NCBI GenBank assembly: GCA_002737345.1 | Contig: NSIK01000018.1 | Coordinates: forward strand, 66,417 to 130,416 | DNA length: 64,000 nt | Reading direction: 5' to 3' | Source: Nitrospirota bacterium | GTDB taxonomy: Bacteria > Nitrospirota > Nitrospiria > Nitrospirales > Nitrospiraceae | Shown here: positions 1-64,000 of the stretch, one piece after another | How the letters are laid out: the number at the start of each line of letters is the position of its first letter | How positions within the stretch are numbered: position 1 is the stretch's first letter | Notes under the pieces: model-generated | Database searches by the model: none | Seen by the model: the letters and a program-made list of their open reading frames with translations, nothing else | What the model was told of the DNA's origin: nothing | Made by a program: the position numbers and the translations under genes

Positions 1-531
1 CGCAGGGTGTACCGTCCGCAACTCGATCGGCTCCTCTGATTTTGGGACCATTGCGTTGTAGGAAAAGCCGCCGATCAGAACTGGCAACAGGACCAGATAG
101 GCATACCGCAGTAGTTTATTCGCCCCACTCTGGGCATCCAAAATGTTCATAATCGGCTGCTTGAACTTCTTCCAATCTTCTTCGTTCGCAGAGACCCACA
201 TAAAGACGGCGATAAGTGAGACCGTCCCGTACATCGCGCGAACACTGAAAGGAATCGGGGGATAGACGCGGAACTTCAGGTACAAGAGGATGAAACACCA
301 AAAGGCAATCCCCTGCCAGAAGCGAGGGAACGCCATCCCCATGGTACCCAGCATGTAACTTAACCCTGTAAACCCCGCCACAAACAGCGTGAGTTCAAAG
401 AGCACTTGCATGGGCATGTAGCCTTCGACCAAGCGCACGGTATTTGACGGAACGATATCCAGAATCATTCCCGTAAGCAGGAGTATTCCAATTACTCCTA
501 TGAGTGCCGCGACTGACATTAATGCTTTCAT
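1..531 (-). CDS. Membrane protein of the bd-like oxidase operon (3' end missing)
   Basis: The reading frame is open from an ATG at 531 to the left edge of the window (177 codons), so the C-terminus lies outside. A strong Shine-Dalgarno (AGGGAG) sits about 8 bases before the ATG. The first 20-odd residues form a hydrophobic segment, and at least three more membrane segments follow, the last near the window edge. No CxxCH motif is visible in the part present. It follows the diheme cytochrome gene by 43 bases on the same strand and is the last visible gene of the oxidase operon. That position suggests a membrane partner of the oxidase or its cytochrome. I do not recognise the family, so the role is inference. 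Confidence 0.75.
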   Translation of the reverse strand, partial: MKALMSVAALIGVIGILLLTGMILDIVPSNTVRLVEGYMPMQVLFELTLFVAGFTGLSYMLGTMGMAFPRFWQGIAFWCFILLYLKFRVYPPIPFSVRAMYGTVSLIAVFMWVSANEEDWKKFKQPIMNILDAQSGANKLLRYAYLVLLPVLIGGFSYNAMVPKSEEPIELRTVHPA

Positions 532-574
532 CGGCGAACTCCCTTTGCTCAACAAAAGAGGTAGACAGATAAGA

Positions 575-1888
575 TTATGAAATCTTCGGCGGCGGCGAGC
601 CCGCCTTCACCTGCGACAGATAATCGACGATCTTTTTCAACGCCCCGGCGCTGAGCTTCTGCCCAAACACCTTCGGCATCGTATTGTCCGGGAATGGCTT
701 CACCACATAGGCACTCGGTGACACGATTGACTCCATGATGTAGTCCGGAACGGTCTTCGCGTCGCCCTTATAATCCGCACTCTTGATGCGAAGCGGGGCA
801 TTCGTCCCCTCTTCGAGCTTGGGGCCGATGGTGCCGACCGCGCCCGGGATACCGGGGATCGTGTGGCAGGCTACGCACTGGGCCTTCGCGAAAATCTGAT
901 CGACCGGCTCCGTACCGTCCGCCAGCAAAGCACTGGGCGGCCCGGCGGCCTTATCATCCTGCTGCTTCGGACGATCCGCCTCTGGGACAAACTTCTCATA
1001 CGACTTAATGATCTCTTCGTATGTCGGAGCATCGCGCCCTTCACGGATATAGAACCAGGTGTCCACAGCGGCCAACTCTGGAAGGCTCAACGAGATTGGA
1101 GGCTTGTGGATGGCCGGCATCGGGCTCTCTTTATCGTTCGTGCCCTTGACACCGTAGCCCGCGACAACGTAACAGCTCGGGCACGAGTGGGACTCAGCAA
1201 TATACTCCTGGGCGTTTTCGGCAGTCCCAGCCCCAGGGAAGGACTCTTTCTGCGCGTATTCTCTGGCCAGCGGCTTGCCCTTGTTGTACTTCGGATCTTC
1301 TATCCGTTCCTTACCGGCACGCTCAGGAAGGCCGTCCAGGTTTGGCGCGCGCTCGCCCAACATCCCCTTGTGGAAGGCGTGACAGAGCGGACACTGCCCT
1401 TTCCCGATTGCGCCCTGCACCTTGTTCTGCCCGATGCCGCCAAAAATGATTTTTTCGCCTTCGTCCGCCAGCTGCTGCGCCGTCATCGACTCGAACTGAA
1501 TCTTCTCTTCCTTGGGAGGAAAGCCGCCCTCTACCTGTGGTAGCCAATTCCCATATCCTGAAAGGCCAGCAGCGACCAGGAACATGAAACCACCGATCTT
1601 GAGGAGTGCGGCCTGGTTAGGGAAATAGATCCCCATCATGAAACACATCGCCGTAATGAGCACCAAAGAAACCGGCAACATCCGGTTCGCGCCGTAAAAG
1701 CTCGTCTCGTAATGCGCGATTGCCAGCAACAACATAAACGCGGCAAGCATCCCGATGGAGAGCTTGAACATCGCACGCTTCTTTGCTACGGAATCGCTGA
1801 TAGTCACCAGTGAGTATACGAGGAGGCTCGCCAGGAGCACGAGGAGCGGCCACCCTATTGAGATCGCTTCTTTTATCAGATCGCCCAC
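575..1888 (-). CDS. Membrane-anchored diheme cytochrome c
   Basis: 437 residues from a GTG at 1888, chosen because AGGAGG lies 8 bases upstream; a longer frame to 1951 has no such site. Four hydrophobic segments (roughly residues 8-115) form an N-terminal membrane domain. Two cytochrome c domains follow. The CPLCH motif lies at about 166-170 and CVACH at about 338-342, each with a later Met-Pro sequence that could supply the axial methionine. A third CxxC (CPSCY, about 236-240) lacks the histidine and is not a heme site. The gene lies 81 bases downstream of the bd-like oxidase on the same strand. The likely role is electron transfer at the periplasmic face between a quinol or cytochrome pool and the oxidase. 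The direction of electron flow is not visible in the sequence. Confidence 0.88.
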   Translation of the reverse strand: MGDLIKEAISIGWPLLVLLASLLVYSLVTISDSVAKKRAMFKLSIGMLAAFMLLLAIAHYETSFYGANRMLPVSLVLITAMCFMMGIYFPNQAALLKIGGFMFLVAAGLSGYGNWLPQVEGGFPPKEEKIQFESMTAQQLADEGEKIIFGGIGQNKVQGAIGKGQCPLCHAFHKGMLGERAPNLDGLPERAGKERIEDPKYNKGKPLAREYAQKESFPGAGTAENAQEYIAESHSCPSCYVVAGYGVKGTNDKESPMPAIHKPPISLSLPELAAVDTWFYIREGRDAPTYEEIIKSYEKFVPEADRPKQQDDKAAGPPSALLADGTEPVDQIFAKAQCVACHTIPGIPGAVGTIGPKLEEGTNAPLRIKSADYKGDAKTVPDYIMESIVSPSAYVVKPFPDNTMPKVFGQKLSAGALKKIVDYLSQVKAGSPPPKIS

Positions 1889-1969
1889 AGTTTTATCCTC
1901 CTGAGGTTTGGATAGGAGGGAGGCACGTGCACCGTGCCCCTCTCCCTCCAACCAAAATCCTAATGATGA

Positions 1970-3883
1970 TTAGTGGCCCCCAGCTGGCTGAGGGGCGCCG
2001 CCTAGAACTCCTGCCTTCGCTTCAACTGGCGCCTTTTTTATCCCGAGGCTGCCGAGCCAGAAGACAAAGAGGATGCTGATCCAGAAGAACAACACATTAA
2101 ACGAAATCATGTTCGCCGCGAATCCCACCGTATGGGTATACGCCCAGGGTGAGTTATCGCGCATGATCTCATTCACGTGCCAGAACAATCGGACCGATGA
2201 GCGGATGTAGCCCATCAATCCCATCATCCAGGTAAAGGCCGTCGCGAGCATGATCAAGGCATATTGCGAGCGGGCGGAAATCTTGCCCCACTCGATAGGT
2301 CCCATCTGCTTGGCGCCCTTCATCATGAAGCTATTCAGCGCAAACATGAAGAAGAGGCAGGACAAGGTTGTCGCCACCTGAGGCACCGACAAGCCGACCC
2401 GCACATTGGCCGGGATGTAATAGCCGAGGACCGCAAGCCCGATAATATTGAAATAGGCGCAACCGAAGAAGGTGCCCATGAAAATATTGCCGAACTTCGA
2501 CCAGGATACCGTCGAGACCTTATTGCCTCGCATGTACCAGACGAAGCTAAGAATGGTAGTGGTGATAATGACGTTGATACCACCATTCTTGGCCGACATG
2601 ACGCCATAGTTCCCCAGCACCGGGTGCTGCTGCCCGCCCATCGCCTTAAGCTCAGCTGGAGTCATGACGATCGTGTGGGGAGTAATGAACACCAGGTAGC
2701 CGCAGCAGAGCACGAACACGAGATACTTAATGTACCGTTGATACTTCTCCGCACCGCGCATCCGACCGAGCGCCTGCCAGAGATAGTAATTGGTGCTCAA
2801 GAAGAGAATGCCGATCATCGTGGCTTGGATAATGAAGAGCCAGGCCAGGAGGCCGCCCATGAGCGTAATACCCATCTGCTGACGGTAGGCATACACTTCG
2901 CGCATCAGCCAGTAACCCGCGAATGGCAAGGGGATCAAGAAAGCCACGCCGAGCGCCATGGCGATATATCCCATCCAATCATAGTGCGCGCGGTCTTCAT
3001 CCGTCTTGGAGGCCAGGAATTTATAGGCCGCGTAGGCCGCCACGACACCACCGCCGAACGCCATGTTACCCAAAATGCGGTGCACGTTGAGCGGGTTCCA
3101 GAGCGCGGTATGGATGACGTGCCAGATGTTCCCCAGGTACCGGCCCTGTTCATCCACGCCGGCTGGCGACATCATAAAACCGATCCAGGAGTTCGCCAGG
3201 AACATGAGCAAGGTGCCGATCACGTTCAAGATCACGGACATGCTCAAATGAATCCACTTGAGGAACCCTTCCTTCATCTTGTCCCAACCGTAATAGTAGA
3301 TATAGAGCGTGCCGCTCTCCGCTACAAACATCAGTGCATAGATATGCATGACCGGGCGGAAGATGCTGGAGAGATAGCCGAAGAATGCCGGATAGAGCGT
3401 CAGAAAGGTGAAGATCAGGATACCGCCAAGAATGGCGGTCAGCGAATAGGCCGTTAAGCTGATCTTGATGAAGTCATAGGCGAGCTGGTCATACCGTTTC
3501 CCCATCACCCTATCCTTCGTCACCACCCCCATAAACTCGATGACCATGCAAAAAATCGGAACCGCGAGCACGAAACTTCCGTAATAAAGGTGCTGCTGAT
3601 TCGCAAACCAGAGCAACACGCGGCTCTCGAAATTGTACCGAGGATAATCCCGAGGACCATCAACCGTCTTTGGCGCAGGCGCACCGACCACGATACCTTC
3701 CGTCTTATAATAGACGTCTCTCCCCTTCTCGACCTTCGCGTCACCATCCTTCTTCACCGCATCAGGCGCATCAGCACCCATAGCTAGTGACGGAAGGGAT
3801 ACGGCGATGGGGAGCAGGAGAAGGCCAATCATCGCGCAGAGCGCCATGATTGAGAACAGCTTCTTCCCGGCTACTAAACCCAT
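1970..3883 (-). CDS. Cytochrome bd-like oxidase, large subunit (copy 1)
   Basis: 637 residues from the ATG at 3883, which has AAGGAGG 6 bases upstream; an in-frame ATG 12 codons earlier has no such site. A signal-like segment is followed by about 60 polar residues and then a polytopic domain of roughly 14 membrane segments. Conserved elements shared with the second copy at 7443-9314 include the WF..QQH motif near residue 98, an NPLNVHR motif, the PFAGYWLMR motif, a TPHT motif and a KAMGG...HPV...GVMSAKNG block. The canonical CydA quinol-site GRQPW sequence is absent, so this is the diverged bd-like type known in Nitrospirota, not ordinary cydA. It is co-oriented with two tiny membrane proteins and a diheme cytochrome c. 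Terminal oxidase function is inferred from family and context. Its electron donor and real substrate are unproven. Confidence 0.88.
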   Translation of the reverse strand: MGLVAGKKLFSIMALCAMIGLLLLPIAVSLPSLAMGADAPDAVKKDGDAKVEKGRDVYYKTEGIVVGAPAPKTVDGPRDYPRYNFESRVLLWFANQQHLYYGSFVLAVPIFCMVIEFMGVVTKDRVMGKRYDQLAYDFIKISLTAYSLTAILGGILIFTFLTLYPAFFGYLSSIFRPVMHIYALMFVAESGTLYIYYYGWDKMKEGFLKWIHLSMSVILNVIGTLLMFLANSWIGFMMSPAGVDEQGRYLGNIWHVIHTALWNPLNVHRILGNMAFGGGVVAAYAAYKFLASKTDEDRAHYDWMGYIAMALGVAFLIPLPFAGYWLMREVYAYRQQMGITLMGGLLAWLFIIQATMIGILFLSTNYYLWQALGRMRGAEKYQRYIKYLVFVLCCGYLVFITPHTIVMTPAELKAMGGQQHPVLGNYGVMSAKNGGINVIITTTILSFVWYMRGNKVSTVSWSKFGNIFMGTFFGCAYFNIIGLAVLGYYIPANVRVGLSVPQVATTLSCLFFMFALNSFMMKGAKQMGPIEWGKISARSQYALIMLATAFTWMMGLMGYIRSSVRLFWHVNEIMRDNSPWAYTHTVGFAANMISFNVLFFWISILFVFWLGSLGIKKAPVEAKAGVLGGAPQPAGGH

Positions 3884-3963
3884 GGGATACCTCCTTAATG
3901 CATTCCGAAAAAGACTCATCGCGATCTCTGCAAACTCAACTCAACATAGAACGACCCCAAGGC

Positions 3964-4086
3964 CTACTTCCGGAACAGATACCAGAAGTCCAGGCCCTGC
4001 GAATCCATCAAAAAATGGTCAACCGCTGTGAAATAGGCAACGCAAATCACCAGCGACACGACGACATAAACGATTGTCTGGCCCAT
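3964..4086 (-). CDS. 40-residue single-span membrane protein of the oxidase operon
   Basis: ATG at 4086 to TAG at 3964-3966. A strong Shine-Dalgarno (TAGGAGGG) lies about 6 bases before the ATG. Residues 3-20 form one hydrophobic helix (TIVYVVVSLVICVAYF), and a polar, aromatic tail ending FRK follows. It sits 80 bases upstream of the bd-like oxidase and 60 bases downstream of a second 40-residue membrane protein, all on one strand. Single-span peptides of 30-40 residues (CydX, CbdX) are known subunits of classical bd oxidases. By analogy this could be an accessory subunit, but there is no clear sequence match to CydX. The ribosome site, length and position are seen; the role is inference. Confidence 0.75.
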   Translation of the reverse strand: MGQTIVYVVVSLVICVAYFTAVDHFLMDSQGLDFWYLFRK

Positions 4087-4146
4087 CAGACGCCCTCCTA
4101 CAACTTGCAGACGTTCAAAAAATCACAGCAACCCAGCGGCCCGCAC

Positions 4147-4269
4147 TTAGCAGGGGCACTGAATTCCTGCGAGCCAATAAAAAAACCACAACCCCATTGC
4201 ACAAGTGATGTAGAAAATCATCCGACCGACCTTGACCATAAACTCGCTATCCACCGTTGCGGTTGCCAT
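4147..4269 (-). CDS. 40-residue single-span membrane protein, first gene of the oxidase operon
   Basis: ATG at 4269 to TAA at 4147-4149, with an excellent Shine-Dalgarno (AAGGAGAT) 5 bases upstream. The peptide begins MATATVDSEF. A hydrophobic helix spans about residues 17-36 (MIFYITCAMGLWFFYWLAGI), and it ends in CPC. It is the first gene after the consensus promoter at 4421-4449, with an untranslated leader near 145 bases. The C-terminal cysteine pair is distinctive and could be a redox or metal site, but that is a guess. It differs in sequence from the other 40-residue protein at 3964-4086. It may be a small oxidase subunit or an assembly factor. Confidence 0.75.
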   Translation of the reverse strand: MATATVDSEFMVKVGRMIFYITCAMGLWFFYWLAGIQCPC

Positions 4270-4393
4270 CGTATCTCCTTCTCCTGATGGGAAAAAACAA
4301 CTACCTAGGTCGTATCAGCGAATCTCTTGACACGCAGACGCCCGTAATGTTATTCAAAATTCGTTACCGTCCACAAAAATCAGGGGAAAATCG

Positions 4394-4498
4394 ATGATCA
4401 AGAATTCAAAAGTGTTTGACATTATAGTTTTGGCCGGAATGGTTGTCAATATAATTTTGGCCGTGTTTCTAATTCTCTATCACTTTGATTTCTTGTAG
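4394..4498 (+). CDS. Possible 34-residue hydrophobic peptide (doubtful)
   Basis: ATG at 4394 to TAG at 4496-4498 on the plus strand. AGGGGA lies 6 bases before the ATG. A TTGACA box at 4327-4332 has only a poor -10 match 18 bases later. After MIKNSKVF nearly the whole peptide is hydrophobic, ending LILYHFDFL. It overlaps the strong minus-strand promoter at 4421-4449, whose AT-rich DNA could by chance encode hydrophobic residues. It may be a small membrane peptide or nothing. Confidence 0.25.
   Translation: MIKNSKVFDIIVLAGMVVNIILAVFLILYHFDFL
4421..4449 (-). promoter_or_regulatory. Consensus sigma-70 promoter of the bd-like oxidase operon
   Basis: Read on the minus strand, TTGACA (4444-4449) and TATAAT (4421-4426) are separated by exactly 17 bases. 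Both hexamers match the consensus at every position. The predicted start of transcription is about 145 bases ahead of the first small membrane-protein gene (ATG at 4269). Confidence 0.8.
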
Positions 4499-4530
4499 AT
4501 TTCTAAGGCGTTCCCACTTCAATCCCGTCC

Positions 4531-5409
4531 TCATTTCGTGCCGGAAACTGCACAGCGAAACCCAATTGTTTCATCGCGAAAGTCGGGAACCATTTTGCTC
4601 CGGCTAGTGATGCGAATATCGGCCCCTGTTGTCGCATACCCCCCACCTCGAAGCGCCCGATAGGTACCGGAATCAGGGCCCTGCGGGTTTTGCTCGGATG
4701 CCGAGGTGAAATAACTTTCCGCGTACCAGTCAGCCACCCACTCCATCACATTACCGGCTCCATCCATGACGCCGTAGGGACTCGTATCGGTTGGAACGAC
4801 GCCGACAGATGCCGCAACCTCATGGCCGTCCTGCACTCTGGCCCAATTTGCTCCGCCTGGCTGCTCTGTATTTCCCCAGGGCCAGAGCCGACCATCGGTT
4901 CCTCGCATGGCCTTCTCCCATTCCGCTTCCGTCGGGAGCCGCCGCCCTTTCCACAGACAATACGCCTCCGCATCCTCCCATGACACATAGACTACAGGCT
5001 GATTCAGCCCGCGCATCTTACTCATATTCTTCGCATAGCGGGAAGGGGGGCCAGACTTACGATGGCCCGTCGCCTCCACAAATTGCTGATACTGAAAATT
5101 GGTCACTTCATACCGATCGATCGCAAAGGCATCGAGCAGCAAGGTGCGCTGCGGGCGTTCATCGAATCCGTCATGATCGGTCCCACGGATGAAGGGGCCA
5201 GCCGGAATCGTGACCAGCTCTTCCTGGACCGGCTCTTCCCGAATAACCTGGGCAGGGTCGATCGGGGCCAACGGAGCCCCATCCGTAGAATCGCGCGGGG
5301 AATCCTCAAACGGCGTTAAGGTGGTGCCGCGGATGATCCCCATGATAGGGAGCGCAGCAAAGGCGAGGACGGCAAGAAGAAACAGGACCTTGAATTTAGT
5401 TTCGAGCAT
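4531..5409 (-). CDS. FGE-sulfatase-fold protein without catalytic cysteines (copy 1)
   Basis: 292 residues. An N-terminal hydrophobic segment (about 8-26) anchors or exports the protein. From about residue 65 it follows the formylglycine-generating-enzyme (SUMF1) fold: IPAGPFIRG near the start, YEVTNFQYQQF, a PVVYVSWEDAEAYC block, RRLPTEAEWE, GNVMEWV and a closing IGFRCA. The pair of cysteines that carries out catalysis in true FGE lies before the last block in the family. Here that stretch reads ITSRSKMVPDFRD, with none. Formylglycine formation is therefore unlikely, and a binding or structural role outside the membrane is more plausible. It is the last gene of the run, 5 bases downstream of a paralogue. 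Confidence 0.85.
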   Translation of the reverse strand: MLETKFKVLFLLAVLAFAALPIMGIIRGTTLTPFEDSPRDSTDGAPLAPIDPAQVIREEPVQEELVTIPAGPFIRGTDHDGFDERPQRTLLLDAFAIDRYEVTNFQYQQFVEATGHRKSGPPSRYAKNMSKMRGLNQPVVYVSWEDAEAYCLWKGRRLPTEAEWEKAMRGTDGRLWPWGNTEQPGGANWARVQDGHEVAASVGVVPTDTSPYGVMDGAGNVMEWVADWYAESYFTSASEQNPQGPDSGTYRALRGGGYATTGADIRITSRSKMVPDFRDETIGFRCAVSGTK

Positions 5410-5414
5410 GTCTG

Positions 5415-6341
5415 TTATGGGGCCGCGGGGCTATCTCCAACCTCCAGATCGCCGGCACAACGGAACCCGATCGTAATATCCGCCCGCCAATGTTTTGCGG
5501 TAAACCGCTTGGAGAGCCGCGCATTATGCTCGGTCTCCCGCCAAGACCCTCCCCGCACGACCTTCAAATCCTCTGTCGCCTCAGGCCCCTTCGGATCACG
5601 GTAGGGCGCTTGCTGGTAATACTGCTCGTCATACGAATCCGCAACCCATTCCGCGACATTCCCGGTCATGTCATAGATGCCATAGGGGCTTCGCCCGGAC
5701 TCGAACAATCCGGGAGGCGCGAGATACCGATACCCGTCTTCGCTCCCGTCAACATTGGCATTGGCGCGGCCGCTAATAAAGGTATCGCCCCAGGCATACT
5801 TCCTCTTCCCCTCGCCACGACCGGCCTTTTCCCATTCCGCTTCGGTAGGGAGGCGCTTACCGGCCCATTTGCAATAGGCCCCAGCCTCGTCCCAGGTGAC
5901 GCTCATCGCTGCAAACTCCGGCTTCAGCAGCTTGGATTGATCATCTTCGAACACTTCGATCTTGGGCAGCGGCCGCTTCGTCATTTTGGCAAACCGGGCA
6001 TATTCCTCTTGCGAAACCTCTTTCTTGTCGAGGTAGAAGGCCTTGAGAAACACCTGCCGCTCCGGCACTTCGTCCGGGTCCCCATCCTTGCTGCCCATAA
6101 TGAAGGGCCCTTCCGGGACCTGCACCATCTCGCGACCCTCGTCGCCGATCTTCGTTTTGTACATGGAGTAATCCTGCGACGGCACGCTGCTCCGCGCAGA
6201 ACGAGCCTCGGTCTTGATCGAGAGGACCAACTCTTTCATCTTCTTCGCCTTGTACGACTCGTTGACCATCAAACCGATCAGCAGGAAGAACGAGGCAAAG
6301 ACAAAAATGATTGAGCCGATGAGGACCTTCTTATTTTCCAT
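5415..6341 (-). CDS. FGE-sulfatase-fold protein without catalytic cysteines (copy 2)
   Basis: 308 residues. An N-terminal membrane segment (about 7-26) is followed by a lysine-rich linker and then an FGE fold from about residue 74. Recognisable blocks are VPEGPFIMGS, KEVSQEEYARF, SVTWDEAGAYCKW, KRLPTEAEWE, GNVAEWV, RGGSWR and IGFRCAG. As in its neighbour, the catalytic cysteine pair is missing: the stretch before IGFRCA is RLSKRFTAKHWRADI. The paralogues are adjacent and probably arose by tandem duplication. The position next to a bd-like oxidase gene suggests a periplasmic accessory role, which is inference. Confidence 0.85.
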   Translation of the reverse strand: MENKKVLIGSIIFVFASFFLLIGLMVNESYKAKKMKELVLSIKTEARSARSSVPSQDYSMYKTKIGDEGREMVQVPEGPFIMGSKDGDPDEVPERQVFLKAFYLDKKEVSQEEYARFAKMTKRPLPKIEVFEDDQSKLLKPEFAAMSVTWDEAGAYCKWAGKRLPTEAEWEKAGRGEGKRKYAWGDTFISGRANANVDGSEDGYRYLAPPGLFESGRSPYGIYDMTGNVAEWVADSYDEQYYQQAPYRDPKGPEATEDLKVVRGGSWRETEHNARLSKRFTAKHWRADITIGFRCAGDLEVGDSPAAP

Positions 6342-6347
6342 CGCGTC

Positions 6348-6746
6348 TCAGGCTCCTTCAATTGTGCGTGACACGGAAGAATCAGCCGATTCGAATGCGG
6401 CCTTCTTGGCCGCGCGCATATCCAGCAGCATAGAGACCTGCACCCCGAGAAACCCGCCCATAGCAGCGCCAGCCCCGGCGCCCACGGATATTCCCTCCGG
6501 CCCGGTAATGAACCAGGCCAACAGTCCGCCCAGCACTGTGCCTACCAAAATACTCGCTAGAAAACGTCGTCCACCCATAAAGCCGATGACCCCCCCGAAC
6601 AGGAGCCCGGCCCCGCTCGCGACCGGCAGGATGCCGCCGCCCATGATGACCCCGATAAGCGTCCCGACGGTTCCCATCACGGCCACGCCGAACAGGATAT
6701 CGGGCACCTTCATCGACCAATCTTGTTCCGTGCCGAATTCGACCAT
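6348..6746 (-). CDS. Small glycine-rich membrane protein
   Basis: 132 residues with four hydrophobic segments rich in Gly and Ala ([50 protein letters not shown]), resembling glycine-zipper membrane proteins. The C-terminal tail is charged. It lies 6 bases upstream of the second FGE-fold gene and 20 bases downstream of the DUF3047 gene, so it is almost certainly in the same transcript. I do not recognise a specific family. Confidence 0.7.
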
Positions 6747-6766
6747 GTTAACTGCACTCCAGTGCT

Positions 6767-7423
6767 CTAATGTGCTGCGCTGACCACCAGCGACCCGAAA
6801 TCGATTTCGACGCCAGGCCCAGCAATGATCGAAATGCCCCAGGCTTTGGCAGCCGGCTCATGTTTGTGAATCCGCTTGAAGTCTTCATAGACGTTGACCC
6901 GCTCTTCAACCCATTGCCCGACATCCTTAGTGCCGCCCTGGACTACGATCTCCGCGCCGCTAAACATGCCCCCCTCGCTCAGTAGTCCCTCAGGCTTGGT
7001 GGCGCTCCAGATATACTTTGTGAAGACAGGGATGAACATCAAATCCGTATCCAGCGAGGCATAGATCGCCGCGATCGGCTCCGTTCCCGCCGCGGCTTTA
7101 TTCAATCGCCAGCGCCAGGTGAGGACAGGAAAGGCCTTCGGGTCCCAATCGATCTTCTTTTTCTTGATCCGCTGGCCCGCATCCTTGGCCGCCAGAAAAT
7201 TCACGCCGTTTTCAGTCTGGATCTTATAGGCATCGCGCCCCTTGGAATGGCTCCGTTGATTTTCATGGTCCCAATTCAAGGGGAACCCGTCCGGATCTTT
7301 CGCTTGAAAGCTCTCTAAGACCAAGGATTCGTTTTGCGCCGAGGCCGCGCTCTGCATCATGAAACTTCCACAGAGCACCAGCCAGACTGCGAGACATCTC
7401 TGAATCATTACCCCTCGATTCAT
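6767..7423 (-). CDS. Secreted DUF3047 family protein
   Basis: 218 residues. The signal peptide is clear (positively charged start, hydrophobic core, AASAQ cleavage region near 28-30). The mature part matches the DUF3047 pattern: FPLNW near its start, VLTWRWRLN in the middle, a Y-IWS motif and a closing hydrophobic beta strand. The family has no established function. The ATG at 7423 is preceded by GGAG. The gene starts 19 bases after the stop of the second bd-like oxidase. Confidence 0.8.
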
Positions 7424-7442
7424 ACTCCAACCCTTTCACTGT

Positions 7443-9314
7443 TCAGGCTTCTTGCGACGATGACGGAGCCAGGACCGACTCAGCCCCCTCGGCCAACTCT
7501 TCCCCCATCACCGGCAACTGATCGCGCTGGCACATCCAAAAGAGCGCAAAGACCGCGCCCCAAAAGACTACCATGTTGAGGGTCACCATTTTCGCCGCAA
7601 ACGCGAGGTCCGGCGTAAAGGCCCAGGGCGACACATCGGCCATCACCTCACTCACATGCCAGGCCAGCCGCCCGGAAGAGCGAATATAACCCATGAGACC
7701 CATGACCCAGGAGAAGGCGGCAGCCAATCCAAAAAGACCTACCATGCCTCTGACTGAAATCTTCCCCCATTGAACCGGCCCATGAACGAGCGCCCCCTTG
7801 AGCATCATACGATTGATCGCCAGCCCGACCACCAGCACCGTCAAGGTAGTTACAGCCTGCGGCGACGACAGCCCGACACGGAGTTTCGCCGGCAAATAGA
7901 ATCCATAGACCGAAAGGTAAATAATATTGATGGAGCCCAGCAGGAACAGCGCCCCGATAAGGAGGTTCCCCTGCGTGACCCAGGATACGACCATTGTACG
8001 ATTGGCGCGCCGGTAGTAGATGAAGCTGAGCGTGGTCACCAGAATCAAAATATTGGCCGCGCCGTTCTTCGCCGACATCACGCCATAGTTACCGACCACG
8101 GGATGCGACGAGCCGCCCATCGCCTTCACTTCACTGCCCGACATCATGACCGTATGCGGCGTCAGCCAAATGAAGAGAGCCAACATCAGCACCGCCAGCA
8201 GCGACTGATAGTAGGGCTGATACCGTTCCCCTCCTCGGAGGCGCGCCATGCTCTGCCAGAGATAATAGTTCACGCCAAGAAAAAGAGCGCCGATCAGGAG
8301 GGCCTGTACCACGAAGAGCCAGGTGAGCAGGCCGCCCATCATCGTCACGCCCATGCTCTGACTGAAGGCATAGACCGACCGCATCAACCAATAACCGGCA
8401 AAGGGCATCGGCAATAAGGCGCAAACCGTAACAAACAAAAAAACGTACCCCACCCAGTCGAAATAGGCACGCTCTTCGTCGGTCTTGCTGGTGAAGAAAC
8501 GATAGCAGGCATAGGCCAGGACCACCGCACCACCGGACATGATATCGGCCAGGAACCGATGGACATTCAAGGGATTCCAGAGCGCCGAATGGAGCAAATG
8601 CCATCCGTTCCCCAGAAACCGGCCCTGCGCATCGACGCCAGCCGGCGCCATCATAAAAGCCGACCAGGAATTCGCCAGAAACAACAGGGCCGTCCCGAAT
8701 AGATTCGCCAACAAGCCGATCGAGGCATGGGCCCACTTCAGCGATGGCTCAGCCAACCGGTTCCAGCTGTAGTAATAGAGGATGAGCAGCAGCGATTCTC
8801 CGACGAATACGATCGCATACAACGGCATAAAGGACTTAAACGTCCCGCCCATATACTTCATGAAACTGGGATAGAGCCAGATAAACATCCCCAGCATGAG
8901 GCTGCCGACCACCGCTGTCACAGACAGAGCCAGCAGCGCCACTTTGGCTAAATCCCGCGCGAGGCCATCATAGCGAAGGGCCAGCGACGGCTTTCTGCTG
9001 CTCAGCCCCAGGAACTCCAGCAGGACACAGAAAATCGGCAGAGCAAGGACGAACCCGCCGAAGTAGGTATGTTGCTGCGTCACGAACCAGACCAGCAATC
9101 GGCTGTCGAACGATCCGATGCGCGAATAGACCGTCTCTTGCGGAGAAGGGGCCGGAGGCCCAACGGGAGTTCCAGGCGTTTTAAAATAGAGGTCGGTGCT
9201 CTCCTCGGCAAAGGCCTGACTCTGAAGACCCCAGCCAATCCACGCGGCGGCCAGCACGGCCAACAGGAAGAGAGAGCACCACACAACGCCAGATGTTCGC
9301 TTCTTCATCCCCAT
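7443..9314 (-). CDS. Cytochrome bd-like oxidase, large subunit (copy 2)
   Basis: 623 residues, clearly paralogous to 1970-3883 over its whole length. It has an N-terminal hydrophobic segment, a short extramembrane stretch, the VWF..QQH motif, NPLNVHR, PFAGYWLMR, TPHTVMM and the KAMGG..HPV..GVMSAKNG block, then further membrane spans. Like copy 1 it lacks the CydA GRQPW sequence. Unlike copy 1 it is not followed by a cytochrome c gene and has no tiny membrane-protein genes in front of it. The gene directly upstream is a polytopic membrane protein ending 4 bases away. It may be a terminal oxidase with a different electron donor, or an electron-transfer module. Family membership is clear; the role is inferred. 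Confidence 0.87.
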   Translation of the reverse strand: MGMKKRTSGVVWCSLFLLAVLAAAWIGWGLQSQAFAEESTDLYFKTPGTPVGPPAPSPQETVYSRIGSFDSRLLVWFVTQQHTYFGGFVLALPIFCVLLEFLGLSSRKPSLALRYDGLARDLAKVALLALSVTAVVGSLMLGMFIWLYPSFMKYMGGTFKSFMPLYAIVFVGESLLLILYYYSWNRLAEPSLKWAHASIGLLANLFGTALLFLANSWSAFMMAPAGVDAQGRFLGNGWHLLHSALWNPLNVHRFLADIMSGGAVVLAYACYRFFTSKTDEERAYFDWVGYVFLFVTVCALLPMPFAGYWLMRSVYAFSQSMGVTMMGGLLTWLFVVQALLIGALFLGVNYYLWQSMARLRGGERYQPYYQSLLAVLMLALFIWLTPHTVMMSGSEVKAMGGSSHPVVGNYGVMSAKNGAANILILVTTLSFIYYRRANRTMVVSWVTQGNLLIGALFLLGSINIIYLSVYGFYLPAKLRVGLSSPQAVTTLTVLVVGLAINRMMLKGALVHGPVQWGKISVRGMVGLFGLAAAFSWVMGLMGYIRSSGRLAWHVSEVMADVSPWAFTPDLAFAAKMVTLNMVVFWGAVFALFWMCQRDQLPVMGEELAEGAESVLAPSSSQEA

Positions 9315-9318
9315 AGAC

Positions 9319-10368
9319 TTATACCTTCGAACCGGCCGTCATGGAGACGCCCGCACCAGATGACTTGCCAAGGATTCCCATGACGAAGGGACAGCGAAGC
9401 AACGCGCTTGACATCGTCTGTCCCTGCTGTTCTTCAACCTGCCGACGAAACCCCAGATAATAACAATACAGCGCCATCATACCGGTCACGAATCCGCCAC
9501 TGGCCATCGCATAGACAGTCGGGATACCAGGCTGCCTCAAGAGGAACAGCACAAACCCGGCTGCCACGAGATAGTAGGTCGCCGCAAAGGCGAGTCCAGG
9601 CCACCACCAATATTTCAGCAATTCGCCCGCCTTCGTCTGGAACAGCCTTTGAGTCCATGCCGATTTGGGACGAAGCCCGCCAAAATAGGCACAGAGAGAG
9701 ACCAGCCCCCCCAACACCGATACAGAGGCCAACTGCACCAGGGCCGCGCCCTGGCTCGCCTCGACGAGGTGTCCCAACGAGGCGCCCAATGCTCCAATGA
9801 TGAAACCAGCTGCAACCCAAGGCGCCAGTTCCATTGCATGGCTGCCGACCATCGTACGGAGGGCCAGCCCATCGGGAAACGTCGGAAAGGGGCGGCCCAG
9901 AAGGGCTATTTTCTTCACATGGCCAATCTCAAAGGCGTCACGCGCCACTGCCGTACAGGAAATGATGATGGCCATCATGGCAGGCCCATCCGGATGCTGG
10001 AGATACCCATAGCCGACAAGCCAGAGCAATGCCAGAACCAGCAACGACAACTGAACTCCATAGACGAACCCGATCCAGCCACCGAGCCAGAGCAGCAGAC
10101 GGCTCCCATCCTCTCGGAGGATCGTACCCCAGGCAGCGGCGCGACCAACGCCATAGGCGAGCAACGATGTGACCGCCGCGACCAGCCCACTGACCAGCAA
10201 CAAGACAATCGGTTCGGACAGAGGCACGAACAGCTTGGCCAGCCGATAGACTACGAAAGCCACCAGCCCTGGCACAAGCATGACGATCCGCTTTTGCTTG
10301 CGCACGGAGTCTTCCGTAACGGCCAGGCTGAGGCTGGGCAAGACTCGCAATGCCATTCGATGCAACAT
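9319..10368 (-). CDS. Polytopic membrane protein of the oxidase cluster
   Basis: 349 residues from the ATG at 10368. A TTG at 10410 and an ATG at 10356 are alternatives, and none has a strong Shine-Dalgarno. About 8 hydrophobic segments alternate with short charged loops. One loop contains an ISCTAVARDAFEIGHVKKI stretch and another FPTFPDGLALR. A tail of about 40 residues follows the last span. It is 4 bases upstream of the second bd-like oxidase, so they are surely co-transcribed and perhaps interact. No family is recognised and no heme or metal motif is obvious. Confidence 0.72.
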   Translation of the reverse strand: MLHRMALRVLPSLSLAVTEDSVRKQKRIVMLVPGLVAFVVYRLAKLFVPLSEPIVLLLVSGLVAAVTSLLAYGVGRAAAWGTILREDGSRLLLWLGGWIGFVYGVQLSLLVLALLWLVGYGYLQHPDGPAMMAIIISCTAVARDAFEIGHVKKIALLGRPFPTFPDGLALRTMVGSHAMELAPWVAAGFIIGALGASLGHLVEASQGAALVQLASVSVLGGLVSLCAYFGGLRPKSAWTQRLFQTKAGELLKYWWWPGLAFAATYYLVAAGFVLFLLRQPGIPTVYAMASGGFVTGMMALYCYYLGFRRQVEEQQGQTMSSALLRCPFVMGILGKSSGAGVSMTAGSKV

Positions 10369-10457
10369 AAAAAATTCAACGATGAACGTAGAGCCATGAG
10401 CGATGCGCAAAAGAGAAAAATCCTAGCGATTTCCTCCAGTCGTTCATCATTCAGCGC

Positions 10458-10961
10458 TCAGCCTTCTGCGTTGCTCTTGGAACCCATTCCAAAATAACGC
10501 GCCTTCACTTCTTCCATCAAGGCGACGGTGATGTATGTCTCACCACGATCTGCCACAGTCCGTTCCAGCTCAATGCGGGCCATGGCACGAACCGGCGCCG
10601 GCACCCGCTCCAAGCGACGCTCTGCTTCAGGATCCCACTCGATCCGTTCGCCGGTCCTCGGTCGAAGCAACGTGTCATAGGCGATCGCACACTCACCTCT
10701 GGTGCGCGCATCCTGCTCCACATCCGCACGGAATAACGGCACAAGGTACGGAGGCATGCGATCCAGCCGGTTCAGCGCGTCATCGGTCCACATCATCCGA
10801 TCGACAAGCCCACCGGTTTGGCCGGCAGGGACATCGATGCCAACCTTCAAGCCGCAGCCGCGACATTCCGTTCGAATGAACCATTGGGGCGTCCCATCAG
10901 CATAGGACCGTTCTTCAATCCCCTCTGTATGCATCCATCGACCACAGCCGCAGGTCAGCAT
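10458..10961 (-). CDS. Zinc-ribbon-like protein with two PCP_red domains
   Basis: 167 residues. The N-terminal 40 residues carry C4, C6, C33 and C36, a zinc-ribbon or metal-site pattern. Two copies of the small PCP_red module follow. The second, at about 110-163, is textbook: W-x-EAE-RL-RVP-PVR-MAR-E, then G-TYIT and a closing basic stretch. The first (about 57-100) is more diverged. PCP_red is best known from the C-terminus of the B subunit of light-independent protochlorophyllide reductase. Here it stands alone in a cluster with no photosynthesis genes. It lies between two membrane-protein genes of the oxidase cluster. A redox or cofactor-handling role is possible but not shown. Confidence 0.8.
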   Translation of the reverse strand: MLTCGCGRWMHTEGIEERSYADGTPQWFIRTECRGCGLKVGIDVPAGQTGGLVDRMMWTDDALNRLDRMPPYLVPLFRADVEQDARTRGECAIAYDTLLRPRTGERIEWDPEAERRLERVPAPVRAMARIELERTVADRGETYITVALMEEVKARYFGMGSKSNAEG

Positions 10962-11067
10962 GACAGGGCCTCGTGATCAGTGATGCGTGATGGACGATGG
11001 GCCTCGGAGTCTGTATCCGTCAGAAATCCTATAGCACGCTCATCACTCATCACAAAGCACCCATCGC

Positions 11068-11784
11068 TTATCCGATCTTCCCCGGATACAAAAGATATAG
11101 CATCGTGTAGGTAGTGGTGCCGGTCACAAAGAGGACGCAATAGACGATCATCGTGAACAGGCCGAGCGCCCGATGGCGGCGCGCGCCGTTCGGCCAAATG
11201 CGCTGAATCGTCATCTCGACCGAGAAGACAATGGCGATCAGCAGCAGCAAGCTCAAATAGACTTCGAATTTCCGCATGGAAAAACCGGCGGTCGCGACGC
11301 GCGATAAAAACAAGAGCATCACCAGCGCAGTCAGGCTGCCGAAAACCAGCCCGACCTTCCGCCAGGTCGTCAGTAACAGCGCTTCCTGAAGCGATCTAGC
11401 CCCATCAACGAATTGTTGAGCACGGAAACCCAGCACGATCATGTAAATCGCCATGATCAGTCCAATAATGACCAGCACAATATGGAACGTGAGGATAGGG
11501 ATGAAGACATAATCGTAGAGCGCCTGCGACCCGCCAAAGCCTTCCTTCCCCTCAAAGGCCAGCACGCCCAATTGGCGAAATAAATAGTAGCTCATAAAGA
11601 AGGCCACCATGGCGATCATCCCGCCCAACATCATCCAATGATGGGCATCAGTCCGGCGTCTCCGCGCCTGGATCCAGCCAATCACGAATAGCCCTGTGAA
11701 GAATGTCGCCATGAGCTGGCTCATGTCCGCCCCGACCGTAGCATGGGTGCCAAAAAACCCAGGTTGTTTGAGCCATTCGATCAT
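11068..11784 (-). CDS. DUF420-like membrane protein
   Basis: 238 residues with six hydrophobic segments. Features fit DUF420: a basic loop followed by DAHHWMM, a central long loop, FHIVLVI at the start of the next span, and a late HRALG motif followed by TGTTTYTMLYLLYP. Conserved histidines at helix ends suggest heme or copper binding. DUF420 proteins are often encoded beside cytochrome oxidase genes and have been linked to oxidase assembly. The spacer to the next gene (10962-11067) has no gene. It contains short related repeats of the type GTGATG/CATCAC. Confidence 0.75.
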   Translation of the reverse strand: MIEWLKQPGFFGTHATVGADMSQLMATFFTGLFVIGWIQARRRRTDAHHWMMLGGMIAMVAFFMSYYLFRQLGVLAFEGKEGFGGSQALYDYVFIPILTFHIVLVIIGLIMAIYMIVLGFRAQQFVDGARSLQEALLLTTWRKVGLVFGSLTALVMLLFLSRVATAGFSMRKFEVYLSLLLLIAIVFSVEMTIQRIWPNGARRHRALGLFTMIVYCVLFVTGTTTYTMLYLLYPGKIG

Positions 11785-11855
11785 AAAATTCCTTGCTGTT
11801 CGTATCCCGTCACTCGTATTTCGTCCCTCGCACCCTGTGCTTCACGAGAAACGCT

Positions 11856-12863
11856 TCACTCTTCACGAGCTTTCACGCCCTGCACCGCCGCTGAAGGCTC
11901 CAACTCTGTCACGGTTGAAAAGCCTGCGCTCTTCATCCACTGCATCGCGTCTGTCGTCTTGTAGCAGCCGCCTCGTTCCGTGTTCACCAGAATATGGACC
12001 GCAAAGGCGGTGGTCCACGCGGGACCGGTTCCTGCTTCGTTTAAGAATCGATCCTTGATGACCAACTGGCCGCCTGGCACCAAATGCGCCAGCACCCTCT
12101 TCACCAATGCGGCGTTCGTCGAAAAATCTTGATAGTGCAGAACGTCAGACATCAGGGCCACATCGTAGGGTCCACCGAGTCCATCTTTATTGAAATCGCC
12201 CGGGAGCAGGCTGATTCTCGATTCCAAACCAGCCTCTTTTACCGTTCGTTCCGTCAATCGGAGCGTCGCAGACAAATCAAACACCGTCGCAGTCAGGTCC
12301 GGATAGACCTGGCAAAAGGCAATCGCGTTGGTCCCGGCTCCGCCCCCTAAATCCAAAAGCCGAACCGGCCCGCTCAACTGCAGCCGTTTGGCAAAATCTG
12401 GCCCGCTCTGCTGCCCGATCCGATGGAGGACCGCTAGCACATTGGTGCCCAACTCAGGGTCTGTCTCAAACACATGCCGGTCGACCGATCGCTGGCCCGT
12501 GCGAATCGTCTGCTCCAGCTTGCCCCAGTTGTCCCATTCTGCATCGTGCAGCAACAGGAGATGGCCGATATATTGGGGCGAATTGCGGACCAGCTGCGTG
12601 GCAGCAGCGGTTGAATTTCCGTACGAATCGCCGTCTTTATCCAATAATCGCATCGCGACCAGAGCATTCAGCAATAATCCCAAAGTCTGCGCATGGGCGC
12701 CCAGGCAAACAGCCACTTCAGAAAGGATCTTCCGCTTCCCATCCAATGCGGAAAATATATCCAGCCGGACGGCGGTCAGAAGAATCTTGGTCTCCCAGTA
12801 GTACCCCAGCTGAAAGATTTCCGCGAGCGACAATTCCCGTGGCACAGAACCCCTTTCAAGCAT
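11856..12863 (-). CDS. SAM-dependent O-methyltransferase (plant-type O-MT fold)
   Basis: 335 residues. The N-terminal 100 residues are a winged-helix dimerisation domain (ILLTAVRLDIFSAL, then a short helix-turn-helix). The SAM-binding domain begins with motif I, LLDLGGGAGTNA (about 169-180), followed by VFDLSATL, LLPGDF, ALMSDVLHYQ and a PGGQLVIKD strand. This layout matches family 2 O-methyltransferases that act on small molecules. The substrate cannot be read from sequence. The gene is the first of the right-hand respiratory run and has a candidate promoter directly upstream, so it may help make a quinone- or cofactor-like compound. That link is inference. Confidence 0.82.
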   Translation of the reverse strand: MLERGSVPRELSLAEIFQLGYYWETKILLTAVRLDIFSALDGKRKILSEVAVCLGAHAQTLGLLLNALVAMRLLDKDGDSYGNSTAAATQLVRNSPQYIGHLLLLHDAEWDNWGKLEQTIRTGQRSVDRHVFETDPELGTNVLAVLHRIGQQSGPDFAKRLQLSGPVRLLDLGGGAGTNAIAFCQVYPDLTATVFDLSATLRLTERTVKEAGLESRISLLPGDFNKDGLGGPYDVALMSDVLHYQDFSTNAALVKRVLAHLVPGGQLVIKDRFLNEAGTGPAWTTAFAVHILVNTERGGCYKTTDAMQWMKSAGFSTVTELEPSAAVQGVKAREE

Positions 12864-12881
12864 TTTGAGCAGAAACCCAAT

Positions 12882-12911
12882 ATTTTACCTAGTTCAGAAA
12901 GTGAAAGGCAA
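12882..12911 (-). promoter_or_regulatory. Candidate promoter of the right-hand respiratory gene run
   Basis: On the minus strand, TTGCCT (12906-12911) and TAAAAT (12882-12887) are 18 bases apart, matching the sigma-70 consensus at 4 and 5 of 6 positions. Transcription would begin very close to the methyltransferase ATG at 12863, leaving a short leader. Confidence 0.4.
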
Positions 12912-12944
12912 GGTAAGGAGCGAGGCCCGGCGCCGCTAAAAACA

Positions 12945-12976
12945 CGAGGGGCAGCGGATTGCTCCGCTGCCCCTCG
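12945..12976 (-). terminator. Rho-independent terminator after the 13011-13805 gene
   Basis: A perfect 14-base-pair stem (12945-12958 with 12963-12976), very GC-rich, with a TTGC loop. On the minus strand it is followed by GTGTTTTTAG. It separates the secreted-protein gene from the methyltransferase promoter. Confidence 0.85.
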
Positions 12977-13010
12977 ATTGCGGGCTGCCCCGCCGATACA
13001 AAGCGTTGAC

Positions 13011-13805
13011 TTACTTGATTTCAGCCTTAACGTTGGCGGTGCCGCCTTCGGTCACATCCACCTCAAATTCAATCTTCTTGCCCTTGGCTGCGAACGGATG
13101 CCAGGCCACAATCTTGTGCTTGCCGGCTGGCACATCCTTCAGCTCGAACGAACCATCTTCCTTGACCACGGCGAAATGAGCACTCGTCACCGGCAGAAAG
13201 AAGCCCTGCATGAACTCATGCTGGTCGCATTGCAAACGATAGAAGCCTTCCTTCTCTGCGCCACCACGGAAGACCACGGGCTTATCAAGCTTGTCGCCCT
13301 TTTTCGCCAAGGCAATGTTGAAACCAGTCGCAGAGCTAGTCCCCTTCACCACGAAGCTATGCGGATTGTGCAACACGCCCGCAGCCGACTTGGGGTCTTC
13401 GGCATCAGCATCATGGTTCTCAACCTTGAACGACTTGTTGTTCACAACCACACCAGTAAACGGGAGAAACTCGCAGAACTCTGCCACAACTTCAGTGCCC
13501 GTATAGGCGTCTATGAACGCCTTGTCCTCGATGTCAACCACGGCTACGACCGCGCCCTTAAGGCCGCCATCCTTACCCACCTCAATTTTAGGAAGAAACC
13601 GCTTATCGCCATCCATTAAGTTCTTATGTGGGTTTTTCACGCAAAACGCCGGGTTTGGGAATTTCGCGAATGAAAACTCACTTTTTTCAGATTTTCCAGC
13701 AAAAGTCACTTTGCCGGAGATCGTTCCGCCTGCAAACGAAGTGAACGGCGCCGCAACAAACGCGACGGCTGCCACGCCCAAGACAACTGATAACACGCTC
13801 TTCAT
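13011..13805 (-). CDS. Secreted carboxypeptidase-regulatory-like / methylamine-utilisation-like protein
   Basis: 264 residues from the ATG at 13805, with AAGGAGG 7 bases upstream. It has a signal peptide with cleavage near SFAGG. The mature protein is beta-rich: an early GKVTF strand, an FCVKNPH motif, an EFCEF motif, an LHNPHSF motif, then RLQCDQHEFMQGFF and a closing EDGSFELKDVPAGKHKIVAWHP module typical of carboxypeptidase-regulatory-like domains. The Cys and His residues (C..H, QCDQHEF) resemble cupredoxin-like metal sites in methylamine-utilisation-type proteins. Its own terminator follows at 12945. It is probably a periplasmic metal or redox protein; the function is not established. Confidence 0.78.
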   Translation of the reverse strand: MKSVLSVVLGVAAVAFVAAPFTSFAGGTISGKVTFAGKSEKSEFSFAKFPNPAFCVKNPHKNLMDGDKRFLPKIEVGKDGGLKGAVVAVVDIEDKAFIDAYTGTEVVAEFCEFLPFTGVVVNNKSFKVENHDADAEDPKSAAGVLHNPHSFVVKGTSSATGFNIALAKKGDKLDKPVVFRGGAEKEGFYRLQCDQHEFMQGFFLPVTSAHFAVVKEDGSFELKDVPAGKHKIVAWHPFAAKGKKIEFEVDVTEGGTANVKAEIK

Positions 13806-14026
13806 GTCACTGCCTCCTTGTGATGAACAATTAACCACTGAATTAATACTCTCGTCCCCTTATGGCCGACCACCAACCCTGAGAGGAACCGAGAACGTAT
13901 TCTGCCCTGCAACTCCATCTCAATTGTCACTCTCGTGAGCGGAACCGCCTCAGAGCGAGACTCTATACAGAACTCTACCCCACCCTGTCAATCCGAAACA
14001 AGGTGCCCCAATCGGACGCTAATTAC

Positions 14027-15400
14027 CTATTTTTTCAGCTGCAACAGATGCAAGAGGGCTCCTGCTGCGGTGGCTCGGACCGCATCATTTGTGTCATGCA
14101 GCGCATCCTTCATGAGGGGAACCAGCTCACGGTCCCCCACATGCCCAAGGGAGCGAATGGCCACAATCTTAGGACCGGGAAGCGGATCAACCGTCAAACT
14201 GATCAACAGGGCAATGGCATCGGACACATTAGGCTTAGTCGCCTTCCCCAGGGCATAGGCGAGGGACGCCCGCATCGCCGTATCGTTCTGCTGAGCCAGC
14301 GCTTGCGCCGCGGCCGCCACAGTCCCATAGGGTTGGCCCAGCTGAAGCAAGGCGGCAATTGCCGAGGCGCGGACCGTAAAACTTCCGTCGCCGAGCGCCT
14401 TGGTGATGGCCGGCACCGATTCCGTCCCCCCCATGTCCGCCAAGCTCCCGATCGCCGATTCGCGCACGCCGGGGATCGGATCTTTCAGAAGCTGCTCGAT
14501 TTGCCCCCGCACCTCTTTCCGTCCGAGATGCCCCAACCCGCGAGCGGCAGCACCCCGCACGGAGGGCTGTTTATACGTTAACGACTCGATCATGAGGGGT
14601 AGGCTACGCAGGTCGTTCAAATCGACGATCGTGCGAATGGCGTCGGCTCGATCCTCCGGATTCAGCGACTCGGCCGCCTGCTGCAATTGCGTCCAGGCCT
14701 CTTTCCTGCCAAGCCTGATCAAGGCGCTATAGGCCGCGATGCGAACCGTGCTCAACTCGTCTTTCGCCGCCGTTTCAACGATCGGCAACACGCCAAGGTC
14801 TCCCGTTTTGCCAAGCGCCTTCACGACCCGCGCCTTCACCAATCCGGCCTGATCCTCGATGGACCCGCGCAGTTTCATCGATTTCCGTCCGGCCTCGGAT
14901 CGACCGAGCCCCTCGACCGCGAGCATCCGGACCGGCCCGGACCCGTCGCTCAAGCCATCCTCGAAATAGGGAATCGTCTCGTCCGAATCCACCTCTTTCA
15001 GTGCAGTATAGGCAGCCCCGCGCATTTGATCGCGCATGTCCTTCACCATGACAACGATGAATCCCATCGCCACCTCACGCAGGAGCGGCAGATCGTCTTG
15101 CTTCAGCGCAAGCTCCAGCTTCTCGTACTCCCCGAGCGCATCTGTAGGGTTCCCGAGCTTGAGGAACGAGCGGACCTTCAGACGGCGCACGTCCGGAGCG
15201 GCGGCCTGGCCTTTCTCTAGCTTGGACAACTGCTCCAGCGCCTGGGCATAGTCTTTCTTCTCGAAGGCCTCTTGCGCCGCCTTGGGCACAGATGCCGTTC
15301 CGGCATGGCCCGTTCCACTCCAAAGAGAAATGCAGGCCACCGCCCCTGCAGCAAGCAGATTCAACCGGCACGAACGCCTGCACCCCATCACATCACCCAT
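14027..15400 (-). CDS. Secreted HEAT-repeat protein
   Basis: 457 residues from the ATG at 15400; a GTG at 15415 is an alternative start. The signal peptide has an LLAAGAVACISLW core. Residues up to about 110 look like TPR helices (KDYAQALEQLSKL, GNPTDALGEYEKL). The rest is a row of about eight HEAT/PBS-type repeats with the recurring pattern VR-x-x-A-x-x-A-L-x-x-G, such as VRGAAARGLGHLG and VRESAIGSLADMG. Such solenoids bind proteins. It overlaps or nearly abuts the gene at 15408, so the two are co-transcribed. The partner is unknown. Confidence 0.83.
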   Translation of the reverse strand: MGDVMGCRRSCRLNLLAAGAVACISLWSGTGHAGTASVPKAAQEAFEKKDYAQALEQLSKLEKGQAAAPDVRRLKVRSFLKLGNPTDALGEYEKLELALKQDDLPLLREVAMGFIVVMVKDMRDQMRGAAYTALKEVDSDETIPYFEDGLSDGSGPVRMLAVEGLGRSEAGRKSMKLRGSIEDQAGLVKARVVKALGKTGDLGVLPIVETAAKDELSTVRIAAYSALIRLGRKEAWTQLQQAAESLNPEDRADAIRTIVDLNDLRSLPLMIESLTYKQPSVRGAAARGLGHLGRKEVRGQIEQLLKDPIPGVRESAIGSLADMGGTESVPAITKALGDGSFTVRASAIAALLQLGQPYGTVAAAAQALAQQNDTAMRASLAYALGKATKPNVSDAIALLISLTVDPLPGPKIVAIRSLGHVGDRELVPLMKDALHDTNDAVRATAAGALLHLLQLKK

Positions 15401-15407
15401 GGTCTCT

Positions 15408-16043
15408 CTACCCACGTCCTCTCGGCGCAGTCGCCGCTATACGTTTTTCATATCCTGGTGGCGCGTCAAAATAATAGGCAGGCTGAGGCGATAGTCTAAA
15501 CCGTTCATACTCAAACGACCATTCCCGACTCCGACTGACGAGCTTCAAGACCACGCCAGTTTCTGCATCCACCCACTCATAGAACCGCTCGACCCTGCCC
15601 TGATAGTCTGTCTGAACCTCGAAGAGCTGGGCCACACGACCGGCGGCCGTTGCATCTCCGACCAGCACTCGGTCCCGCTCTCCCGGCAAGGTTGGGCTAA
15701 CCAGCAAGCGATCATCAGAGTCCAGCACTGTCACCAGCAGTTCCTTTTGCTGAGCCAGCAGATACCAGGTCTCCAACTTATCCAGCCGGATAATTTCGAT
15801 GGCCGCATAGCCTCGTTCGGTCCGAATGGCATATTTATATTCCAGCCGTAACCGATCCCCCTTCGCAAAGACCTGCGCCTGATAGCGCTTCCCCTTCACG
15901 GTCTTGATCAGCGAACCGGAAAACTCAACCGAAGGGATAGCACCATCGTCGGCCGCCGCAGGCCAAGGCAGGACAGCCTGCCAGCCCCACAGGACAAGCC
16001 AGAAACAGAACCCCCCCCTCCAGGCCTTCTCACGTAGCCTCAC
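15408..16043 (-). CDS. Secreted beta-rich protein (LolA/DUF4412-like)
   Basis: 211 residues if translation begins at the GTG at 16043. A longer frame opens at 16145, but its first 33 codons lie inside a degenerate copy of a dispersed repeat (16049-16150) and encode an arginine-rich, unstructured leader, so I prefer the later start. A Trp-rich hydrophobic signal follows (GGFCFWLVLWGWQAVLPW) with cleavage near PAAADD. The mature protein repeats long beta strands: VEFSGSLIKTVKG, YQAQVFAKGDRLRLEYKY, TWYLLAQQKELLV, and a later RFYEWVDAETGVVLKLVS. That is the pattern of LolA- or DUF4412-type periplasmic proteins. Specific function unknown. Confidence 0.72.
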   Translation of the reverse strand: MRLREKAWRGGFCFWLVLWGWQAVLPWPAAADDGAIPSVEFSGSLIKTVKGKRYQAQVFAKGDRLRLEYKYAIRTERGYAAIEIIRLDKLETWYLLAQQKELLVTVLDSDDRLLVSPTLPGERDRVLVGDATAAGRVAQLFEVQTDYQGRVERFYEWVDAETGVVLKLVSRSREWSFEYERFRLSPQPAYYFDAPPGYEKRIAATAPRGRG

Positions 16044-16048
16044 TCTCA

Positions 16049-16150
16049 CAGGCTGCTCACATGCCCGTCCAGCAAGGCCGCAGGCGAATCGAAACCGGAG
16101 GCGGGCCCTCGGGGGTTGTTGAGGATTTCGATGAGTCGAGAACAATTCGC
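16049..16150. repeat. Dispersed repeat family 1, eroded copy
   Basis: The core GTCCAGC..GGCCGCAGGCGA.TCGAAACCGGAGGC..GTTGAGGATTTCGATGAG.CGAGAAC matches the copy at 63188-63310 closely by eye, and the reverse complement of 28939-29063 more loosely. The ends that form inverted repeats in the other copies are degraded here. It lies between the multicopper oxidase and the 15408-16043 gene. Confidence 0.75.
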
Positions 16151-16224
16151 ATCATAGCCTAGCTTACGAGGCCCTCCTCCAGCTCGAACATGCCGGCATC
16201 GTATCAAAGGGCGACACAAAAGAA

Positions 16225-16252
16225 AAAGGGGGAGGCCGTAGCCTCCCCCTTT
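16225..16252 (-). terminator. Rho-independent terminator of the multicopper oxidase gene
   Basis: A perfect 12-base-pair stem (AAAGGGGGAGGC at 16225-16236 with its complement at 16241-16252) and a 4-base loop. On the minus strand the stem is followed by a TTTCTTTTG run. It sits about 40 bases after the oxidase stop codon. Confidence 0.85.
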
Positions 16253-16293
16253 CCCCTATTCGTCACATCCTGAGATTAGCAGGACGGTCGATC

Positions 16294-19200
16294 TTACTTT
16301 GTTGAGACTGGGATGAGCTGCATCGGTTGCTGAACCGACGCGCTCTTCATCCCGGCTCCCGCTCCATGCAACGGCAGCAGACGGGTATCGCCAGACGGCA
16401 GCACCCGCACATAGCCCCACTGCCCGGACTGGGAGTACGGCAGCCGCTGGTTGCTGTACACATAGTCGCCCGGCAAACGGTAAGGACCGCCGGCCGAAGG
16501 CAGGAAGGCATCGAGGACCTCCGAACCGGAGAACTCGACCACGCTGATCATGTCTGCGCCGCGCATGAACGGCTCGATCGGCCACTCATGTTTCTCGACG
16601 CTGAACATCCCGTTCTGCTCATTGTTCGCTCCGATCACATGGATACGCACGGGATCGCCGACATGCGCTTCGATGAGCGGAGTGTACGGATCTTCTGGCT
16701 TGTCCGCTTTGCACGGCTGGAACATTCTGCCCAGCGAGCAACCCTGCTCCTCACGATACTTGTACGGCTCCGACCGGTAGTTGATACCGGTCAAACCCGC
16801 AACATTCTGCACATACGGCATGAAACTCGTGCCGATGATGTTGTCTTCATCCTGAAAGAACAGCGCCACGTCACGATAGTTCGGACGCATCTCGTTCCCG
16901 GGCACCGAGCGATCGAGAATCACGTCGGCCGCCCAGGCGTTCTTATTCGTGATATCAGCGCCGGTCTTTGCATCCCGGTACTTGGATCCCTTCGGGCCCA
17001 CGATAATTGCGCCAAACAACCCGTTGCGCGGGTTGACCATCACGTTGCCTCCATCCCAGACCAACGACGTCGTTTCACCATTGAACGGATCCGCGTAGTA
17101 GGTGTAGGTCCGTTCGGCGCCAGGCACGATCGTCTGATCGCCTGGGTTGTTGCCGACGTTGATGCCCAACGAATCTTTCGGATCAAAGGCCAATCCGATG
17201 GCGGAGAAGGAAGCCTTGCTCGCCTGCATCTTGTTCTTCAGCTGCACTTTGACGCAATCCCCAACGTTCACGCGGAGCGTGAGCGGCATGGGTTGCGCAC
17301 CGCTCGCCAACTTCGCAGCATCGTCTTCCAAGGCATAGATCTTGGCCTCGGGGTTGCTGATCTGGATCGTCCGCTCGAAGTCCACTTCGATGGAGGCCGG
17401 CGCCTTCGCATTGAACTTCATCGACGGATAATCCAAGGCCACCACTTTGAAACTCTTCACCGGGGCGTCAACCGGACAAACTGGCAAGGCCTTGGGGATC
17501 TCGCCCTTGATGGAGAACCCGGCCGTCAGTTTCTTCAAATCGGCCTGCTCCTTATCGTAGACACGGATAATGCCCCAGCCACCCTCGGAGAACTTCGAGG
17601 AGCGGCCGTTGAAGTGGATGTAGTCACCCGCTTGCAACCGCGGCCCGCCGGCTTGTGGCACTACAAGGTCATAGCGCTCGGCAATGCCGACGTGCATCGA
17701 ATTCTTCCGGTTGGCATCGCCTGCATATCGCTCACTCAAGAACGTATGGCCGGACAGGGTCCAGGTCACCGTTTCGTTCATCAAGGTATGCAACAGCCGA
17801 AACACCATCGTATCACCGACATACGCCCTCAAGAGCGGCGTGTAGGGATCACCATGAATCTGGCTATTGAAGGCCTGCGACACATCCGGGTTGGTGGCTA
17901 ACCGCTGCGCGATCGGCGCAGCCCGGAAATTCAACCCGCTGCCTGTGGTATGGGTTCCACCGTTCAAGAAGGGCATCGGCGTCATATACAACTTATCTGG
18001 CATCATGAAGGACACGGTCTTTCCCGCTTCGAGCGCCACTTCGACCGGCTGCCCCGGGGGATTGCCCGCGGTCACGATGTTAACCGTGTGTGGCACCGTA
18101 TCGTGCATCTGGACGATCAACTCACGGAAGCTGTTGTTGACGCCATGGCCCACCGGTTCCACCGTGTGAATGTCCGCGATCGGTCCGCTCCTGACTAGCT
18201 TCCCGGTCTTCGGATCATGGTAGGTCGATCCCACTGGCTCCGCGATGAAGGTGCCGAATCCGCCGTGCGGCCAGGTGGTCGCGCCAAACGCATGGTCGTG
18301 CCAAAACACGGTGCCCACGTCCGCATCGACCCAGAACCGCTGACGCACGAACTCCACCGTCACGATGTCGTTCGCCGGGTGATCGTTCTTCAGTCCCTTG
18401 GCCAAGGTAATCGTGCTGCCACTAATCGCCTTGATGCGCGAGATTTCATTGCCCGTCACATTGTCGGCGCCAATAAGGATGAGCGTCCCGACATGGTATT
18501 GACCCGCGTTCTTCACCGCGATCGAGGCTGCGTCTTTTTTGACCGATGCCGTTAGCACCGTGTTCATTGGAGCCGGCAACCCCTTCTTGTTCTTCTTCTG
18601 CAACATCGTGAACGGGCGCACAGACTGCTCATAGGAGAAACCGGTGATCACGCCGTCAGACGACTGGTTGTCAAACTGGAGAAAATGCCAATGGGTATTG
18701 ATCTTCGACGATTGGAAGTTTGTGTAGTCGTCGTCGTCCCACTCGCTGGTCAGCATCCAATCCACGCAATCATAGATGTTGCCACGAACGACTAACGGCA
18801 ACTTGAGGTCGTCGTTGGCCCGGATCGCGGCTTCTTCTTCATGGAGCACGTAGATCAAGCCGTTCGGATCGACCACCGCCGGTTCCTTACCCTGCGCCTT
18901 GGCGATCTTGATGGGCAACTTGATGAAGTGGACGTTGTAGCTCTTCCGTCCCGCGTTCTCCGGGCAGAGGCTCCACACGCCGTTCTCACCAGGCTTAGCC
19001 TGATCGGTGCTCTCCTCGCCGTTCGCATCTCGGCGGATCATCTCCAACCAGGGCGCTCCGGAATGGTTCGGGGAGAACATGACCCGACGGCCGAAGTGCG
19101 GCGTCAGGTGCGGCCAGGCCACTTTGCCCGTCATGGCCTCGAACATAATCGGATGGCGTTTACCAGGATGCGTGGACTTGTACTTGGGATTGTCGATCGT

Positions 19201-21138
19201 GTTCTCGCGCTCGCTCATCGCACGATTGCCGTCCCAGGCCCAATCCAGCACGGTCGCGTCATAGGCGGTGGTCTGGCCCTTCTCGTCGTCCTTGTGGCCA
19301 GGCTTGCCCATGGTGGGCATCTGCATCGCGACCCAATCCTTCACTGTGATAGTGGCAGGGTTGGTGGTCCAGTTGCTCTTGCCCTTGTTGATGATCGTGA
19401 ATTGCTTCCCGAACCAATCCACCGTCTGACCGACCAACTTATCCGACGAAATCGGCGTCTTAATCCGGCCCTTGCGGTCCGGCAATTCTTGAAGATCCGG
19501 CATCACATCGTTCCGGAGGTCTCCCTGCTGGATCGTGTTGTACACGCGCCAGTAGCCCCACATACCCGCCACATAATGGTGTGCGACGTGGCAATGGAAG
19601 AGGAAATCCCCCGCCAACTGCTGGCAGAGACCGGAACCGCACTCCGTCTCCAGATCGAGAGCTTCTGAAGGCCCGATCACTTCGACGTCAACCCGGTCCG
19701 TCTTGGCGCGAATCACGGGATACTTAACCGGACCGTTCACGGCCGTCGCCCAGAGGTTCATGTCGTCGATTGCCCGCGGGCTGCGGGGCCACCGGATGGT
19801 TCCACCGTGAGGATGGTGGGAATGGAACACTTCCGATCCACCGTGGACCAGGCGAAACTTAGCCGGGTCACCGAGGTAGGATCGGGGAATCGTCGGTGAG
19901 GGATCGCCAAACGTATAGGAGCTGTAGCCCATCGACTCGTCTTCAAAGCCGAAGTACTCATGCTGTACATGCATGTTGTTGATGCCGAACGGTTCGCTCC
20001 GATAGTTAATCGCGCGGCCACCGGGACGATACGCATCGGTCAACGGATCGCGCTGTGGGAGAAAGTCGCCCTTCTTGTTCAACGGACGGAACGCTTCGTC
20101 ACCGACTTCATGATAAATTATAACAAACTCCCGAAAGTCAGGGCCGGTTCCGTTCTTAATCATGACCTGCCAACCACTAGAAGCGGGCGCGAGATCGCCT
20201 GAACCAAGTGCCTCGAGATAGCGTGAGCCCCGTGGCTCGACAATGAAGGCCCCCATCAACCCCATCACCGTCAACTCACGGTCTTGGGCATACGTATGAA
20301 ATTGACGGACACCTTCCTGCGTATTGGGGTGGATATACCACTCAAATGCACCGCTTTTATTTTCCTCAACGACGGAGTCAGGATTGGTCGACGTCGCCGC
20401 AGCTCCGGTAGCGCTTACCACCATGCTAGATCCATGGATATGCAAGCTAACTGGCCCACTCCCCTCCTCTAACTTATTCACAAGGTTAACCTTGAGGCAG
20501 TCCCCCTGATTGGCGCGGAAGACCAGAGGCTGAATCCACTGGGCCTGCACGCCGGGAATTACGGCTCCAGGATCATACCCTTCCTTGTCACGGGCTTCTT
20601 TATTCTTGGCTTCTTCTGCGCGCACCTTGCCGAGATTTTCCTCCAGCACATACATGTACCCAGGATAGAAATCGAGCCACTGGTTCAGCGTGATCTCCAC
20701 GTTGATCGCAAGCACGTTGTACTGCTTCACCGGAGCCGTGGCCGGGCACTTTCCGCCGCCGGTCAAGGAGACCGGTTCTACGCGAGGATCGGACACGAGG
20801 AGCAGATCCTGCCCACCCGCACCATACTGGTGCATCATAGTGGAGGTGTTGTACATGCCGGTGTTGATGCCCTGCACCTGAGGATCCTTAGCCATCTGGT
20901 CCATGACCCGCTTGTGCTGCTGTTCAACCATCGCAGAACGATCGGGCTTGCCGCTCATCGTATCCTCGACGATCGTCTGCCCCTTAAGCTTCTCCGCCCA
21001 GCCGGGCAGCTGATGATTCATCGCAACATGCTGCGATGTGCTCTCGGCGGATGCGAGCGAGACCCCGAGAAGGGCCAAAGCTGCCATCGCGCCAAGCATG
21101 CGGGTAGGCATACAAAGCCGTAGCGTATGAAAAAACAT
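16294..21138 (-). CDS. Giant multicopper oxidase, 1614 residues
   Basis: A signal peptide (about 1-31, SLASAES) is followed by several cupredoxin domains. Copper motifs in order: HIHG (233-236); a degenerate RQFHTY (279-283); HSHHPHGG (439-446); HCH-VAH-H-YVAGM (515-526), a complete type 1 site with C516, H521 and M526; THWHF (815-819); FWHDH (946-949). The usual order in three-domain oxidases is two HxH motifs, then HPxHxH and HCH. Here intact HxH motifs also occur after the HCH motif, so the metal-site arrangement is permuted or duplicated. A further cupredoxin-like region (about 1220-1580) has lost most ligands. Size and multiple domains recall MnxG-type oxidases. The substrate could be Mn(II), Fe(II), Cu(I) or organic, and is not shown. 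It forms its own transcription unit, with a terminator at 16225 and a dyad-containing promoter region at 21210-21251. AAGGAGG lies 8 bases before the ATG. Confidence 0.88.
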   Translation of the reverse strand: MFFHTLRLCMPTRMLGAMAALALLGVSLASAESTSQHVAMNHQLPGWAEKLKGQTIVEDTMSGKPDRSAMVEQQHKRVMDQMAKDPQVQGINTGMYNTSTMMHQYGAGGQDLLLVSDPRVEPVSLTGGGKCPATAPVKQYNVLAINVEITLNQWLDFYPGYMYVLEENLGKVRAEEAKNKEARDKEGYDPGAVIPGVQAQWIQPLVFRANQGDCLKVNLVNKLEEGSGPVSLHIHGSSMVVSATGAAATSTNPDSVVEENKSGAFEWYIHPNTQEGVRQFHTYAQDRELTVMGLMGAFIVEPRGSRYLEALGSGDLAPASSGWQVMIKNGTGPDFREFVIIYHEVGDEAFRPLNKKGDFLPQRDPLTDAYRPGGRAINYRSEPFGINNMHVQHEYFGFEDESMGYSSYTFGDPSPTIPRSYLGDPAKFRLVHGGSEVFHSHHPHGGTIRWPRSPRAIDDMNLWATAVNGPVKYPVIRAKTDRVDVEVIGPSEALDLETECGSGLCQQLAGDFLFHCHVAHHYVAGMWGYWRVYNTIQQGDLRNDVMPDLQELPDRKGRIKTPISSDKLVGQTVDWFGKQFTIINKGKSNWTTNPATITVKDWVAMQMPTMGKPGHKDDEKGQTTAYDATVLDWAWDGNRAMSERENTIDNPKYKSTHPGKRHPIMFEAMTGKVAWPHLTPHFGRRVMFSPNHSGAPWLEMIRRDANGEESTDQAKPGENGVWSLCPENAGRKSYNVHFIKLPIKIAKAQGKEPAVVDPNGLIYVLHEEEAAIRANDDLKLPLVVRGNIYDCVDWMLTSEWDDDDYTNFQSSKINTHWHFLQFDNQSSDGVITGFSYEQSVRPFTMLQKKNKKGLPAPMNTVLTASVKKDAASIAVKNAGQYHVGTLILIGADNVTGNEISRIKAISGSTITLAKGLKNDHPANDIVTVEFVRQRFWVDADVGTVFWHDHAFGATTWPHGGFGTFIAEPVGSTYHDPKTGKLVRSGPIADIHTVEPVGHGVNNSFRELIVQMHDTVPHTVNIVTAGNPPGQPVEVALEAGKTVSFMMPDKLYMTPMPFLNGGTHTTGSGLNFRAAPIAQRLATNPDVSQAFNSQIHGDPYTPLLRAYVGDTMVFRLLHTLMNETVTWTLSGHTFLSERYAGDANRKNSMHVGIAERYDLVVPQAGGPRLQAGDYIHFNGRSSKFSEGGWGIIRVYDKEQADLKKLTAGFSIKGEIPKALPVCPVDAPVKSFKVVALDYPSMKFNAKAPASIEVDFERTIQISNPEAKIYALEDDAAKLASGAQPMPLTLRVNVGDCVKVQLKNKMQASKASFSAIGLAFDPKDSLGINVGNNPGDQTIVPGAERTYTYYADPFNGETTSLVWDGGNVMVNPRNGLFGAIIVGPKGSKYRDAKTGADITNKNAWAADVILDRSVPGNEMRPNYRDVALFFQDEDNIIGTSFMPYVQNVAGLTGINYRSEPYKYREEQGCSLGRMFQPCKADKPEDPYTPLIEAHVGDPVRIHVIGANNEQNGMFSVEKHEWPIEPFMRGADMISVVEFSGSEVLDAFLPSAGGPYRLPGDYVYSNQRLPYSQSGQWGYVRVLPSGDTRLLPLHGAGAGMKSASVQQPMQLIPVSTK

Positions 21139-21209
21139 GGACCAGCCTCCTTAGTAATAGTGAGAGCAAGAGCTACAAACTAAACTCGATCACGAAATCT
21201 CTTGAGCAA

Positions 21210-21251
21210 ATTATACCATACGTTTCCATCCCACGCTTCGCACTGGGATGG
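21210..21251 (-). promoter_or_regulatory. Promoter region of the multicopper oxidase with palindromic operator candidate
   Basis: On the minus strand a TATAAT box (21210-21215) lies about 70 bases before the oxidase ATG. No good -35 box is found at 16-18 bases. A perfect 8-base inverted repeat (CCATCCCA, 10 bases, TGGGATGG; 21226-21251) occupies that position instead. A dyad over the -35 region fits a regulated promoter needing an activator. The rest of the 21139-21471 spacer shows only a short ATTTCAT...ATGAAAT hairpin near 21384-21405, and no c-di-AMP riboswitch pattern before the transporter gene. Confidence 0.45.
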
Positions 21252-21471
21252 CCAGCTTCGATAATGAGGGGCGAAAGATACTGAACTTCCAGAGGGACTG
21301 TCAACCCCTCTGGACACCCTACTCCCGGCAAAATGGCGCCGACCTCGTCCCATGCGGCGCTCTGCGGGACGCCAGGGCCTCATTTCATCGAGACGAATGA
21401 AATCGCCTTCTAATGTCTGACCTCTGCTTCTTCGATGTACGCGCCTCTATTTCTGTGCAATAATTGCCGCT

Positions 21472-23295
21472 ATGCTTCTGAAACGTTGGCTCGTCGGCAA
21501 TCCACTCAAAACTGCACAAGCCGCCCACCAACGGCTTTCGAAACGCCTGGCTCTGGCCGTGTTCTCCTCCGACGCCCTCTCGTCGGTCGCGTATGCCACA
21601 GAAGAAATTCTTCTGGTCCTCGTGCCGGCCAGTCTGGCCTTCGCGCATTTCTCGATCCCGATCAGCGTCATGATCATCCTCCTGCTCGCGATCTTGACGC
21701 TCTCCTATTCGCAGATCATTTTCGAATATCCGGGAGGCGGCGGCGCCTACACCGTCTCGAAATCGAACCTGGGTGAATGGCCGGGCCTGACCGCGGCGGC
21801 CTCGCTGATGATCGATTATGTCCTGACGGTCGCGGTCAGCGTGGCGGCCGGCATCGCCGCCATCACGTCCGCCGTCCCAGCGCTCTTCCCCTATCGCACG
21901 GTACTCGGCGTAGTGGCTATCGTGCTCGTACTGCTGGTCAACCTGCGCGGCGTCCGGGAATCGGGAAAGGTCTTCGCCGTCCCGACCTACCTCTTTATCG
22001 GGGGCATGTTCCTCATGCTGGCCGCAGGCACCTATCAGCTCCTCTTCGGCCAGCTCACGCCAATCACCCCGCAAAGCATGGCGACACAAACCACGGTCGA
22101 GTCGGTCTCGCTGTTTCTCCTGCTCCGCGCCTTCTCATCCGGCTGTACAGCGCTTACCGGAGTAGAAGTCATCTCGAACGGCGTGCCGGCTTTTCGCTTC
22201 CCGGAGCCGAAGAACGCCGCCATTACGATGATCACCATGGCGCTCGTCCTGGGGACCCTCTTCCTCGGCATCAGCACGATGGCCTATCACTTGGGCGTCC
22301 TGCCCAAAGAAGATGAAACCGTCGTCTCGCAAGTGGCACGGGCCATCTTCGGCGAAGGACTCCTCTACTACTTGATCCAGATTTCCACGATGTCGATCTT
22401 GGTCCTCGCGGCGAACAGCGCCTTCGCCGGATTCCCGCGCCTGGCCTCATTGTTGGCCCGCGACGGCTATATGCCCCACCAGATGGAGCTCATGGGAGAC
22501 CGTTTGGTGTTCTCCAACGGCATTCTCATCCTGGGAGCCTTCTCCTGTCTCCTCATCATCCTGTTCGGTGGCGACACCCATGAGCTGATTCCACTCTATG
22601 CCGTTGGCGTCTTCCTCTCCTTCACGCTCTCACAAGCAGGCATGGTCCGCCGCTGGCTGGGCAAGCGCGGGCCCCATTGGCGGAAAAAAATCGTCATTAA
22701 CGGCATCGGCGCAGTCGCCACGGCGATTGCGACCGTGATCATCGCCAGCACCAAGTTCATGCATGGAGCCTGGCTCGTCATCGTGCTGATCCCCATCCTG
22801 ATCATGATGTTCCGCGGCATCCACGCGCACTACCAAGCGGTCTCTGAACAGATCACCCTCGACCGGCGAGGAAGCCGCCCGCCAATGCCGCGGCGCAATA
22901 TCGTCATCCTTCCGATCAGCGGGGTGAACCGCGCCGTCATTCGCGCAGTCGACTATGCCCGCAGCAGGCCGGGAGAAGTCCGAGCGGTGTTCATCGACGT
23001 CGACTCGGAGGCCACGGCCCGGCTCGAAATGCAGTGGGCCCAATGGGGCTGCGGCGTCAACCTCGTCGTGCTGCCCTCACCCTATCGCTCCATCCTGAAT
23101 TCCCTCCTCGACTACGTCGAGGCAATCCTGGAAAAGGAACCGGACACCTGGGTCACCGTCGTGATTCCTGAAATCCTTCCGGCTCGCTGGTGGCAGAACA
23201 TCCTGCACAATCAGCGGGCCCTCTTGCTGAAAGCTTCGCTCCTGTTCAAAGATCGCGTCATCCTGACCGACGTGCCATTCCACCTGACGAGGTGA
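21472..23295 (+). CDS. KimA-like potassium transporter (APC superfamily)
   Basis: 607 residues, the same length as Bacillus subtilis KimA (YdaO). About 12 membrane spans occupy residues 20-450, and a soluble C-terminal domain of about 150 residues follows. The signature SSDALSSVAYATEE near residue 31 and the GGGGAYTVSKSNLG stretch after the second span are typical of the KimA branch. The family imports potassium with high affinity, driven by the proton gradient, and in Firmicutes is inhibited by c-di-AMP. No matching riboswitch or strong ribosome site is visible before the ATG. It is divergent from the multicopper oxidase and overlaps the start region of the next gene. Confidence 0.8.
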   Translation: MLLKRWLVGNPLKTAQAAHQRLSKRLALAVFSSDALSSVAYATEEILLVLVPASLAFAHFSIPISVMIILLLAILTLSYSQIIFEYPGGGGAYTVSKSNLGEWPGLTAAASLMIDYVLTVAVSVAAGIAAITSAVPALFPYRTVLGVVAIVLVLLVNLRGVRESGKVFAVPTYLFIGGMFLMLAAGTYQLLFGQLTPITPQSMATQTTVESVSLFLLLRAFSSGCTALTGVEVISNGVPAFRFPEPKNAAITMITMALVLGTLFLGISTMAYHLGVLPKEDETVVSQVARAIFGEGLLYYLIQISTMSILVLAANSAFAGFPRLASLLARDGYMPHQMELMGDRLVFSNGILILGAFSCLLIILFGGDTHELIPLYAVGVFLSFTLSQAGMVRRWLGKRGPHWRKKIVINGIGAVATAIATVIIASTKFMHGAWLVIVLIPILIMMFRGIHAHYQAVSEQITLDRRGSRPPMPRRNIVILPISGVNRAVIRAVDYARSRPGEVRAVFIDVDSEATARLEMQWAQWGCGVNLVVLPSPYRSILNSLLDYVEAILEKEPDTWVTVVIPEILPARWWQNILHNQRALLLKASLLFKDRVILTDVPFHLTR

Positions 23296-23297
23296 GC

Positions 23298-24356
23298 GTG
23301 AAGAGTGCAAAATTAAAAATTAAAAGCGGAAAATTAAAATTTCATCCTTACATTTTGCCTTTTGCATTTTGCCTTGCGCTAGCGCAGCCAGCCCTCGCAT
23401 TGAAGATCACGGCGCCAGCGGAAGGAGCGAAGCTCACCTCGGGCAAGACCGTCACGGCCCGCGTGGACCTCGGTAAAGACTCCGGCATCGTAAAGGTCCG
23501 CTACTATTGGTATGGAGAGCAGGACGAGACCCTGGTAGGACAGGAAGATGCGACGGCCACGGGATCGATCATCGCGCCGGTAGCCCTCGTCGGACTGGCA
23601 GACCAAGACCCCCCATTCGGCGGGAAGCTCCTCGTCTCCAAGGATGGCATCGGCTTCATGCGCTTGCTGGCAGTCGCGGAAATTTCACGAGGCCGATTGG
23701 GTACGAGATCCATCTTCGATGAAATCCTCGTGAACGTCGAGCCGGCCGCCTCCCTTGCCATCATCGACTTCGAAACGGACAAGCCCCTGCATCTTGGAAG
23801 GGCAGGACAATCCTCCGCCTTCGGCCACGTCGATTCACTAGGCAAGGTCTTTGAGTTGCCGGTGGTGGGAGAATTCACCGACGGGGTAACCCGCCGGATC
23901 AGCACATTGGGCAGTGGCACGAGCTATCAGTCGTCAAATCAAAAAATCATCAAGGTGCTCGCTAACGGACTACTCCAGATTGTCGGCAACGGGAAGGCGA
24001 CGATCACAGTCTCGAATCGCGGCAAGCAGGCCACTCTCGATGTCGCAGTCGACGTGAACGAGGAACCCAACGAGCCTCCGGTCGCCGACGCAGGCCCCAA
24101 TCAATCGATTAAAGCCGGCACGAAGGTGAAGCTAAGCGGCCTCAAGAGCCGGGATGCGGAAGGCGAAGCCCTGTACTATTCCTGGAGCCAGGTGCGAGGC
24201 AGCAAAATTGCGCTCCTGGACGTGAATAACGCCGACGCCTCCTTCCTCGCGCCAGTCGTGTCGGAGAAGCGGACTTACCGGTTTAAGCTGAGGGTGACGG
24301 ATAAGAAGGGGGCGGATAGCGTGCCGGCGTTCGTCGATGTGGTTATTGAGCCGTGA
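23298..24356 (+). CDS. Exported protein with Ig-like (Big_2) and PKD-like domains
   Basis: 352 residues from a GTG at 23298; a GTG at 23292 is an alternative, and the frame is open further back inside the transporter gene. The signal peptide is unusual. It is encoded by an AT-rich run of near-repeats (KSAKLKIKSGKLKFH) before a hydrophobic core ending in ALAQPALAL. Residues of about 20-180 form beta-rich Ig-like modules. A bacterial Ig-like group 2 pattern follows (FELPVVGEFTDGVTR...ITVSNRGKQATLDVAV), then a PKD-like domain beginning PPVADAGPNQSI with SYSW-like YYSWSQV. It is probably a surface or periplasmic protein of unknown role. Translation may be coupled to the transporter. Confidence 0.75.
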   Translation: MKSAKLKIKSGKLKFHPYILPFAFCLALAQPALALKITAPAEGAKLTSGKTVTARVDLGKDSGIVKVRYYWYGEQDETLVGQEDATATGSIIAPVALVGLADQDPPFGGKLLVSKDGIGFMRLLAVAEISRGRLGTRSIFDEILVNVEPAASLAIIDFETDKPLHLGRAGQSSAFGHVDSLGKVFELPVVGEFTDGVTRRISTLGSGTSYQSSNQKIIKVLANGLLQIVGNGKATITVSNRGKQATLDVAVDVNEEPNEPPVADAGPNQSIKAGTKVKLSGLKSRDAEGEALYYSWSQVRGSKIALLDVNNADASFLAPVVSEKRTYRFKLRVTDKKGADSVPAFVDVVIEP

Positions 24357-24361
24357 GGATC

Positions 24362-24456
24362 GGGCGTCACGGGGATGCTCTCCGTGCTCGCGCAACGCGC
24401 GGCCTCGGAAGATCCGCGTTGGACGCGCGCAGTTGAGCGCATCCCCAATCACGCCC
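24362..24456. repeat. Dispersed repeat family 2 with inverted ends
   Basis: A 95-base element between two convergent genes. The left end GGGCGTCACGGGGATGCTC (24362-24380) is the near-complement of the right end GAGCGCATCCCCAATCACGCCC (24435-24456). The interior contains further dyads (GCTCGCGCAACGCGCGG and CCGCGTTGGACGCGCGC). It may act as a bidirectional terminator. Its right edge supplies the TGA stop of the 24449-26014 gene. Confidence 0.6.
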
Positions 24457-26014
24457 TGCTCAACCGCCCCGGCCCGTAGAGTTCCCTCGCTTGCTGGAGT
24501 TCCTTCATATGCTTACGGAGGGCTGGGCCGAACTTGGAGGCGAGGACTGCCTTACGATGGAGCTCGATGCTCTGCTCGACCTCCTCGACGGTGGCGGCCA
24601 ACTGTTTGACCAACTGCTTACCTGAGCCAGTGAGCCACTTGAGGTGCCAGCTGGCATATTCCAGATCATGGATCGAGTAACGGACCGATTCCACTTCTTC
24701 GAGGCAACGGAACCTGGCTCGCTGCAAGTCTTTCTCGGTGAAGCCTGCCCTCTTCCATCTGGCTGCTCCTCCCACCCCCGAGGCCCAGGTTGAAAGCCGC
24801 TCGAAGAGCATCGCCCCCATCGTAAAGGTGAAAGCCCCCTGGAGAATGCCTCTGAACGGGCGCAGGCTTCGGCGCCAGGGGGAGTAGAAGACTTGCTGGT
24901 TGCGATCGCCCTGATACATGACGTACTTGCGCAACAAGAGATTCAGGTGGTGATGGCTATTCTCGTGGGTCAAATCGTCGACCAGGTCGAGGTTGCCCCG
25001 GTCGAAACAGTTGATGAACGACAAGCCAGGGCTGTGCCGATAGCTGAAGCTCACGACGCCCTTGGCCTTGAGTGGGACGATCCGGGTGGTAAGGAGCGAC
25101 AGGACTCCATGCCCTTCCGGCCAGGCCTCTTGAATGGTAGTCCAAGCCCGATTAATGCGCGTCACTTGCGTAGTTGACGTGGCAGCGACGGTCTTGGGCT
25201 GGCGATCCTCTTTATAGACAAGCGTCTGCCCGACTGTGATGGGCCCTGCCTCCGTCTCGATAGCCACAGTCGACGGCCGGCGCTGCCAACTCCAGTCCAA
25301 CCGGTGACCTCTCATCGTGCAGAGGGGCGTCACGGTTCGCCCGATCTTTACGGATAGCTTATTCGCACGCACGAGCAGTGTCGCCAAGCCGGCTGACTGT
25401 TTGAGCGCTCGCTTGACCGAGGAAGGCGCCTCGTAACTATCGCCGCCTAGCCCCATGGCCATCGTGCCCACGGTCTCTACCCGTTCGACATTGCCTCCGA
25501 GCTGGATCGCGACACTCCAGGAGGGAATCTTGTGAGCCTCGCACCAGAGCATCGGAAGGCCCGGCACGAGACAAAGCGACTCCTGCGTCAGCTCCTGCGT
25601 CAGCCTCTTGCACAGTTGGTTCAGCCTTCGTTCGAGTCCCGAGGCCTGGGCACTCCCTCGCGGGAATAGATCCTCCAGATAACTGTTCTCGAAAAACTTC
25701 TCCTGGCACTCGGCAAATAACTGAGCCGCAAACTCAGGAACATCCTGCTCCTCCCGGATCTGCTGTAATAAGTCGATGAAATAGACTAGGTCGTTCAACG
25801 CTTCGATCCAGCCGACCACTTTCCAATGGGCATAGGCATCCCGGCCGAGCGACCGCCCAAGATACCGAAAGTAGGGAACCGGCAAGGCCAGGGACGTCGC
25901 GACGTCTGCATATTGATTTTCCAAATCCAGACAGAGGTCGCCCAGGAGCCGTTTCATCGACAGACGAAATTCTCCTCGGAGGCGAACGAGCAGGGACTGA
26001 TCGAGTAACGGCAT
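24449..26014 (-). CDS. HExxH-type putative peptide beta-hydroxylase (mod_HExxH-like)
   Basis: 521 residues, soluble. The first 230 residues are helical with no recognised motif. The C-terminal half carries HENSHHHLNLLL (HExxH at 350-354), then FYSPWRRSLRPFRGILQG (376-393) and a helical tail. That combination (HE-x-x-H, an L-rich helix, PWR, RP-x-G) matches the family first described as HEXXH-motif putative peptide-modification proteins, later assigned as 2-oxoglutarate-dependent peptide hydroxylases. Members usually sit beside a small precursor peptide and a maturase. None is visible here: the neighbours are an exported Ig-like protein and an RqcH-type protein. The last residues and the stop codon lie in a repeat (24362-24456). 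Family assignment is fairly strong; the substrate is unknown. Confidence 0.68.
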   Translation of the reverse strand: MPLLDQSLLVRLRGEFRLSMKRLLGDLCLDLENQYADVATSLALPVPYFRYLGRSLGRDAYAHWKVVGWIEALNDLVYFIDLLQQIREEQDVPEFAAQLFAECQEKFFENSYLEDLFPRGSAQASGLERRLNQLCKRLTQELTQESLCLVPGLPMLWCEAHKIPSWSVAIQLGGNVERVETVGTMAMGLGGDSYEAPSSVKRALKQSAGLATLLVRANKLSVKIGRTVTPLCTMRGHRLDWSWQRRPSTVAIETEAGPITVGQTLVYKEDRQPKTVAATSTTQVTRINRAWTTIQEAWPEGHGVLSLLTTRIVPLKAKGVVSFSYRHSPGLSFINCFDRGNLDLVDDLTHENSHHHLNLLLRKYVMYQGDRNQQVFYSPWRRSLRPFRGILQGAFTFTMGAMLFERLSTWASGVGGAARWKRAGFTEKDLQRARFRCLEEVESVRYSIHDLEYASWHLKWLTGSGKQLVKQLAATVEEVEQSIELHRKAVLASKFGPALRKHMKELQQARELYGPGRLSRA

Positions 26015-26105
26015 GGAGGCACAGGCTCCAGGGTGAAGAAGTCAGACTGTACCGGAGGCGAGGGCCCGCTGCAAGAATAGATCAGAGCCAGGTATGCGTG
26101 ATGGC

Positions 26106-26134
26106 TTGCGTGTTTTCTCGGTGAATCGTACAGT
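26106..26134 (+). promoter_or_regulatory. Candidate promoter of the NFACT/RqcH-like gene
   Basis: TTGCGT (26106-26111) and TACAGT (26129-26134) are separated by 17 bases, 40 bases before the GTG start at 26175. Each hexamer departs from the consensus at two or more positions. Confidence 0.4.
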
Positions 26135-26174
26135 GCAGGCGCTCGCTCACTAAAGAAGCCATGGGAGACGTATC

Positions 26175-27623
26175 GTGGCATTGACCGCAGCAGAAATTGG
26201 AGAGGTGGTGGCTGAACTGGCCCCTGCCTTGGCCGAAGGCTGGGTTCAAAAGATCCAGCAGCCGATGGAGCGCACGGTCCTATTGGAAATCCGCACTCCC
26301 GGACGGACGCACCGGCTCCTCTTCTCCTGCCACCCGGAGACCGCTCGCCTCCACTTCACCACGGAAGCCATTCAGAATCCACTGACGCCGCGTCCCTTCT
26401 GCCAATTTCTTCGCGCCCATCTGCAGGGAGCGAGAATCGACAAAATCGAACAGGTTCACGGGGACCGGATCGTCCACCTGGCCCTAAGCACGAAGGAAGG
26501 TCTCTGCACGTTGGTCGCAGAGCTGACGGGCAAAACCTCGAATCTCCTCGTCCTCAATGAGGCAGGCCTGATCCAGCGAGACTTAAATGGGACCAAGGAT
26601 CTGGCAGGACAGCACTATGCTGTGCCAGCCTTCCCTCGGCGGGACAGGCCTGTCACAGCCTTGCCTCGATTCAGTCGAGCTAGCCAGGAATCGCCATTTC
26701 CCCTCTCCGCTGCCATCGAGGCCCATTACCGCAAGGCCGAAGCCACCTCAGCCGTCCAGACCGCACAGAACGTCAGAGCTGGGATACTGAGAAAATTCAT
26801 CAAAAAGCTCCGTCGCCGCATCGAGGCCTGGCACGAAGACCTTGCGAAGGCAGAAAAATACAAAACCTACGCTCGCTATGGAGAGCTCATCAAGGCAAAC
26901 CTCGGAACTATCCGTAGGGGCCAGACCGATATCATTCTGGTGGATTATTTCAATGAGGAGCTGCCCAGCCTGACGATCCCCCTCGACCAGACCAAAAATC
27001 CCCAGGGCAATATGGACGACTACTTCAAGAAACACCGAAAACACCTGGCAGCCGAGCGGGAGCTGCGGCCGCGCATCGCAGAGGGAGAAAAAGAATTAGC
27101 CTCGCTACAGCAAGAGTTAGCCTCGATCGAGCAGGGCACCTGGCAACCATCCAATCGCGCGCAGCCGGCCCTGCGAGGTAAAATCCTCGCGCGGGTAGGA
27201 AGAGAAAAGGCCAAGCAGGAACGACGACAAGGTCCCTTCCGTTGTTTCACCTCGTCGGATGGGCTAACGATTTATGTCGGGAAAAATGCGCGGGAGAACG
27301 ACGAACTGACGTTCGGCTTAGCCAAGAGTGACGACCTCTGGCTCCATGCCAGTGGCACTCCAGGCTCCCATGTGGTGGTGCGTCTCAAAAAGGGGTCAGA
27401 GATACCCCCGGAGACTCTCCGCGATGCGGCGACATTGGCCCTGCTCTACAGCGATCTGAAAAAAAGCGGAAAGGGCGATGTCATCTATACCCGCCGCAAG
27501 TGGGTCAAGAAAGCGAAGGGCCAGGCGCCGGGCGCCGTAACCGTCACTCAAGAGAAGTCTCTCTTCGTCTCGCTCGACAAGATCCGGCTGGCAGGATTGA
27601 AAGAACGATCAGATGCGCGGTAA
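26175..27623 (+). CDS. rqcH: NFACT-family ribosome quality-control protein (RqcH-like)
   Basis: 482 residues from a GTG preceded by GGGAGA. The NFACT-N domain spans about 1-130 and contains D97-R98 in GDRIVHL, the pair needed for alanine tailing in Bacillus RqcH. Two short helix-hairpin-helix and coiled-coil segments follow (about 195-325, rich in K, E and R). The NFACT-R domain (about 355-470) has YVGKNARENDEL, LWLHASGTPGSHVVV and RKWVKKAKGQAPG. The known role is to bind stalled 60S/50S-nascent chain complexes and add C-terminal alanine tails for degradation. It is somewhat shorter than Bacillus RqcH (about 570), mostly in the middle. It is convergent with a 2OG oxygenase gene. Confidence 0.85.
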   Translation: MALTAAEIGEVVAELAPALAEGWVQKIQQPMERTVLLEIRTPGRTHRLLFSCHPETARLHFTTEAIQNPLTPRPFCQFLRAHLQGARIDKIEQVHGDRIVHLALSTKEGLCTLVAELTGKTSNLLVLNEAGLIQRDLNGTKDLAGQHYAVPAFPRRDRPVTALPRFSRASQESPFPLSAAIEAHYRKAEATSAVQTAQNVRAGILRKFIKKLRRRIEAWHEDLAKAEKYKTYARYGELIKANLGTIRRGQTDIILVDYFNEELPSLTIPLDQTKNPQGNMDDYFKKHRKHLAAERELRPRIAEGEKELASLQQELASIEQGTWQPSNRAQPALRGKILARVGREKAKQERRQGPFRCFTSSDGLTIYVGKNARENDELTFGLAKSDDLWLHASGTPGSHVVVRLKKGSEIPPETLRDAATLALLYSDLKKSGKGDVIYTRRKWVKKAKGQAPGAVTVTQEKSLFVSLDKIRLAGLKERSDAR

Positions 27624-27658
27624 GCCCCTCAGAGACGCTTCATCTTTCCGTGAAACAT

Positions 27659-28333
27659 TCAGGAATGTTCGGTCATGAACCAGCCGGCGGTTGAGAGCCT
27701 CCGATGCTCGCCTGCAACTTGATCCACCCGGCAGACCCGATGGAAACGAGGCACGGTGAACATCACGAGAGAACCGGGCCTGGGCATGATGCAATGGGCC
27801 ACCTCAAGATCCGGCTGATCGGAGGCATGCCCCTCCCGCTTTCGATAGATGATCAGCTCTCCGCCCCAATCCGATTGCCACTCGTCATGAAAATAACTCA
27901 CCATTGCGAGACGGCGCCGCGGCGCCGCGACCCCCTCCACCGCATAGCCCTGGTCCGTATCGTCATGGGTCAACAGGCAATCGCCCTCCGCATAGGAGTA
28001 GTAACTGAACCCGACATGGCGGCCGACGATATCGGGGAAGGACTCCATGTAGGACTCAATGCAGGGCAACTGTAACCGCGACATCAAATGCTGGCCTTGG
28101 ACCCGGTCTATTTCCGCCTTGGCCCAGTTTCCAGAATTCGGAAAATTTTCCCGGACCTTCGGTAGATCGGACAGGCTCTTCCAGGCCGCCTGATGCATTC
28201 CCTCGCGGAAGAACTGCCGCTCTTCCTTCGACCAAAAATTTTCGACGAGCAGTACAGGATTTTTATGGAAAGAAAATGACGAAAGATCGGCTAACGAGAC
28301 CGGGCCTGACATCGACTCCATTCGAGTGCCCAC
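27659..28333 (-). CDS. 2-oxoglutarate/Fe(II) oxygenase (prolyl hydroxylase-like)
   Basis: 224 residues from a GTG at 28333 with AGGAGG 7 bases upstream. The double-stranded beta-helix fold shows LTHDDTD as the HxD metal motif, a distal HRV histidine after PGSLVMFTVPRF, and an R in HRRLSTAGW for 2-oxoglutarate. VSYFHDEW and GGELIIY are typical middle strands. The layout matches the 2OG-Fe(II) superfamily near prolyl hydroxylases, including relatives that modify ribosomal or elongation proteins. It converges on the RqcH-like gene with only 35 bases between stops. Substrate unknown. Confidence 0.8.
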   Translation of the reverse strand: MGTRMESMSGPVSLADLSSFSFHKNPVLLVENFWSKEERQFFREGMHQAAWKSLSDLPKVRENFPNSGNWAKAEIDRVQGQHLMSRLQLPCIESYMESFPDIVGRHVGFSYYSYAEGDCLLTHDDTDQGYAVEGVAAPRRRLAMVSYFHDEWQSDWGGELIIYRKREGHASDQPDLEVAHCIMPRPGSLVMFTVPRFHRVCRVDQVAGEHRRLSTAGWFMTEHS

Positions 28334-28402
28334 CAAATTCCTCCTGACACAGGGGGCTGCTATCATGACGATAATAGCCCCCTATATATTCGCGCCGAAA
28401 AA

Positions 28403-28702
28403 CTAGTAGGGATCGCGCTTGCCGCCCCCAAATCCGCCGCCGCCAGTGCGAGGCTCCTGAGGCCGCGCTTCATTGACGGTCAAAGTCCGGCCACCCATCT
28501 CTGTGCCATTGAGAGCGGCAACAGCCGCCTGTACTTCTGCATCCGAAGACATCTCAACGAAGCCGAAGCCGCGTGACTGCCCCGTAAACTTATCCGTAAT
28601 GATCCGCGCTGAAGCGACGGAACCATGTCGCCCGAACAGATCACTCAACTCCTGCTCAGTCGCCGAATAGGGCAACCCACCAACATAGATCTTTGAACCC
28701 AT
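28403..28702 (-). CDS. Single-RRM RNA-binding protein
   Basis: 99 residues: one RNA recognition motif with RNP2 as IYVGGL (5-10) and RNP1 as RGFGFVEM (about 44-51), then a Gly-rich tail (GGGGFGGGKRDPY). AAGGAGA lies 8 bases upstream of the ATG. Such proteins in cyanobacteria and other bacteria bind RNA, often in response to cold or stress. It is a separate unit, 69 bases upstream of the oxygenase gene. Confidence 0.92.
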   Translation of the reverse strand: MGSKIYVGGLPYSATEQELSDLFGRHGSVASARIITDKFTGQSRGFGFVEMSSDAEVQAAVAALNGTEMGGRTLTVNEARPQEPRTGGGGFGGGKRDPY

Positions 28703-28938
28703 CTGGGGTTTCTCCTTTGAGTATGATGATATTGTCTTGGGCTCGAGGGACGGGGGAAGGAGCGGGCCAAAGACGCAAAGGACATGGCGAATTAGGTCTG
28801 ACTTCCGACGAGACTCTCGGCCAAGGCAACATCGATGCTGCAGGCCTGTTTATTTCGCGCCACCTTACCGCCAGGCCCCTGCGAGAAGGCATGAATAGGC
28901 TAGCATAGGATTCTTGAACATGGCAATCCGCCGACTTT

Positions 28939-29063
28939 CAGGACGCTGAAAAAGTCCGCCAGCTTCGTTCTCGCATCGTCCAGACCCTCAACGTACCCTA
29001 AAGAGTACGCCTCGGCTCTTCGCTCGCTGCAGCCTTGCTGGACGAACTTTTTGAGCATTCCTG
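28939..29063. repeat. Dispersed repeat family 1, complete copy with inverted ends
   Basis: 125 bases beginning CAGGACGCTGAAAAAGTCC and ending CTTTTTGAGCATTCCTG. The first 30 bases are a near-perfect complement of the last 30 (AAAAAGTCCGCCAGC against GCTGGACGAACTTTTT). The reverse complement shares its core with the copies at 16049 and 63188. It ends 15 bases after the stop of the ABC permease gene. The rest of the 28703-28938 spacer shows no gene or structure I can support. Confidence 0.8.
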
Positions 29064-29077
29064 CCAAACTGGCCACC

Positions 29078-29869
29078 TCACTCCCCGATGCGGACGAGCA
29101 AGCCCCGTTCCCGGCAGAACTCGAACATCCAATGGAACAGGGCGACGACCAGACTGAGACAAACCACATTCAAAGCAGTCGCCCAGGCAAGATGCGCAAC
29201 CGGCGAGACTGTCGCATTGAGCACAGCGCGCATCCCTTCAAAAACATGGGTGGCTGGATTCATCCAGGCAATGGCCTGCAGCCAACCTGGGAGCACCTCG
29301 ATCGGGTAAAACACGCAGGAAATAGGCTGAAATAGAAACACCATGCTCCAGGCCAGCACTTCCGCTTCCTGGCCAAAGCGCATAATGAGGGCCGTGGTCA
29401 AGACCCCGATGATCCAGCCCGTCATCACGAGATTCAAGACGAACGGAATCAGCCAAAGCCCGATCACGAAAATATTGTACGAATAGAAGAGCCCCGCACA
29501 GACAACCATCACCACAGAAACCGCCGCCACCTTAAAGGCACTCATCACCATCGTCGCGGCCAGAAACTCGCTCGGCTTAAGCGGACTGGCGAACAAGTTC
29601 ATCAGATTCCGCGCCCAGAGCTCCTCCAGAAACGAAATTGTCACCCCCTGCTGCGCGCGGAACAGCACATCCCATAAAATTAAGGCCCCCAGAAAAAACG
29701 TGACTGCTCCCGGGATCTGCCCCTGGAATTTCATGAGATAAACCGTAATGAACCCCCAGATGACTAGGTCAAGAAAGGGCCAATAGAAGATTTCCATCAT
29801 CCGCGGCAAACTCCGCCGATATAGGTACAAATGCCGCGCGACCAGCGCATAAATCCGATGGAATTTCAT
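29078..29869 (-). CDS. ABC-2 type transporter permease
   Basis: 263 residues from the ATG at 29869; a start 13 codons earlier is possible. Six hydrophobic segments and the ABC-2 permease pattern are present: an N-terminal cytoplasmic arm (RHLYLYRRSLPRMMEIFYWP), a long middle span, and a last loop FYPIEVLPGWLQAIAWMNPATHVFEGMR, which is diagnostic of the DrrB/NodJ-like group. It works with the ATPase 89 bases upstream. The substrate could be a lipid, polysaccharide precursor or drug and is not predictable. It follows a hexaheme cytochrome c and molybdenum-cofactor genes on the same strand. Confidence 0.86.
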   Translation of the reverse strand: MKFHRIYALVARHLYLYRRSLPRMMEIFYWPFLDLVIWGFITVYLMKFQGQIPGAVTFFLGALILWDVLFRAQQGVTISFLEELWARNLMNLFASPLKPSEFLAATMVMSAFKVAAVSVVMVVCAGLFYSYNIFVIGLWLIPFVLNLVMTGWIIGVLTTALIMRFGQEAEVLAWSMVFLFQPISCVFYPIEVLPGWLQAIAWMNPATHVFEGMRAVLNATVSPVAHLAWATALNVVCLSLVVALFHWMFEFCRERGLLVRIGE

Positions 29870-29958
29870 AATAATCAGCCGGAACGTCAGTAAGTCAAAA
29901 GTCGTCAAGTCGTTCAGCAGCCAGAGGACTTGATGACGTGATGACCGTCGACGGTTTC

Positions 29959-30693
29959 CTACTCCTCCCGCGCCAACTTCACAAACACTTCTTCCAAATC
30001 CGCCTGCCCGAACCGCGCCACAATCTCCTGCGCCGTCCCCTCCGCCACGATTTTGCCACGCTGGAGGAAGATGATCCGGTCCGTCATCTCTTCCATCTCA
30101 TGCATATTGTGCGATGAATAGAGCACGCTTAAGCCGGAGACGCGCCGCTCCTCCTTGAGGAAGCTCCGGATCTTTTGCGCAATATCGGGATCGAGGCTCG
30201 CGGTCGGCTCATCAAGGAACAGAATCTTCGGTTCGGTCAGAAAGGCCTTCGCCAGCCCGAGCCTGGCGCTCTGACCGGAAGACAGTTTGCGCGTCACTTT
30301 ATGGCGAAACTCCTCCATCTCCAGCTGCTTCACAATGGCATCGATTCGTAATTGAATCTGAGGCAGCCCATAGAGCCTCGCCATCACCCAGAGGTTCTCC
30401 TCCACCGTCAGCGCTTGCGGCAGGGAGACATAGGTCGAAGAAAAGTTTACTTGCCGGAGAATGGCCTCGCGATCCGTCTCCAAATCCCGTCCGAACATCT
30501 GAATGGAGCCGGAGGTCGGCTTCACCACTCCGAGCAACATCTGAATGGTCGTGGTTTTTCCGGCCCCGTTTGGACCCAGCAACCCCAAAATCTCTCCCGG
30601 CCTGAGATCGAAGGAAATGTCGTTTACGGCGGTAAAATCGCCGAACTGTTTTATGAGATGTTGCACCTGCAGGACGGGTCTGGGTGTAGGCAT
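29959..30693 (-). CDS. ABC transporter ATP-binding protein
   Basis: 244 residues from the ATG at 30693 (MPTPRPVLQVQHL); a frame open to 30759 would run into the upstream cytochrome gene. Walker A is GPNGAGKTTT, the signature is LSSGQSARLGLAK, Walker B is ILFLDEPTASLDPD, and an H-loop SSHNMHEME follows. The LRPGEILGLLGPNGAGK start places it in the ABC-2/CcmA-like exporter group. It pairs with the permease at 29078-29869 and lies 13 bases after the cytochrome gene. Confidence 0.92.
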   Translation of the reverse strand: MPTPRPVLQVQHLIKQFGDFTAVNDISFDLRPGEILGLLGPNGAGKTTTIQMLLGVVKPTSGSIQMFGRDLETDREAILRQVNFSSTYVSLPQALTVEENLWVMARLYGLPQIQLRIDAIVKQLEMEEFRHKVTRKLSSGQSARLGLAKAFLTEPKILFLDEPTASLDPDIAQKIRSFLKEERRVSGLSVLYSSHNMHEMEEMTDRIIFLQRGKIVAEGTAQEIVARFGQADLEEVFVKLAREE

Positions 30694-30706
30694 GGGAATC
30701 AGCGAA

Positions 30707-31417
30707 TCAGTTGAAGAGCAGGGCGTTGCCGATTTTATCAGGGAGATGGCAGGTTTCACATTTCCGGCTCACGACCTTCCCCTCATGCTCCGTCTTCCCG
30801 TCGTGGCAGCGGAAACAATCCGTGAGGGCTCTGGTCCGTAAATACGAACCTTCCGGATGGTCGGGGTACCAGGGTTTCTCGTCGGCCGACACATGCCCTC
30901 GCGGCAGGACAGTCGGATAGCCCTTGATCGGCCGTTCATGCACGACCGACGAATGGCAAGTCGTGCAACCCTCGCCCTGGCTTCGCTTCGCAAAGGCCTC
31001 GATATGTTTGCGATGGCTCATGATCAGACCCACCTCTTTGACCGGCGAAGGCAGATCCCGCGGGGCCACTTCGGAGACCCGCAGAATGTCTCGATGGCAG
31101 CCCAAACAGACAGAAGAATCGACTTTCGCTTGCAAGTTGTGCGGATCGGTGGGGCTGCCGAACAAGTAGATCGCCACATCCTTCGTCCCGGCCCAGGCCT
31201 TATCCTGGAGCCAGCCTTCGAGGCCGGGCCGCACATGGCAGGCCACACAGGTCACCTCCCGATGCGAGGATTTCGTCCAACTCTCATAGGAAGGCGCAAT
31301 GGTATGGCAACTGGCACAGAAAGTCGGATGATTCGTGACAGGAATGGCCACCGCGCCCAGCACGATCGCGCCGAGGGTCAGGGCCAATAGGATGGTCGCT
31401 TTAGGCTTCCAGTTCAT
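30707..31417 (-). CDS. Hexaheme c-type cytochrome, NapC/NirT-like
   Basis: 236 residues. An N-terminal membrane anchor (LLALTLGAIVLGAVAIPV) is followed by six CxxCH motifs: FCASCH, TCVACH, VCLGCH, GCTTCH, DCFRCH and KCETCH. The first two with SYESWTKSSHREVTC resemble the NapC/NirT/NrfH family of quinol-oxidising cytochromes, which usually has four hemes. The last two hemes are extra. It would pass electrons from membrane quinol to a periplasmic partner or the reverse. Its start overlaps the end of mobB by 17 bases, so the two are coupled. Confidence 0.9.
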   Translation of the reverse strand: MNWKPKATILLALTLGAIVLGAVAIPVTNHPTFCASCHTIAPSYESWTKSSHREVTCVACHVRPGLEGWLQDKAWAGTKDVAIYLFGSPTDPHNLQAKVDSSVCLGCHRDILRVSEVAPRDLPSPVKEVGLIMSHRKHIEAFAKRSQGEGCTTCHSSVVHERPIKGYPTVLPRGHVSADEKPWYPDHPEGSYLRTRALTDCFRCHDGKTEHEGKVVSRKCETCHLPDKIGNALLFN

Positions 31418-31925
31418 GCTCCGAATGGAAACGGGGTTTGGGGAATTGCTTCATGATCAAGGCTGCCACGCCTGCGACATCGTCCAGGCCGAACAGGGGC
31501 ACGGACAAATCAATCGGCTTATCCGATACCACCGCCAGCAACCCTTCATGAGACACGGGAATTTCGCCAACTGCCTCGCGAATGATGACGATCTTCGGAT
31601 AGCCTTCGTGCTTCCACCCTTCGGCAATGATCAAGTCATAGCTGGAATCGAGGAACGAGTCCCGGACTGCCTCGACGCTCATCGGATCAGACACATCGGC
31701 AAACATCGCCATGCTACCCTTGGAGAGCACCATCACGCTGCTCGCTCCGGCCCGCTTATGGCGCCAGCTGTCCTTGCCTTCGGTGTCAAGATCGAAGCCA
31801 TGCCCGGCATGTTTCACCGTCGCCACCTTGTAACCGGCCCGAACCAATTCAGGAATCACCCGCTCGATCAACGTGGTTTTCCCGCTGTTCGAGCGGCCAA
31901 CAAACGACAGGATAGGTACGGGCAT
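31401..31925 (-). CDS. mobB: Molybdopterin-guanine dinucleotide biosynthesis adapter MobB
   Basis: 174 residues from the ATG at 31925 (MPVPILSFVGRSNSGKTT). The P-loop GRSNSGKTTL is at residues 10-19. KVATVKHAGHGFDLDTEGKDSWRHKRAGA is the MobB signature, and LIIAEGWKHEGYPKI supplies the conserved Walker-B-like strand. MobB binds GTP and assists MobA in adding GMP to molybdopterin for enzymes of the DMSO-reductase family. It is placed with moeA, between cytochrome and moeA genes. mobA is not in this window. Confidence 0.92.
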   Translation of the reverse strand: MPVPILSFVGRSNSGKTTLIERVIPELVRAGYKVATVKHAGHGFDLDTEGKDSWRHKRAGASSVMVLSKGSMAMFADVSDPMSVEAVRDSFLDSSYDLIIAEGWKHEGYPKIVIIREAVGEIPVSHEGLLAVVSDKPIDLSVPLFGLDDVAGVAALIMKQFPKPRFHSEHELEA

Positions 31926-31974
31926 ACAACAGAATCCTTCGCTAGACATGGCACATTAATAACGTGGCACGGCT

Positions 31975-33273
31975 TCAGCAACAGGAGAGATGAGGCTCGC
32001 CCGCCTGGACTGGGCCTGCATGGTTCGCCCACACTTCGCTGGACAACAATTGAACCGAGACCAGGTCGCCGGGGTTGACCCGTTCGACTTCGACCGGAAT
32101 ATCGATCAGGCAATTGGCCTTCACCATGGAGGTCAAAATTCCGGACCCCTGCGGGCCGGTGGTTCGCACCTTAAAAACTCCCGCTTCCTGCGTGAGCACC
32201 CCGCGCAAGAAGTGGCGCCGATCCGTCCGCTTGGAAAACTTTTCCTCGAAGAGCGCCTGCACGACCGGACGGCCATAGTGCCGACGGCCACTCATTTTCA
32301 ACATCGCCGGCCGCACCAGCTGCTCGAACGTCACCATGGAGGAAACGGGATTCCCCGGCAGGCCAAAGGCCAGCTTGCCCTGAATCTTGCCGAACGCGAG
32401 CGGCTGCCCCGGCCTGATCGCCAGCTTCCAGAAGTTCATTTCTGCCCCGAGCTCATGGAACACCGTCTTTGTGAAATCGTAATCGCCCATCGAGACGCCG
32501 CCGGACAGGACCAGAATGTCCGCCGTCACTCCATGTGAAATCTTTTCCTTCAAGGCCGTAGGCGTGTCCCGCGCGATCCCCAGCAAGAAGGGAATGCCGC
32601 CCGCTTCTTGGACTGCGGCTGCAATCCCATAACTATTGGAGTTGATGATTTTTTCTTCGCTGAATCGCTCGTCTAAATCCGCCAATTCGTCGCCGGTCGA
32701 GAGGATCGCCACCCTGGGCTGTTGATAAGCGAAGATGAAGGACTTGGCCAGAATCGCCAGCATCCCGGCTTCGCCAGGCCGGATCTGGGTGCCCTTGGCG
32801 ATGATGCAGTCGCCCTTCTTGACGTCTTCGCCTTGCGGACGGATGTTGGCGCCTTGCTGTTCCGCCTTGAAGACGCGAACGGAATCTGGCGTATGCTCCG
32901 TATCCTCGACCTTCAAGACCGTGTCCGCCCCCTTTGGGATCGGAGCCCCGGTCATGATGCGAATCGCCTGGCCCTTGCCGACGGCTTTGGATGGCATCTT
33001 GCCGGCAGGCACGTCCTCGATCACCGTGAGCGTCACAGGCTTCTGAATCGTCTGTTCCTGTTTGATATCCTCCCAGCGCACCGCAAACCCGTCCATCGCG
33101 CTGTTGTTCCAGGGTGGATTATCCCGCTCCGCCACGATGTCCTCGCCCAAGACACGACCGAGCGCCTCGAGGATCGAAATCTTCTCCAGGCCGAGAGTCG
33201 GGGTGGACGCCAAGACGATCCGCTGCGCTTCCTGTAGCTGTGTGAGCCCCTCTATCGCGTCTGTGGCCTTCAC
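31975..33273 (-). CDS. moeA: Molybdopterin molybdenumtransferase MoeA
   Basis: 432 residues from the GTG at 33273, chosen for AGGAGAT 4 bases upstream. Domains follow the MoeA order: N-terminal SSMDG-like motif (PWNNSAMDGFAV), domain with MTGAPIPKGADTVLKVE, the GGVSMGDYDF molybdate/MPT-binding motif, the LPGNPVSSMVTFEQLVRP motif, and a C-terminal beta domain (about 330-425). MoeA inserts molybdate into adenylated molybdopterin. It follows the Mrp-like gene with 13 bases between them and precedes mobB, so this is a cofactor unit that would serve molybdoenzymes such as nitrite oxidoreductase. That link is inference. Confidence 0.95.
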   Translation of the reverse strand: MKATDAIEGLTQLQEAQRIVLASTPTLGLEKISILEALGRVLGEDIVAERDNPPWNNSAMDGFAVRWEDIKQEQTIQKPVTLTVIEDVPAGKMPSKAVGKGQAIRIMTGAPIPKGADTVLKVEDTEHTPDSVRVFKAEQQGANIRPQGEDVKKGDCIIAKGTQIRPGEAGMLAILAKSFIFAYQQPRVAILSTGDELADLDERFSEEKIINSNSYGIAAAVQEAGGIPFLLGIARDTPTALKEKISHGVTADILVLSGGVSMGDYDFTKTVFHELGAEMNFWKLAIRPGQPLAFGKIQGKLAFGLPGNPVSSMVTFEQLVRPAMLKMSGRRHYGRPVVQALFEEKFSKRTDRRHFLRGVLTQEAGVFKVRTTGPQGSGILTSMVKANCLIDIPVEVERVNPGDLVSVQLLSSEVWANHAGPVQAGEPHLSCC

Positions 33274-33286
33274 GATCTCTCCTCCA

Positions 33287-34240
33287 TCAGTGCGCCTGTC
33301 TGGGCGCAATTTTCATAAGCGACCCGCTCTTCTTGCAGAATGCTTCGACCTTATTGGCGATGTCGTGGTAGCAGGCGGCTGTCGCCGAGTCCGAATTGAA
33401 CATCGCAAAGGGCTCCCCTGCGTCAGACTGAATCACCACATCAGGATCGAGCGGGATGCGGCCGAGAAACGGCACGCCCATATCCTGTGCTGCTGCTTCG
33501 CCGCCGCCCTTGCGGAACACATCGATATGGTGATGACAATGGGGGCATTCCAGCCCGCTCATATTCTCGACGATCCCGATGATCGGGACTTCGCTGTCCT
33601 TACAGAACGTAACCGACTTGCGGGAATCCAGCAAGGCCACTTCCTGCGGCGTCGTAATGATGACGGCGCCACTGACATTACCGAGCAGGTCGATAGTCGT
33701 GACCGATTCGTTGCCCGTTCCTGGCGGCAAGTCCACAAACAAAAAATTCAGATCCTGCCACTCAACTCCGCCTAACAACTGATTAATGAACTCATACTTG
33801 TACGCATCGCGCCAGATGATCGGATCGTCCGAGTTCTGCAACAGGAAAGACATGGAGGCGATTTTAAGGTTGTAGGCCTGGAAGGGAATGATCCCGCCTG
33901 AGCTGCTGATCTTGAGCTTTTGCCCTTCGGCCCCCACCATCTTGGGAATGTTCGGCCCATGGATGTCCATGTCGCAGATGCCGACATGCCAGCCCTTGAG
34001 GGCGAGGCTCACGGCGAGGTTGGTCGTGCAGGTGCTCTTCCCGACTCCACCCTTGTTGCTCATGACGAGCACTTTATATTCGATCCGCTCCATCCGCTTG
34101 GCCACCAGCCAGCGACTGTGCCCTTCCTTGTCTTTCTGGCAGGTTTCATTCTCGTCGCAAATCGCGCAGGCCCACATGTAGATGCAGGCATCGCTGCCGT
34201 CGGTACTGGGAGGTTGAATCACATTCAGTTCACGAGCCAT
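33287..34240 (-). CDS. Mrp/NBP35-family iron-sulfur carrier ATPase
   Basis: 317 residues. An N-terminal stretch carries CAICDENETC, a cysteine cluster unlike classical ApbC/Mrp and closer to the NBP35 type. The deviant Walker A KGGVGKST is at about 63-70, followed by CDMDIHGPNIP, VDLPPGTGNE (switch), a late ECPHCHHHIDVF with CxxC, and GRIPLDPDVV. Such ATPases assemble and deliver Fe-S clusters. It lies 44 bases downstream of tatC and directly upstream of moeA, so it may serve maturation of a molybdenum/Fe-S enzyme. Confidence 0.9.
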   Translation of the reverse strand: MARELNVIQPPSTDGSDACIYMWACAICDENETCQKDKEGHSRWLVAKRMERIEYKVLVMSNKGGVGKSTCTTNLAVSLALKGWHVGICDMDIHGPNIPKMVGAEGQKLKISSSGGIIPFQAYNLKIASMSFLLQNSDDPIIWRDAYKYEFINQLLGGVEWQDLNFLFVDLPPGTGNESVTTIDLLGNVSGAVIITTPQEVALLDSRKSVTFCKDSEVPIIGIVENMSGLECPHCHHHIDVFRKGGGEAAAQDMGVPFLGRIPLDPDVVIQSDAGEPFAMFNSDSATAACYHDIANKVEAFCKKSGSLMKIAPRQAH

Positions 34241-34284
34241 GTATCGTCCTTCTGTAAAACGTTGCGCCCGATCTTGTATTCCCG

Positions 34285-35223
34285 TTACGGCCGACGGCCT
34301 GTCGGCACACCGACATAATCGCCCGCTCCCACGTTGGAGAGTCCCGCCGCCTTGCCGTTTCCCGCCGTGGCAGCGACCACGTCCGTCACAACCGGCTCTT
34401 CCGTCGCAGGCTTCTTCTTGCTGAAAAATCCCGCGCTCACAATGCCGACTTCATAGAACACATACATGGGTAGGGCCATGAGACATTGATTGAAGGGGTC
34501 GGGCGTGGGGGTCAGGATGGCGGCAATAATGAACGAGCCCAACAGCGCCCACTTCCGATACCGTTTGAGAAATGGCGCATCAACCCACCCCAGCTTCGCC
34601 ATGAGGGTGATCGCAAGCGGCACTTCGAAAATCACCCCGAAGACCATCAGGAACCAGAGGGAGAATCCTACATACTGGGCGATGGAAATCTGGGGAATAA
34701 ATCCGGCGTTAACGCCATAGGAAACCAAAAAATTCAGCGCGAACGGCAGTACGAAGAAAAAGGAAAAGCCCACCCCCGCGTAAAAGGCCAGGGCGCTCAA
34801 CAGCACGAAGGGCGCCACAAAGCGCCGTTCCTGGGTATGCAGGCCTGGCACGATGAATTGCCAGACTTCCAGCAAAATATACGGAGTCGCGGCAACGAGG
34901 GCGAACAGCCCGGCCACCTTAACGTTTTGCCACAGAGCTTCAGCCGGCGCGAGAAAAACAAAGGGCACGGTCGGCAGATCCGTCGGCATCCACGCGAGGG
35001 ACCCTGGCACAAACATGTTCTGGAGAGGGATACGAAGCCACTGCACCAGCGTATCGGCATAGAAAAACGTGCCGACGAACACCAGCGCAGTGATGATAAC
35101 TGCGCGCGTCAGCCGGACCTGGAGCTCCACGAGGTGCTCCATCACCGGCATCTTCTTGTCTTCCAGCGGCTTAAAGATCGTGTCTTGGAGCCACTGATTG
35201 AGTGAATTCAAACCGTCGGACAT
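34285..35223 (-). CDS. tatC: Twin-arginine translocase subunit TatC
   Basis: 312 residues with six membrane spans. The conserved N-terminal MEHLVELQVRL region, a PLQ-x-x-F loop and the closing LTPTPDPFNQCLMALPM motif are all present. The C-terminal tail of about 55 residues is longer than in E. coli TatC and rich in A, G and V. TatC is the receptor for folded proteins with RR signal peptides. tatA and tatB are not in the window. Upstream is an HtrA protease gene; downstream are Fe-S and molybdenum-cofactor genes. Confidence 0.95.
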   Translation of the reverse strand: MSDGLNSLNQWLQDTIFKPLEDKKMPVMEHLVELQVRLTRAVIITALVFVGTFFYADTLVQWLRIPLQNMFVPGSLAWMPTDLPTVPFVFLAPAEALWQNVKVAGLFALVAATPYILLEVWQFIVPGLHTQERRFVAPFVLLSALAFYAGVGFSFFFVLPFALNFLVSYGVNAGFIPQISIAQYVGFSLWFLMVFGVIFEVPLAITLMAKLGWVDAPFLKRYRKWALLGSFIIAAILTPTPDPFNQCLMALPMYVFYEVGIVSAGFFSKKKPATEEPVVTDVVAATAGNGKAAGLSNVGAGDYVGVPTGRRP

Positions 35224-35247
35224 ACGAACCGTTCATCCGATGATAAG

Positions 35248-35277
35248 CCCTGCCTACCCGTATCCAGGCAGGCAGGG
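35248..35277. other. Hairpin between the HtrA and tatC genes
   Basis: CCCTGCCT (35248-35255) and AGGCAGGG (35270-35277) form an 8-base-pair stem. No T-run follows on the minus strand, so it may be an mRNA stability or attenuation element. Confidence 0.4.
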
Positions 35278-35292
35278 GTCTCGTCATGCTGG

Positions 35293-36804
35293 TTACTTGG
35301 GATTGACCGCTACAAACAGGTTATTCCCCTGCCGGCTCAATAGCAGGACGGCCAACTCATCTTTTTTCAGTTTGTGGGACGCCTTCTGGTAGTCCTCGAG
35401 CGTCTTCACGACTTCGTGGTTCACTTCCTGAATCACATCGCCGCGCGTCAAGCCCGCCGCTTCTGCCCCGCCGCCGCTCTCGACCGACGTCACGACCACC
35501 CCCGTCATCTTTGCCGGGATGTTGAATTGGCTCATCGTCGCCGCATCCAACCCCTGCGCTCTGATAGATGCCAGGACATTATCCGGCAGCTTCACCGTTT
35601 CGGGCTGCTCCTTCGGAGCCGACGGCTCCTTCTTCGCCAACAGTTCATCCGTCGGCCGCTCCGCTACCTTCACGGCGAGAGTCTGTTCCTTGCCGTCACG
35701 CAAGATCTTCACCTGCGCATCCTTGCCGACCATCGTGCGGGCAACCAAGTTGCGCAACTGGCTCACGTTCTGGACTTCTTTCGCGTTGAACGCGATCACC
35801 ACATCGCCGCGGCGGATACCTGCGGTGTGGGAGGGGCCATTCTCGTTCACATCGCTGATCAAGACCCCCTTACGCTGCTCCGGCAACTTAAAGGACTTGG
35901 CCAAGGCCGGCGTGATCTCTTGAATCGCGACGCCCATCCAGCCGCGCACGACCTTGCCGGTATTCTGCAAACTATCGACAATATCCACCGCAATGCTGCT
36001 GGGAATGGCAAATCCAATCCCTTCGGATCCGCCGGTCCGCGAAAAGATGGCCGTATTGATCCCCATGAGCTCACCGCTCATGGTGATCAAGGCCCCGCCG
36101 GAGTTGCCAGGATTGATGGCGGCGTCAGTCTGAATGAAATCTTCGTAATCCGCGATGCCGACGTTGCCACGGCCCAAGGCGCTGATGATGCCCAGGGTCA
36201 CGGTGGAGCTCAGTCCGAAGGGACTGCCGACCGCCAACGCCAGATCACCCACCTGTAATTTCTCATAATCGGCCCATTTTAAGGCCGGGAGGCCCTTCGC
36301 ATCGATTTTGATCACAGCCAAATCCGTCTTCGGATCGGTGCCCACCACTTTCGCGCTAAATTCGCGCCGATCGCTGAGCGTGACGGTAATCTGCGTGGCG
36401 CCCTCGACGACATGGTTATTCGTGACGATAAATCCGTTCGCATCGACAATGACGCCTGATCCGGCGCTTTGATCGGAGCGGCCATGGCCTCCGGGAGGCA
36501 TCCCTGGAGGAGTCGGGAGTTCGCCTCCTGGGGCTTCTTCACCTGGAGGTCCACCGAAAGGCCCTGGAGGCAACGGCGCTCTCCGGCCCTTGCCTCCACC
36601 CTCTCCACCCCCGGTCACCGCAATGTTGACGACTGCTGGTGTTACCTTCTTGACGATCTCTGCAAATCCTTGTGTCAGCCCGGCTGGAGTCCCGGCAAAC
36701 ACTGCGGGCTCCCCCAGCAAGACAGTAAACGCAACGGTGCTCATAGCCAGACCGATAGCTGCGATAAAACCGAGGGCATTCCCCCCCTTGCTCCGCGTAA
36801 CCAT
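35293..36804 (-). CDS. Periplasmic serine protease HtrA/DegP-like (Do family)
   Basis: 503 residues from the ATG at 36804, with AGGAACG upstream. The N-terminal hydrophobic segment is followed by a Gly/Pro-rich linker (about 65-112). The trypsin-like domain contains the catalytic triad: H131 (NNHVVEG), D161 (KTDLAVIK) and S235 (NPGNSGGALI). Two PDZ domains follow: one around GVLISDVNENGPSHTAGIRRGDVV, one near the C-terminus with GVVVTSVESGGGAEAAGLTRGDVIQEVN. Do-type proteases degrade or chaperone misfolded periplasmic proteins. Downstream is tatC. Confidence 0.93.
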   Translation of the reverse strand: MVTRSKGGNALGFIAAIGLAMSTVAFTVLLGEPAVFAGTPAGLTQGFAEIVKKVTPAVVNIAVTGGGEGGGKGRRAPLPPGPFGGPPGEEAPGGELPTPPGMPPGGHGRSDQSAGSGVIVDANGFIVTNNHVVEGATQITVTLSDRREFSAKVVGTDPKTDLAVIKIDAKGLPALKWADYEKLQVGDLALAVGSPFGLSSTVTLGIISALGRGNVGIADYEDFIQTDAAINPGNSGGALITMSGELMGINTAIFSRTGGSEGIGFAIPSSIAVDIVDSLQNTGKVVRGWMGVAIQEITPALAKSFKLPEQRKGVLISDVNENGPSHTAGIRRGDVVIAFNAKEVQNVSQLRNLVARTMVGKDAQVKILRDGKEQTLAVKVAERPTDELLAKKEPSAPKEQPETVKLPDNVLASIRAQGLDAATMSQFNIPAKMTGVVVTSVESGGGAEAAGLTRGDVIQEVNHEVVKTLEDYQKASHKLKKDELAVLLLSRQGNNLFVAVNPK

Positions 36805-36959
36805 AATAGCGTTCCTCCACAAGTTAACCAGCCGACACAATGCTCTTAATTGTACACTATCTCTTCCAAGGGCTTCAAAGACTAATAGCCCCCGGCCGGA
36901 CCCTGCCAGCCAGAGCCAGGAGGGACAGGAAATACGACTCCTGTTAGGGTCAAATCGCC

Positions 36960-37742
36960 TTACGAGCCGGCTTTTCTGGTCTTGGCCTCTGATTCCATTG
37001 CCCCGAGCCAGGAATACTGAAGCTTCAGCAGCAGCCGCTTCGCCGCTTGGTCAAACGACACAACCCGCAAGGTATTCGGCGCACCGGCATAGGTCGGGGG
37101 CCAGATCCTCCGCTCATCCTGAGGGCGGAGATAGACCACCGGATACCATTGATCGATCCCTGGCGCGCTCGGATAATCCAAGGTAGCCCAGCCCCGTCCT
37201 TCAGCCTGCATCACGATCTGTTGATGCTTCACGTCCAATAGGGCAAATTCCAGGAGCGACCAGTTGTCCCGGCGGAATCCAGGTTCCGCATGGGTGGTCC
37301 AGCCCAAAAAGAGCGTCACGGGATATTCCTGCTCTGTGCTAGAGGCGATCAGGAGGACCAGATAATCCAGCCCCCGCTGCCTGCCCAGCTCTGCGAACTG
37401 CGCCCAATCTCCCTGCGACTTCGGCCTGATCTGGGCCGATGGAATCTGTTCTTTTATCGTCACGGGAATCGCCCGGCCAATATCCAACTGGAGGCTCTCA
37501 ACAAGGCGGACAAGGGCCTCTTCTGGCAAATTCTGCACAGCCCCTGGCGCAGCTGTATCCGACAAGACAACCAGCCCTGCCTGGAGTGGGCGCTGATCGC
37601 TCCTCCCGAGCGCCTCATCTCCAGCCCTGCGTTCAGAGGAAAGATAATCACCGATTCTGGCAGGAGGAATGGCAGAGGCGCAGGACACGATGAACAGCAG
37701 ACTGAGGATAAGACTGACTGGTTTCAGCACAGAACACATCAT
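36960..37742 (-). CDS. Lipoprotein of unknown function
   Basis: 260 residues. The lipobox LFIVSC places the lipid-modified cysteine at C21. GGGAGGTGG lies directly before the ATG pair. The mature part alternates strands and helices with a central GRQRGLDYLVLLIASS and no recognised domain. Its start is 76 bases from the divergent glycosyltransferase ATG at 37819. Unknown family. Confidence 0.72.
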   Translation of the reverse strand: MMCSVLKPVSLILSLLFIVSCASAIPPARIGDYLSSERRAGDEALGRSDQRPLQAGLVVLSDTAAPGAVQNLPEEALVRLVESLQLDIGRAIPVTIKEQIPSAQIRPKSQGDWAQFAELGRQRGLDYLVLLIASSTEQEYPVTLFLGWTTHAEPGFRRDNWSLLEFALLDVKHQQIVMQAEGRGWATLDYPSAPGIDQWYPVVYLRPQDERRIWPPTYAGAPNTLRVVSFDQAAKRLLLKLQYSWLGAMESEAKTRKAGS

Positions 37743-37818
37743 CCACCTCCCGGTTTATCCCTCGCTATATTATATTGATACGTTCGCTCCCCACCTGCAG
37801 ATCTGTCAAGCCCAGCGC

Positions 37819-38661
37819 ATGCTCCCCTTGCAATCGTCCCATAGCTCGGCTACCGTGCGTCCTCCGGTTTTTGAGCTGACACCACCGCGGTTCACCGCAA
37901 CAAGGCTGGTTCCCCTGTCACGCCAACAGACTTCAGGTCCCATCGAATGGTCGATCGTCATTCCGGCCTACAATGAGGCCGCTCGCATCCTGCCCTATCT
38001 TCGAGCTATCACGGCCTACATGCGCGACCGGGGCCAACCCTACGAAATCCTCGTGGTCGACGATGGCAGCACCGATGCCACGGCTTCCCTGGTGGAAGCC
38101 CTGATCGCTTCAGCTCAGGAAATTCAACTGCTCCGGACCCCACGACGGCAAGGGAAGGGAGCAGCTGTGCGGAGAGGAATGAAAGCAGCCGTCGGACGGC
38201 TGCAGCTCTTTACCGACGCAGATGGCGCGACACCGATTCAGGAACTCGCCCGACTCGAACAGGCCCTGGCGGAAGGCGCAGACCTAGCCATCGGCTCTCG
38301 CGCCCTCGCCTCCCGGTTGCCGGACTATGCCATCAAGGCCCGCTTACACCGAACGCTATTGGGCAACCTGTTCAATGCCATCGTGCAACGGAGCGGCCTG
38401 AGAGGAATCGCCGATACCCAATGCGGCTTCAAGCTGTTCCGCCGGACTGTCGCACAAGATCTCTTTGGAGTCTCCTCTATCGACGGCTATGGCTTCGATC
38501 TCGAACTGCTCTATGTGGCACGACAACGGGGCTATCACATCGCAGAAATCCCGGTGAACTGGTCCGATCAACCAGGCTCGAAAGTCCATCCACTCAGAGA
38601 TGGGGTTGCCATGTTGCGGGAATTGGCCCTAATCAAACGAAAGAACCCCAGGGGCCCCTAG
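37819..38661 (+). CDS. Family 2 glycosyltransferase (dolichyl-P-glucose synthase-like)
   Basis: 280 residues from the ATG at 37819; a longer frame overlaps the divergent lipoprotein. The GT-A fold starts with WSIVIPAYNEAARI (about 45-58). VVDDGSTDAT is the nucleotide-binding motif, FTDADGATP the catalytic DXD, and SRAL/LF/DTQCGFKLFRR is typical of the Alg5/DPG-synthase group. The last 20 residues lack a membrane segment. It makes a lipid-linked or glycan intermediate. Its neighbour at 38695-40212 is a convergent GT-C-like membrane protein, so both could serve surface-glycan synthesis. Confidence 0.85.
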   Translation: MLPLQSSHSSATVRPPVFELTPPRFTATRLVPLSRQQTSGPIEWSIVIPAYNEAARILPYLRAITAYMRDRGQPYEILVVDDGSTDATASLVEALIASAQEIQLLRTPRRQGKGAAVRRGMKAAVGRLQLFTDADGATPIQELARLEQALAEGADLAIGSRALASRLPDYAIKARLHRTLLGNLFNAIVQRSGLRGIADTQCGFKLFRRTVAQDLFGVSSIDGYGFDLELLYVARQRGYHIAEIPVNWSDQPGSKVHPLRDGVAMLRELALIKRKNPRGP

Positions 38662-38694
38662 ACCACTCCACAATAAGACAGGCTCCTCCTGATC

Positions 38695-40212
38695 TCACTC
38701 CGACTGCTTCACATAAATCGAAACTTTCCGGTCTTCGTATGCACGTTGCCAGGTCTGTTCATGTGCCAGAGCCTCATCCAGCAGGCTCTTCTTCTTCACG
38801 ATCGCCCAATCGACTGAATAAACGCTCAAGACCGAGAGGCTCGGGGGATCTGTCAGACTCAAGGCAACATAGTCTTGGAAAATTCTGCGATCCCCGCTTC
38901 GCCAGGCCGGCATCCGCCCATCGATGAAGATCTTCTCCTCCGGCAGCCACCAGAGCAGAAATCCTCCGTACGTATAGTCGTTATAGAGGCGGGTCCCCAG
39001 TAGCTTCCGATGCGATCGGACCCACTGGACCGCCTCAATAGGATAGGCTGTGCCCTCGAAATACTCGGCAGGCTGTAAGCCCGATTGCACGACCCGCTGA
39101 AGATGGCCCGGCCCCAGCCAGCCAAGAAAAAGTCCTCCTGAGAGCGTCCCCGCCAGCAACCATCGCCTGGCATGAACAGCATCCAGCTTAAGCCAGCTTG
39201 TCACGTGACCCAATCCTCTCGCCAGCAACTCGGTACAGAGAGGAAGCGTGACCAGAAGAAAGAACGGAATGTTTCTCATATGGCGAAGTGACAGAATCAA
39301 AAACACGCTCCACAAAACCCAACGCACCGGCTCAATGCGCCGGTACCAGGCCACCATCGCCAGCCCCAGCCCTGCCAAATAGATCCCATAGCGCTGGCCA
39401 GCCAGCGAGTTCAATGACAGAGGCTGCCATTCCTGCAAACTCTCGAGCATGAATCGATTCGATAGAGAATCGATGATCTCTCCATGCAATCGCCAGCCAT
39501 AGGGATTCACCAACGTGACCAACGATGCGATTCCCACTGCCACGATCAGCCTCCAGATCGCAGGCCAGGAAGGAATCGCTTCATCGAGACGGGCGGCAAG
39601 CGCAGGCGCCTGAACGACCACCGCTTTAACCATCCCGGAACTGGCTGCCACGAGCCCCAACAGAAACAGTCCGGCCGTAAACCCTCCATGTAAATTGGCC
39701 CAGAGCAAAAACAACGGAGGAATCAGCCAGCGTACGCGGCTTTGCTCATTCTTATTTCGTTCCAGCATCACCAGCAAAACCGCAAGGCCCAGCAACGTAA
39801 CCATCTGGGTCCTCGCCCCCAGAAACGGCAGGGCCACCCAGAGGGACAAGGCGCAGGCGAGGAGACGACAGGCTCTGTTGCAGGGAACCGAGAGGCTCGC
39901 GACCAGCCAGGCTCCTGCCGTCACCGCAGTAAAAAAGAGGATAACCCCCAAGGCGCCGAACCATGAATAGCACGTTCCGAGAATCAGGTCGGTCAACCAG
40001 GCATGTTCAACCCAGGGCCAATCAGACATGGTGTGGGAATAGGGATCCAAGGCAGGCAAGCGCCAGCCCTGCCGCAGAAGATCAAGCCCGGTCCGCAGAT
40101 GCCAACCGAAGTCCGGCTCTGTCAGAGGCTGGAGTGTAAAATTCAGAATGAGCAACAGGAGCACCGCATCGAGGGCAGAAAATACATTGTCTCTATTTAC
40201 CTCGCGTGTCAC
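38695..40212 (-). CDS. GT-C-like polytopic membrane protein
   Basis: 505 residues from the GTG at 40212. About 11 membrane spans are present. A first extracytoplasmic loop has EPDFGWHLRTG, an acid-and-histidine pattern seen in GT-C-type glycosyltransferases and related proteins, then DPYSHTMSDWPW. A soluble C-terminal domain of about 130 residues follows. The GTGA overlap with the upstream carbamoyltransferase stop indicates translational coupling. Probably transfers or builds a sugar from a lipid carrier; the exact family is not certain. Confidence 0.72.
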   Translation of the reverse strand: MTREVNRDNVFSALDAVLLLLILNFTLQPLTEPDFGWHLRTGLDLLRQGWRLPALDPYSHTMSDWPWVEHAWLTDLILGTCYSWFGALGVILFFTAVTAGAWLVASLSVPCNRACRLLACALSLWVALPFLGARTQMVTLLGLAVLLVMLERNKNEQSRVRWLIPPLFLLWANLHGGFTAGLFLLGLVAASSGMVKAVVVQAPALAARLDEAIPSWPAIWRLIVAVGIASLVTLVNPYGWRLHGEIIDSLSNRFMLESLQEWQPLSLNSLAGQRYGIYLAGLGLAMVAWYRRIEPVRWVLWSVFLILSLRHMRNIPFFLLVTLPLCTELLARGLGHVTSWLKLDAVHARRWLLAGTLSGGLFLGWLGPGHLQRVVQSGLQPAEYFEGTAYPIEAVQWVRSHRKLLGTRLYNDYTYGGFLLWWLPEEKIFIDGRMPAWRSGDRRIFQDYVALSLTDPPSLSVLSVYSVDWAIVKKKSLLDEALAHEQTWQRAYEDRKVSIYVKQSE

Positions 40213-41933
40213 GTGTTACGCCTTACGGCCGGTTGTCCAGCCAATAGATTGCCCAGCACCAGCCACTCGACTTCCGTACGAAGGAAACAGTCGATCGCCT
40301 CGTCCGGAGTACAGACGATGGGCTCATTCACATTGAATGAGGTATTCAGCAGGACCGGCACGCCGGTCTGGCGGCCGAAGGTTTCGAGGAGCAAACGGTA
40401 GCGAGGATTGGAGATCTTATCTACTGTTTGCACCCGCGCCGACCCATCCACATGGACCACGGCGGGAATCAGACCCTTGGCCGAAGGCAAAACCGGAACC
40501 GTCAGCAACATGAAGGGCGAGGGTGACGGAAGATCGAAATACTCCGACGCCCTCTCTTCTAGGACCGATGGGGCAAAGGGGCGAAAGGGCTCCCGGAGCT
40601 TCACCTTGGCATTGATCAGCTCCCTCATATCCTCGCGGCGCGGATCGGCTAATAGGCTGCGATTCCCCAGGCCGCGCGGCCCCCATTCCATCCGGCCTTG
40701 GAACCAACAGACCAGGCGGCCATTAGCCAGCTCACGAGCCACCTTCTCGCAGAGCTGATCATCCGGAAGACGTGAGGCAGACAGGCCGGCCCTCTCTAGC
40801 GCGGCCACACATTCTTGCTCGCTGAACTCCGGCCCCCACGAAGCGGACCGCAAAACCATGCGCTCGGTCAAGGCGCCCCGTCGGTGGGTCAGCCAGAGGG
40901 CCGCGCCCATTGCGGCCCCTGAGTCCCCCGCTGCCGAAGGGATATAGACCTCACGAAACCCGGCCTCCCGCCACAGACGGCTATTGGCTACGCAATTATA
41001 GGCTACGCCTCCGGCGAGACAGAGCCGATCGAGACCAGTCAACTTCTGCAAATGACGGGCGAGATGGAGCAGGGTCTCTTCCAGGACCAACTGTGCGCTG
41101 GCCGCCACATCCTTATGCCGCTGCGTCACTTCTTCATCCGGCTGCCGGTTGGGACCTAACAATCGAAGGATGGCGGGTGAAAAAATCTGATGCCGGGCCA
41201 AATGAAAATCGAAGATCTGCGTATTCAATTCGAACCCGCCCTCGGGAAGAAGGCGAAGGACCTGTTCACGGAGAGCCCCGGCAAATCGTGGGTTTCCATA
41301 GGCTGCCAAGCCCATCACAATATATTCATCGTGATCCGGCTTGAATCCCAGATAGGCAGTGACAGCCGCATAAAATTGCCCCGCCGAATGGGGAAGGGGA
41401 ATCCGTTTGAGCACCTGAATGTCGGGCCCCTCGGCCCTGGCCAACATCGTCGTATGGGCTTCCGACGCTCCGTCCACGATGAGCACAGCCGCCTGGTCGA
41501 ACGGCGAGACCAATACCGTGCTGGCCGCATGACAGAGATGATGGTCCAGAAAGACTGGCTTCGGGCAGGCGGTTCCATCGATCAGCCTAGTGAGATGGCT
41601 TTGGAGAAAGGCCAGTTCCTTCCATTCCTGAGCCATTCGCTCCGCGCTTCTCTTGCCCTTCACCCAACAGAGCTGCGGCGACCGCAGCATCGATCCGAGG
41701 GCCAGGGCTCCCCGCCTGCCGATCTGCCAATATTTCCAAGGCACCGCGACCGCATCGACGTCGCAGAGGCGCAACCCAGCCTCGCGGAGGCAATAGCGAA
41801 TCGCCTGCACCGGCAAGGCCGTGACATGCTTGACCCGGACAAACCGTTCTTCTTCCGCCGCCGCAATCACTCGGCCGTTCTCGACCAGCGCCGCCGCCGC
41901 ATCCCGCATGTTCGACAGACCCAGTATCAACAT
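40209..41933 (-). CDS. Carbamoyltransferase, NodU/CmcH family
   Basis: 574 residues from the ATG at 41933 (MLILGLSNMRDAAAAL). An N-terminal ASKHA-type domain starts with GLSNMRDAAAALVENG and continues with EEERFVRVKH and FLDHHLCHAAST, the metal-binding HHxxH of the family. GGVAYNCVANSRL and a C-terminal Sua5/YrdC-like region with QGRMEWGPRGLGNRSLLADPR and DGSARVQTV follow. Such enzymes make carbamoyl-adenylate and transfer the carbamoyl group to a hydroxyl of a sugar, macrolide or cephem. The substrate here is probably a glycan, since the gene is coupled with a GT-C-like protein. Confidence 0.92.
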   Translation of the reverse strand: MLILGLSNMRDAAAALVENGRVIAAAEEERFVRVKHVTALPVQAIRYCLREAGLRLCDVDAVAVPWKYWQIGRRGALALGSMLRSPQLCWVKGKRSAERMAQEWKELAFLQSHLTRLIDGTACPKPVFLDHHLCHAASTVLVSPFDQAAVLIVDGASEAHTTMLARAEGPDIQVLKRIPLPHSAGQFYAAVTAYLGFKPDHDEYIVMGLAAYGNPRFAGALREQVLRLLPEGGFELNTQIFDFHLARHQIFSPAILRLLGPNRQPDEEVTQRHKDVAASAQLVLEETLLHLARHLQKLTGLDRLCLAGGVAYNCVANSRLWREAGFREVYIPSAAGDSGAAMGAALWLTHRRGALTERMVLRSASWGPEFSEQECVAALERAGLSASRLPDDQLCEKVARELANGRLVCWFQGRMEWGPRGLGNRSLLADPRREDMRELINAKVKLREPFRPFAPSVLEERASEYFDLPSPSPFMLLTVPVLPSAKGLIPAVVHVDGSARVQTVDKISNPRYRLLLETFGRQTGVPVLLNTSFNVNEPIVCTPDEAIDCFLRTEVEWLVLGNLLAGQPAVRRNT

Positions 41934-42104
41934 CGGTCTCGGGCCCCTTCTCTCAGCATCGCCTCTGCCAGGAGCGCAGGATAACTGAGGGCTCGCAAGC
42001 TCGCAAGACGTGACTGCGCCCTGTTGCATTCATTCTGAGATTTCGGTACGGTGCGCCTGGAGTTTCAGCGACCCTACCCATCACGATAGACAGATTTTTA
42101 GCCT

Positions 42105-43997
42105 ATGGCCATCACACGAATTCCGGGACGCTCCCCTCAACAACGCACCCTGCGATGGGCCGCTCCCTTCTGCCTGCTCATCGCTGCAAGCGGGCTCTCG
42201 GGCTGCGAGAAGGTGTCGACAGCGCTCCACCGAACTCCGTTGCCGGATATGGGACCGCGGCTGGCCAACTCGGTCAAACTGACCTTCGACCCAGCCTTTA
42301 GCAAGCTCACCATGCCCTACGTCGATGGGTGCAATAGCCCACACGAGCTCAATGTGGGAGAAGACGCCGAATCCATCATGATTGATGCGGCCACCAAAAA
42401 CTTTACCGCCGTCACCGTCACCGGCGGCATTGCCGCCCCCATTAAGCCTGATACAGAGATCCTGATCACGCTCCAACGCTCGAGCCTGAAGCTCTGGACA
42501 GATCATGTCTATGACCGAGTGCCGGCGGACATCACCCTCGACACACTCGTCACGTTTAAAGACGCGACGGGAAAAGAACTGGGCCAGCAGACGATCGCCG
42601 TCACACACAACCAACGACTGATTCTGGAGCCAACCGGAAAACGTTGCGATTACGGCAATATCGGCGAGTTTGTGTATGACACAGGAATCACCCTCTCGAC
42701 GCATTTCATTCGCGCCGTCCGGACCCAGTTGGCCACGCCGGGGAGCCCGAAGCCGGCAACAGTGGCAGCTTCACCCATAAAACCCTCTTCACTGACAACG
42801 ACCCTGCAGGCCAAGGGCGCGCCATCAGCTCTCTCGTTCAAAGCCACCGTACTGGACGAAAACGGCAATTTGGTCTTCGAGGGAGGCGAACACATCAAGG
42901 TGCGTATCGACCTCGTGAATGGAGGAGAGCAGGAACTGCAGGGCGTCACAGCCAGCTTGACGGGAACCGCATCGCTACTAGCTCAATTCCCGACCGCTAC
43001 CTTGTCCGTCGGACGGCTCCAGCCAGGCCAATCCCGCTCGATCGAGTTTACGGCCACGTTACCTCAGTCCGTCCAACAGCAAAAGGCCGAACTCCAGGTC
43101 GCAGTCTCCTCGTCAGGAGCCGCTGTGCAGCCACAGCCGCAAACCCTGACCCTGTCGGTCCAACCGACCGGCATCAAGTCTGACGATGTGGATCAAATCC
43201 CTGCGATGGCAACAGGATTTCGGCAGCCCCACACCTATCTGATCTCCATTGGGATCAGCGCCTATCGGGACAAACGAATCTTTTCCCGTAAGTTCGCCTC
43301 GTCGGATGCCGAGATGGTCTCGCATTACTTTCAGTCCATCGGGGGGTTGCCAGCCTCCAATGTCAGGCTGCTACAAGACTGGAAAGCCTTACGCCCGGAT
43401 ATTGACGAAGCCCTGATGGATTGGCTGCCTTCCCATATGAACAAGGAATCGGTCGTCATTGTCTATTTCGCCGGTCTGGCCTTGGTGTCTTCGACAGGAG
43501 AAACGTTTCTCATCCCCTACGATGGAACGGTCGCAAGTACCTCACGGGCATACCTACTCGAGGATTTGGAGGCAGCGCTCTCTCGATTAAAGGCGAAACA
43601 GACCCTGTTTCTCTTCGATGGCATTGTGTCTCGTATGGGGCCTGATGGCAAAAACAAGGCGGCCCTCCCCCAGTGGAATCCTGCAGGAAGCTCAACCCTC
43701 CATGTCATCGGAGTCAACGGTATCGGACGGGGCCTGGAAGACGACCAACATCGACATGGGCTCTTCACCTACTATCTGCTGCGGGCGCTGCGCGGTGAAG
43801 CTGACACCAATCGGGACGGTGACGTGACAATCGGAGAAACGGTGGGCTATCTCAGCCAAAAAGTGCTCTGGGCCTCTAAGGCCCATATGAACCAGGAGCA
43901 GCGGCTCTTGATTGCGCCAGCTCTCCGCTCAACCGATCCTTCGGCTGCCTTGATATTGGCCAAACCGGCCGCCATCCGAGGTGCCGAAGCGCACTAA
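42105..43997 (+). CDS. Caspase-fold (C14) lipoprotein lacking both catalytic residues
   Basis: 630 residues. The lipobox LSGC places the lipidated cysteine at C34. The middle (about 75-350) is beta-rich with CARDB-like repeats (VRIDLVNGGEQELQGV...FTATLP). The C-terminal caspase-like domain begins HTYLISIGISAYRD (about 375). In caspases of this type the histidine follows in YFSGHG and the cysteine in DSCxSG. Here the matching positions read YFAGLALVSS and LFDGIVSRMG. Neither residue is present. LIPYDG and the FTYYLLRALRG ending are kept, so the fold is likely intact but the protein should be inactive as a protease. It could act as a binding or scaffold protein. Confidence 0.8.
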   Translation: MAITRIPGRSPQQRTLRWAAPFCLLIAASGLSGCEKVSTALHRTPLPDMGPRLANSVKLTFDPAFSKLTMPYVDGCNSPHELNVGEDAESIMIDAATKNFTAVTVTGGIAAPIKPDTEILITLQRSSLKLWTDHVYDRVPADITLDTLVTFKDATGKELGQQTIAVTHNQRLILEPTGKRCDYGNIGEFVYDTGITLSTHFIRAVRTQLATPGSPKPATVAASPIKPSSLTTTLQAKGAPSALSFKATVLDENGNLVFEGGEHIKVRIDLVNGGEQELQGVTASLTGTASLLAQFPTATLSVGRLQPGQSRSIEFTATLPQSVQQQKAELQVAVSSSGAAVQPQPQTLTLSVQPTGIKSDDVDQIPAMATGFRQPHTYLISIGISAYRDKRIFSRKFASSDAEMVSHYFQSIGGLPASNVRLLQDWKALRPDIDEALMDWLPSHMNKESVVIVYFAGLALVSSTGETFLIPYDGTVASTSRAYLLEDLEAALSRLKAKQTLFLFDGIVSRMGPDGKNKAALPQWNPAGSSTLHVIGVNGIGRGLEDDQHRHGLFTYYLLRALRGEADTNRDGDVTIGETVGYLSQKVLWASKAHMNQEQRLLIAPALRSTDPSAALILAKPAAIRGAEAH

Positions 43998-44152
43998 AAG
44001 ACGCCGCCGCCAGTCGTACTTCTCGCCAAGCCAACCGGCAGATAACACCACACTGTTTCCCTCAGCATGGCGCTTGCGTAGGCCATGCGAGCTATGAAGC
44101 CGACTCCTCACGCCACGGCTCCTCGCAGCATAGCCCGCGACTCGCAGACAAA

Positions 44153-44189
44153 AGAAGAGGGTGGAGGATTCATTCCTCCACCCTCTTCT
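44153..44189 (-). terminator. Rho-independent terminator of the 44210 cytochrome gene
   Basis: A perfect 16-base-pair stem (44153-44168 with 44174-44189) and a TTCAT loop. On the minus strand the stem is followed by TTTTGTCTG. It lies 20 bases after the cytochrome stop codon. Confidence 0.9.
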
Positions 44190-44209
44190 ATACTGACCTT
44201 ACGACGAAA

Positions 44210-44656
44210 CTACTCGCCCTTGCAGAAGCTCCGCTCGTAGTTGATGATCGTCCAGGCTTCTTCTTCGTTGATCGCGGCGGGGATCAAGGCAACCATCCCC
44301 GTTCCCGCGCTGCCGTTCTTGATCACCCAGAAGAGCTCGCCATCTTTCCGCTTCTTGTGGAACTTGCAGTTCGTGAAATCGCGGGGGCTCGGATTCAAGA
44401 TCGCACCGGCCGGGCCCTGGCCATTCCCTTCCTTGCCGTGACAATTGAAGCAGGTGCCTTTGCCTTCAAACAGCGCCTTGCCCTTTGCAATGTTCTCCGG
44501 GGTTACGGCGACCGGATTCTTCATGGCCTTCGCCTCGCTCATCTGATCAGTCGGCACGCGGGGCTTCAGCGGCTCACGCTCTTCAGCTCCCACCACCGAC
44601 ACCGACAACATCAACAGCGCTGCGCTGATTCCCAAAAACTTCGCAACATAACCCAT
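44210..44656 (-). CDS. Small periplasmic monoheme cytochrome c
   Basis: 148 residues from the ATG at 44656, with AAGGAGG 7 bases upstream; a longer frame to 44782 would cross the promoter. The signal peptide (FLGISAALLMLSVSVVGA) is followed by a class I cytochrome c domain with CFNCH (one heme) and a possible methionine ligand in GTGMVALIP. It closes with a helix EEEAWTIINYERSF, typical of class I cytochromes c. It has its own promoter and terminator. Its likely role is soluble electron transfer in the periplasm, perhaps to an oxidase or nitrite oxidoreductase; the partner is not shown. Confidence 0.88.
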   Translation of the reverse strand: MGYVAKFLGISAALLMLSVSVVGAEEREPLKPRVPTDQMSEAKAMKNPVAVTPENIAKGKALFEGKGTCFNCHGKEGNGQGPAGAILNPSPRDFTNCKFHKKRKDGELFWVIKNGSAGTGMVALIPAAINEEEAWTIINYERSFCKGE

Positions 44657-44748
44657 CAGACTGCCTCCTTTGTATTTAACCACCGCACATGAACTCGGCC
44701 TTAGCCGCTGGCTCGCATGATCCGTGACAAGACGACAAAACGCGGGCG

Positions 44749-44778
44749 AATATAGCAACGGCCTTCCACTGATGTCAA
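44749..44778 (-). promoter_or_regulatory. Sigma-70 promoter of the 44210 cytochrome gene
   Basis: On the minus strand TTGACA (44773-44778) and TATATT (44749-44754) are 18 bases apart. The first matches the consensus fully, the second at 5 of 6 positions. The leader would be about 85 bases. It supports the short start at 44656. Confidence 0.7.
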
Positions 44779-45108
44779 GCAATCCGAGGGACTACCTACG
44801 CGCTGCCACTCCGCCTGTAGCCGTCCTGTCATAGGACTTAATAATCACAGCTCGTGCCAGAGTTCCGTTCTAGCAGGGCGTATTATTCCCGCGCGTTAGG
44901 AGCAGACACTCTCCTAGAGATCTCGGCAGGCCCAGTGGAGTGGAGCCATTGCGCCACAGCCATGCCTCTTATGCCACAAACCAGGGGCTTTGGGGCTACC
45001 GGCAGGCCCCAGAGCCTGGCTCGGTGAGGATTGCAGGAGGGCTGGTACCAAAACGGGACGTAGGGCAAACAGGCTACGGCCAACGGGACAGGTCTAACGA
45101 ACCACCTA
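44779..45108. other. Intergenic region with one long hairpin
   Basis: No gene is supported here. At 44981-45019 an imperfect stem (CCAGGGGCTTTGGGGC against GCCCCAGAGCCTGG) could form a terminator for the RodZ-like gene. On the minus strand it is followed by TTTGTGG, a weak T-run. The rest shows nothing I can support. Confidence 0.4.
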
Positions 45109-46050
45109 CTACCGCTTAATGACGATATCGCGAGCCACTTTCCCGCTCGGCCCGAAGGGATTTTGCCGCTTGCCATTGAGCTCGCCTTTGACGCCACCGG
45201 CATTGCCAAGCGTCAGGACAAACTGATTCTGGCCTTTCCATCGGCCCTTTTCACCGGGCCTGAGCAGGGCCTCTTGAGGACTGCCACCATCGATTTGGAT
45301 GACGACCCAACTTAGTTCTGTTGCTTCAAGGTCCAAAACCAACTGCCCGTCCGTTGTGGTCCCAGTCTCCTCAAGCAACATGCCTCCCAGCGGCCCATCG
45401 CTTCCCAACGACGAAGCAACCGGAGCGATCGGCGGCGGCATCGGAACCGGTGAAACCGTGAGAGCTGGCCCTGGCGCTGGCTTCACAGTGCTCTCCACGC
45501 TTACTTTGGGCGGCACAACAGGAGGCTCGCTCAGCTGAGCCTTGGGGGCCGGTGGGGCTACCTCAGGCTGCGGAGTGGGCGGCGCGGCCTGAGGCTGCTG
45601 GTCCAATGGCGTAGTCCGCTTGGAAGTGGGTGTCGAAAGGTCTGAACTGGAACGGCGAACCAACAGCGAGGACTGTTCCCGGCTCAACAGGAAAATGAGC
45701 GTAAAGATCGCGATACCGATCGCCACCGCGACAGCCTTGCGATTGGCTAGACGCTTCCGCTCTTCCTCCGCCTGCCTGAGCTTTAACCGATCCCGTTCGA
45801 TTTGCTTGTCGTAATAAGCACCGGACGACTGGACGAACCGCTGAATGGCATCGTCCTCATCAAGGCCAAGGAACCTAGCATAGGACCGGGCAAAGCCCCG
45901 CGCAAATACCTGGTCGGGCAACGTGGCAAAGTTCCCGGCTTCCAAGGCCTTCACGAAATCGGTCCGAATGCGCGTCTTGACCGCGACCTCATCAATGGTC
46001 AGCCCCTTCGTCTCTCGCGCCTGCCTGAAAAACTCTCCGATCGATTCCAT
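45109..46050 (-). CDS. RodZ-like helix-turn-helix membrane protein
   Basis: 313 residues. The N-terminal Xre-type helix-turn-helix (IGEFFRQARETKGLTIDEVAVKTRI) is followed by FLGLDEDDAIQRF, a charged helix, one membrane span near 108-122 (AVAVAIGIAIFTLIFLL) and a Pro-rich linker. The C-terminal domain (about 230-313) has ATELSWVVIQIDGG and a PSGK-containing end, as in the DUF4115 domain of RodZ. RodZ links MreB to the cell wall and shapes the cell. It is the last gene of the run that starts with mutL and beyond. Confidence 0.85.
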   Translation of the reverse strand: MESIGEFFRQARETKGLTIDEVAVKTRIRTDFVKALEAGNFATLPDQVFARGFARSYARFLGLDEDDAIQRFVQSSGAYYDKQIERDRLKLRQAEEERKRLANRKAVAVAIGIAIFTLIFLLSREQSSLLVRRSSSDLSTPTSKRTTPLDQQPQAAPPTPQPEVAPPAPKAQLSEPPVVPPKVSVESTVKPAPGPALTVSPVPMPPPIAPVASSLGSDGPLGGMLLEETGTTTDGQLVLDLEATELSWVVIQIDGGSPQEALLRPGEKGRWKGQNQFVLTLGNAGGVKGELNGKRQNPFGPSGKVARDIVIKR

Positions 46051-46060
46051 AGATGTCTCT

Positions 46061-46378
46061 CTACGGCTTCAGCCGTGCCAGCAGTTCTTTTGCGGCAGCG
46101 ACATACTCGCTGCCTTTATCAAGCGTCGTCACCTTGGTCAACGTTTCCTTCTCACGTTGTTCGAACCCAAGCTTGTGATACGCCGGCCCCAGCTCCAAGT
46201 GCGACAAAGCCAGAGGAACGTTTGGCGGATTGACCACCAGGGCATCCTCGAACGCTTCCATCGCGCCCTTATCGTCCCCCTCATGTACCAGCGAGTCTCC
46301 GAGATGGAAACAGGCCAGGTTCAGCCTCGCATACAAGGGATTGCGGCGCAGGCCCAGACCGACTGAGGCAAGTTGCAT
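46061..46378 (-). CDS. Small TPR protein
   Basis: 105 residues. TPR helices include NPLYARLNLACFHLGDSL, DDKGAMEAFEDALVVNPP and VPLALSHLELGPAYHKLG. The ATG at 46378 overlaps the TGA of the upstream PfkB gene (TGATG), so translation is coupled; a GTG one codon earlier is also possible. No signal peptide is seen, so it is probably cytoplasmic. Function unknown. Confidence 0.8.
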   Translation of the reverse strand: MQLASVGLGLRRNPLYARLNLACFHLGDSLVHEGDDKGAMEAFEDALVVNPPNVPLALSHLELGPAYHKLGFEQREKETLTKVTTLDKGSEYVAAAKELLARLKP

Positions 46379-47292
46379 CACGAAATATCCTCAAAATGGG
46401 TCAACTGTTTGAAGGCTCGAAACCGCTCTTGCACTTCTTTGTAATCTAGGATTCGCAAACGGTCAAGACTAAAGGCTTCCACGGTAAACGAGGCCATCAC
46501 GCTCCCGAAGATAATGGCCTGTTTGAACACCTCAGGAGAACGGTTGCCCGTAGCCGTCAGATAGCCCAGGAAGCCGCCGGCAAATGTATCCCCCGCGCCG
46601 GTGGGATCGCGCACGTCTTCAAGCGGAAAGGCCGGAGCCCCAAATATCTGCTTCTCGTTGAACATCAACACCCCGTATTCCCCGCGCTTGATGATGAGGT
46701 GCTTGGGTCCGCGCGCGAGTATTTTCTGTGCGACTTTTACGAGATTCGTATCTTCGCCGAGCGCCCGGGCCTCCCCGTCATTCACGATCAGGATATCGAC
46801 CTTCTCCAATACCCGCCACAAGGCGTCCCGCTTGCCGTTGATCCAGAAATTCATCGTATCGCAGGCGACCAGGGGAGGACGCGGAAGCTTCTGCAAGACA
46901 TCCAACTGGAGTTCCGGATCGATATTCCCCAGAAACAAGAGATCCGGCGACCGGTAGGCCTCGGGGATCTTGGGCCGAAAGGTTTCAAATACGTTCAGTT
47001 TCGTGTCGAGGGTATGCGCTTCGTTCAGCTGGTGCGTGTACTCCCCTTTCCAACGAAAGGTCGCCCCTGGCTTCCGCTCCAGCCCCGTCACATCGATCCC
47101 GCGGCTCTTGAGAAAGGCCAAGTGCTGTGGAGGAAAATCCTCTCCCACGACTGCAATCAAGTCGACGGTGGTGAAATAGCTGGCCGCAGTCGAAAAATAG
47201 GTCGCAGAACCTCCCAGCACTTCGCTAACTTCTCCGAAAGGCGTCTTCACCGTATCTAGCGCCACCGATCCGACGACGAGTAACTTTCCCAT
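46378..47292 (-). CDS. PfkB-family sugar or nucleoside kinase
   Basis: 304 residues. MGKLLVVGSVALDTVKTP opens the fold, VLGGSATYFSTAASYFT is the substrate-binding region, and RDPTGAGDTFAGGFLGYL is the PfkB anion-hole and catalytic-base motif (D of GAGD). The substrate is not fixed by the sequence. The gene starts 3 bases after mtnP. mtnP makes 5-methylthioribose-1-phosphate, so a role near methionine salvage or nucleoside handling is possible, but there is no direct evidence. Confidence 0.85.
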   Translation of the reverse strand: MGKLLVVGSVALDTVKTPFGEVSEVLGGSATYFSTAASYFTTVDLIAVVGEDFPPQHLAFLKSRGIDVTGLERKPGATFRWKGEYTHQLNEAHTLDTKLNVFETFRPKIPEAYRSPDLLFLGNIDPELQLDVLQKLPRPPLVACDTMNFWINGKRDALWRVLEKVDILIVNDGEARALGEDTNLVKVAQKILARGPKHLIIKRGEYGVLMFNEKQIFGAPAFPLEDVRDPTGAGDTFAGGFLGYLTATGNRSPEVFKQAIIFGSVMASFTVEAFSLDRLRILDYKEVQERFRAFKQLTHFEDIS

Positions 47293-47295
47293 GGC

Positions 47296-48195
47296 TTACC
47301 GTTTCCATTTCTTCACCGGCACAACCCGATCCATCAAGAGGGCCAGCTTCCGTCTAAGCGGAGCCGGCATCCGATCGGGCACCGTAATAATGGCATCCTG
47401 CAAGGCGCGCTGACAGCGGCACTCTTTAGCCTCACCCACCGCGCGCAATGCCGTCCGCAATAATCGTTTCGCCAGCGTGACATTCTGTCGCAACGTGGTC
47501 AAGATGCCCTCGACGGTCACCGCCTCTTCCGTCTCATGCCAGCAATCGTAATCCGTGACCAAGGCTACCGTGGCGTAACAGAGTTCCGCCTCGCGCGCAA
47601 GCTTGGCTTCAGGGAGATTCGTCATGCCGATCACGCTCGCGCCCCACTGCCGATACAAACGCGACTCCCCTTTGGTCGAAAACTGCGGTCCCTCGATACA
47701 AAGATAGACCCCGCCCTCATGCACCGTAGCGCCGGCCGTCCTGGCCGCAGCCGATAAGACCGTCCCGAGCGACGAGCAGACCGGATCGCCAAACGCCACA
47801 TGCGCGACGATCCCTCCCTCGAAAAAAGTGGAGACCCGCTTCTTGGTCAGATCAATAAACTGATCCGGCAGCACCACATCCCCCGGCTTGATCGACTCCT
47901 TCATACTCCCGACCGCGCTCACCGAAATCACCCGGCTCACCCCCAGCGACTTGAGCGCATAGATATTGGCGCGATAGTTGATCTCCGAAGGATTTAGCCG
48001 ATGGCCTCGTCCATGCCGCGAGAGAAAGGCGATACGAATCCCGTCCAACTCACCGAGCACCACCTTATCGGAGGGAGCACCGAAGGGGGTCCTCACGGCA
48101 AGCTCCTTGACCGTCCTGAGCCCCTCAATGTCGTAGAGCCCGCTGCCGCCAATAATCCCGATATCTGCATTCACGGCCTTCCCCTGTCGTGTCAT
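47296..48195 (-). CDS. mtnP: S-methyl-5'-thioadenosine phosphorylase
   Basis: 299 residues. [15 protein letters not shown] is the N-terminal phosphate-binding stretch. [26 protein letters not shown] is the MTAP signature. [16 protein letters not shown] and [27 protein letters not shown] complete the active site. The enzyme splits methylthioadenosine into adenine and methylthioribose-1-phosphate. It overlaps the end of miaA by ATGA. No other methionine-salvage genes are visible. Confidence 0.95.
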
Positions 48196-49202
48196 CCCTG
48201 CTCCCCAAGTGTCGTAAGAAATTCATCCACCTGCCTGATCACCAGCGCCGCGGTATGCTCGACCGAGTCCGACTCATCGATCATCAACCATTGAATCCTT
48301 GGTTCCTTGCGAAACCAGGTCATTTGTCTCTTGGAAAAATGTCTCGTATCCCGTTTAAACCGCCGGACCATTTCAGCCGCATCGTACTCGCCAGCCAGGT
48401 GCGCGGCCACCTGACGATACCCCAACCCCTTCATGGCCGCACCATCACGCTGATAGCCCTGAACCAGGAGCTGCTTCGTCTCATCGATCAACCCGTGAGC
48501 CAGCTGCCAATCGATCCGCTCCTCGATGCGCCGATAGAGCACGTCGCGGTCCCGGTTCAAACCGATGATCAGAACGGCAAAGGGCTGCTCGGCTAACCTA
48601 TGTTCTGCCTGAAACTCCGACATGCATCGGCCGGAGAGCTGATGCACCTCCAGCGCGCGGATCACTTTCGATTCGTCTCGCGGGTGCAACCGCGCCGCAG
48701 CCACAGGATCAACCGTGACAAGCCGCGCATAGAACGCATCATACCCCAGCTCCTTCATTTCCTGCCGCAGGGCTGCCCGCATCTCCGGATCCGCAGGCGG
48801 CGCGTCACATAGCCCATTAAGGAGCGTTCGCACATAGAGCCCTGTGCCACCCGCGACCAAAGGAAGGCGGCTGTCTCGATAGAGACGTTCGATTTCCTCA
48901 ACCGCCTGACGGCGATACAGGCCCGCATTAAACGGTTCATCAGGATTGGCAAGATCGATCAACCGATGGGGGATCCCTTGGCGCTCTTCTATAGACGGCT
49001 TATCCGTCCCGATATCCATCCCGCGATAGACCTGCCGGGAATCTGCCGTGAGCACCTCGGTCTCGAACGCTTTCGCCACCTCGACCGCGACGCGGCTCTT
49101 ACCCACGGCAGTCGGTCCGACCACGACCACGACAGGCTTGCGGCGGACCTGGGCCTGGGAAAGACGGCGGGCCGCCTTCGCTGGAATAGCCATCATGTCC
49201 AT
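48192..49202 (-). CDS. miaA: tRNA dimethylallyltransferase MiaA
   Basis: 336 residues. The P-loop [15 protein letters not shown] is followed by [21 protein letters not shown] and [32 protein letters not shown] near the C-terminus is the tRNA-binding motif. It attaches a dimethylallyl group to A37 of tRNAs reading U-codons. The start overlaps the end of mutL by 10 bases, as in many bacteria where mutL-miaA are a pair. Confidence 0.96.
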
Positions 49203-51025
49203 CCAACCCGGCCGAACAACTTGGCGAGTTCATCCGTGGAAAGACGAAACGCGGTGCGGCGCCCATGCGGGCAGGTCATGATCAACCCTTCCTCGACCCA
49301 ATCCTGTATCAGTTGCTGAATCTCCGCTAGGGCCAAGGCCCGCCCGGCGCGCACCGCTCCATGACAGGCGAGCGAGGCTAGAACAGGCTGGACCTTCATT
49401 TCCATCGACGACACGCTGTCCCACTCAGTCAAATCGTCAAGCAGATCCTGCACCAAGCCAGCCGCATCCACCTTACCGAGTCCGACCGGGACGCCGCGAA
49501 CGGCAACAGCCGTCGCGCCAAACGGTTCGATCAGGAGCCCGAGCTTTTCCAGATCATCGAGGCGCTTCAGCAACAATGCACTCTGCGCGACGGACAGCTC
49601 GATCGGCTCAGGAATCAAGAGCGGCTGTGACGGAATCGCCCGGCTTTGCCACCCTCGCCAAAGCCGTTGGAAGAGGACCCGCTCGTGCGCCGTATGTTGA
49701 TCGATCACTTGCAGCTCTTCGCCCACCTGCGCCACGAGATAGGTCCGGAGAATTTGTCCAAACGGTACGATGTCCGGTTTCCCCGCTAACTGATGGGCCG
49801 CGCCAGCCTCCTGAGGAAAGGCCAACTGACTCCCCTCGCCGATGCCGGAGAGAGAGGCCGCGTTGGGTCCATTGCTCTGCGAGTCCTGTCGGAAACCTGA
49901 GATCGATCCTGCCGGATAAGAATTCCGCAACGACACAGGCTGCAGCTCCATCGTAGGAATGAGCTCTGGCGACAACTGCGACTTACCCGCTGGAGCCAGC
50001 CCCACCATGGCCTGGCGCTCGGCCCCCCCGAGGGAATGACGAATGGATTGGCGCACTAACTGATGCAGCGCTTCTGTCTCCGCAAAACGGACTTCTTTCT
50101 TCGTGGGATGGACGTTGACATCGAGCCGGTCAGGATCGCTTTCCAGGAACAGCACGAAGGTCGGGTGAGACCCCTTGGGGAGAAACGATCCGTACCCCTC
50201 CATGACCGCGTGAAACACCGTCGCATTACGAACGGGACGCCGATTCACAAACAGTTCCTGTGGCATCTTCGAGGAGCGAGCATGGACCGGATCGACCATC
50301 ACCCCGCGAATCGATAGACCGTCGACTCGACCACGCACTTCGACGGTCCGATCCAAAAAAGCTGGCCGGTACACTTGGAGGATACGGGCACGATCCGACG
50401 ACACAGCCGGATAGTTCAGGATCTCCTGGCCATTATGGGTCAAACGAAAATGCACCGACGGCCAGGCGAGCCCCGCGAGCTGCACAACATGACTGATGTG
50501 GGAAAACTCGGTCGTGGTCGTCTTGAGAAACTTCTTCCTGGCCGGCTGATTGAAAAAAAGATTAGAAACTTCGATTTTGGTGCCAGGCACGGCGGCGGCG
50601 TCCGCAATGGCGCCACCGGCTCCTCCCACCAGCGTGAGCTGCGCGCCCACCTGATCTTGCCTGGTCGCGGTCGTCACCAGCACATGGGACACGGAGGCGA
50701 TGCTCGGCAGGGCCTCGCCGCGAAACCCCATCGTCAGCACCGAGGTCAGGTCCCGGTCGGATCGAAGCTTGCTGGTGGCATGCCGCTGGAAGGCCGTGGG
50801 AAGATCGGTGCGGCTGATCCCCTCTCCATCATCCGTCACACGAATGAGGGTCAGACCGCCATCTTTCACATCGACCGTAATATGGAGACCGCCGGCATCG
50901 AGACTGTTTTCCAGCAGTTCTTTGACGACGGCAGCAGGACGCTCGACGACCTCGCCAGCCGCAATACGGCTCACCACATCGTCAGGGAGGACATGGATCT
51001 TGGCGGAACAACTGGCGGCGGGCAT
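49193..51025 (-). CDS. mutL: DNA mismatch repair protein MutL
   Basis: 610 residues. The GHKL ATPase domain shows IAAGEVVERPAAVVKELLENSLDAG and a TDDGEGISR region with GFRGEALPSIASVS. A C-terminal dimerisation domain ends with CPHGRRTAFRLSTDELAKLFGR. The endonuclease motif DQHAxxER is replaced by DQHTAHERVLFQRL, which retains DQH and E-R. The C-terminal GRR.T motif and the absence of an ACR cysteine pair do not settle nuclease activity. It precedes miaA. Confidence 0.96.
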   Translation of the reverse strand: MPAASCSAKIHVLPDDVVSRIAAGEVVERPAAVVKELLENSLDAGGLHITVDVKDGGLTLIRVTDDGEGISRTDLPTAFQRHATSKLRSDRDLTSVLTMGFRGEALPSIASVSHVLVTTATRQDQVGAQLTLVGGAGGAIADAAAVPGTKIEVSNLFFNQPARKKFLKTTTTEFSHISHVVQLAGLAWPSVHFRLTHNGQEILNYPAVSSDRARILQVYRPAFLDRTVEVRGRVDGLSIRGVMVDPVHARSSKMPQELFVNRRPVRNATVFHAVMEGYGSFLPKGSHPTFVLFLESDPDRLDVNVHPTKKEVRFAETEALHQLVRQSIRHSLGGAERQAMVGLAPAGKSQLSPELIPTMELQPVSLRNSYPAGSISGFRQDSQSNGPNAASLSGIGEGSQLAFPQEAGAAHQLAGKPDIVPFGQILRTYLVAQVGEELQVIDQHTAHERVLFQRLWRGWQSRAIPSQPLLIPEPIELSVAQSALLLKRLDDLEKLGLLIEPFGATAVAVRGVPVGLGKVDAAGLVQDLLDDLTEWDSVSSMEMKVQPVLASLACHGAVRAGRALALAEIQQLIQDWVEEGLIMTCPHGRRTAFRLSTDELAKLFGRVGWT

Positions 51026-51091
51026 GACGTGACACTCCAGAGGATAACCATCACGAGAACGCCGCTTCGAGTGACCTTGCGGGACGTCCGA

Positions 51092-51880
51092 CTATCGAAT
51101 TTCCCCCAGCTTATTCTTGGCCAGCTTTGCCTCGTCCGACAGGGGGAACTCGTCGATAACCCGTTTAAAATACTTCTTCGCCTTGGCGAGATCTCCGGTT
51201 TCTCCCGCCGCGAGGCTCAATTTTAAAAGCGCCGCCGGGACTTTTTCATTCCCCGGATACTCCGTCGAGAGATATTCGAACGACTGCATCGCGCGCGCAT
51301 AATCCTTCTGCTGATAATAGGACTCGCCCAGCCAGTAATGGGCATTGGGCGTAAGCGACGTGCCGGAAAAATCTTTCACAAACCGCTGAAATCCCGCCAC
51401 GGCGAGATCGTATTTCCCGTTGAGATAATCGTTATAGGCCAGATTGAACGCCGACGTCGGCGTGAGCGACGGCACACCGGGCATCATCGAGGACACATCC
51501 GAGGATGAGGCCGGCTTCTGAGGCTTAGCCGGACGAGCCGGCTCTCCCGGAACTGGCTCCAGCTTGGGCGCAGCAGGAACGACCGAGGCCCCGTCAAGTT
51601 CGGCCAACCGGTCTTCGACTTTTTGAATCCGCGCAGACAATTCATCGAACCTCGGCTCAAGCTTCGGCTTCGCAGAGTCGCTGCCTTTCATCCGCTCCAG
51701 CGACTCCAATCTCCGGTGCAACGCATCCAACCGTTTCTGGTCTTGCTCTTGGACCTTCGACACCGCCGCCGTGTGATCATGCAACTCCACAAAGTCCGCA
51801 TGCATGGCACATCCGGCGAGTAGCAGTACGGTCCCGGCCGTTAGCGCGAACAATCCTGTGGCGCCTGTTTTTGCGTGCAT
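51092..51880 (-). CDS. CpoB/YbgF-like TPR lipoprotein (copy 2)
   Basis: 262 residues from the ATG at 51880; an ATG 5 codons earlier is in frame at 51895. The lipobox LLLAGC suggests a lipoprotein. A coiled coil follows (about 35-95). The C-terminal TPR region has AFNLAYNDYLNGKYDLAVAGFQRF, TPNAHYWLGESYYQQKDYARAMQSFEYL and KVPAALLKLSLAAGE, the typical CpoB/YbgF pattern. In E. coli CpoB coordinates PBP1B with the Tol system. It is encoded next to a paralogue and the tol-pal genes. Confidence 0.88.
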   Translation of the reverse strand: MHAKTGATGLFALTAGTVLLLAGCAMHADFVELHDHTAAVSKVQEQDQKRLDALHRRLESLERMKGSDSAKPKLEPRFDELSARIQKVEDRLAELDGASVVPAAPKLEPVPGEPARPAKPQKPASSSDVSSMMPGVPSLTPTSAFNLAYNDYLNGKYDLAVAGFQRFVKDFSGTSLTPNAHYWLGESYYQQKDYARAMQSFEYLSTEYPGNEKVPAALLKLSLAAGETGDLAKAKKYFKRVIDEFPLSDEAKLAKNKLGEIR

Positions 51881-51891
51881 CACTGTCCTTC

Positions 51892-53289
51892 TCACTCCTT
51901 CAACTGGGATAGTTTATCGGAGGCTTTCCCTGCCTCGGAACTTCGTGGATACAAGGTCGTCACTTGCTTAAAGGCAGAAGACGCGCGCTTTTTATCCTTC
52001 ATCTCCAAATAGGCATAGCCCTTTTTCAATAGCGCTGCTGGGACTTTCTCGCTCTTTGGAAAATCCAATTCAACTCGGTCATATGAGTCGATCGCCTGCC
52101 GATAGTCTTTCTTTCCGTAATAGGACTCGCCCAGCCAGTACTGCGCGTTGGGAGACAGATCTGAATCCGGATGGTTCCGCAAAAACGCGGCGAACCCCTC
52201 CTTGGCTCCATCCAGATCCCCCCTGCGAAACAGGGTCAGCAATCGTTCATATTCTGGCTTCTCTTGGTGCGTCTCGCCCTGGCTAACGTGAGGTGGGGCC
52301 GACGCGCCGGACTTGCCTGCTGCCGGAGCCACCTCAATCGGCGCGCTCTCCTGTTCGACATGCGGGGGGGCAGATACAGCCGGCATCGATGATTGAAGGG
52401 AAGGCTTCGTGGCCGGCTGGGGCGCGCCAGACTTCTTCCCACGAAGATGCGCATCCTGATCGATCGCCCGGGACAATGCATCCAGACGCTGGTCCTGCTC
52501 GTCGAAACGGGCTGCGAACTTCTGCGTCACAGCGATCAGGCTCTTATTCACTTCGCTCAAATACCCGGTCACCGACTTATTCATCCCGTTGAGATGGGCC
52601 ATCGAGGCTTTGCTCGCCTGCTCTTCCTGGCTCAGCCGTTCGTTGAGCCCCGCCAGCAAATCACGGAACTCCGCCAACGACCGGCTGAACTGCGCGCCCT
52701 GCGCGACCAGCTGCTCGGACCCGACCTGACTGTTGCCCGACGTCTTTTGCTGCTCCTCCAGACGGGCGTCGACAGTCTTCAACACCGCGCCGCTGGTCTT
52801 GTGAACCACCTCGATCAGGTCTTTCCGCAACATCTCCGCCTGCCGATTCACATCCTCTAAGCGGGCATTCACCTCGGCCATGAACTGCTCGCGGTCTTCT
52901 TTACTTTTCAGTCCCTGCGTCTCGAAATTTTTCTGAGCCCAGGCGTACCGCGTGGCGCTCTCTCCCTCTATTTTCGCCGTCAACTGCTCAAGCTTCTTGT
53001 TTTGCTGCTTGAGATCGTCCTGCTTCCCTTTGAGCTCCTGCGCCTGGTGCAACGCCCGATCGACATCGCCACGCAATTGCGGCATCTCCTGCTCTCGGAG
53101 CGCGGAAATCTGATGGCTCTGCCGTGCGCCGCTCTGTGACGACTCATCGATGGCCTGTCTGATACGCTGCTGAAGATCCCGCTCGGTCCGTTTGAGATCC
53201 GCCTCTTGTGCCACGCAGCCAGCGGTGAGCAACGCGCACACCACGCAGAACGAAATCCAGGCTCCGTTCATCTTGCCATCAATCCCCAT
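51892..53289 (-). CDS. CpoB/YbgF-like TPR lipoprotein (copy 1, long coiled coil)
   Basis: 465 residues; an ATG 6 codons inside is an alternative start. The lipobox LLTAGC is followed by a coiled coil of about 250 residues (heptad-rich, Q- and E-rich). The C-terminal TPR part repeats PEYERLLTLFRRGDLDGAKEGF, SPNAQYWLGESYYGKKDYRQAIDSYDRV and KVPAALLKKGYAYLEMKDKKRA. It is paralogous to the next gene but much longer in the coiled coil. It lies 36 bases after pal and 11 before the second copy. Confidence 0.86.
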   Translation of the reverse strand: MGIDGKMNGAWISFCVVCALLTAGCVAQEADLKRTERDLQQRIRQAIDESSQSGARQSHQISALREQEMPQLRGDVDRALHQAQELKGKQDDLKQQNKKLEQLTAKIEGESATRYAWAQKNFETQGLKSKEDREQFMAEVNARLEDVNRQAEMLRKDLIEVVHKTSGAVLKTVDARLEEQQKTSGNSQVGSEQLVAQGAQFSRSLAEFRDLLAGLNERLSQEEQASKASMAHLNGMNKSVTGYLSEVNKSLIAVTQKFAARFDEQDQRLDALSRAIDQDAHLRGKKSGAPQPATKPSLQSSMPAVSAPPHVEQESAPIEVAPAAGKSGASAPPHVSQGETHQEKPEYERLLTLFRRGDLDGAKEGFAAFLRNHPDSDLSPNAQYWLGESYYGKKDYRQAIDSYDRVELDFPKSEKVPAALLKKGYAYLEMKDKKRASSAFKQVTTLYPRSSEAGKASDKLSQLKE

Positions 53290-53325
53290 CGCGTTATCTG
53301 CTCCTCACAAGCAACTCGTCCCCGA

Positions 53326-53958
53326 CTACTTTCCCGACTTCACCACCAGATGTCCGCGCCGATTCTGCTGGTAGCAGGGCTCATCATGTTCACTGCAAGA
53401 CGGCTGTTCTTTTCCATAGGACACCACGGACAAGCGATTGGCGCCAATGCCCAGTTCGACCAAATAGTTCCGCACAGTCTTCGCCCGCTTCTCTCCCAGC
53501 ACGAGGTTATAGGCGGAGGTCCCACGCTCGTCACAATGCCCTTCGATCTTCACCTGCGCACTAGAATTGGACTTGATCCACTCAGCGTTGCGGGTCAAGC
53601 CCAGGCCGGCCTCCTCGGAAATCGCCCAACTATCATAGCCGAAAAACACATCGCGCAACTCGGCTGAGGCTGCCTCATCCAGTTGCCTGGGGGCGCTGGC
53701 GGAGGGATCGACTTTCGACAACATCGCATTCCCCACTCGCTCCTCCGACGGACTCTTCTCGAGACCCCGAAGCTCGCTGCCACTCGGCTGAATTCCGGTG
53801 CTCGGGAAGCTGTCGGCATTGCTCCCTGCCCCCGCCTTCGCCGGCGCTTGAGCAGACGAATTACCGCCCGATTGAAGGGACTTCGACGCGCAACCAGTCA
53901 GACCAATCAAGGCCAAACTCATCATCGCCACACCGCACGCGTATAATCCTTTTTTCAT
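53326..53958 (-). CDS. pal: Peptidoglycan-associated lipoprotein Pal
   Basis: 210 residues from the ATG at 53958, preceded by AGAGGAG. Lipobox LTGC. The OmpA-like domain at the C-terminus contains FFGYDSWAISEEA, VKIEGHCDERGTSAYNLVLGEKRAKTVRNYL and SYGKEQPSC. Pal ties the outer membrane to peptidoglycan and binds TolB. It is 79 bases downstream of tolB. Confidence 0.95.
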   Translation of the reverse strand: MKKGLYACGVAMMSLALIGLTGCASKSLQSGGNSSAQAPAKAGAGSNADSFPSTGIQPSGSELRGLEKSPSEERVGNAMLSKVDPSASAPRQLDEAASAELRDVFFGYDSWAISEEAGLGLTRNAEWIKSNSSAQVKIEGHCDERGTSAYNLVLGEKRAKTVRNYLVELGIGANRLSVVSYGKEQPSCSEHDEPCYQQNRRGHLVVKSGK

Positions 53959-54037
53959 AAGTCGCGCTCCTCTTTGTAAGTCAGTCATCTCAATCGTTCG
54001 CCTCATATATTCAACTGATACTAGCTCACGGCCAGCC

Positions 54038-55378
54038 TCAGGATGCCGGACACCAGGAGGGCGCGCTATTGCGCGTGCCTTGAAAAGTCAGCCGCTCGAG
54101 ATTTTTCCCGTCCGCATCGATCATATAGATGTGGCTCTTTTCATGGACCGTCGAGCTGAATACCAGATGCCGGCCATCCGGCGACCAGGACGGCGAGTCA
54201 TCGATGCCCGGCCCCGTCGTCAACTGCATCCGATTCTGCCCATCCGGCGAAATGATGCATAGCTTATACTCTTTATGGATGCGGCACACGTACGCGATCC
54301 GATTGCCGCGCGGTGACCAGACCGGCGCCGCATTGTAGTCCCCCTCGAACGTCAACCGGCGCACATTTGATCCGTCCGCACTCATAAGAAATACCTGCGG
54401 CCCGCCTCCCCGGTCGGACACAAAGGTCAACTCTCTCCCGTTCGGAGACCAGGAGGGAGACAAATCACCGGACGGATTAACCGTCAAACGTTGACGGGCT
54501 TTCGTTCTGGTATCCAAAAGATACAACTCGGAATCGCCTTGGTAGCTGGAGGCAAATGCCAGGAAATTCCCATCGGGCGACAGGGCCGGCGTGATATTCA
54601 GCCCCCCCAGCGACACCACCGTCCACCGCTTGCCCGTCGCCAACTCGATCATGTCGATGTCCTGCGTATTCCGACTACGATAAGCAGTGAACAGGAGAAA
54701 TCTGCAATCCGGAGACCAGCGCGGCATCAGGTTCAAAAACCCATCGGCCGTCACTTGACGGGCATCATACCCGTCATAGTCCATGACCGCAATCTCACGG
54801 ACGCTCGCATGCTGCACGACATAAGCGATCTTCGTCCTAGCAATGCCCGGCTCACCGGTATACCGAAAAACAAGCTCATCGGCAAAACGATGCGCCATGA
54901 GCCGCAGGACCGAGGGGTTGCCGGCATAACGTTTTCCCCCGATCACCTCGTCGCTGCCGCTGTCATAGACGAGGCCTTCCATGTTCACCTCGGCTTCTTT
55001 CCCCGACTCTTTCAGGCTGGCCTTGCCCCAGACCACCACCGACACCCCGTTTCCCGCCGCTTGATTGAAGACGGCTTTGGCATCGCTTCCCATCCCTGTC
55101 CCCAGAGCGCGAGCCTTGATCCCCAAACTCGGTAAATCGACCAGATCAAACACCAAGGAGCGCTTCACATCCTTCTTGAGTACTTCCTCAATCTGGCCCC
55201 CCAACCACTCGGGACCTCCCGCGTTCTGAATCCCTGCAACAGCCAGAGAAATCTTTTGGAAGTCCGGGCGCGTCGCTTCAAGAAACACGTCTGCCGCGCC
55301 TGATTCAAGAATGCCAAACGCTCCTGCTGCCAGCAGGAGCCCTCCAGCGACCGAACTGATCCATTTCACTTGTGTCAT
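54038..55378 (-). CDS. tolB: Tol-Pal system beta-propeller protein TolB
   Basis: 446 residues. Signal peptide, N-terminal domain (about 30-170), then a six-bladed propeller with repeating motifs of the type LSPDGNFLAFASSYQGDSELYLLDTRT and WSPNGRELTFVSDRGGGPQVFLM. TolB is the periplasmic partner of Pal and TolA. Its ATG at 55378 overlaps the tolA stop by 4 bases. Confidence 0.96.
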   Translation of the reverse strand: MTQVKWISSVAGGLLLAAGAFGILESGAADVFLEATRPDFQKISLAVAGIQNAGGPEWLGGQIEEVLKKDVKRSLVFDLVDLPSLGIKARALGTGMGSDAKAVFNQAAGNGVSVVVWGKASLKESGKEAEVNMEGLVYDSGSDEVIGGKRYAGNPSVLRLMAHRFADELVFRYTGEPGIARTKIAYVVQHASVREIAVMDYDGYDARQVTADGFLNLMPRWSPDCRFLLFTAYRSRNTQDIDMIELATGKRWTVVSLGGLNITPALSPDGNFLAFASSYQGDSELYLLDTRTKARQRLTVNPSGDLSPSWSPNGRELTFVSDRGGGPQVFLMSADGSNVRRLTFEGDYNAAPVWSPRGNRIAYVCRIHKEYKLCIISPDGQNRMQLTTGPGIDDSPSWSPDGRHLVFSSTVHEKSHIYMIDADGKNLERLTFQGTRNSAPSWCPAS

Positions 55379-56385
55379 CCGACCGGTTCTCCGACTCGAA
55401 ATACCATTTCTATATCCTTATACTCTTCTATCATCTCGACAGGAAAGGCTGGGAGCACTCGCGGCCGCAGCACGGCGCGCTGCCCCGCCATGTCAAAATA
55501 GGCATTACCAGAGGTCTGCTTGACCACCACATCTTTGATGATCCCATCCCGCTGCAAACGAAACTTAACGATGACCTGGTAGGTCTGCCCCGCCATATCG
55601 ATAGGCGGAGGCTCCCACTGGCTACTGATAATTGATTGTACACGAGCCCAATAGGAACTGGACCCGGCCATCCCGGCAGTCCTCAGCGTCGTGTCTGGAG
55701 TCTTCAGCGCCGACACGTTCGCCTGCGGCTGAGCCACCGACTTGGTTGGCGCCTCACTGGGCTTACTCTCGCGTGGAAAATCCAGCTTGGCTGCAGGCTG
55801 AAACGGCTTGATCTTCTTCAGCTCTTCTTCCAACTCACGATTGAGATCGTCGCTGGCCGACGATCGTGACGCTGGCTTCGCCACCGGGACTGACGCCGCA
55901 TCAGGAAGACGCGGAATATCAAGCGACTTCATTTTCGCCACCTGCTGAGGCTGCCCCACCGACTTTGCAGGGCTCAAGTCTCCGAACTTCGGCGCATCAG
56001 GAGGCAGCTGCACATCCCCCAACACATCCCGCTTCACACCGCCCTTGGGAGGCGCGACGGAAGGAGCCTGTACGGCTGGCTTGGATGGCAGCGCAGGAAC
56101 CGGCTTCGTCGCTGAAACTTTCGCTGACTCGATCGGCTTCGTCGGCTCGGCAGGCTTGACCGACTCGGCTGGCCTCACCGGTGCCGACAGACTGACCAGC
56201 GACACCTCCACCGACGTCAACGGCCGTACAGCCCGTTGCGGAAGCCTGAGTCCTGTCGCCACCAGCAGCACGACCAGGTGCAGCGCGAGCGACCAGGCCA
56301 ACGTTCGTTTAAGATGAGCCCAGACCCCGGACTGATCGTCCTGGTCGAACCACAAACCTGACTGGACCGTTACCTGAGACACCAT
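55375..56385 (-). CDS. tolA: TolA/TonB-type energy transducer
   Basis: 336 residues from the ATG at 56385. Membrane anchor near 30-50 (TLAWSLALHLVVLLVATGL), a long Pro/Ala/Lys linker of about 190 residues (KPAEPTKPIESAK and similar), and a C-terminal TonB-like fold with YQVIVKFRLQRDGIIKDVVVKQTSGN and VLPAFPVEM. In the Tol system TolA couples the proton motive force from TolQR to TolB-Pal. It sits between tolR and tolB. Confidence 0.9.
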   Translation of the reverse strand: MVSQVTVQSGLWFDQDDQSGVWAHLKRTLAWSLALHLVVLLVATGLRLPQRAVRPLTSVEVSLVSLSAPVRPAESVKPAEPTKPIESAKVSATKPVPALPSKPAVQAPSVAPPKGGVKRDVLGDVQLPPDAPKFGDLSPAKSVGQPQQVAKMKSLDIPRLPDAASVPVAKPASRSSASDDLNRELEEELKKIKPFQPAAKLDFPRESKPSEAPTKSVAQPQANVSALKTPDTTLRTAGMAGSSSYWARVQSIISSQWEPPPIDMAGQTYQVIVKFRLQRDGIIKDVVVKQTSGNAYFDMAGQRAVLRPRVLPAFPVEMIEEYKDIEMVFRVGEPVG

Positions 56386-56413
56386 AATCACCAGCCCTCG
56401 CGAACGCGTGGCC

Positions 56414-56857
56414 TCAATTCTTTCGTGGCGGGAGATGCGGCACGACCACATGTTCAGGCCCGGCCGGCTCTGTGACCATCCCAATCTTCTCGATCCCTGC
56501 TTTTTTAATCCCGTCGATGACTTGCACCACGACACCATACGGCACGTCGCGATCCGCCCGGAGGTACAGCGATACATCGGGATGCGTCTGTTTCAATAAT
56601 TTCAATTTCTGCTCAAGCTGGGCCACGCCGACCGGATCTTTATCGAGATACAGACGTTGATCTTTTTCGATCGTCAATACGGTCCGCATTTCCGGCTTGA
56701 TCGTATTGGTGGCGGAAGTCGGCAGCTTGATGTCCATCCCGCGATACAGCATTGGCGCGGTGACCATGAAAATCACCAGCAACACGAGGACCACATCGAC
56801 GAGAGGGATAACGTTGATCTCTGCCAAAAACCGGCGGTGCCGAGACTCCAGGGTCAT
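56414..56857 (-). CDS. tolR: ExbD/TolR-type biopolymer transport protein
   Basis: 147 residues. One membrane span near 12-32 carries INVIPLVDVVLVLLVIF, with the conserved aspartate (VD) of the ExbD/TolR family. The periplasmic part has LYLRADRDVPYGVVVQVIDGIKKAGI, which is diagnostic. It overlaps the tolQ stop by 4 bases. Confidence 0.94.
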   Translation of the reverse strand: MTLESRHRRFLAEINVIPLVDVVLVLLVIFMVTAPMLYRGMDIKLPTSATNTIKPEMRTVLTIEKDQRLYLDKDPVGVAQLEQKLKLLKQTHPDVSLYLRADRDVPYGVVVQVIDGIKKAGIEKIGMVTEPAGPEHVVVPHLPPRKN

Positions 56858-57549
56858 TCTTGGACTCCGGCCGGAACTGGTTTCGTCTTCGCAGCAGTCG
56901 AGAGAGAGACCAGAAGCTCAATGGTCACCGAATCCAACCGGAAGGCCGTATTCTGAATCCGGATGAGGAAGTAGTTGTAGGCGATGACCGCGGGGATGGC
57001 GGTGAAGAGACCGGCGGCCGTCGCCACGAGGGCCTCCGCTACGCCGGGCGCAACCGCGGAAATACTGGCGGTTCCTTGCGTCCCGATCTCACGAAACGCG
57101 TCGATGATGCCCAGCACGGTTCCGAGCAAACCGACAAAGGGCGCAATGTTGCCCGTCGTGGCCAAAAAGGGGAGATAGGTCTCAAGCCGTGAAAGCTGAC
57201 TTTGCCCGAGATAGGACGCCGCCCGCTCGATGATGTGCTGATCGACGAGTCCCGCGCCGCGCTTCCCCGCGCCGCGGCCAGATCCCACACGCTGCATGAC
57301 GCCTTCGAACACGGCCGCGCAGGGACTCCCTTCGAGTCGCCGGACTTGCTGGTAGAGTTCGTCGATGTCTCTCGTTTTGGCTAACAACGCGAGGAAGCGC
57401 CGATCCTCTCGGTCGGCCACCCGGAACGCACGCGATTTAGAAAGGATTATAGCCCAGGAGACGACCGAAAATACGAACAGAAGCAGAAGTACGATTTTGG
57501 AGACCGAGCCTAGTGAGCCGACCAGTCCGGACAGACCTTTCTGAAACAT
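56854..57549 (-). CDS. tolQ: MotA/TolQ/ExbB proton channel family protein
   Basis: 231 residues. Three membrane spans: an N-terminal one (SKIVLLLLFVFSVVSWAIIL), and a pair around LPFLATTGNIAPFVGLLGTVLGIIDAFREIG and AVAPGVAEALVATAAGLFTAIPAVIAYN. These two blocks are the family signature. It is the first gene of the Tol-Pal run, downstream of tRNA-Asp. Confidence 0.95.
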   Translation of the reverse strand: MFQKGLSGLVGSLGSVSKIVLLLLFVFSVVSWAIILSKSRAFRVADREDRRFLALLAKTRDIDELYQQVRRLEGSPCAAVFEGVMQRVGSGRGAGKRGAGLVDQHIIERAASYLGQSQLSRLETYLPFLATTGNIAPFVGLLGTVLGIIDAFREIGTQGTASISAVAPGVAEALVATAAGLFTAIPAVIAYNYFLIRIQNTAFRLDSVTIELLVSLSTAAKTKPVPAGVQE

Positions 57550-57621
57550 GCAGCGCTAACCTTTCCGGACTCTAAGAAGTACTCACCCTCCTGCCTGCGG
57601 ATTCCAGCAACATGCGGAAAA

Positions 57622-57698
57622 TGGCGGGGCCGACGGGATTTGAACCCGCGACCTCCAGATTGACAATCTGGCGTCCTAACCAGCTGAACGACGGCCCC
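57622..57698 (-). tRNA. tRNA-Asp (GTC)
   Basis: Read on the minus strand it folds into a cloverleaf: acceptor GGGGCCG with CGGCCCC, D-arm GTTCAGCTGGTTAGGAC, anticodon loop TTGTCAA (anticodon GTC), T-loop GGTTCAAATCC and G73. CCA is encoded. 77 bases including CCA. Confidence 0.95.
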
Positions 57699-57817
57699 TC
57701 GATACTCAACGTATAGCGGAATATTTTACTGACAAGACGATAACTGGCGGTTAGTCCCGTCTGAATTTTTCATTGCTCGTATTCTCTCCGTCCTGTCCCC
57801 TTTACCCAGTATTGCCC

Positions 57818-57893
57818 TGGTAGGCGGAACAGGGATCGAACCTGTGACATCCACCGTGTAAAGGTGGCGCTCTGCCAACTGAGCTATCCGCCC
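57818..57893 (-). tRNA. tRNA-Val (TAC)
   Basis: Minus-strand cloverleaf: acceptor GGGCGGA with TCCGCCT, D-arm AGCTCAGTTGGCAGAGC, anticodon loop TTTACAC (anticodon TAC), T-loop GGTTCGATCCC and A73. CCA is encoded. 76 bases including CCA. It lies 119 bases upstream of tRNA-Asp. Confidence 0.95.
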
Positions 57894-58008
57894 GATTTCC
57901 TTAGCAAGCTAGGAAGGATGCTACCAAGTCCACCGGCCCATGTCAACCGAATCTCGCACTCTTCTTGCATTTTCTTCGCTCTCACGCGGGTAAATCGCGT
58001 CGTTTCGG

Positions 58009-58926
58009 TTAGGATTTTTTCCCGCGGCTCCGGCCTGCCCTGGGGAAATAGGTGTCATGAACCCGCTTCAACCGTCCCCGCTCGACATGGGTATAGATCT
58101 GCGTCGTGACAATATTGGCATGGCCCAGCATCACCTGGACAGACCGCAAATCTGCGCCGCCTTCTAGCAGATGCGTGGCAAACGAATGGCGGAGCATGTG
58201 CGGTGAAATAACCTGCGTGATACCAGCCCGCTGGGCGCGGCGCCGCAGTAGCTTCCAGAACGCTTGTCTCGTCAACGGACCGCCCCGCCGCGACACGAAC
58301 AGATACCGGGAGTCCCGTTGCTTGAGGAGCCGGGGCCGCGCCTCTTCTACATACTGATGCAGCAACTGCCGCGCCCCCTCGCCCATCGGCACGAGACGTT
58401 GCTTCGACCCCTTGCCCGTGACCCGGAGATAGCCGACCTCGAGGTTCACCTGTGCCACTTCAGCCATCACCAGCTCCGACACACGCAGCCCCGTCGCGTA
58501 GAGCAGTTCCACCATGGCGCGATCGCGCAAGTCTTCGAGGGTGGGAACCGCCTCCAGATCCAATAGGGCGGTCACATCGTGCTGCGGCAGCGTCTTGGGC
58601 AGCCGCACGCCTTTCGCCATCGAGGGCACCCCGACGACAGGACTCTCCTTGATCATCCGTTCCTGCAACAAAAATCGGAACCAACCACGAATCGCCGAGA
58701 GACAGCGAACCAAGGAGGCGCGAGCCAGTTTGGCCTCATGTAAGGAGCGGAGAAATCCCGTGACCGTTTCCGCTGTGACTTGCTCTGGCGGTACGGCGCC
58801 GGCTCGCTGCACATAGGCATGGAATTTACTCAGGTCCCGGCGATAGGCCTCGACCGTGTTGGTGGACAGACCGCCCTCCACTCGAAGATGGCGTAAATAT
58901 CGCTCGGCCAGCGGGTCTAACAGCAT
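58009..58926 (-). CDS. Tyrosine recombinase XerC/XerD
   Basis: 305 residues from the ATG at 58926. SAM-like N-terminal domain starting AERYLRHLRVEGGLSTNTVEAYRRDL. The catalytic part contains the R in LLYATGLRVSEL, HMLRHSFATHLLEGG (HxxR) and the Y in LGHANIVTTQIYTHV. Length and sequence fit a chromosomal Xer recombinase, which resolves chromosome dimers, better than a phage integrase. C versus D cannot be decided here. Confidence 0.93.
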   Translation of the reverse strand: MLLDPLAERYLRHLRVEGGLSTNTVEAYRRDLSKFHAYVQRAGAVPPEQVTAETVTGFLRSLHEAKLARASLVRCLSAIRGWFRFLLQERMIKESPVVGVPSMAKGVRLPKTLPQHDVTALLDLEAVPTLEDLRDRAMVELLYATGLRVSELVMAEVAQVNLEVGYLRVTGKGSKQRLVPMGEGARQLLHQYVEEARPRLLKQRDSRYLFVSRRGGPLTRQAFWKLLRRRAQRAGITQVISPHMLRHSFATHLLEGGADLRSVQVMLGHANIVTTQIYTHVERGRLKRVHDTYFPRAGRSRGKKS

Positions 58927-58982
58927 CGACGCGATGATAGCCAATCACTGCAATGAACACAACGAGCCTGGCGGGAGTTACC

Positions 58983-59010
58983 TTGACACCCTCACAAGGT
59001 TTCCGATAGT
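58983..59010 (+). promoter_or_regulatory. Candidate promoter of the LpoA/LivK-like gene run
   Basis: TTGACA (58983-58988, perfect) and GATAGT (59005-59010, 4 of 6) are separated by 16 bases. It is 43 bases before the ATG at 59053 and upstream of three close genes. Confidence 0.45.
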
Positions 59011-59052
59011 AGTCACTCACGCAGCACTCATCTGTCACCGCGCCAGGAGCCT

Positions 59053-61032
59053 ATGATCCACCAGGCAGCACCGCCACCGTCCCCTCGCACACCAACCCTC
59101 GCGGCAAACTGGGGCACGGCGCTCGTCCTAATTTGGGGACTGCTCTGGCCGATAGGGGCCTCACTCACTGCCGTCGCCTATGCGCAAACGGGATCCCAGG
59201 TTCCGGCGAACCATCCGGTCCTGACCCAGGCAAAACATTTTCTGGATGAGGAAAGGGCAGAAGAGGCGATCGCCCTCCTCCGTCGTTTTCTAGCCACGTC
59301 TCCGAAACCTGAGTTCCTTGACGACATCTATTTATTGCTGGGCGCAGCCCTGCACGACACCCAACAGTATGGGGAAGCCCTCAAATACTTGCAGCTGCTA
59401 CAAGCTGAGTTCCCCGCCTCCAAGATCACAGACAGGAGCAAGCTGCTGCAGGCTCGCTCCCATGCGGCTATGGGCAACCTTGACCTGGCCCTCCCGCTCC
59501 TGACCAGTCTCCGCACCCTCTCAAAAAATGGCAGCATCAAACGCGAAGCCTTGCATCTGAGCGGGGACTTCTACGCACAGAAGGACGACACCATCCACGC
59601 CATCCAAGCCTGGCAGGATGAAATGGCCTTGGGCACCGACGCGCAAGCGGAAGACGCAAGGGCTCGCATCCGCACGTTACTCGGCGACACATCGGACCGG
59701 AAGGCCCTCGAACGCATCAGAGAAGCTTTCCCTCGGAGTTTCCCAGGCGACCTCGCAGCCCTCCGACTCATCGACTTCTATGTCGAGCGGAGCGAAGAAC
59801 ACCTGGCCGTCCGGCACATTCAGCAATTCCTCTCCAACTTCTCGGCGCATCCCCAGGCAGCCAAAACCCTGGAGCTCCTCGCCACACTCCAAACCAAACT
59901 GAAATCCCATCAGTTCTTCGTCGCGACGGTCCTGCCCCTTTCAGGGAAACTCGCTCCCTTCGCGACCGACACCCTCAACGGCGTGCAACTGGCCATCGAA
60001 ACCCATAGAGAGCGAGGAGGCGTTCCTTCCATCGGTCTTATCGTCAAGGATTTCGAATCCGATCGCGCCTCATTTTTAGACGACTTCTCCGGGCTCTTGA
60101 GCAACGACCATCCTCTGGCCGTCATCGGCCCACTCCTCTCGAAACATTTGCCCGCCATGGCCGAACTGGCCGGGCGAGCCCATACCCCCTTGATCACGCC
60201 GACTGCAACCCTCCCCAACGTCAGACGGCTGGGCTCCTATGTATTCAGCACCTCCCTCACCTATCAGCTCCAGGCCAAGGGCATCGCGGCTTATGCCATG
60301 AAGGAGCAGGGCTTCCGCCGGTTCTGCATCCTGCATCCAAACACGGCCTATGGCCGCGAATTGGCCAGGCTCTTCGCCCAGGAAGTGCGCCAAGCTAAGA
60401 GGGAAGTGATCGCCATCGAGTCCTACAAGGAGGGTGAGCCTGACGTCAGCACGCAGCTCAAGCATATGAAAGCGGAGGACCTCAAGCGCTATGGTTTGTC
60501 CGTGCCGGTCGACCTGAGCAAGCTGGCAGGGAAGCAGACAAAGATGGACAGGAAAGTCCTCTATACGCCTGGCTTCGATGCGGTCTTCATTCCGGGCCGC
60601 GCAGCCGACGCAGGACTCATCACCGCGCAGCTCAATTTCCACGACATGAAAGTGCCGTTTCTCAGCGCGAATGGCTGGAACTCTACTGACTTCGCCCGCA
60701 CAGCCGATTCGTCGCTCGATGGCGCCGTCTTCGTCGACGGCTTCTTTGCGGATAGCCCCAACCCTTCGGTGCAGGATTTTGTCGACCGCTATAAGAAACG
60801 ATTCCAAGCCAGCCCGACCCTCTTCGCCATGCAGGGCTATGACGCGGCAAAGCTGGTGATTGATGCGGCGAAAAAAGGCGCGACCTCCGGCGAAGCCGTC
60901 CGCGACCAGTTCATGACCCAGCCGATCCTTGCGCCGCTCGCAGGCCCGGCGGCGTTCGGACCGGACGGAACCTTGAATCGACCGCTCTTCCTCCTGCAAA
61001 TCAAACGAGGCCGATTCCTCCAGATCAATTAA
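59053..61032 (+). CDS. Periplasmic binding protein with N-terminal TPR (LpoA/LivK-like)
   Basis: 659 residues. Signal or anchor near 22-45. TPR helices (about 55-290) include DDIYLLLGAALHDTQQYGEALKYLQLLQ and similar repeats. From about 295 a type 1 periplasmic-binding fold follows: FFVATVLPLSGKLAPFATDTLNGVQLAIE, AVIGPLLSKHLPAMAELAGRAHTPLITPTATLP and GFDAVFIPGRAADAGLITAQLNFHDM. This is the arrangement of E. coli LpoA, which activates penicillin-binding protein 1A, but the binding domain also matches branched-chain amino-acid receptors. Neighbours (protease, trpS) do not decide between them. Confidence 0.83.
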   Translation: MIHQAAPPPSPRTPTLAANWGTALVLIWGLLWPIGASLTAVAYAQTGSQVPANHPVLTQAKHFLDEERAEEAIALLRRFLATSPKPEFLDDIYLLLGAALHDTQQYGEALKYLQLLQAEFPASKITDRSKLLQARSHAAMGNLDLALPLLTSLRTLSKNGSIKREALHLSGDFYAQKDDTIHAIQAWQDEMALGTDAQAEDARARIRTLLGDTSDRKALERIREAFPRSFPGDLAALRLIDFYVERSEEHLAVRHIQQFLSNFSAHPQAAKTLELLATLQTKLKSHQFFVATVLPLSGKLAPFATDTLNGVQLAIETHRERGGVPSIGLIVKDFESDRASFLDDFSGLLSNDHPLAVIGPLLSKHLPAMAELAGRAHTPLITPTATLPNVRRLGSYVFSTSLTYQLQAKGIAAYAMKEQGFRRFCILHPNTAYGRELARLFAQEVRQAKREVIAIESYKEGEPDVSTQLKHMKAEDLKRYGLSVPVDLSKLAGKQTKMDRKVLYTPGFDAVFIPGRAADAGLITAQLNFHDMKVPFLSANGWNSTDFARTADSSLDGAVFVDGFFADSPNPSVQDFVDRYKKRFQASPTLFAMQGYDAAKLVIDAAKKGATSGEAVRDQFMTQPILAPLAGPAAFGPDGTLNRPLFLLQIKRGRFLQIN

Positions 61033-61045
61033 GAAAGCCGGCCCC

Positions 61046-61789
61046 ATGAACTCCCTCTCGCAGACTCTACATACCATCTCCTACATGGGGCTCCCGCTCC
61101 TCTTCGCGATGGTGCTCCATGAATATGCCCATGGCTGGGTCGCCTACCGTTGCGGCGACTCGACCGCGAAACTCCAGGGCCGCCTGACCATGAACCCCCT
61201 GGCGCATATCGATCCCTTCGGGACCATTATCCTGCCGCTGCTCTGCCTGGCGATGCCGGGCGGATTCTTTCTCGGCTGGGCCAAGCCGGTCCCGATCGAC
61301 CCGCGCGCCCTGCATCAACCCCGTCGCGACATGGCGCTCGTCGCAGCAGCGGGGCCTGCCATGAACCTCGCATTGGCCATCGGCAGCGCCCTCCTGTTCA
61401 CGCTCCTCCTGTCAATCGAACCGGCGGCCGGGAGCTACTGGCGCGGATCGACGGACAGCGCCATCCCTGACACCTGGAGCACGAGGTTCCTGCTGCCGAT
61501 CGCCATGATGGCCGTCTACTCCGTCTTGATTAACGTGCTCTTGATGCTGTTCAATCTGCTCCCGCTTCCCCCGCTGGACGGAGGCAGGATTCTCATGAGC
61601 CTGCTCCCCCCCGCCGCGGCCCAGGTGCTTATGCGCGTAGAGCCGTACGGCATGTTCGTCCTGATGGGGCTGATCATCTTCGATCCACAGATCCACATCG
61701 TCCATACGGTTACCAGCACCTTGACCCATAGTCTGTCCAATACAATTCTCTCCACCGCCATCGGTCTCGGAACAGGAAACACACCATGA
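61046..61789 (+). CDS. Site-2 protease family membrane metalloprotease
   Basis: 247 residues, six hydrophobic segments. HEYAHG (25-30) supplies the zinc motif HExxH. A second metal ligand lies in PLPPLDGGRIL, the LDG motif of the M50 family. GFFLGWAKPVPIDP and AGPAMNLALAI are typical of this compact S2P group. It may cut membrane-bound regulators or act on a small substrate. It overlaps the trpS start by 4 bases. Confidence 0.9.
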   Translation: MNSLSQTLHTISYMGLPLLFAMVLHEYAHGWVAYRCGDSTAKLQGRLTMNPLAHIDPFGTIILPLLCLAMPGGFFLGWAKPVPIDPRALHQPRRDMALVAAAGPAMNLALAIGSALLFTLLLSIEPAAGSYWRGSTDSAIPDTWSTRFLLPIAMMAVYSVLINVLLMLFNLLPLPPLDGGRILMSLLPPAAAQVLMRVEPYGMFVLMGLIIFDPQIHIVHTVTSTLTHSLSNTILSTAIGLGTGNTP

Positions 61790-62775
61790 CCACATCCAGA
61801 AAACGAGTCCTCAGCGGCATGCAGCCGAGCGGGCTGCTCCATCTCGGCAACTATCTCGGCGCGTTGGAGAATTGGAAAGGCCTGCAGAGCGAGTACGAAT
61901 GTTATTTCTTCGTCGCGGATTGGCACGCGCTCTCGTCGAACTACGCCGACACCAGCCGCATCCGCGAGTTTGTCCACGAGCTCTTGATCGACTGGCTGGC
62001 TGCCGGCATTGACCCGGCAAAGGCCACGATATTCGTCCAGTCTCGCATCCAGGAACATGCCGTCCTGCATCTCCTGCTCTCGATGATGACGCCGGTCTCC
62101 TGGCTGGAGCGGAATCCGACCTACAAAGAGAAGCAGGAAGAGATTAAAGACCGTGACATGACCACGTACGGATTTCTGGGCTACCCAGTCCTCCAGGCCG
62201 CGGACATCCTGCTCTACAAGCCTGATTTCGTGCCGGTGGGCAAAGATCAGTTGCCGCACCTGGAACTCACCAGAGAGCTGGCCCGCCGGTTCAACAGCCT
62301 CTACAAGCCGGTGTTCCCCGAACCGGCCGAACAACTCACCAAGTTTCCGAAAGTGCTCGGCACGGATGGGCGAAAGATGAGTAAGAGCTACAGCAATACG
62401 ATCAACCTATCGGACGCTGAACCGGTCGTCCGCCAGAAGCTCAAAACGATGGTCACAGACCCGGCCAGAGTCCGGCGCCATGACCCGGGCAATCCGGACC
62501 TTTGCCCGGTCTACGATTTCCATAAAATCTTTTCCTCGCCGATGGTGCAGGAGCAGATCAATACGGAATGCCGGAGCGCCGCCATCGGCTGTATCGACTG
62601 CAAAAAGCTGGTCGCGGACCGGATCGTCGACCGGATGACGCCGATGTGGGACGCGCGCGCGATCCTGAGCAAAGATCCGGCCTATTTGCAGGACATCGTG
62701 CAAGAAGGCAGCCGCAAGGCAGGCGAAGTCGCCAAAGCGACGCTTCATGACGTGAGGGAAGCGATGAAGATCTAG
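61786..62775 (+). CDS. trpS: Tryptophanyl-tRNA synthetase
   Basis: 329 residues. The class I signatures are PSGLLHLGNYLGAL (about 14-27, HIGH-type) and GRKMSKSYSN (KMSKS). DQLPHLELTRELARRFN and the C-terminal helices are in place. Charges tRNA-Trp. Length is normal for bacterial TrpS. Confidence 0.97.
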   Translation: MTTSRKRVLSGMQPSGLLHLGNYLGALENWKGLQSEYECYFFVADWHALSSNYADTSRIREFVHELLIDWLAAGIDPAKATIFVQSRIQEHAVLHLLLSMMTPVSWLERNPTYKEKQEEIKDRDMTTYGFLGYPVLQAADILLYKPDFVPVGKDQLPHLELTRELARRFNSLYKPVFPEPAEQLTKFPKVLGTDGRKMSKSYSNTINLSDAEPVVRQKLKTMVTDPARVRRHDPGNPDLCPVYDFHKIFSSPMVQEQINTECRSAAIGCIDCKKLVADRIVDRMTPMWDARAILSKDPAYLQDIVQEGSRKAGEVAKATLHDVREAMKI

Positions 62776-62796
62776 CAGGATGCTGAAACAGTCCGC
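62776..62796. repeat. Fragment of dispersed repeat family 1
   Basis: CAGGATGCTGAAACAGTCCGC starts at the base after the trpS stop. It matches the left end of the copy at 28939 but lacks the rest of the element. Confidence 0.6.
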
Positions 62797-62827
62797 TGAC
62801 GCCGGTTAGGCCGTAAAGGAACAGACG

Positions 62828-63124
62828 ATGAGAAGAATGGCGCTAATCGGGATTATATTGGGAGTGAGTTGGGGCACAGCCTGGGCTGGCGATCCCCCTT
62901 GCGATAAATATCCCCCGGCCAAACAGACCAAATGCGCCGCAGTCTGGAAAGAACTGAACCAGGAAGACGGCCCCTCGATCTCACAGTTCGGGCTGGCCCA
63001 ACTGAAACGGAGAGAAGAAGGCAAAATCAACGCAGAGCAACATCTCTCCGAGAACATGACCTTCATTAAACAGTCCACCCAGAAACGCCTCGAACGACTC
63101 CGCGCCAGGATGGAAAAAGAATAG
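62828..63124 (+). CDS. Small secreted protein of unknown function
   Basis: 98 residues. A signal peptide (MALIGIILGVSWGTAWAGD) is followed by a short cysteine pair (PPCDKYPPAKQTKC) and a highly charged helical tail (KRLERLRARMEKE). It is encoded between trpS and a repeat and does not resemble a family I know. Convergent with the MBL-fold gene. Confidence 0.72.
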   Translation: MRRMALIGIILGVSWGTAWAGDPPCDKYPPAKQTKCAAVWKELNQEDGPSISQFGLAQLKRREEGKINAEQHLSENMTFIKQSTQKRLERLRARMEKE

Positions 63125-63187
63125 CGCCCACAAGTCTCCCGCCTTCGGCGAACCGCAGATGCAGCCCAGCAATAGATACCCGCCCTT

Positions 63188-63310
63188 AGAACGCTCAAAA
63201 AGACTGTCCAGCGAGACCCCAGGCGAGTCGAAACCGGAGGCATAGCCCCTGGGTACGTTGAGGATTTCGATGAGCCGAGAACGAAGCTGGCAGGTTTTTT
63301 TGAGCGTTCT
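63188..63310. repeat. Dispersed repeat family 1, complete copy with inverted ends
   Basis: 123 bases between convergent genes. AGAACGCTCAAAAAGACTG at the left is the near-complement of GGTTTTTTTGAGCGTTCT at the right. The core GTCCAGCGAGACC..GAAACCGGAGGC..GTTGAGGATTTCGATGAG.CGAGAACGAAGCTGG is shared with the copies at 16049 and, inverted, 28939. It ends one base before the stop codon of the MBL-fold gene. Confidence 0.82.
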
Positions 63311-63311
63311 G

Positions 63312-63953
63312 CTAGAGACGGACAAACTGATTCGTCTCTTTCTCTATCCCAATTTCCGTCTCCGGCCCATGCCCAGTCACGACGATCGTGGCATCGTCCA
63401 GACTGTAGAGCCGCTCGCGAATGGATTGTTCGATCGTATCGAAGTCTCCGCCCCAGAGATCGGTGCGCCCGATGCTGCCGCGAAAGAGCGTGTCGCCGGC
63501 TAAGACCAATTTGTCGCTGGGGAAATGAAAGCTCATCGACCCTCGCGTATGACCTGGCGTATGGAGCGCGACCACTGAGACTTGCCCGATCAGCAGCTTC
63601 TCCTCATCCTTCAACCAATAGTCCGGCAGCGGCACCGGGACATAGGCCACGCCGAAAAGCTCACATTGCACCTCCAGCATCTTCCAGAGATCCAGGTCGT
63701 CGTGATGCAGACAGAGGGTCGCCCCTGTCGCCTTCTTCATGTCGCCCGATGCCAGGAAATGATCGAGGTGGGCGTGGGTATGGAGGATATGGGTGACCGT
63801 CAGCCCGAGCTGCTGGACTTCGCGCAAAATTCGCTCCGGCGCGCCGCCCGGATCGACCACGATCGCCTGCTTCGTCACAGGGTCGCCGATGATCGAGCAA
63901 TTGCAGCCGAGAGGCGGAACGGAAAATGTTTTGCGAATCATCCTCGGCGTCAT
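63312..63953 (-). CDS. MBL-fold hydrolase (glyoxalase II-like)
   Basis: 213 residues from the ATG at 63953; ATG at 63941 and GTG at 63959 are in-frame alternatives. The zinc motif THAHLDHF (about 57-64) is followed by HTPGHTRGSMSF, LAGDTLFRGSIGRTDLWGG and a VVTGHGPETEIG end. These motifs place it in the glyoxalase II/ETHE1-like branch that cleaves thioesters or related bonds. The substrate is not predictable. The gene ends in contact with a dispersed repeat. Confidence 0.87.
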   Translation of the reverse strand: MTPRMIRKTFSVPPLGCNCSIIGDPVTKQAIVVDPGGAPERILREVQQLGLTVTHILHTHAHLDHFLASGDMKKATGATLCLHHDDLDLWKMLEVQCELFGVAYVPVPLPDYWLKDEEKLLIGQVSVVALHTPGHTRGSMSFHFPSDKLVLAGDTLFRGSIGRTDLWGGDFDTIEQSIRERLYSLDDATIVVTGHGPETEIGIEKETNQFVRL

Positions 63954-64000
63954 GCCCACATGCTAGAGCTCTGCCCCTCACAGCGCAAGGAGCAGAGCCT

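What the first reader, a model, noticed from the sequence alone, without database searches (positions are those of the whole stretch)
3964..4269. Two unannotated 40-residue membrane proteins lead the bd-like oxidase operon
Both frames have near-perfect ribosome sites (AAGGAGAT and TAGGAGGG), one hydrophobic helix, a stop at codon 41 and a position between a consensus promoter and the oxidase gene. Classical bd oxidases need one tiny subunit (CydX/CbdX). Two different tiny proteins in front of a diverged oxidase, one ending in CPC, would be a new arrangement.
Basis: partly seen in the sequence, partly recalled or inferred. Interest (0 to 1): 0.8.

Follow-up and report, generated by a model that had tools for sequence, protein, structure and literature searches.

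The report
Three tiny proteins beside bd-like oxidase
Nitrite-oxidising Nitrospira bacteria carry two previously undescribed 40-residue membrane proteins in front of a cytochrome bd-like gene, plus a third 34-residue one on the opposite strand whose coding sequence also holds the operon's promoter; all are conserved across the order and are probably accessory subunits of a respiratory complex.

Summary
Both 40-codon frames (p1, 4147-4269 -; p2, 3964-4086 -) lie in order ahead of the bd-like gene (1970-3919 -). p1 is in 211 of 236 Nitrospirales genomes (148 of 154 good ones); p2 in 92 of 98. Both are under purifying selection, and diverged homologues sit at the same place in other families of the class. 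No Pfam or NCBIfam family fits.

A perfect sigma-70 consensus promoter for the p1-p2 operon lies antisense inside p3: intact in 70 of 71 distinct p3 sequences, with the hexamers' wobble bases frozen.

The gene is not the proposed terminal oxidase (bd-like_2) but the equivalent of N. moscoviensis bd-like_3, clustered with two c-type cytochromes and alt_NxrC_2. In relatives outside the main families p1 ends in or carries histidines instead of Cys-Pro-Cys.

Best reading: single-helix accessory subunits of that complex, working like CydX or CydH but not recognisably homologous to them. Translation and binding are not shown.

The parts
4147..4269 (-). p1: 40-aa single-helix membrane protein, N-terminal Lys cluster, invariant C-terminal CPC in families f1, f2 and f4
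4273..4280 (-). ribosome binding site AAGGAGAT of p1
   Evidence: sequence; SD-type motifs upstream of p1 in most loci
3964..4086 (-). p2: 40-aa single-helix membrane protein with conserved tail VDH.LMD.QGLD.WYLFRK; 67-74 aa with a second predicted helix in seven other genera
4093..4100 (-). ribosome binding site TAGGAGGG of p2
   Evidence: sequence
4394..4498 (+). p3: 34-aa single-helix membrane protein, divergent from the operon, the most conserved of the three (mean column identity 90%)
4421..4449 (-). operon promoter TTGACA-17-TATAAT (12/12), wholly inside p3 on the opposite strand
4327..4356 (+). second conserved intergenic block: TTGACA followed by TGTTAT; candidate p3 promoter (good -35, weak -10) or regulator site
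   Evidence: alignment of 27 loci; function inferred
1970..3919 (-). bd-like protein (649 aa), N-terminal half similar to CydA; equivalent of N. moscoviensis bd-like_3
   Evidence: PMC6606698
575..1951 (-). membrane-anchored c-type cytochrome (458 aa, two CxxCH, plus an invariant CPxC[YF] motif)
4531..5409 (-). formylglycine-generating-enzyme/SUMF1-like protein; a gene of this kind lies upstream of the block in class relatives too
7443..9314 (-). second bd-like protein (equivalent of bd-like_4 by position); no small gene directly ahead of it (preceding gene ends 5 bases away)

Best explanation
p1 and p2 are genuine single-helix membrane proteins encoded directly ahead of, and most likely co-transcribed with, bd-like_3, and probably bind it as small accessory subunits of the membrane complex bd-like_3 / c-type cytochromes / alt_NxrC_2. 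Proposed mechanism: each helix packs against the CydA-like core to stabilise it and its hemes, as CydX/CydS does for CydA. The conserved C-terminal tails (p1 Cys-Pro-Cys, or histidines in relatives; p2 QGLDxWYxFRK) face the periplasm and hold a cofactor or dock the c-type cytochrome modules. p3, divergently encoded, is a third candidate subunit of the same complex; the operon is driven by a promoter inside the p3 gene. Shown by sequence: conservation, coding constraint, linkage, shared absence, promoter conservation. Inferred: translation, membrane topology, binding, function of the tails.
For: p1 in 211/236 Nitrospirales genomes, 35/37 genera; p2 in 92/98 and p3 in 93/98, the five genomes without p3 also lacking p2; family genomes without p1 mostly lack a near-full-length orthologue of the bd-like gene, or it is cut at a contig edge. 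Order p1-p2-bd-like kept across four families, and p1/p2-like frames at the same place ahead of 63-67% identical orthologues in other families of the class, after a SUMF-like gene. Purifying selection. Not found ahead of four 78-80% identical second copies and two bd-like_4-type genes sampled, nor in the bd-like_1/_2 region by comparison with N. moscoviensis. Invariant residues in the tails. The bd-like_3 cluster genes are among the 40 most strongly transcribed in N. moscoviensis (PMC6606698). Precedent: CydX/CydS needed for assembly of bd oxidases (PMC8951039).
Against: No proteomic, ribosome-profiling or structural evidence. Orphan p1-type copies ending in CPC lie away from any bd-like gene in three genomes, so p1 may act outside the complex. 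Second bd-like copies lack adjacent p1/p2. p3 is not in the operon and could serve another protein. p1 could not be recognised in family f7.
Confidence: 0.66

Rival explanations
1. p1-p3 are assembly or insertion factors (for heme, copper or cytochrome c maturation of the complex) rather than resident subunits.
For: Terminal Cys-Pro-Cys, replaced by His in relatives, looks like a metal-binding end; orphan p1 copies elsewhere; a DUF420 membrane protein, a family that as I recall includes oxidase assembly factors, lies in the same cluster.
Against: Very tight linkage and small size are typical of structural small subunits; p2 and p3 carry no comparable terminal Cys or His motif.
Confidence: 0.2
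2. p1/p2 are true homologues of CydX/CydS/CydH that have diverged beyond recognition.
For: Same size, single helix, linkage to a CydA-like gene.
Against: No Pfam match to any known small oxidase subunit at E<=1; no CydB gene; encoded ahead of rather than after the large gene; the bd-like proteins lack the Q-loop with which CydX is correlated (PMC3578206, PMC4325964).
Confidence: 0.06
3. The frames are leader peptides that regulate translation of the downstream gene, or chance open frames.
For: They are short and lie in what would otherwise be a 5' leader.
Against: The peptides are conserved to the last residue with synonymous changes, and homologous frames persist at class level.
Confidence: 0.02
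4. p3 is not a protein: its conservation comes only from the operon promoter on the other strand.
For: The promoter lies wholly inside it and its synonymous rate is low.
Against: Outside the hexamers the codons vary synonymously while residues stay fixed (L26 and L34 use at least five codons; pN/pS 0.12-0.17); f3 and class relatives keep the peptide without the promoter.
Confidence: 0.04

Closest known systems
CydX / CydS (AppX) of canonical cytochrome bd
   Same: About 37-40 residues, one helix, linked to a CydA-type gene
   Different: No detectable sequence relation; no CydB; gene precedes the large subunit; two plus a divergent third; partner lacks the Q-loop
CydH/CydY (YnhF) of E. coli bd-I
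   Same: Second tiny single-helix subunit of a bd enzyme, encoded outside the operon as p3 is
   Different: No sequence match; p3 is adjacent and divergent, whereas the CydH gene is unlinked to the cyd operon
CydY and CydZ small ORFs of cydAB operons (PMC4325964)
   Same: Conserved small membrane frames found by comparing cyd operons
   Different: Belong to canonical cydAB operons; none of those described belongs to the bd-like genes of Nitrospira
TorE/NapE family (PMC6134056)
   Same: Small membrane proteins that reinforce the anchoring of a c-type cytochrome and improve a respiratory system
   Different: Partners are reductase systems such as TMAO reductase, with no CydA-like protein; no Pfam match found here
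CcoM / CcoQ of cbb3 oxidases
   Same: Small accessory helices of an oxidase (CcoM 36 residues, PMC10433244 abstract)
   Different: Partner is a heme-copper oxidase of unrelated fold; no Pfam match found here

Membership tests
CydX small subunit | Sequence match to the CydX family | tested here: not met
   No CydX-family hit among 35 p1, 33 p2 and 27 p3 members at E<=1 against Pfam
CydX small subunit | Single transmembrane helix, under 50 residues | tested here: met
   40, 40 and 34 residues, one hydrophobic stretch each; p2 is longer with two predicted helices in seven genera
CydX small subunit | Encoded in an operon with cydA and cydB | tested here: not met
   Genes precede a bd-like gene and no CydB-type gene follows; c-type cytochrome genes follow
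CydX small subunit | Binds CydA and is needed for assembly or activity | not testable with these tools
   needs purification and deletion
bd-like_3 / alt_NxrC_2 gene cluster of Nitrospira | bd-like gene clustered with two c-type cytochromes and a diheme alt_NxrC, with a second bd-like gene close by | tested here: met
   N. moscoviensis 3.442 Mb orthologue (92%) followed by 2-heme, 1-heme and 2-heme genes, with another bd-like gene at 3.447 Mb; same order in this genome. Names from PMC6606698; alt_NxrC_2 matched by size, heme count and position, not by an annotated record
cytochrome bd superfamily (CydA) | CydA-type core | tested here: met
   PF01654 E=5e-20 over the N-terminal half; model matches E. 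coli CydA/AppC best
cytochrome bd oxygen reductase | Oxygen reductase activity and quinol site | not testable with these tools
   PMC3578206 states that bd-like proteins of this cluster lack the quinol-binding residues

The most novel reading that the evidence does not exclude
Three new families of micro-subunits serve one NXR-associated bd-like complex; one of them (p3) is a gene whose coding sequence doubles, on the other strand, as the perfect promoter of the operon for the other two, so that the two transcription units face and overlap each other; and the p1 tail is a periplasmic metal or heme ligand that switched between histidine and Cys-Pro-Cys in evolution.
Probability: 0.35. Interest if true: 0.75.

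Novelty: new variant of a known kind. Interest (0 to 1): 0.62.

Why it matters
The bd-like_3 cluster is among the most strongly transcribed in Nitrospira, is reported as conserved in Nitrospina and anammox bacteria, and has no agreed function. Subunits missed because of their size would be missing from every model, heterologous expression attempt and proteomic search of this complex. p1-p2 give handles (tags, deletions, co-expression) for purifying it. The p3 case is a clear, deeply conserved example of one stretch of DNA used both as a protein gene and as the promoter of the opposite operon.

Tried and rejected
CydX/CydS/CydH homology: no Pfam or NCBIfam match; DltX (E 0.0026 in two p1 members) and other weak hits judged chance. 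PDB sequence search with p1 and p2: nothing credible. A shared thiol site between p1 CPC and the extra CPxC[YF] motif of the c-type cytochrome: the motif is invariant also where p1 lacks CPC, so no co-variation. Antisense ORF 3850-4287(+) over p1/p2 and shadow ORF 4354-4449(-) over p3: not supported. Small genes in the bd-like_1/_2 region: eight hydrophobic intergenic frames compared with N. moscoviensis, none convincing; the ones that match are alanine- or proline-rich or appear to be shadows of coding sequence on the other strand. The orphan p1 copies have no bd-like neighbour. The Murali 2021 paper on the bd superfamily is not held, so the OR-N subclass of this protein was not determined. 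Relatives in Nitrospinota and anammox bacteria could not be reached: the one genome-contig scan filled its 80 places with close relatives.

Full report
Observation. They stand in the order p1, p2, bd-like gene (1970-3919). Upstream of p1 is a promoter with 12 of 12 consensus bases (TTGACA, 17, TATAAT; minus strand, 4449-4421).

Which gene follows. The 649-residue product matches Cyt_bd_oxida_I over its N-terminal half only, and an AlphaFold2 model (mean pLDDT 78) matches E. coli CydA/AppC best in the PDB. Its orthologue in N. moscoviensis NSP M-1 lies at 3.442 Mb (92% identity), with a second bd-like gene at 3.447 Mb; two more relatives sit near 0.70 Mb. In N. moscoviensis the gene is followed by a two-CxxCH, a one-CxxCH and a two-CxxCH protein. 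This fits bd-like_3, two c-type cytochromes and alt_NxrC_2 of PMC6606698, with bd-like_4 nearby; those genes are described there as among the 40 most strongly transcribed. The proposed terminal oxidase, bd-like_2, would be at the other locus, beside alt_nxrC_1 (NITMOv2_0740). PMC3578206 notes that bd-like proteins of this cluster keep the heme b ligands but lack the quinol-site residues. In this genome the rest of the cluster lies just outside the window. None of the papers read mentions small subunits here.

Conservation. A relative of the bd-like protein is in 146 of 147 family genomes. p1 is in 211 of 236 genomes of the order, 148 of 154 good ones, 35 of 37 genera. p2 is in 92 of 98 and p3 in 93 of 98 genomes; G059, G069, G150, G203 and G231 lack both, and p2 is additionally missing from G108, where p1 lies at the very end of a contig. 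Of 15 family genomes without p1 among those, 13 have no near-full-length orthologue of the bd-like gene (best E weaker than 1e-224), and in the other two (G059, G124) the match begins inside the gene, apparently at a contig edge. In 62 of the 64 orthologue loci L001-L064 p1 and p2 precede the gene in this order; the other two (L005, L051) end before the region. p3 lies divergent ahead of p1 in 61. Profile searches of further loci find all three in families f2, f3 and f4 of the order, and p1/p2-like frames in class relatives whose bd-like protein is 63-67% identical (L082, L083, L085), between a SUMF-like gene and the bd-like gene.

Coding test. Over ungapped C-terminal codons, pN/pS (Nei-Gojobori counts, uncorrected) is 0.14 (genus) and 0.18 (family) for p1, 0.17 and 0.30 for p2, 0.17 and 0.12 for p3. 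Other frames give ratios near or above 1, except the antisense frame that shares wobble positions, which has a stop in nearly every sequence. Variable columns pile up at third positions.

Specificity. Profiles found no p1-p3 in the stretches upstream of four 78-80% identical second copies (L065, L066, L067, L070) nor of two bd-like_4-type genes (L068, L069). A comparison of the bd-like_1/_2 region with N. moscoviensis gave no convincing small membrane gene. Three genomes carry an additional orphan p1-type frame ending in CPC without a bd-like neighbour.

Residues and topology. p1 has Lys before the helix and, in families f1, f2 and f4, C38-P39-C40 at the very end, with no exception in the 35-row alignment. 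Family f3 ends FATVVHH; class relatives end in or carry His (YHN, LYH, SHSYGGH, and FTH in L084). So the CPC end is lineage-specific and may replace histidine ligands; this is inference. p2 has the tail VDH.LMD.QGLD.WYLFRK. In seven genera (g5, g7, g10, g12, g15, g20, g21) p2 is 67-74 residues with an additional N-terminal hydrophobic stretch and a Lys-containing loop. By the positive-inside rule that puts the p2 tail, like the p1 tail, in the periplasm.

p3 and the promoter. p3 is 34 residues, one helix, mean column identity 90%. The operon promoter lies wholly inside it, on the other strand: TATAAT is read from codons I10-I11 (ATT ATA), TTGACA from V17-V18-N19 (GTT GTC AA). In 71 distinct p3 sequences of families f1, f2 and f4 the 12/12 promoter is present in 70. 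Of 24 degenerate, residue-conserved codons only five have an invariant wobble base, and these include all four hexamer wobble sites (P = 0.0005 for that placement by chance, ignoring relatedness). Other codons vary freely at the wobble base (G15, I20, L26, L34). Family f3 and class relatives have the peptide without the promoter (7-10 of 12 at best), so the peptide is not a by-product of the promoter and is probably older than it. A second conserved block, TTGACA at 4327 on the plus strand followed by TGTTAT, may be the p3 promoter. If so, the two transcripts would overlap by about 50 bases over the p3 start codon; this is a prediction.

Mechanism. The pattern (tiny helix, next to one CydA-like gene, absent when it is absent, conserved tails) is that of accessory subunits. 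CydX/CydS packs on CydA near heme b558 and is needed for assembly; CydH sits elsewhere on CydA and blocks an oxygen route (PMC8951039). TorE shows another role of such proteins, anchoring a c-type cytochrome (PMC6134056). I think p1 and p2 stabilise bd-like_3 and connect it to its c-type cytochrome modules. They are not filed as CydX: the sequence test and the operon test fail. Two tiny subunits per bd enzyme is known from E. coli; what is new is these families, their number and their partner.

Limits. No protein-level evidence; most genomes searched are unnamed; E-values are per genome; no annotated Nitrospira record was available, so 'unannotated' is not shown; Nitrospinota and anammox bacteria were not reached.

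Noticed in passing
window 4421-4449, inside 4394-4498: Perfect sigma-70 promoter of the p1-p2 operon embedded antisense in the conserved p3 gene; wobble bases of the hexamers frozen in 71 distinct sequences.
   Followed up: yes
window 4327-4356: Second conserved intergenic block TTGACA...TGTTAT on the p3 strand, perhaps the p3 promoter or a regulator site.
   Followed up: partly
L105, L106, L107 (G004:C28, G011:C3, G105:C82): Orphan p1-type frames ending in CPC, with longer N-termini and no bd-like gene in the fetched neighbourhood.
   Followed up: partly
L033, L035, L036, L038, L040, L045, L046: p2 is 67-74 residues with an additional N-terminal hydrophobic stretch in seven genera.
   Followed up: partly
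window 575-1951, residues 257-260 of the product: The c-type cytochrome has a third, invariant CPxC[YF] motif lacking the heme-ligand histidine, besides its two CxxCH.
   Followed up: partly
window 10458-10961: 167-residue protein with the PCP_red domain (protochlorophyllide reductase family) inside this respiratory cluster.
   Followed up: no
window 16294-21138: 1614-residue protein with only a short multicopper-oxidase match.
   Followed up: no
window 4531-6341: Two tandem SUMF1/formylglycine-generating-enzyme-like genes next to the oxidase block; at least one is kept at class level.
   Followed up: partly

Follow-up and report, generated by a model that had tools for sequence, protein, structure and literature searches.

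Most known pseudo-caspases come from animals, cyanobacteria and alphaproteobacteria. Bacterial ones form an accepted class, the pseudo-orthocaspases, described in passages of PMC6426788 as p20-type domains in which one or both residues of the catalytic dyad are substituted; the class includes SyOC of Synechocystis, which according to passages of PMC7889975 has no p10 domain. The same parts of PMC6426788 assign Cys92, Asp95, Ser159 and Asp211 to the substrate pocket of TbMC2, a type I metacaspase, and report that both pocket Asp residues are conserved in pseudo-orthocaspases. Broken dyads are likewise already known in Nitrospirae, where a 2012 survey of prokaryotic metacaspases found the dyad kept in only 57% of caspase homologues (PMC3501461, in part). 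The passages of PMC3501461 do not describe the protein reported here, its architecture or its conservation, and the main text of PMC6426788 does not mention Nitrospira. Our searches of the open-access literature returned no paper on the Nitrospira protein, nor any account of an LptE-like and Ig-like combination in a conserved lipoprotein, of its absence of Cys or of its near-fixation.

The gene lies in a window of 64,000 nucleotides, the whole stretch of DNA analysed here, on contig C31 of a 1.67 Mb assembly (G000) that is 91.55% complete; its features and those of its neighbours are collected in Table 1. Among named records, Nitrospira lenta MAGs come closest to this assembly, at 92 and 83% identity, which suggests that the host is a Nitrospira or a near relative. 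The protein resembles the bacterial pseudo-orthocaspases (PMC6426788; SyOC, PMC7889975; both in part) in having a substituted dyad, in retaining both acidic residues and in being spread lineage-wide, and it differs from them in being a lipoprotein, in its LptE-like and Ig-like domains and in its EF-hand-like loop. Whereas the cyanobacterial and alphaproteobacterial proteins favour Tyr-Ser, Tyr-Asn or Phe-Ser at the dyad (PMC6426788, in part), the Cys position of the Nitrospiraceae protein is unconstrained. At its N-terminus an Arg-containing n-region is followed by a hydrophobic stretch and by a lipobox (LSGC) ending in Cys34, a residue found in 76 of 79 orthologue rows and gapped in the other 3. 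From this lipobox the protein is predicted to be exported and lipid-anchored, as the first-pass annotation had proposed. The residue following the lipobox Cys (n = 76) is E in 37 rows, A in 17, D in 10, V in 7, Q in 3 and T in 2, and because it varies it does not decide between the inner and the outer membrane.

Table 1. Features of the pseudo-caspase gene and of neighbouring genes, in window coordinates
Feature	Position	Strand	Basis
CDS of 630-aa lipoprotein (LptE/DUF330-like, Ig-like and caspase-like domains)	42105..43997	+	ORF with ATG start; orthologues
Signal peptide and lipobox, residues 1-34	42105..42206	+	sequence; lipidation of Cys34 predicted
N-terminal domain, LptE / DUF330 (PqiC)-like fold, about residues 51-213	42255..42743	+	structure model; fold matches
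Ig-like domain, CARDB / transglutaminase C-terminal type, residues 240-356	42822..43172	+	fold matches; CARDB below cut-off
Caspase-like domain, residues 370-610	43212..43934	+	C14 homology by sequence, profile and fold; no Cys in 79/79 rows
Asp401, aligned with Asp of metacaspase C-x-x-D (Asp95 of TbMC2)	43305..43307	+	profile alignment; roles from passages of PMC6426788
Leu458, catalytic His column	43476..43478	+	alignment with intact caspase homologues
Asp505, at position -2 from the lost Cys (Asp211 of TbMC2)	43617..43619	+	profile alignment; roles from passages of PMC6426788
Ile507, catalytic Cys column	43623..43625	+	alignment with intact caspase homologues
EF-hand-like loop, residues 567-578, D-x-N-x-D-G-x-x-T-x-x-E	43803..43838	+	PDB profile search; conservation
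NodU-like carbamoyltransferase, divergent neighbour (context only)	40209..42029	-	in 29/40 flanked loci
Lipoprotein g36960, three genes away here	36960..37742	-	divergent neighbour of the f2 homologue in 8/9 f2 loci
DegP/HtrA-type periplasmic serine protease (context)	35293..36840	-	TIGR02037, 464.7 bits against a cut-off of 416.2

The sequence reads YFAGLALVSS from residue 454 and LFDGIVSRMG from residue 503, and alignment with intact homologues places Leu and Ile in the catalytic columns, in agreement with an earlier claim that both catalytic residues are lost. We surveyed the same positions in 79 orthologue rows, made up of the window and 78 loci (L007 to L084), with those from outside the genus picked by eye to span genera; L001 and L004-L006 duplicate the window and L009-L011 and were left out, while L007 and L048, both among the rows, look near-identical. 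The His column holds Q in 33 rows, L in 31, H in 9, V in 3, and M, S and T in one each. The Cys column holds 12 residue types (I 22, T 13, M 12, A 7, S 7, K 5, V 3, G 3, N 3, L 2, R 1, P 1), none of them Cys, and no row has a Cys anywhere in residues 370-610. The alternative that orthologues are intact and that the window carries a local sequencing error is excluded for the 79 rows examined, because no orthologue row has Cys at the catalytic position.

Homology of the domain to Peptidase C14 is firm. An NCBIfam caspase domain model matches residues 382-587 of the window protein with an E-value of 1.6e-8 (34.3 bits, against a cut-off of 140 for that model). The Pfam C14 model does not report the window protein alone at E 1; it matches 16 of 21 orthologues at E 0.01 or better, and five orthologues (G019, G008, G009, G017 and G015) exceeded its curated cut-off in a genus-wide search. 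When five close orthologues were compared by hhalign with the caspase domains of 13 intact Nitrospirota homologues, the probability was 100 and the E-value 1.7e-44, and a wider orthologue profile (A2) gave 4.7e-52; the alignment sets YFAGL above YYAGH and FDGI above LDSC. As the caspase part scored poorly in a full-length structure model, in which the N-terminal and Ig-like domains scored best, we folded the domain alone. The resulting model, built from five sequences, is of low confidence (pLDDT 50.7, pTM 0.59), and all 50 structural matches listed for it are clan CD-type folds, among them caspases, the MALT1 paracaspase, a metacaspase, legumains and peptide ligases, and GPI transamidase. With this weak model the best match is MALT1 (Z 11.2, rmsd 4.4, 182 residues), which also combines Ig and caspase domains. 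In solved MALT1 constructs, judged by their entry titles, the Ig domain follows the caspase domain, whereas here it precedes it; MALT1 is, moreover, active and is not known to be a lipoprotein. The caspase fold first named from the sequence thus stands.

In searches of the PDB, the window protein alone gave no match at E 10, the intact relative L094 gave none, and the intact relative L097 gave mostly Sel1 repeats. A profile of the 13 intact domains reached metacaspases and MALT1, and profile A2 reached only EF-hand proteins, over residues 561-588 (best E 0.0034). This part of the protein, a conserved segment that follows the p20 part and comprises an HGLFTYYLL motif and the EF-hand-like loop, is weakly modelled. 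The window protein matches none of the PADLOC families, including the defence-associated caspase family PDLC02987, which the intact relative L094:4619-5998 matches at 5.5e-16. Because Leu458 and Ile507 stand at the dyad and Cys is found in none of the 79 rows, the protein is, as judged from its sequence, a C14 homologue and not an active C14 peptidase. We considered whether it could still be an enzyme that uses a nucleophile other than the Cys-His dyad, since His551, Thr555 and other residues are invariant. No Ser column exceeds 62 of 79 rows, the His column varies and Cys is absent from all of the domains; in intact relatives, too, the corresponding His and Thr hardly vary, and so look structural. 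We therefore give this reading only a slim chance.

The dead domain is under strong purifying selection. Its dN/dS is 0.05-0.17 across six orthologue pairs (that of a 27-residue linker is 0.23-0.81 in the five pairs where it was computable), and 21 of its columns are invariant in the 79 rows. Mean identity to the window protein over 73 rows is 0.66 for the caspase-like domain, 0.65 for the Ig-like domain and 0.52 for the N-terminal domain. That the catalytic residues are gone and that the Cys position varies freely might suggest a functionless relic on its way out. Such a relic is very unlikely, with a close to negligible chance, because of these dN/dS values; the invariant columns and the presence of the gene in most genomes of the family speak against it too. 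The domain has been kept under strong selection despite cutting residues that were probably lost long ago, which suggests that it now binds rather than cuts.

The residues that the domain has kept are consistent with such a role. In a profile alignment, the DA pair of intact Nitrospirota domains falls on C-x-x-D-A of Metacaspase-1 (4f6o) and their DSC falls on its DSC, and by this alignment Asp401 would correspond to Asp95 of TbMC2 and Asp505 to Asp211. The second correspondence presumes the position that we take Asp211 to have relative to the catalytic Cys of TbMC2. Asp401 is D in all 79 rows of the window gene (gene 1) and in all 10 rows of a paralogue (gene 2); Asp505 is D in all 10 gene-2 rows and in 76 gene-1 rows, the other 3 having E. 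For comparison, the most frequent residue of a column in the gene-1 domain has a mean frequency of 0.71. Retention of both may instead be structural, since both also sit in conserved structural motifs. In homologues from the second family of the order (f2), D401 is found in 0 of 8 and D505 in 7 of 8; the substituted dyad and acidic pair of a pseudo-orthocaspase thus occur together in gene 1, whereas f2 lacks the pair, and the predicted pocket holds for Nitrospiraceae and does not extend to f2 or across the order. Within the EF-hand-like loop, D567 and E578 are present in 79 of 79 rows, N569 in 77, and D571 is D in 59 and N in 20. Roughly half of the intact relatives have the loop as well, with D567 present in 13 of 25 rows.

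Our favoured explanation, held tentatively and with somewhat less than even confidence, is that the protein is a lipid-anchored pseudo-caspase of the envelope that acts as a non-cutting binding module. In this proposal, the LptE/DUF330-like and Ig-like domains would carry a caspase-fold domain that is unable to act as a cysteine protease. Its groove, with both acidic S1 residues, which in metacaspases hold basic side chains, would most likely bind a basic segment of a peptide or protein in the periplasm and leave it uncut, and the adjacent EF-hand-like loop, with Ca2+, could stabilise or gate the binding domain. Here we infer peptide binding, Ca2+ binding, the membrane and its face, and a partner. 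The original suggestion, that the protein may sense or scaffold something at the envelope, is plausible. What speaks for it here is indirect, namely the strong purifying selection, the kept acidic residues and EF-hand-like loop, and the occurrence of the gene in genomes in which no C14 protein outside three dead families was found.

The N-terminal domain, which the first-pass annotation overlooked, offers a different explanation. Its model matches the DUF330 structure 2iqi (Z 11.0, rmsd 3.2, 145 residues) and also LptE chains (e.g. 3bf2, TM-score 0.68 by target), with no Pfam sequence match to LptE (PF04390) or to ABC_trans_aux/DUF330 (PF03886) at E 1. Cys76 is found in 76 and Cys181 in 77 of the 79 rows, with gaps in the remainder, and the two probably form a disulfide. 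By hhalign, with a probability of 97, the domain is common to genes 1 and 2 and f2; comparisons with the N-domains of the intact relatives L098:13280, L094:499 and L098:15554 and with lipoprotein g36960 gave no link (hhalign probability 0.1-0.4). The protein is thus like the LptE and DUF330 (XCC0632, PqiC type) lipoproteins in its N-terminal fold and lipid anchor, and differs from them in being fused to Ig-like and caspase-like domains and in lacking a sequence-level Pfam match. We asked whether it could be the LptE of this genome and rejected the idea: the genome has a separate LptE (PF04390), as do 30 of 32 genus genomes. In the Ig-like region fall 49 of 50 fold matches listed, with Z about 10.5-11.7. 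Here the window protein misses the CARDB (PF07705) cut-off (15.7 against 22.7 bits, E 0.018), which model matches 10 of 21 orthologues at E 0.01 or better. Of the CARDB-like domains proposed earlier, an Ig/CARDB-like fold is therefore present, but as one domain rather than several and below the Pfam cut-off.

These features raise the possibility of a structural envelope factor, in which the LptE/PqiC-like N-domain does the work by docking on a complex of the outer membrane or of lipid transport, with the caspase fold serving only as a rigid spacer or an oligomerisation surface. The fold matches to DUF330 and LptE, the kept Cys pair and the occurrence of the N-domain in all three groups agree with this, as do the greater decay of the caspase part in f2 and an f2 protein (L111) that consists of the N-domain and Ig-like domain only. 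A spacer would not, however, need the caspase-like domain to be more conserved than the N-domain, as it is in Nitrospiraceae, and since a separate LptE is encoded, the protein does not fill the place of a missing one. On balance we regard a purely structural role as rather unlikely.

The gene is present in all 32 genus genomes (in pieces in G016 and G022) and in about 135 of the 147 Nitrospiraceae genomes searched, counting as orthologues matches with E below 1e-70. No clear orthologue was found in G035, G040, G042, G051, G052, G057, G089, G091, G120, G123, G135 and G139; G089 has a gene fragment at a contig end, and G091 is a single-contig genome. Because about 12 of the 147 genomes are without a clear orthologue, the gene is not essential to the family. 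Nine f2 genomes have a homologue, without the HGLFTYYLL segment; 8 of these retain the caspase-like domain, in which Q or H replaces the first dyad residue or keeps its place and P or Q stands at the second, and in the ninth the ORF (L111:3306-4427, minus strand) holds only the N-terminal and Ig-like parts. Gene 2 of the window genome (L002, G000:C32:65688-67469) encodes a second lipoprotein built of the same three domains, with an identity of about 30% and with Arg and Ser/Thr at the dyad in all 10 rows. Gene 3 (L003, G000:C35:4803-5402) joins caspase and TPR parts and adjoins an acetyl-CoA-synthetase-like frame (named by eye); all 29 orthologues read keep His and have Ala in place of Cys (NAA/NTA for DSC). 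They come from 30 loci (L120-L149), of which L145 had no readable ORF and was left out.

In a tree of 79 domain rows computed without the dyad columns, gene 1, gene 2 and f2 form one clade of 52 rows (SH-aLRT 99), whose nearest intact kin are Ig-caspases with an intact dyad (L098:15554-17905 and L099:1688-3514) from more distant families of the phylum. A tree of 56 rows left the root between the dead and intact groups open, with a bootstrap of 91 and an SH-aLRT of 79 for the intact group. Both trees have at least two changes from intact to lost, the second being that of the gene-3 TPR family. From these trees we assign, with moderate confidence, a single ancient loss to the base of Nitrospirales or close to it; intact relatives are found in other classes. 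Intact homologues, from other Nitrospirota and some Nitrospira genomes (L094, L098, L099), resemble the window protein in their signal peptide and lipobox-like Cys (by eye), and the two Ig-caspases share its combination of Ig and caspase domains; they differ in having YYAGHG and DSCFSG intact and other N-terminal domains (PEGA, ankyrin, TPR-PDZ).

The presence of intact relatives in several Nitrospira genomes makes it conceivable that the protein acts on an active caspase of its own cell as a regulator or decoy, in the way that FLIP(L) acts on caspase-8, a known type of role for pseudo-caspases (passages of PMC7586951). Against this, 14 of the 32 genus genomes, all with the gene, have no Pfam C14 match outside the three dead families (G000, G001, G002, G005, G006, G008, G010, G011, G014, G016, G018, G019, G029 and G031), in a search that is not fully sensitive, since the gene-3 protein of G000 escaped it but was detected by hmmscan. 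One of the 14, G029, is 99% complete. We consider a regulator of this kind improbable. In the window genome three C14-related proteins were found, the window gene product, its paralogue and the TPR protein; because all three lack the catalytic Cys, counts of C14 genes taken as cell-death proteases in Nitrospira would mislead. Near-fixed in a family of nitrite oxidisers and their kin, predicted to be envelope-anchored, free of Cys and with its acidic pocket kept, the protein offers a clean system for the study of caspase folds that do not cut.

Across the 40 loci L038-L077, which mostly include about 4 kb per side, the carbamoyltransferase is present at 29, DegP at 12 and a cytochrome c gene at 32, and no locus is without all three of carbamoyltransferase, DegP and g36960; TatC also lies near the gene in the window. 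These neighbours provide context for an envelope role and no more. An extended form of the binding proposal, which we regard as speculative and unlikely, is that the protein would be a Ca2+-gated, non-cutting receptor for basic segments, perhaps in periplasmic quality control beside DegP, since the origin of Nitrospiraceae and also in cells without an active caspase. Lipoprotein g36960, which has no Pfam or NCBIfam match, has further copies in L103, L104 and L110. In other Nitrospirota families, intact caspase genes occur in arrays of two to six (L098, of 19.5 kb, L099, L100, L101 and L102), and many of the array caspases have a lipobox, with varied N-terminal domains such as ankyrin and Ig.
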